In this document: piece by piece, positions 1 to 13,517 of the stretch
Layout: each line of letters starts with the position of its first letter
How positions within the stretch are numbered: position 1 is the first letter of the stretch
Notes under the pieces: generated by a model
Told to the model about the DNA's origin: nothing
Databases searched by the model: none
Seen by the model: only the letters and a program-made list of their open reading frames with translations
Program-made: the position numbers and the translations under genes
Origin: Planctomycetota bacterium
GTDB taxonomy: Bacteria; Planctomycetota; Phycisphaerae; WQYP01
Reading direction: 5' to 3'
Assembly: GCA_021828935.1 (NCBI GenBank)
Contig: JAJZCU010000012.1
Coordinates: forward strand, 1-13,517
DNA: 13,517 nt

Positions 1-59
1 AAAAGCTGAAACGTCTGGTGCAACAGGTGCAAGGCAATTTTGGACCGCGCTATGTATGA
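1..59 (+). CDS. C-terminal end of an upstream gene (partial)
   Basis: An open frame enters from the left edge (first complete codon at base 3) and ends at a TGA at 57-59. The 18 visible residues are KLKRLVQQVQGNFGPRYV, a plausible basic, helical C-terminus. The TGA overlaps an ATG at 56-58 (ATGA), the usual mark of translational coupling to a downstream gene in the ruvX frame. Too little is left to name a family. The ruvX frame is also open to the left edge, so this tail could be chance; the call rests on its protein-like composition and the ATGA junction. Confidence 0.4.
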   Translation, partial: KLKRLVQQVQGNFGPRYV

Positions 60-94
60 ATGCGGCGGCGGGCGCGGGGCGAAGGGGGCGGGCG

Positions 95-523
95 ATGCGC
101 GTCATTGCCGTTGATTATGGCAGCGCCAGAACCGGCATTGCGCTGGGCGATACCCACACGCGGCTGGCCATGCCGTTTACAATGTTTGACCACCTTGCGC
201 CGCATCAATTGGTTGCGGCCATTGGAAAACTTGTCACCGAAGAAGGGGCGCAAACGGTGGTGGTGGGCCTGCCGTTGAACATGGATGGAACCATGAGTGC
301 CCAGGCGAAGAAGACTGAAGATTTTATCACAGGTCTGGCGGCGGTGGTGACGGTCCCCATTGAGCGGATGGACGAACGGCTCACGTCGTATCATGCGGAG
401 GGCCAGTTGGCGGGCAATTTTACGCGGCAACAAAAACGGCAGCGCGTAGACGCCCTGGCGGCGGCCCGCATACTGCAAGATTATTTTGATCAACTGCCGC
501 CCCGTGAGCCGCCTTTGGCGTAA
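95..523 (+). CDS. ruvX: RuvX/YqgF-family putative pre-16S rRNA nuclease (Holliday junction resolvase-like)
   Basis: This is a 142-residue cytosolic protein of the RuvX/YqgF RNase H-fold family, whose members mature the 5' end of 16S rRNA in E. coli and were first proposed as Holliday junction resolvases. It starts MRVIAVDYGSARTGIALGD, with the first catalytic Asp at residue 7 in the beta-1 DYG motif. VVVGLPLNMDGT lies at 56-66, DERLTS at 93-98, and the last acidic catalytic residue is D119 in RVDALAAARIL. Length and motif order are normal for the family. I chose ATG 95 because the family begins there and a purine-rich AAGGGGG precedes it. An ATG at 56 would add 13 Ala/Gly/Arg-rich residues and overlap the upstream stop codon, so it remains possible. 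Next comes the cytochrome gene after a 132-base gap, with no functional link evident. Confidence 0.93.
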   Translation: MRVIAVDYGSARTGIALGDTHTRLAMPFTMFDHLAPHQLVAAIGKLVTEEGAQTVVVGLPLNMDGTMSAQAKKTEDFITGLAAVVTVPIERMDERLTSYHAEGQLAGNFTRQQKRQRVDALAAARILQDYFDQLPPREPPLA

Positions 524-655
524 TTGGACAAGCGGATGGTTGCTCGTACAATACCATTCAATGTCCGGTGCCTCTCCATGAGGGCCATTTGTACCGGCCG
601 ACCGATGTCGCCGGAAAAGTCGTCCACGCAGGCCCAGCCTGAAGGAAAAGATTGC

Positions 656-1429
656 ATGCAGAATTTCCTACCGCATCTGGCGGCGTTTGATCCCGTGCTG
701 TTTTTTGGCCGCTTTCACATCCTGGTGCTGCATCTGCCCATTGGCATGCTTTTGTTGTTAGCAGCCTTTGAAGTTGCCGTGCGCTTCAAGCGTTTCAAAC
801 CCATGGCGCCGGCCCGCGGTTTTATCATCGGTCTTGCGGCGATCAGCGCCGCCGTGACGGCGGGCCTGGGGTGGCTGCTGGCCACGGCGGGGGGCTACAA
901 TGCCGACCTGTTGTTCTGGCACCGCTGGCTGGGCACAGGGGTGGCGGTGCTGGCGCTGGGGGCGTGGGCCGCGTGGGCTTGGCGCAGGCCGGTTATTTAT
1001 TATCCATTGATGGTCGCCGCCGTGGTGGGCATGGTCATCGCCGCCCACTTTGGCGGGTCCATGTCTGAAGGCCGCGGTTACTTAACAGCCTATGCGCCGA
1101 CGGCGATTCGTAATATATTTGGTCCAGCCACCAACAGACCGGTGCAGTTGGCCTCGCGGGAAGTCATCGTGCGGCGCCGCGGCATCGTTATTTACGCCGA
1201 TATTATTCAACCGATGTTCACGCAGGACTGCATTCGTTGTCATGGCGCCCGTCGGCAGAAAGGGCATTTACGCCTGGACTCTTACGCAAACCTTAAGCGC
1301 GGCAGCCGGGGCCGGCCGGTCATCGTGCCCGGGCATCCCGGCAAAAGTATCCTGGTGCATCGCGTGAGTTTGCCGCCGGACATTCATCATCGCATGCCCC
1401 CCCGGCCGCCGGCGCGGCTTCACGCATGA
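656..1429 (+). CDS. Membrane-anchored planctomycete-type cytochrome c protein, copy 1 (frameshifted near the C-terminus)
   Basis: This is the first of two tandem paralogues. The 257-residue product has four hydrophobic segments (about 17-41, 56-79, 87-109, 114-137) with the conserved His pattern of DUF2231-like membrane domains (HLPIG, FWHRWLG, AAHFGGS). A periplasmic domain like the planctomycete cytochrome c domain (PSCyt1) follows: ADIIQPMF, the haem-binding CIRCH at 192-196, KGHLRLDS, PGHPGKS and MPP, whose Met is a possible axial ligand. The role is probably envelope electron transfer; the partner is unknown. ATG 656 is preceded by AAGGA nine bases upstream and aligns with the start of copy 2; in-frame codons further upstream are less likely. 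The frame ends early because a C7 run at 1397-1403 has one base too many. Removing one C gives MPPGRRRGFTHDQIAVLRWW, matching copy 2, and continues to TAA at 1653-1655 (332 residues). Either a sequencing error or a real inactivated or slippery allele is possible. Confidence 0.8.
   Translation: MQNFLPHLAAFDPVLFFGRFHILVLHLPIGMLLLLAAFEVAVRFKRFKPMAPARGFIIGLAAISAAVTAGLGWLLATAGGYNADLLFWHRWLGTGVAVLALGAWAAWAWRRPVIYYPLMVAAVVGMVIAAHFGGSMSEGRGYLTAYAPTAIRNIFGPATNRPVQLASREVIVRRRGIVIYADIIQPMFTQDCIRCHGARRQKGHLRLDSYANLKRGSRGRPVIVPGHPGKSILVHRVSLPPDIHHRMPPRPPARLHA
879..936 (+). repeat. 58-bp block identical to 2059-2116 (cytochrome copy 1)
   Basis: Direct comparison gives 58 matching bases, from the TG before GCCACGGCGG through GGGCAC, coding for the segment between TM2 and TM3 (ATAGGYNADLLFWHRWLG). 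The bases immediately on both sides differ at synonymous positions, so identity stops abruptly. Confidence 0.95.
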
Positions 1430-1655
1430 TCAGATCGCGGTCCTGCGGTGGTGGATACGGCGTGGCGCCAAGCCCAGAGCAACCATGTCTCAACTGCGGC
1501 CATCGCATCGCATGGCCAATATCATTAAGAAATTGGCGGGCGGGCACAAAAGAACGCGGGGTCGCCGCAGACTTGGCGCCGTGATCGCCAACATCCCGGC
1601 CAGCTCATCGCCCATGGGGGCCAAGGCGCCCCTGGCCGCAGCCAGAGACTTTTAA
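1397..1655 (+). pseudogene. Frameshift site (C7 run) and displaced 3' end of cytochrome copy 1
   Basis: Seven consecutive C follow the ATG of the MPP motif (1397-1403), where copy 2 reads CCGCCG. From that ATG to the shared GAT-CAR-ATC codons copy 1 has exactly one base more than copy 2. In the restored frame, 1425-1655 encodes 76 residues beginning HDQIAVLRWWIRRGAKPRA, clearly homologous to DQIAILRWWIRRGATRKS of copy 2, then a long basic Arg/Lys/Ala tail to TAA at 1653. The absence of stops over 76 codons shows that the frame was coding until recently, or still is. Confidence 0.8.
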
Positions 1656-1835
1656 GCTAAAATTGTCGGCCAGCCCCGCGTTTAGCTATCCGCGACTTCA
1701 GTTGAGCGTTTTTGCTTGCGGCCCGATGATTTGCAGGATGCCCCGGTACTGCCCGGCTGAGAAACGCCGTCCGCCGGCTGCGGCGCCCGCGGGATCGTGT
1801 GCTTTGGTAATTGCACGTTGTTGAGACGCTCTGGC

Positions 1836-2708
1836 ATGTTGAACTGCCTGTGCCCATTGGCCTATTTTGCCCCCGTCCTGTTCTTGGGGCGTTTTCATCT
1901 TGTCTTACTCCATTTGCCAATCGGCATCCTGTTGCTGCTTGCGGCCTTGGAGGTCGCCTGCCGGTTCCAGCGCTTCAAAGGCCTCGCCGCGGCACGGGGA
2001 TTTATTATTGGGCTGGCGGCCATTAGCGCTGCCGTAACGGCCGGCCTTGGGTGGCTGTTGGCCACGGCGGGGGGCTACAATGCCGACCTGTTGTTCTGGC
2101 ACCGCTGGCTGGGCACGGGCGTGGCGGTGGCGGCATTGCTGGCCTGGGCCGCGTGGGCCTGGGGGAAATCCGCGCTGTATTACCCTCTGCTGGTGGTGGC
2201 TGTTGTCGCGATGGTATTGGCCGCTCATTTCGGTGGTTCGCTCTCTGAAGGCAGCGATTATCTGACCGCATACGCCCCGGACGCTGTGCGCAATTTTTTG
2301 ACCGGCGCGCCCACGACTGTGCGGCCGGCGGCGCCAAAACTTGCGGCCCATCGGCGGCGCAGCATTGTTTATTCTGATATCATCCAACCCATTTTTGCCC
2401 AAAACTGCATCCGCTGCCATGGCGCGCACCGTGAAAAGGGGGGCCTGCGCCTGGATTCATATGCGTACTTAATGAATGGCAGTCATGGCCGGCAGGTGGT
2501 TATTCCCGGGCATCCGGGGCACAGCGTGCTGATTCGTAGGGTAAGTTTGCCGCCCATGACGCGCCATCGCATGCCGCCGGGGCGGCGTCCAGGATTAACG
2601 GCCGATCAAATCGCGATTTTGCGATGGTGGATTCGCCGTGGCGCCACGCGCAAATCCCGCGTCAGGCGACCGCGTGGGCCCGTGGGGCCAAAGGCCGGCG
2701 GCGCTTAG
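1836..2708 (+). CDS. Membrane-anchored planctomycete-type cytochrome c protein, copy 2 (intact)
   Basis: This 290-residue paralogue follows copy 1 directly. The N-terminal half is a four-helix DUF2231-like membrane domain (segments about 17-41, 56-79, 87-109, 114-137; conserved HLPIG, FWHRWLG, AAHFGGS). A linker leads to a periplasmic haem c domain: DIIQPIFAQNCIRCHGAHREKGGLRLDS with CIRCH at 191-195, PGHPGHS, then MPPG with Met246, and the closing helix DQIAILRWWIRRGA. The basic Pro/Gly tail ends at TAG. The domain matches the cytochrome domain common in planctomycetes and verrucomicrobia, where it is often fused to other modules; here the fusion partner is a membrane anchor. The role is probably electron transfer or redox sensing in the envelope, with partner unknown. 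I chose ATG 1836 because it aligns with the copy 1 start, although its ribosome binding site is weak; a GTG at 1797 would add 13 residues. No terminator is evident after it. Confidence 0.88.
   Translation: MLNCLCPLAYFAPVLFLGRFHLVLLHLPIGILLLLAALEVACRFQRFKGLAAARGFIIGLAAISAAVTAGLGWLLATAGGYNADLLFWHRWLGTGVAVAALLAWAAWAWGKSALYYPLLVVAVVAMVLAAHFGGSLSEGSDYLTAYAPDAVRNFLTGAPTTVRPAAPKLAAHRRRSIVYSDIIQPIFAQNCIRCHGAHREKGGLRLDSYAYLMNGSHGRQVVIPGHPGHSVLIRRVSLPPMTRHRMPPGRRPGLTADQIAILRWWIRRGATRKSRVRRPRGPVGPKAGGA
2059..2116 (+). repeat. 58-bp block identical to 879-936 (cytochrome copy 2)
   Basis: This is the second member of the identical pair. Nineteen consecutive codons share every synonymous choice with copy 1, while flanking codons differ (CTG/TTG before, ACA/ACG after). 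Confidence 0.95.
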
Positions 2709-2807
2709 CCATTCACCCGTTCTATGCCGCGGCGCGAAACGGCGTTTTGGCGCCAGCGGGTGGTTAAATTCGGCCGGGCGCGCGTGCCGTTGAAGGATGT
2801 AAAACCA

Positions 2808-2823
2808 TGCGCCATGGGGCGCA
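2808..2823 (-). terminator. Weak hairpin after the three-gene minus-strand operon
   Basis: TGCGCC/GGCGCA form a 6-bp stem around a 4-base loop. Read on the minus strand, the stem is followed by ATGG and only four T, about 60 bases past the operon's last stop codon. The short T run makes it a poor intrinsic terminator; it may be chance. Confidence 0.25.
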
Positions 2824-2882
2824 CGCCAAGCGACGCGGCAATGGTTTTTGAGGTTTGGCCCCGCAATGCGGCGTGTGGGCGT

Positions 2883-3416
2883 TTACGTGGCGTCTGCGGC
2901 GGGGGGGCGGGGATCGATCGACAGAGCATCAGGCGTGAGGATCGCGTCGTTGCTAAAAAAATCCGCGGAGACTTTTTCGTGCATCGCCGCCAGATTTTTC
3001 TGCCAGGAATCAACGGCCGCCGAAAATTTGCGCTCAAAACGTTCCACCCGGGCCGAGCCTGCGACCATGTTGAACCGATACGGCCTGCCATCGCGGTAAA
3101 TCTGCACGATGGTCCGGCGGCGGAACACTCCGTAAAGGGCCACCACCGCCCCCAACATGCCCACAATAATGGGGCCTGCGGCAAACGCTTCAGGTTCGTG
3201 GAAGCCCCAAAGCGCCGCCAGGGCAACCACCACCATTCCAAAAACGATCCGGTCCCACGCCGGACCTTTAAAGGTTGCGAGGCTCTCAACTTTATCAAAC
3301 ATCAGGCGGTGGATGCGGTCATCGCTTATCCCGTGGCGCAGGACAAACAGGCAATCTTCGGCGATGAGCAAACTGGAACGCCCGGAAAGTCCGGATTGTT
3401 TTAAATCCGCAGGCAT
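2883..3416 (-). CDS. Unknown two-TM membrane protein, last gene of the minus-strand operon
   Basis: I do not recognise the family of this 177-residue protein. A soluble N-terminal part (about 1-54) contains AEDCLFVLRHGISDDRIHRLMFDKVESL. It is followed by two close membrane helices (about 57-75 and 80-98, WDRIVFGMVVVALAALWGF and GPIIVGMLGAVVALYGVF) and a cytosolic-type domain with RRRTIVQIYRDGRPYRFNMVAG and an amphipathic stretch rich in Phe, Lys and Glu. The layout of a beta-rich start, hairpin membrane anchor and beta strands resembles small bacterial membrane proteins with PH-like domains, but I cannot show that. ATG 3416 is preceded by AAGGA with seven-base spacing and lies 10 bases after the stop of the zinc-ribbon gene, so the two are probably cotranscribed. 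A longer antisense-frame ORF starting at 3298 is a shadow of this gene. Confidence 0.75.
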   Translation of the reverse strand: MPADLKQSGLSGRSSLLIAEDCLFVLRHGISDDRIHRLMFDKVESLATFKGPAWDRIVFGMVVVALAALWGFHEPEAFAAGPIIVGMLGAVVALYGVFRRRTIVQIYRDGRPYRFNMVAGSARVERFERKFSAAVDSWQKNLAAMHEKVSADFFSNDAILTPDALSIDPRPPAADAT

Positions 3417-3426
3417 GGCGAATCCT

Positions 3427-4185
3427 TCACATGTTGGTGCGACCGGCCAATAAAAGCATGACCAAGGCCAGGATCATAAACGCCAGAAATAAGCCGAAAA
3501 CAACCAGCAGGATTGGCAACACCGTCATGCGGGCGCGGCTGATGACCTCTCGCGCCAGGGCGTTTTCGCGGCGCAGCCGCCGGGCCTTGAAATACCAGAT
3601 GATCGACAGCGGCAACATGACCGGCGTGGCATACCACGAAATGTAAAAAAAAGGCGGAACAAACAGGCTGACCAACCAATTGACAATCATTGAATCAGGG
3701 CGCGGCAGGCGCCGGGCATTGCTGGTTTCAGAAAATGCCTCCCCGGCCGGCGACCCTAAGTATTGTGCGCTAAAGGCCTTGCCGGCGATTTCCACCGTAC
3801 ACAGCGGGCAGATGTAATTGCCGGTGGCCACGCAAATGGTTTGGGCCTTGCGCTGCGGGTGGTAGGCGCACGCGGCGTCGCCTTCGCCGGCGGGCCGCAG
3901 CGGCAGGCGCAGCATGGGCACTGGCGTGAAGGTGAAGATATTGCTTTGTTTTCCGCAGGTATCGCACCGCGCTGGATTGGTCTGATCGCTGAAAAACCCC
4001 GTGCATTTGCGGCGCGGGCAGCGCACTTGCGGGGGCTTTGGCGGCGGCGGCGCAGCGTCGTTGGCCGGCGGACCTGGGCCATCCGTGAGGGTGGCCGTCA
4101 TAGGGGTCCCGGCGGTATCCGTCGCCGCGTTGGCATCGGCTGCCTGCGAACCGCCCGCATGCGTGCCTGCTTCGACAAGTTCCAT
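3427..4185 (-). CDS. Zinc-ribbon/B-box-like membrane protein, middle gene of the minus-strand operon
   Basis: This 252-residue protein has a low-complexity Ala/Thr/Pro start (1-52), ending in a PPPPKPP run. A zinc ribbon follows with C56, C61, C74 and C77 (RCPRRKC and CDTCGK). A B-box-like segment comes next: CAYHP at 106-110, C118, and ICPLC at 125-129. B-box-like modules usually read CxxHP...CxxC...CxxC; here the position after CVA is Thr121, not Cys, and the expected ligands near 139 are Ser-Ala, so this finger looks partly degenerate. Two membrane segments lie at about 168-199 and 222-248. The role is unknown; zinc fingers attached to a membrane hairpin suggest a scaffold or protein-binding function. 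ATG 4185 follows the TAA of the RDD gene by one base, pointing to translational coupling. An in-frame start at 4209 would overlap that gene. Confidence 0.8.
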   Translation of the reverse strand: MELVEAGTHAGGSQAADANAATDTAGTPMTATLTDGPGPPANDAAPPPPKPPQVRCPRRKCTGFFSDQTNPARCDTCGKQSNIFTFTPVPMLRLPLRPAGEGDAACAYHPQRKAQTICVATGNYICPLCTVEIAGKAFSAQYLGSPAGEAFSETSNARRLPRPDSMIVNWLVSLFVPPFFYISWYATPVMLPLSIIWYFKARRLRRENALAREVISRARMTVLPILLVVFGLFLAFMILALVMLLLAGRTNM

Positions 4186-4186
4186 A

Positions 4187-4900
4187 TTACACCCACGAGT
4201 CCTCTTCAATCACCCGCGTGCCGGAGAATCGATCATGCAACGTACGCTGCGCTTGCCGGTCCACCAGACCCACGATGATGTCGGTGAGGGCGTAGACCAC
4301 CGTGACCAGATAGGTAATAACAAAGATTCGCGTGGACTGCGTGAGCAGGGCGGCATTGATAAGGAACCAGCCTCCAAACAGCGCCACGGCGCGCAGCCAC
4401 GCGCGCCCCATTCCGACCCGCCCGCCGTCCAGCGTAACCACCTTCAACCGGCCCAGCTTCTTGCCAACGGTTTTACCCCAAAAAGCGTGGCACAGGGCAA
4501 AGTAGGCCAATACTGCGACGTTGACCGCCGTGATGGCCAGCCATGTGCCAATATGGGACCAATCGGCAATCATCGGTCCGCCGTGACGCCGGAATAACCG
4601 GAATCTCCCGGTGGTAAACAGCCCGATAAACAGGCCGCTGCCCACGAGCACAAATATCAGAATGTCGCCAAAATAAGAAAGCAGCCGCGTGAGGGCGCGC
4701 GGTCGGACCATCTCCCCCGGCAATAGAGCGCCGCTGCGCATGCGGTCCAGCAGTATTTCCTTGCCCTCCTGTGAGACTTCCTGATTAAAAACAACCACCA
4801 GCTCGTCGGGGGGAAACTCTCTGCCGGTGATAGCGCAGCGGACCAGCGCCGGCGCCGGGCCAGTCCCAGACCCTTGATTTGATTGGTCGAAAATTGCCAT
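4187..4900 (-). CDS. RDD family membrane protein, first gene of the minus-strand operon
   Basis: This 237-residue protein carries an RDD domain, a membrane module seen in transporters and accessory proteins of poorly known substrate. The marks are RLLSYFGDILIF (R72 and D79), the turn GKTVGKKLGRLKVVTLDGGRVGMGRAWLR (142-170), and the closing QRTLHDRFSGTRVI (218-231). Hydrophobic segments fall at about 78-96, 117-139, 170-185 and 191-213. The first 60 residues are soluble and include CAITGREFPPDELV, a short stretch with a single Cys that is not an obvious metal site. ATG 4900 has GGAA eight bases upstream on the minus strand and a candidate promoter further up. Planctomycete RDD proteins often carry such extra N-terminal regions (general recollection, not verified). 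The function of the operon cannot be inferred beyond envelope-associated. Confidence 0.87.
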   Translation of the reverse strand: MAIFDQSNQGSGTGPAPALVRCAITGREFPPDELVVVFNQEVSQEGKEILLDRMRSGALLPGEMVRPRALTRLLSYFGDILIFVLVGSGLFIGLFTTGRFRLFRRHGGPMIADWSHIGTWLAITAVNVAVLAYFALCHAFWGKTVGKKLGRLKVVTLDGGRVGMGRAWLRAVALFGGWFLINAALLTQSTRIFVITYLVTVVYALTDIIVGLVDRQAQRTLHDRFSGTRVIEEDSWV

Positions 4901-4951
4901 TGCATGATTCCGTTCAGCCGCGCGGCAGCCCCGGCGAAGTTGTACAAAGGA

Positions 4952-4979
4952 AGTGTACCCGAATGCCGCGAATTTCCAA
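4952..4979 (-). promoter_or_regulatory. Candidate sigma-70-type promoter for the RDD operon
   Basis: On the minus strand TTGGAA (4979-4974) is separated by 16 bases from TACACT (4957-4952), each matching four of six consensus positions. It points into the RDD gene 52 bases further on. Sequence match only. Confidence 0.35.
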
Positions 4980-5055
4980 GCGCAATTTTGACTTTCCCGT
5001 GGGACCGGCCTTTTTGGGGAAAGACGGTCGCCGCCACGGCGCGACGCACAAAAAA

Positions 5056-5084
5056 TTGACGTTGGGCCGCGGTAAAGGTAAAGT
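5056..5084 (+). promoter_or_regulatory. Candidate sigma-70-type promoter for tRNA-Ser
   Basis: TTGACG (5056-5061), a 17-base spacer, then TAAAGT (5079-5084): five and four of six consensus positions. Transcription would begin near 5091, about 20 bases before the mature tRNA end, a normal distance for a tRNA gene. Confidence 0.5.
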
Positions 5085-5112
5085 CCAATGACACAACCGC
5101 CGTTGGGCGCTT

Positions 5113-5199
5113 GGAGAGATGTCCGAGTGGCTTAAGGAGCACGATTGGAAGTCGTGTGTGGGGGAAACTCCACCGTGGGTTCGAATCCCACTCTCTCCG
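5113..5199 (+). tRNA. tRNA-Ser (anticodon GGA)
   Basis: This is a complete class II tRNA cloverleaf. The acceptor stem GGAGAGA (5113-5119) pairs with TCTCTCC (5192-5198), followed by discriminator G5199. The anticodon stem CACGA/TCGTG encloses the loop TTGGAAG with anticodon GGA at 5147-5149, which reads UCC and UCU. The long variable arm typical of serine tRNA is GTGGGG/CTCCAC-like between 5157 and 5174. The T arm is GTGGG/CCCAC around TTCGAAT. CCA is not encoded. The G discriminator and long arm are the identity marks for seryl-tRNA synthetase. Confidence 0.97.
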
Positions 5200-5269
5200 T
5201 TCATATTTCCGTTTTGGTTGCCGACTCCGCGAATCGACGCGGTTCTTTTGGCTTTGGAAAGGTTTCGCC

Positions 5270-5797
5270 ATGGATGACGCCCTGCTGGCATTGTTCCAGG
5301 GAGCGGCGGGTAAAGAGGTCACGGGGCAATTGCGATTCCCGGAAGAATCCGAGGCGTATTTTGAAATCGTCGGGGAGGAGGGGGCGCCGCGCCGGTATGT
5401 GCTTAAGCCACTGGCTGAACTCTATGGGCCCGGCGATCCGTCAAAAACCGCCGATCCGCAGGATGATTATTACATGCCGCTGTTTCTGAAAATCGAAGAA
5501 ACGATACGGTCGTGCGCCGGGCACGATCCAAGGTTAACCGATGCGCAGGTTTCCCTGACGCTAAGCAACTTAAGCGTCAATCCCGAGTCCCATGCAACTG
5601 GCGATTCCCAGGCAAGCGGCTATTACCTGACACAGGCGTTGCAGGCCCATTTGCAACTACTGCTGAGCGTTAATGATTATTCCCGTTCGGAGGTCCGACA
5701 GGCCCTGCGAAAAGTCAATAAGTCGGTGCAGCGGCATACGCAGCGCGATGGTCCTCGAGGCTACTTGCGGTTCATTCGCGAGGCGCTGAGGGCCTGA
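5270..5797 (+). CDS. Unknown soluble protein (175 aa)
   Basis: I do not recognise this protein. It has no signal peptide, membrane segment or cysteine pair. Residues 10-50 look beta-rich and acidic (TGQLRFPEESEAYFEIVGEE, then RRYVLKPLAELYG); a loop contains DPQDDYYMPLFLKIEETIR. The second half looks helical and ends basic (SEVRQALRKVNKSVQRHTQRDGPRG, FIREALRA). Charge shifts from acidic at the N-terminus to basic at the C-terminus, which would suit an adaptor or nucleic-acid-associated role, but that is a guess. ATG 5270 has GGAAAGG seven bases upstream. The frame stays open back through tRNA-Ser, which cannot be part of it. The gene lies 70 bases after the tRNA and could share its transcript. 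Base composition and absence of stops over 176 codons support coding. Confidence 0.75.
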   Translation: MDDALLALFQGAAGKEVTGQLRFPEESEAYFEIVGEEGAPRRYVLKPLAELYGPGDPSKTADPQDDYYMPLFLKIEETIRSCAGHDPRLTDAQVSLTLSNLSVNPESHATGDSQASGYYLTQALQAHLQLLLSVNDYSRSEVRQALRKVNKSVQRHTQRDGPRGYLRFIREALRA

Positions 5798-5865
5798 GGG
5801 CGGCCCCGGCGGCAACTGGATGCGGCCCAATGACGCGGCCTGCTTGGGAGCGTTTTTAGGACTGG

Positions 5866-7209
5866 ATGATGGCAGATTTTCGTGGCAGATTCATCGGCGG
5901 CGCAGCGGCGCAGTGGATCGTTCCGGTGGCCGCTTTGGCTGGTTGCATGCTTGGCGCCAGCGTGGCGCAGGCCGTGTCTCTGCCCGTTAAATTTCAATTT
6001 GGGCCCGGAAAGCAAGTTGCCGGGTACAGACAGGTTCTGCCGGACATGGCGTACTCGGGGCGGCGCGGTTACGGCTTTGACTTAGGCTTCAAGGTCAAGG
6101 GCCTCAACCGAAGCGACGCCGCGGGCGTCAAGGGCCACGGCGTAACCAGCCCCAAGCCGTTCTTCTTTTCTATTAAGCTGCCGCCGGGCAATTACAACGT
6201 GACCGTGACCATGGGGGATTTGCGCAAGGCCACTTCGGCCACCGTAAAGGCCGAGCAGCGCCGATTGATGTTCAAACACGTTGTCACCCGGCCGGGTAAA
6301 TTTGTCACGCGCACCTTCACCGTGAACACGCGTGTGCCGCAAATTGGCGGCCCGCGCGGTCCGCACGGCCACAATCACGTTCACTTGAAACCGCGCGAGG
6401 TGGGGGCGCTGGATTGGGACAACAAGCTGACCGTGGAATTCAGCGGCCGGCGCCCGTGCCTGTGCGCCATGAAAATATCCAAAGCCCGGCATCCGGTGAC
6501 CTTGTTCATCGCCGGCGATTCCACTGATACCGACCAGCGTTTTGAACCTTGGTGCAGTTGGGGGCAAATGCTGCCGCGATTTTTCATGCCCCGGCGGGTG
6601 GTGGTGGCCAATTATGCCGAAGACGGCGAATCAGCCAATAGTTTTATTTGGGAACAGCGGTTGCATAAGGTCATGAGCCTGATCCGACCGGGCGATTATT
6701 TATTTATTGAGTTTGGGCACAACGATCAGCATGAGCACGGCCCCGACGCCGGGCCCACCCACGAGTACCGCGCCTCCATTTTGAAGATGATCGCCCAGGC
6801 CCGGGCACGCCGCGCCATTCCGGTGCTGGTCACGCCCATGGCCCGGAACCTGTACCGGCACGGCAAGTTGTTTAACAGCCTGGACGGATTCCCGGGCGAG
6901 ATGCGAAAGATCGCCCGGCAAAAGCATGTGCCGTTAATCGACTTAAACGCGATGAGCACGCGGTTGTATGCGGCCATGGGGCGCAAGGGCGCGAAAAAAG
7001 CATTTGTTGATATCACGCACAACGATGACTACGGCGCCTACGAGATCGCCAAATGCATCGTGCGCGGCATTCGGACAGACCGCCTGGGGTTGGGCAAATT
7101 TCTGCGTCCGGGCTTAAAAACCTTCAATCCGCGCCACCCGGACCCTTTCAGCAAGTTCAACCTGCCGCCGGACCCGCAGTATTCCCAGAAGAAACCGTCG
7201 GGTTGGTAA
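5866..7209 (+). CDS. Secreted SGNH/GDSL esterase, rhamnogalacturonan acetylesterase-like, with N-terminal beta domain
   Basis: This 447-residue exported hydrolase has two parts. Residues 1-36 form a signal peptide; it contains LAGC with Cys27 (a possible lipobox) and VAQA|V at 36-37 (a possible signal peptidase I site), so the protein may be a lipoprotein or freely exported. Residues 41-195 resemble the galactose-binding-like domain before some rhamnogalacturonan acetylesterases (FGPG...GYRQVLPDMAYSGRRGYGF, then PPGNYNVTVTMGD). From about 210 comes the SGNH domain: IAGDST with nucleophile Ser219, block II Gly254 in EDGES, GHND with Asn286, and DITH with catalytic Asp382 and His385. Family members deacetylate pectin side chains (CE12-like); the exact substrate here is inference. 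ATG 5866 and ATG 5869 are adjacent; AGGA at 5858-5861 lies seven bases before the second, a better distance. The preceding gene ends 68 bases upstream. Confidence 0.87.
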   Translation: MMADFRGRFIGGAAAQWIVPVAALAGCMLGASVAQAVSLPVKFQFGPGKQVAGYRQVLPDMAYSGRRGYGFDLGFKVKGLNRSDAAGVKGHGVTSPKPFFFSIKLPPGNYNVTVTMGDLRKATSATVKAEQRRLMFKHVVTRPGKFVTRTFTVNTRVPQIGGPRGPHGHNHVHLKPREVGALDWDNKLTVEFSGRRPCLCAMKISKARHPVTLFIAGDSTDTDQRFEPWCSWGQMLPRFFMPRRVVVANYAEDGESANSFIWEQRLHKVMSLIRPGDYLFIEFGHNDQHEHGPDAGPTHEYRASILKMIAQARARRAIPVLVTPMARNLYRHGKLFNSLDGFPGEMRKIARQKHVPLIDLNAMSTRLYAAMGRKGAKKAFVDITHNDDYGAYEIAKCIVRGIRTDRLGLGKFLRPGLKTFNPRHPDPFSKFNLPPDPQYSQKKPSGW

Positions 7210-7345
7210 GCGCCCGCAGGCACATGTTCAGGAGTGAAACCTGCCAACGCGCCATCTGGCCAGCGCACGCTTTGACGCGTCCATCGGGCTAAAATAATTC
7301 ATGATCGCCCGGCGGCGTAATTGCGAATCGCGCGGCCCGGCCACT

Positions 7346-7373
7346 TTTACGATTATGGGTTTCCGCTTACAAT
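7346..7373 (+). promoter_or_regulatory. Candidate sigma-70-type promoter for the SurA/PrsA-like gene
   Basis: TTTACG (7346-7351), a 16-base spacer, and TACAAT (7368-7373), the latter matching five of six -10 positions. Transcription near 7380 would leave about 24 bases before GTG 7404, and would exclude a TTG start at 7380. Confidence 0.45.
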
Positions 7374-7403
7374 GCGGGATTGCAACTGTTTGGAGTATGT
7401 GAC

Positions 7404-8663
7404 GTGCAAGATTGTCATCCGAAACTTTCTCGAAAAATGGCTGGTTTTCCGATTGGCGCCTGGGCCTTGGCTGCTTCGGCAAGCGTTGCGGCATTGGTTT
7501 TGGGCGGGAATGCGCCGCGGGCTGGGGCGGCATCAGATGGGCATAACAATGTTGCGCCACGGGCGGCGCAGCGTGCGGTGATCCGCGAAGTCAGCCAGCA
7601 GCAGTTCGGCGGCGCGGGCGCCAGCCCGCCGCCCAGCGGGCAAAGTTTGTTGCAGGGCGGGGCGGCCAATGGGTCGGGTTTCGGACAGACGGGCGGGCAG
7701 AAGGCTATTGCCGTGGTGAACGGGCAACCGATCAGCGAACGTCAGTTCGACCGCATATTAATGAGCACCGACGGCATGCCGCTGTTCGAGAAATTTTTAC
7801 AACTCACGGTGCTGTCGCAGGCGGCGCGCAAGGCGGGGCTGCATGTTGGCCCGAAACAGATTGCCGCGGAGCGGGCCAAGATTTTGGCCGGCCTGGCCAA
7901 AGAGCATGTGCCCAAGGGGCAGCGCACTGCGGCTCTGGCGCATATTCTGGCGGAACGTGGCATTTCGCCATTGGAATTTAGAATGAAGCTTACGCGGGCG
8001 GCGTACCTGCAGGCGCTTTCGCGCGGAAAGATTCATGTGAGCCGGGCCCAGGAAAAGGCCGTATTCCGCGTGCAATCCGGGCCGAAACTGGTGTTGCGCG
8101 ATATTGTGCTGCACACCTTGGCGGACGCCGCGTATGTGCGCCGGTTGATTACCAAAAAACACGAGAACCCCGCACTGGTTGCCAAGCAGCACAGCATCGC
8201 GCCGGGCGCCAACGTCAACGGCGGATTGATCATTCTGCCGTTGCGCCAAAAGGGCGTTCCGGCAATTGTCATGGACACGGCGCGGCGGCTGAAGCCGCAC
8301 CAGCTCTCGGCGGCCATTTTCCTGAACGGCGCATACCATTTACTTTATTTGGTGAAGCGCATCCCGGCGGAGCATGTGGCATTTAAAAAAGTTGAGCCCA
8401 AGCTTAGGCAGGCGATGTTGATGAGCCTGCGGCAGCAGTGGGGCAATGCCTATATGGCCCATTTGTTGCTAACGGCGCACATTCGCATCAACAACAGCAT
8501 TCTGGCCACGCAGTACGCACGCCAACGCGACCTGCAATTGGCGGAAATCAGGCAGGCGCAGGCCCAGCAGGCCAAACTGAAAAAGCAACAGGAATTACAG
8601 AAAAAACACGGCAGCGTTCTGAAGCTGCCGGCGAACAACGGTGGCGCCGCGGGCCTGCATTAA
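7404..8663 (+). CDS. Exported SurA/PrsA-like peptidyl-prolyl isomerase/chaperone
   Basis: This 419-residue protein probably assists folding of exported proteins. The order is: basic N-terminus and hydrophobic signal segment (about 14-42, ending APRAGA|AS), a Gln/Gly/Pro-rich linker (50-98), then AIAVVNGQPISERQFDRIL (101-119), the hallmark opening of SurA-N/PrsA-type chaperone domains. A helical region follows to about 225, then a diverged parvulin domain (about 228-319: VLRDIVLHT, NVNGGLIILPL, PHQLSAAIFLNGAYHLLYLVKRI). A Gln/Lys/Ala coiled coil lies at about 372-402. The parvulin core keeps the GG turn and the closing strand but lacks several usual active-site aromatics, so isomerase activity is uncertain. 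I chose GTG 7404 because GGAG lies eight bases upstream; the frame also allows TTG 7380 and ATG 7437. By hand count K/R outnumber D/E about 57 to 21, unusually basic. Confidence 0.85.
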   Translation: MQDCHPKLSRKMAGFPIGAWALAASASVAALVLGGNAPRAGAASDGHNNVAPRAAQRAVIREVSQQQFGGAGASPPPSGQSLLQGGAANGSGFGQTGGQKAIAVVNGQPISERQFDRILMSTDGMPLFEKFLQLTVLSQAARKAGLHVGPKQIAAERAKILAGLAKEHVPKGQRTAALAHILAERGISPLEFRMKLTRAAYLQALSRGKIHVSRAQEKAVFRVQSGPKLVLRDIVLHTLADAAYVRRLITKKHENPALVAKQHSIAPGANVNGGLIILPLRQKGVPAIVMDTARRLKPHQLSAAIFLNGAYHLLYLVKRIPAEHVAFKKVEPKLRQAMLMSLRQQWGNAYMAHLLLTAHIRINNSILATQYARQRDLQLAEIRQAQAQQAKLKKQQELQKKHGSVLKLPANNGGAAGLH

Positions 8664-8786
8664 GCGGTTTTGAAGCCGTCCAAGTTGCTGTTATTAAAGC
8701 AAGCGTCCCCGGCTGATTGGCGCGCCGGTATGGCGTTACGCGACGCCGCGGGGTGCCTGCGGCCCGTTTTCTTGAGAGGAACTGCC

Positions 8787-10118
8787 ATGGCTGGCGGAAA
8801 TGACGCCCCATTTACCATCGACGTTTCCCCGCGCATTAAGCGCCTGCCCCCATACTTGTTCGCCCGCATCAACGCGCTCAAGGCTGATAAACGCCGCGCC
8901 GGCAATGACGTCATTGATCTTGGCATGGGCAATCCCATTGACCCGTCGCCGGATTTTGTTATTGACAAACTTGCCGAGGCCGCGCACGATCCTAAAAATC
9001 ACCGCTATTCCGCCAGCGTGGGCATCTTCAATCTGCGGCGCGAAGTGGCTTTGAAATACAAGCGCCGCTACGGGGTTGAGCTCGACCCCAATACCGAAGT
9101 TGTCGCCACCATCGGCAGCAAAGAGGGCTTTTCCCACCTTATGCTCGCCCTGCTGGGTTCCGGCGATACGGTGGTGGTGGGCGATCCGGCCTATCCCATT
9201 CACATGTATGCCGTGGCGCTGGCCGGCGGCAATGTGATCAGCGTGCCATTGGGCAATGACGAGGCGTTTTTGGCCCGCATTGAACATGTATTAAAAAATC
9301 TTTACCCGCGGCCCAAACTAATCGTATTAAATTACCCGCACAACCCGGCGGCCGTTACCGTGGACGCCCCGTTTTACGAAAAAGCCGTGGCCCTGGCCCG
9401 GCAATACAATGTGTTAATTGTCAATGATTTTGCCTATGGCGAAACCTGCTTTGACGGTTACAAAGCCCCATCTTTTCTGGCCACCCCCGGCGCCAAGGAA
9501 GTGGGCGTGGAATTTTCCACCATGAGCAAGCCCTACAACATGGCCGGCTGGCGCGTGGGCTTCTGCTGCGGCAACAGCGAAATTGTCCGGGCGCTTTCAA
9601 CCATCAAGGGATATTACGACTACGGCCACTTCGCCCCCATTCAAGTGGCCAGCATTTTGGCACTGCGCAACGGCGACGAATTTGTACGCGAACAGTGCCT
9701 GATTTACGAAAAGCGCCGCGACGTGCTGGTGGCGGGCCTGCGAAAAATTGGCTGGACCGTGGAAAACCCGCGGGCCAGCATGTTTGTGTGGGCCAAAGTG
9801 GCCGAAAAACATTTGGCTGGCCAGGGCAGCATTGATTTCTGTTACCGCGTTTTGGAAGAGGCGGATGTGGCCATGGCCCCCGGCCGCGGCTTCGGCGAAA
9901 ATGGCGAAGGCTTTGTACGCATCGCCTTAGTTGAAAATGAACTGCGCATCAAACAGGCCCTGCGGCAAATGGATGCCGCGCTCAATGGCCGCAAGCGGCA
10001 TGTGCGGCCCAGCAACCTGTCGCGTGCCGACATGGAAGCCCGCCCGGCCAGCGCCATTGTGGACGCCATGCAGGACGCCGCCGGAGAACATGGCCAGTCA
10101 TCACTGATCGGCGGCTGA
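8787..10118 (+). CDS. alaC: Class I/II pyridoxal-phosphate aminotransferase, AlaC-like
   Basis: This 443-residue cytosolic enzyme probably transfers an amino group between glutamate and pyruvate (alanine synthesis). Signature residues of fold-type I aminotransferases are in place: LGMGNP (45-50), PAYPIHMYA (134-142), NYPHNPAAVTV with Asn186, Asp214 for the PLP ring nitrogen in NDFAYGE, the Schiff-base Lys248 in STMSKPYNMAGWRVGF, and substrate Arg378 in FVRIALVE. The SKPYNMAGWRVGF segment and GSKEG (110-114) match AlaC and related LL-diaminopimelate-type enzymes closely; alternative substrates are possible. The C-terminus has about 45 extra residues after the usual end, rich in Ala, Met and Glu. 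ATG 8787 has GAGAGGA six bases upstream; the frame is open to 8670 but that part is not family-like. Charge is balanced, in contrast to the exported neighbours. Confidence 0.93.
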   Translation: MAGGNDAPFTIDVSPRIKRLPPYLFARINALKADKRRAGNDVIDLGMGNPIDPSPDFVIDKLAEAAHDPKNHRYSASVGIFNLRREVALKYKRRYGVELDPNTEVVATIGSKEGFSHLMLALLGSGDTVVVGDPAYPIHMYAVALAGGNVISVPLGNDEAFLARIEHVLKNLYPRPKLIVLNYPHNPAAVTVDAPFYEKAVALARQYNVLIVNDFAYGETCFDGYKAPSFLATPGAKEVGVEFSTMSKPYNMAGWRVGFCCGNSEIVRALSTIKGYYDYGHFAPIQVASILALRNGDEFVREQCLIYEKRRDVLVAGLRKIGWTVENPRASMFVWAKVAEKHLAGQGSIDFCYRVLEEADVAMAPGRGFGENGEGFVRIALVENELRIKQALRQMDAALNGRKRHVRPSNLSRADMEARPASAIVDAMQDAAGEHGQSSLIGG

Positions 10119-10121
10119 GGT

Positions 10122-10150
10122 TTGCAATGCCGGGGACCGTGCCGTAAACT
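10122..10150 (+). promoter_or_regulatory. Candidate sigma-70-type promoter for the 36-aa basic protein
   Basis: TTGCAA (10122-10127), a 17-base spacer and TAAACT (10145-10150), four of six matches each. A start near 10157 would give a leader of about 42 bases containing the AGGA ribosome binding site. Confidence 0.4.
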
Positions 10151-10198
10151 ACCGGGCTCTTGTTTTCACCGGAATTTCAAACAGAATAGGATATCGCA

Positions 10199-10309
10199 AT
10201 GGCGCGTCGGAAACGTAATCATAAACTTCGTTGGGACAGCAAAGCCGCCAACCACGGCCGCAAACCCTCTCGTGGCCGCATCAAAGGCTGGAGCCGCAAT
10301 TACGCGTGA
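10199..10309 (+). CDS. 36-aa very basic protein resembling small ribosomal protein bL37
   Basis: This short gene begins MARRKRNHKLRWDSK, continues AANHGRKPSRGRIKGW and ends SRNYA. Thirteen of 36 residues are Arg or Lys, there is a single acidic residue, and there are two Trp. AGGA at 10188-10191 sits seven bases before ATG, and a promoter-like pair lies upstream. The pattern of basic N-terminus, then S-K-A-(A)-N-H-G-(R/K)-(K/R)-P, resembles bL37, a roughly 24-residue large-subunit protein found in mycobacterial ribosome structures; I recall its core as SKANHGKRP but cannot verify it here. If right, it binds 23S rRNA in the ribosome. Its codons are richer in T-ending forms (CGT, CAT, CTT, AAT) than those of its neighbours, as seen in some highly expressed genes. 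The alternative is another small nucleic-acid-binding protein. It is too short for many gene finders. Confidence 0.7.
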   Translation: MARRKRNHKLRWDSKAANHGRKPSRGRIKGWSRNYA

Positions 10310-10446
10310 CGTGGGCAGTTAGAGCCGAAGTATCGGTGCGGGTTATTCGACGCCATTAACGCGGTGATGGTCAAACCGTCGGCGGTAGTGCAGAGGCCGG
10401 CTTTGAGGCCGATTGCGGGGGTAGCCACACGGGAAGATTAGCTGAA

Positions 10447-12699
10447 ATGCCGTGCAACTCTCCGGCCCACGCTGCGGTCCGGCGGCGGCGCACCGCCGCG
10501 TGCCTACCAGTGCTGATCGCGCCGCTGCTCCTTGCCACAACTGCGGCCGCGCACGATGCGCCTGCCCTTCAGGTGGTCGTTCACAAAAGGGCGGGCCGGT
10601 ACAGTATTCGTGACCAGCATCCCGCTTGGACGTTTACCGGCTCAGTGGACGCCCGGCTGCATCATGTGCGCCGCTCCACCGGTCGTGATCGGCTCGGCCC
10701 GTACCGCCAGACCAGCTTCCGTTGGAAGGTTCACGGAAAACGCGTAACGGGCGCCATTCGCGCGTATGCCGCCGGTCCGGCGGCGCAATTTATTTTAACA
10801 TTCAACCATGCCATGGCCCACCCGCAGTTTCCGTTTCCCAATTTTGTTGCACAGCCGCGCGGCCTGCACGTGTTGAGTTTCCGCGACGGGGCATTCGGCG
10901 CGCCCCGGTTTGCGGCGGCGCGGTCCGGCACGCCGTGGCTGCTGTTCGACCGCAAATACAATGCGGCGATCATTTCGCCGGCCCGGCATTTCATCGTGAT
11001 GACCATGCGCGGCAACGGCAAGACGCGCATCGCCGTGCGCCTCAACCGCAACATCCCCCGTGCCCCCGGGGGATACCAGACGCGCGCCCTGATGGTGGTC
11101 ACGCACGGCATTAATCGGGCATTTCATATGTGGGGCCGCGCTTTAACCACGTTGGGCGGAAAAACCCGGCCGAGCAACGAAGCCGCGCCCGCCCTGCGGT
11201 ATCTGGGATATTGGACCGACCACGGCGCCCATTATTATTACTATTTCAACCAAAAACTGGGCTATGCCTGCACCGTGCGGCGCGAAACGCGGTATCTGCT
11301 GGACCATCACGTTCCCATTCATTATTTGGAGATTGACAGTTGGTGGTATCGCAAGGATTCCACCAATTACCGCGGCAAACCGGCCCGCGCCATGCTGCCC
11401 CAATACGCCCGGCAGGATTGGGACAAATTCGGCGGAACCACCCATTACACCGCCAGCAGGCGTTTGTTTCCCAATGGTCTGGGCGCGTTTGACCAAAAAC
11501 TGGGCCTGCCGCTGATTGTTCACGGCCGGTGGATCAGCCGCAAAAGCCCCTACCACAAGCGCTATAAAATTGTCGGTTTGGCGCCGGTTGGCCCGCATTA
11601 CTGGAATCACATCGCCAAATATCTTGCCGCCAACGGCGTGATGACGTATCTGCAGGACTGGCAGAGCGTGATCGCGCGGCATTCCCATTTTTTCTCAAAT
11701 CTCTACGCCGGCCGGGATTTTTATCACAACATGGCCGCCGGCATGGCCGCCCATGGCCTGAACGTGATGTACTGCATGCCGCTGCCCTGCGCATTGCTGG
11801 AATCCACGCGTTTTAACAATATCATCGCAACGCGCGTCAGCGGCGACGTGTTCACGCGCAAACGGTTTTACAATTGTCTGTTCAATTCCCGCATGGCTGG
11901 CGCCGTGGGGCTGTGGCCGTGGGATGACGTGTGCATGAGCTGGCAGACCGACAATATTCTGCTGCAAACTTTATCCGCGGGGGTCGTTGGCTTTGGCGAC
12001 CCGATTTACGGCCAAGCCCGCGGAAACCTGCTGCGCACCGTGCGCAGCGATGGCGTGATCATCAAGCCCGACGCGCCGATTGTGCCCATTGACCGCGCTT
12101 ATTTGAACGGTGCCCTGCACATTCACGCGCCGGTGATCGCGCGCACATACACCGATCAGGGCGGCGTGAAAACCGCCTATGTCTTCGCCTTTGCCCGGAC
12201 CACACGCGATGTGGGCAAAGTAACTTTTTCCGCGGCGGACATTGGCCTGCGCGGTCCCATGTTTGTTTACAATTATTTTACGCATGCCGCGGCTTATGCG
12301 CCGGCCGGGCGCATCTTCACCGGCCACCTTGGTAAGAATAATGCATCGTATTATGTCTGCGCCACGCCCGGCGCCAGCGGCATTGCGTTCATGGGTCAGA
12401 AAAGCAAATTCGTGGGCGTGGGCCGCGCCAGAATTCCGGTGATTGCTGAAAGCCCCGCCGGACTAGCGGCCACCGTGGCCTTTGCCCGGGGTGAAGAGGC
12501 CATTACCCTGCACGGCTTTGCGGCGTTTAAGCCAAATGTAACCGCGCGCGGCGGCCTGGCCGGGGCAGTGCAATACAATGCCGCAACGCGCCATTTCACC
12601 ATCCGCGTTTCACCGAATTTCGACGCCCCCATGCGTTCCCTCGACGGCGGCGTAGTGCGGGAAATCACCGTGGCATTCACGCGGCCGAAGCCGAAGTGA
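10447..12699 (+). CDS. Large secreted protein, putative TIM-barrel glycoside hydrolase of unassigned family
   Basis: This 750-residue exported protein has a signal peptide with an unusual RRRR n-region (12-15), hydrophobic core LPVLIAPLLLA (20-30) and likely cleavage after AAA (35). A beta-rich N-terminal domain (40-240) precedes a catalytic-looking barrel (about 250-520): LGYWTDHGAHYYYYF (253-267), YLEIDSWWYRKD (293-304), GLPLIVHGRW (353-362), VMTYLQDWQ with Asp404, VMYCMPLPCALLES (440-453), and ATRVSGDVF with Asp467. Strand-end Asp404 and Asp467 are placed like the nucleophile and acid of clan-D alpha-glycosidases (GH27/31/36), but no strict family motif is complete. A beta domain closes the protein (560-750). 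Sugar substrate unknown; plant or algal polysaccharide is a guess helped by the nearby esterase. ATG 10447 has GGAAG about ten bases upstream. K/R to D/E is about 94 to 36 by hand count. Confidence 0.75.
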   Translation: MPCNSPAHAAVRRRRTAACLPVLIAPLLLATTAAAHDAPALQVVVHKRAGRYSIRDQHPAWTFTGSVDARLHHVRRSTGRDRLGPYRQTSFRWKVHGKRVTGAIRAYAAGPAAQFILTFNHAMAHPQFPFPNFVAQPRGLHVLSFRDGAFGAPRFAAARSGTPWLLFDRKYNAAIISPARHFIVMTMRGNGKTRIAVRLNRNIPRAPGGYQTRALMVVTHGINRAFHMWGRALTTLGGKTRPSNEAAPALRYLGYWTDHGAHYYYYFNQKLGYACTVRRETRYLLDHHVPIHYLEIDSWWYRKDSTNYRGKPARAMLPQYARQDWDKFGGTTHYTASRRLFPNGLGAFDQKLGLPLIVHGRWISRKSPYHKRYKIVGLAPVGPHYWNHIAKYLAANGVMTYLQDWQSVIARHSHFFSNLYAGRDFYHNMAAGMAAHGLNVMYCMPLPCALLESTRFNNIIATRVSGDVFTRKRFYNCLFNSRMAGAVGLWPWDDVCMSWQTDNILLQTLSAGVVGFGDPIYGQARGNLLRTVRSDGVIIKPDAPIVPIDRAYLNGALHIHAPVIARTYTDQGGVKTAYVFAFARTTRDVGKVTFSAADIGLRGPMFVYNYFTHAAAYAPAGRIFTGHLGKNNASYYVCATPGASGIAFMGQKSKFVGVGRARIPVIAESPAGLAATVAFARGEEAITLHGFAAFKPNVTARGGLAGAVQYNAATRHFTIRVSPNFDAPMRSLDGGVVREITVAFTRPKPK

Positions 12700-13080
12700 C
12701 GGGCCGCGCCGCGTGAAAAAGCTTTTAGCACCGTGGCTTCAGCCTGGCGCCCTGTTCCACGTTTATGTGAGTCCGTCGTTCCGCACAAATTCGGCCGTCC
12801 CGTGGGGACTTTTCTGTTTTTCGTTTTCCATCGCACCCCGGCATTGCGCTGCGGCTTCATGCCGAGCTATTCTCATGCGCCCATGCGGGCTAACAATAAA
12901 TGTGCGGCGCCCGCGGTCGTGCTGGAATGCCTGCCCAGTTGCGCCGCCGCCGCTGATGGCTGTATTTCGCGCTGCCTCGTCCGGGGCGGACGAGAATCGT
13001 CGCCGGGCGCGCCGCTTCCGTTCCACGCCCGGCCTGGTGCGCCAATGGCCGCCTAGGACAATCCGCCTTTGCCCCCCAAT
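12700..13080 (+). other. Long stretch without a supported gene
   Basis: No frame here has a good start, ribosome binding site or recognisable protein. The longest ones (plus-strand 12713-13084, minus-strand 12763-13164) are Arg/Ala/Pro/Cys-rich in the way of chance GC-rich frames. A perfect hairpin lies at 12976-12994: CTCGTCCG pairs with CGGACGAG around GGG, with no T run. AAAAGCTTTT is a 10-base palindrome near 12715, just after the 750-aa gene. I see no other structure. Confidence 0.5.
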
Positions 13081-13109
13081 TTGACCCATGCGAAGAACCC
13101 GTCCATAAT
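13081..13109 (+). promoter_or_regulatory. Candidate sigma-70-type promoter of the leader before the synthase gene
   Basis: TTGACC (13081-13086), exactly 17 bases, and CATAAT (13104-13109): five of six positions each, the best promoter match in the window. Transcription would start near 13116 and run through the leader ORF towards the terminator. Confidence 0.5.
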
Positions 13110-13133
13110 GTTGCTTGGTTTTTGAGGTGATTC

Positions 13134-13250
13134 GTGCGGACAACGCATGCCATACATTCTGCATTCCGGTTTGCCGCCATGCCGCGGCCCGTGGCGGACC
13201 GTGTGGTTGCGGTCCGCGCGGTGATTGGACCGTTGGCCGAAGTTGTTTAG
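13134..13250 (+). CDS. Possible leader peptide, valine-rich (38 codons)
   Basis: A short frame starts at GTG 13134, with GAGG (13124-13127) six bases upstream, and ends at TAG. The last 23 residues run MPRPVADRVVAVR then AVIGPLAEVV, with seven Val, one Ile and one Leu; an internal ATG at 13179 could also start it. It sits between a strong promoter-like sequence and an intrinsic terminator, upstream of a gene that begins like a branched-chain amino acid synthase. Together these suggest a translated attenuator leader in which ribosome stalling at Val/Ile/Leu codons would sense aminoacyl-tRNA supply. Val codons are common in GC-rich DNA, so richness alone is weak evidence. No homologue is known to me. 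Confidence 0.4.
   Translation: MRTTHAIHSAFRFAAMPRPVADRVVAVRAVIGPLAEVV
13194..13232 (+). promoter_or_regulatory. Mutually exclusive hairpins in the leader
   Basis: GCGGACCG (13194-13201) pairs perfectly with CGGTCCGC (13210-13217) around an 8-base loop. The CGGTCC core (13210-13215) can instead pair with a second GGACCG at 13227-13232. The two pairings cannot coexist, and both lie within the valine-rich leader frame, where a ribosome could choose between them. Confidence 0.45.
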
Positions 13251-13256
13251 GGCACG

Positions 13257-13297
13257 CCGGTTAAGCATTCCGGTTCACGCCTTCCGGTTTACGCATT
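13257..13297 (+). repeat. Three short tandem CCGGTT repeats
   Basis: Units starting at 13257, 13270 and 13284 read CCGGTTAAGCATT, CCGGTTCACGCCTT and CCGGTTTACGCATT. A related GCATTCCGGTTTGCC lies at 13161-13175. CCGG is self-complementary, so units could pair with one another or with the CCGG at 13321-13324 that begins the terminator stem. Confidence 0.6.
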
Positions 13298-13323
13298 ATT
13301 GATCCCAAGGATGTTGCACGCCG

Positions 13324-13359
13324 GCCCTGCAAAAGAGAATTAGCAGGGCATTTTTATTA
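13324..13359 (+). terminator. Rho-independent terminator upstream of the synthase-like gene
   Basis: GCCCTGC (13324-13330) and GCAGGGC (13343-13349) form a perfect 7-bp stem with a 12-base A-rich loop, followed by ATTTTTATT. It ends a transcript of about 240 bases from the leader promoter. It either serves as the attenuator of the next gene, 107 bases on, or closes a separate small RNA. Confidence 0.75.
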
Positions 13360-13465
13360 GATCATGCGATAGCCGCATGCGGCGGAGGCACGATTCTCTG
13401 ACGTGACGCATGGGACGGCGATGCGGTTGCAATCATTGCTTGGCACAAAATAAAGGTGGTCGCTG

Positions 13466-13517
13466 ATGACCAGAATAGACATATACGACACAACGCTGCG
13501 CGCCGGCGCGTCATGCC
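13466..13517 (+). CDS. Start of a citramalate/2-isopropylmalate synthase-like gene (truncated by the window edge)
   Basis: Only 17 residues are visible: MTRIDIYDTTLRAGASC. The opening IDIYDTTLR is the beta-1 signature of the HMGL-like pyruvate carboxyltransferase domain (DRE-TIM metallolyases), as in CimA and LeuA, which condense pyruvate or ketoisovalerate with acetyl-CoA for isoleucine and leucine synthesis. The usual continuation is RDGAQ or RDGEQ, where the Arg is catalytic and the Asp binds the divalent metal. Here the Asp is Ala, and Ser follows instead of Gln, so the enzyme would lack a key ligand if the read is right. AAGGTGG lies about six bases before ATG 13466. The region upstream holds a possible attenuator. 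Confidence 0.7.
   Translation, partial: MTRIDIYDTTLRAGASC

Follow-up and report, generated by a model that had tools for sequence, protein, structure and literature searches.

A candidate isoleucine-sensing attenuator with a start-codon helix upstream of cimA in Phycisphaerae

The end of contig JAJZCU010000012.1, from a planctomycete of the class Phycisphaerae, raises the question of what a short, valine-rich open reading frame followed by a terminator is doing in front of a biosynthetic gene. The window, that is, the whole stretch of 13,517 nucleotides that was analysed, holds all of these elements on its forward strand within its last few hundred bases. An earlier note, made from the letters alone, had proposed an attenuator responding to branched-chain amino acids. 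A comparison with relatives makes it quite probable that the region before cimA is a ribosome-mediated transcription attenuator which senses charged tRNA-Ile.

The leader region and its downstream gene

The individual elements described in the earlier note are borne out. The promoter-like sequence TTGACC-17-CATAAT at 13081–13109 is the sole promoter match of a scan of 12700–13517, where 0.4 were expected, and its score was reached by 0.3% of 300 shuffles of 13060–13133; in 14 of 19 leaders of the same family the best -35 match is likewise TTGACN. The ribosome binding site GAGGTG (13124–13129) is followed by the GTG start at 13134, and GAGGTG and then GTGCGGAC are seen in 15 leaders. The leader ORF of 38 codons (13134–13250; VRTTHAIHSAFRFAAMPRPVADRVVAVRAVIGPLAEVV) ends with TAG at 13248–13250, and its last 23 residues contain seven Val, one Ile and one Leu; seven or more Val in these 23 residues were reached by 0.25% of 2000 dinucleotide shuffles. 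The intrinsic terminator at 13324–13355 consists of GCCCTGC, a 12-base loop, GCAGGGC, an A and TTTTT (stem 13324–13330/13343–13349, -12.4 kcal/mol), and a simple terminator scan passed it over because the loop limit of the scan is 8. In the window the leader stop codon lies at a distance of 73 from the terminator, and this distance is 19–52 wherever else a convincing terminator follows the leader. In this interval a 14-base unit is present as three tandem copies (13257–13297), which lengthen the spacer to 73; the CCGG within each copy might base-pair with another CCGG that precedes the terminator, and by eye no such copies were seen in the relatives' leader regions that were compared.

The gene behind the terminator, which the note had likened to a citramalate or isopropylmalate synthase, can be refined to cimA, the gene of citramalate synthase. 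It has a ribosome binding site AAGGTGG at 13453–13459 and an ATG at 13466, and is cut after 17 codons by the contig end (13466–13517). Over the first 12 residues its product is identical to that of cimA at the related loci L021 and L022 except for one D for E, and the relatives' gene scores over the TIGR00977 cut-off in a profile search. A search for the other part of cimA in the window's genome, which is 53.7% complete, gave no TIGR00977 match at E 0.001. The last residues, DTTLRAGASC, deviate from the DTTLRDG of the relatives (DTTLRDGMQ in one), and the deviation is probably an assembly error. A 12-base palindrome, CGCGCCGGCGCG, is found at the contig end (13500–13517). Downstream of cimA, valS was recognized by eye in 12 of 18 loci (e.g., L007, L008, L011 and L014). 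The two valS candidates that were HMM-tested had valine--tRNA ligase as their best score, slightly below the cut-off on account of their truncated sequences.

A separate transcription start between 13360 and 13465, which the note had named as a finding that would speak against its reading, was looked for, and no promoter-like match there rose above shuffles: the best one between terminator and cimA agrees at 8 of 12 positions and was reached by 67% of shuffles. In genus g3 (L012, L014, L016 and L018) a TATAAT between terminator and cimA is a possible second promoter, and the window is without a TATAAT there.

Elsewhere in the window, two neighbouring similar ORFs (524–1429 and 1797–2708), each with a CIRCHG motif resembling a haem-binding one, look like a tandem duplication. 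Rfam 15, run on the window at the gathering cut-off, gave no match to the leader and a tRNA gene alone, at 5113–5199; the mechanical ORF listing crosses this tRNA on both strands.

Relatives of the leader and the codon they keep

Of the 258 genomes sampled from the window's class, 165 have a cimA that TIGR00977 detects at E 1e-120, and 25 of these 165 belong to f1, the family of the window itself. Upstream DNA was inspected at 130 cimA loci (30 + 100; no anchor was obtained for L085). In 18 of the 25 f1 genomes, cimA is preceded by a leader of the window's type; genome G004 carries a diverged copy; the leader is absent from about 480 bases upstream of cimA in the five genomes of genus g2; and in G008 the contig ends at cimA, so that the upstream region is missing. 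When the region was searched for directly at DNA level within f1, the matches were confined to short stretches, chiefly at the starts of the gene and of the leader. Outside f1, leaders reading MRT...VRAGI and MSA...RAGI precede cimA in families f9, f10, f24 and f11. Taken over these four families and f1, a leader is seen in 39 of 41 loci, which had been preselected for a candidate leader and were scanned with a rule that included the RA-X-I motif. The leader ORF and the stems are thus kept among relatives, as the earlier note had said they should be if the region is an attenuator.

Related leaders also stand before two other genes of the class, ilvB in one family and ileS, the gene of isoleucyl-tRNA synthetase, in another. 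Leaders of the same build were found before ilvB at L153 and L154 (one ilvB was HMM-tested as a fragment) and before ileS in G175, G210 and G122, together with a Met variant in G137; these ileS genes are over the HMM cut-off. Such ileS leaders account for 4 of 25 anchored regions in the genomes of f8–f12 and f24, with five loci not anchored. Within f1 the leader was not found before ileS in 24 anchored regions (two with fewer than 300 bases upstream; L206 not anchored) and before ilvB in 27 anchored regions (L234–L236 not anchored).

Which amino acid would such a leader sense? The codon ATT, three codons past the Arg of VRA, is present in 15 of 15 f1 leaders that were found without asking for Ile, the window with its Ile31 codon at 13224–13226 included, and in four further leaders of the same family whose search asked for Ile or Met. 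It is the only Ile codon at a conserved place in f1. The numbers of Val and Leu codons vary among the f1 leaders, and their places are not conserved outside a helix to be described below. The VRA motif has a fixed Val in f1; its codon, however, lies within one strand of that helix (A'), and this Val is replaced in G004, in f24 and in four of five f11 leaders with the Ile kept. Since the Ile codon stands at one fixed place, isoleucine is the likely signal, and the leaders before ileS, and also ilvB, point the same way. The interpretation of the earlier note therefore holds as far as an attenuator is concerned; its general branched-chain signal was dropped, because relatives keep one Ile codon and not the richness in Val. 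At L134 and L249 a Met occupies the control place and an Ile comes next.

Other families of the class have leaders of another make before cimA, with runs of Ile or Val and a terminator. Plain Ile-run leaders (e.g., MNVSRIIIIAIINETG and MNSRIASIIIISNHTKR) with a terminator were noted at L013, L028, L098, L101, L131, L142 and L148. Among loci from named genomes of Planctomycetota and other phyla, 15 of 79 anchored ones, drawn from at least 80 listed, have a leader before cimA by a loose rule run without a control, three of them of the RAGI type; cimA identity to f1 is at most 60% among the at least 80 loci listed. Ile/Val-rich leader ORFs with terminators and without VRAGI precede cimA at L267, L275, L283, L296, L302 and L342, and belong to Planctomycetia-type and Desulfobacteria/Deltaproteobacteria records.

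The start-codon helix and evidence for translation

A further feature of these leaders is a long-range helix that involves the start codon itself. Strand A (13134–13141, GTGCGGAC), which includes the start codon, pairs with strand A' (13212–13219, GTCCGCGC), one codon and one base upstream of the Ile codon, and the duplex has an energy of -18.9 kcal/mol. Over 40 distinct leaders, 7.4 of the 8 inner positions pair in register, as against 4.2 or fewer when the strands are slid by up to 3. Invariant positions in this helix prove little because most of the leaders were found by these very letters. The outer pairs are more telling: 34 of 40 leaders retain pair 9, where reshuffling gives an expectation of 23.6, and 27 of 40 retain pair 10, for which 15.2 are expected. 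In G004, whose leader was recognized from its position upstream of cimA rather than from the helix letters, strands picked by eye (start GTGCAGAGACAT, partner ATGTCTCTGCGC) form 12 pairs, one of them G-U, and at three places the bases on the two sides have both changed; the peptide at this site has become CAAI and the helix is retained. In f11 the best ungapped pairing is that of GTGTCGGC with GCCGGYAT, the codons of A-G-I themselves. The comparison shows a helix retained through compensatory changes, even where the peptide changed, as in G004.

The same leader bears on whether the peptide itself might help to arrest the ribosome through RA-X-I and so enhance a stall. The motif, which we take to resemble the RAG motifs of the SecM type, recurs in five families while the remaining peptide varies. 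It was, however, part of the search rule, its X may be G, V, A or K in f1, and G004 reads CAAI with A:A' rebuilt by compensatory changes, so that the RNA helix accounts for both VRT and VRA. An arrest peptide is thus very improbable, and the reading once drawn from RA-G-I was rejected on G004, which keeps the helix and the Ile and not the VRA motif.

To look for evidence that the leader is translated, the 258 class genomes were searched for strand A, strand A' and ATY as fixed elements with any spacing of 48 to 78. This pattern gave 39 matches in 34 genomes, and the backward pattern gave 2. Thirty-two of the 39 are of leader type: 26 before cimA, three before ilvB (one of them judged from the same letters on a second contig) and three before ileS. 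In all 32 the length is 3n-1, spread over seven values (74, 77, 80, 86, 89, 92 and 95), whereas 3 of the remaining 7 have such a length, as by chance, and the six of these that were opened are not leaders. A length of 3n-1 across seven values indicates that insertions and deletions kept the reading frame. Across 11 close leader pairs the changes are even over the codon positions, with non-synonymous exceeding synonymous ones. Judged from these alignments, the peptide appears to be under no visible selection, and the kept frame is what argues for translation.

These counts also speak to the idea that the locus makes a small RNA, or a stable small protein, that ends at the terminator and has nothing to do with control of cimA. 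A promoter and a terminator of its own would suit such a product, but every one of the 32 leader-type matches precedes cimA, ilvB or ileS, and the excess of non-synonymous changes in the 11 pairs gives no sign of selection on a peptide; we consider it extremely improbable.

Outside the class, the exact A/A'/Ile pattern occurs in 7 of 272 sampled genomes (8 of 294 overall, the window included), with 3 matches for the backward control, and no leader of this build was seen at the loci that were opened. At L354, one of the loci outside the class, a frame of 52 codons with a GTG start is open and contains VRAPI.

What could the helix do? Once the sensing region has been transcribed, A:A' can close the leader start codon, which would leave each transcript accessible only to a ribosome that had initiated early. 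A role as an RNA polymerase pause hairpin is less likely because the loop is large.

Antiterminator, terminator and mode of control

The earlier note could find no antiterminator by eye. One is nevertheless present: it spans the stop codon of the leader and is able to pair with the 5' arm of the terminator. In the window its 5' strand, B (TAGGGCACGCCGG, 13248–13260), begins with the stop codon, and its 3' strand, C (CCGGCCCTG, 13321–13329), overlaps the terminator 5' arm. The same arrangement can be seen by eye in relatives: in f10, GCCTTAGGGC, which spans the stop codon, has 10 bases of complementarity to GCCCTGAGGC in the terminator 5' arm; in f11, GGCCCCGGG is complementary to CCCGGGGCC; and at L023 of f1, GGTAGGGCG to CGCCCTGCC. 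Scored against dinucleotide shuffles, the B–C duplex energy has a mean z of -1.8 over 34 leaders, among which the scored stems of L009 and L010 are doubtful; L015, L027, L029, L053 and L056 were dropped for having no terminator-like stem within 110 bases. For the window alone z is -0.24, no better than shuffles.

Folding was also considered at the moment when the 3' arm of the terminator is not yet made. With a ribosome placed at the Ile codon, C–B pairing exceeds 0.5 in 31 of the 34 leaders; with a ribosome at the stop codon it does so in 6, a low count that is partly constructed because B is then covered; with no ribosome, in 23. The window's values for these three states are 0.77, 0.27 and 0.00. 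When B was shuffled, mean C–B pairing fell from 0.77 to 0.40, and the real value was above the shuffled mean in 31 of the 34 leaders, which are mutually related, so that a P value across them is not a fair one; the window's paired fraction of 0.77 (shuffled mean 0.40) was reached by 7% of shuffles. In full-length equilibrium folds the window's terminator has a probability of 0.81 in every ribosome state. Over the 34 leaders the median is 0.74 stalled vs 0.97 at the stop codon, and the stalled value drops below 0.5 in only 14, two of these doubtful. The potential for antiterminator pairing is there in the sequences, strong in the relatives and modest in the window alone. A protector helix would let an untranslated leader terminate; in the folding model, 23 of the 34 leaders would still antiterminate without a ribosome, unlike a textbook attenuator, while the window, at 0.00, fits the textbook.

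It might be asked, then, whether the leader acts through some other output, such as Rho-dependent termination or translational control of cimA, with the intrinsic terminator added in some lineages. In seven f1 genomes (G003, G013, G019, G022, G007, G015 and G004) no convincing terminator is seen, yet the leader and A:A' are kept, and in three of four leaders of genus g4 the ribosome binding site of cimA is, by eye, immediately preceded by a TCGGA/TCCGA hairpin. We regard this alternative as unlikely, given that 32 of 39 leaders have in our judgement a convincing terminator-like stem, most with a matching antiterminator strand, and that the window has such a terminator. By locus, the start-codon helix is present and a convincing terminator absent at L009, L010, L015, L027, L029, L053 and L052. 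In genus g8 there is a long hairpin about 27 bases before cimA.

Transcription attenuation is the reading we prefer, and its classical form is that of the leu, ilv and trp operons of enteric bacteria, in which a leader ORF with control codons chooses between antiterminator and terminator. Here, too, a leader ORF with a control codon and mutually exclusive antiterminator and terminator precede a biosynthetic gene. The present leaders differ from the enteric ones in having, in f1, one conserved Ile codon and not a run, in an antiterminator strand that spans the stop codon, in the helix between start codon and sensing region, and in the gene, cimA, behind which many relatives carry valS. The nearest parallels we found in the literature are predicted or proposed systems. 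A paper on Actinobacteria describes predicted leader attenuators of ilvB, leuS and trpS (PMC1262725); like the present leaders, these include ilvB genes preceded by terminators and by leader ORFs that contain branched-chain codons, as well as attenuators before aminoacyl-tRNA synthetase genes, but phylum and genes are different, and before ileS that paper places candidate T-boxes, where the present system has a leader ORF. The ilvB-II, ilvB-OMG and ilvB RNA motifs (PMC10272879) have uORFs rich in branched-chain codons, with attenuation proposed; the uORFs before ilvB are alike, but the present leader has no Rfam match. A search of 20 cimA loci against Rfam at E 0.1 gave one tRNA and three matches below the cut-off, to miRNA and WLE3 families. 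Short leader genes have been counted by distance, with planctomycetes included, in a further paper (PMC4833913). The open-access literature that was searched held no report on this leader system, subscription literature lying mostly outside the search, and nothing plainly like a sequestered leader start codon, the latter being weak evidence.

By its anatomy, then, the region appears to be a ribosome-mediated attenuator which differs from the known ones by its start-codon helix and its set of genes. A leader ORF with a ribosome binding site, a conserved control codon, an intrinsic terminator and, at the level of the group, an antiterminator are all found in the sequence; together with the ORF and stems kept in relatives and the leaders of ilvB and ileS, they favour the attenuator that the earlier note had proposed. 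Stalling, termination and read-through would proceed as follows. Transcription would begin near 13116; a ribosome occupying the start codon would melt A:A' and translate the 38 codons. When isoleucine is plentiful, the ribosome would reach the stop codon at 13248 and cover B, the terminator at 13324–13355 would form, and a transcript of about 240 nt would be released. When tRNA-Ile is uncharged, the ribosome would stall at Ile31 (13224), leaving B free to pair with C, so that the terminator could not form and cimA would be transcribed, with valS behind it in many relatives. A stalled ribosome would also cover A' and keep the leader start open, while a sensing region made without a ribosome would find the start closed; only an early ribosome would decide.

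One may go a step further, on ground where we lean somewhat against our own proposal, and picture A:A' as a lock on the start codon: without a ribosome already stalled there would be no further initiation, one ribosome would decide the fate of each transcript, and the lock, rather than the terminator, would be the conserved core of an isoleucine regulon (cimA-valS, ilvB and ileS), one that has more than a single mode of output within the class. In any case, the leader provides a well sampled candidate example of amino-acid attenuation at several genes, in a phylum for which the searched literature showed none. It names isoleucine as the likely signal, and it brings with it a conserved helix through which the first ribosome may be coupled to RNA polymerase.
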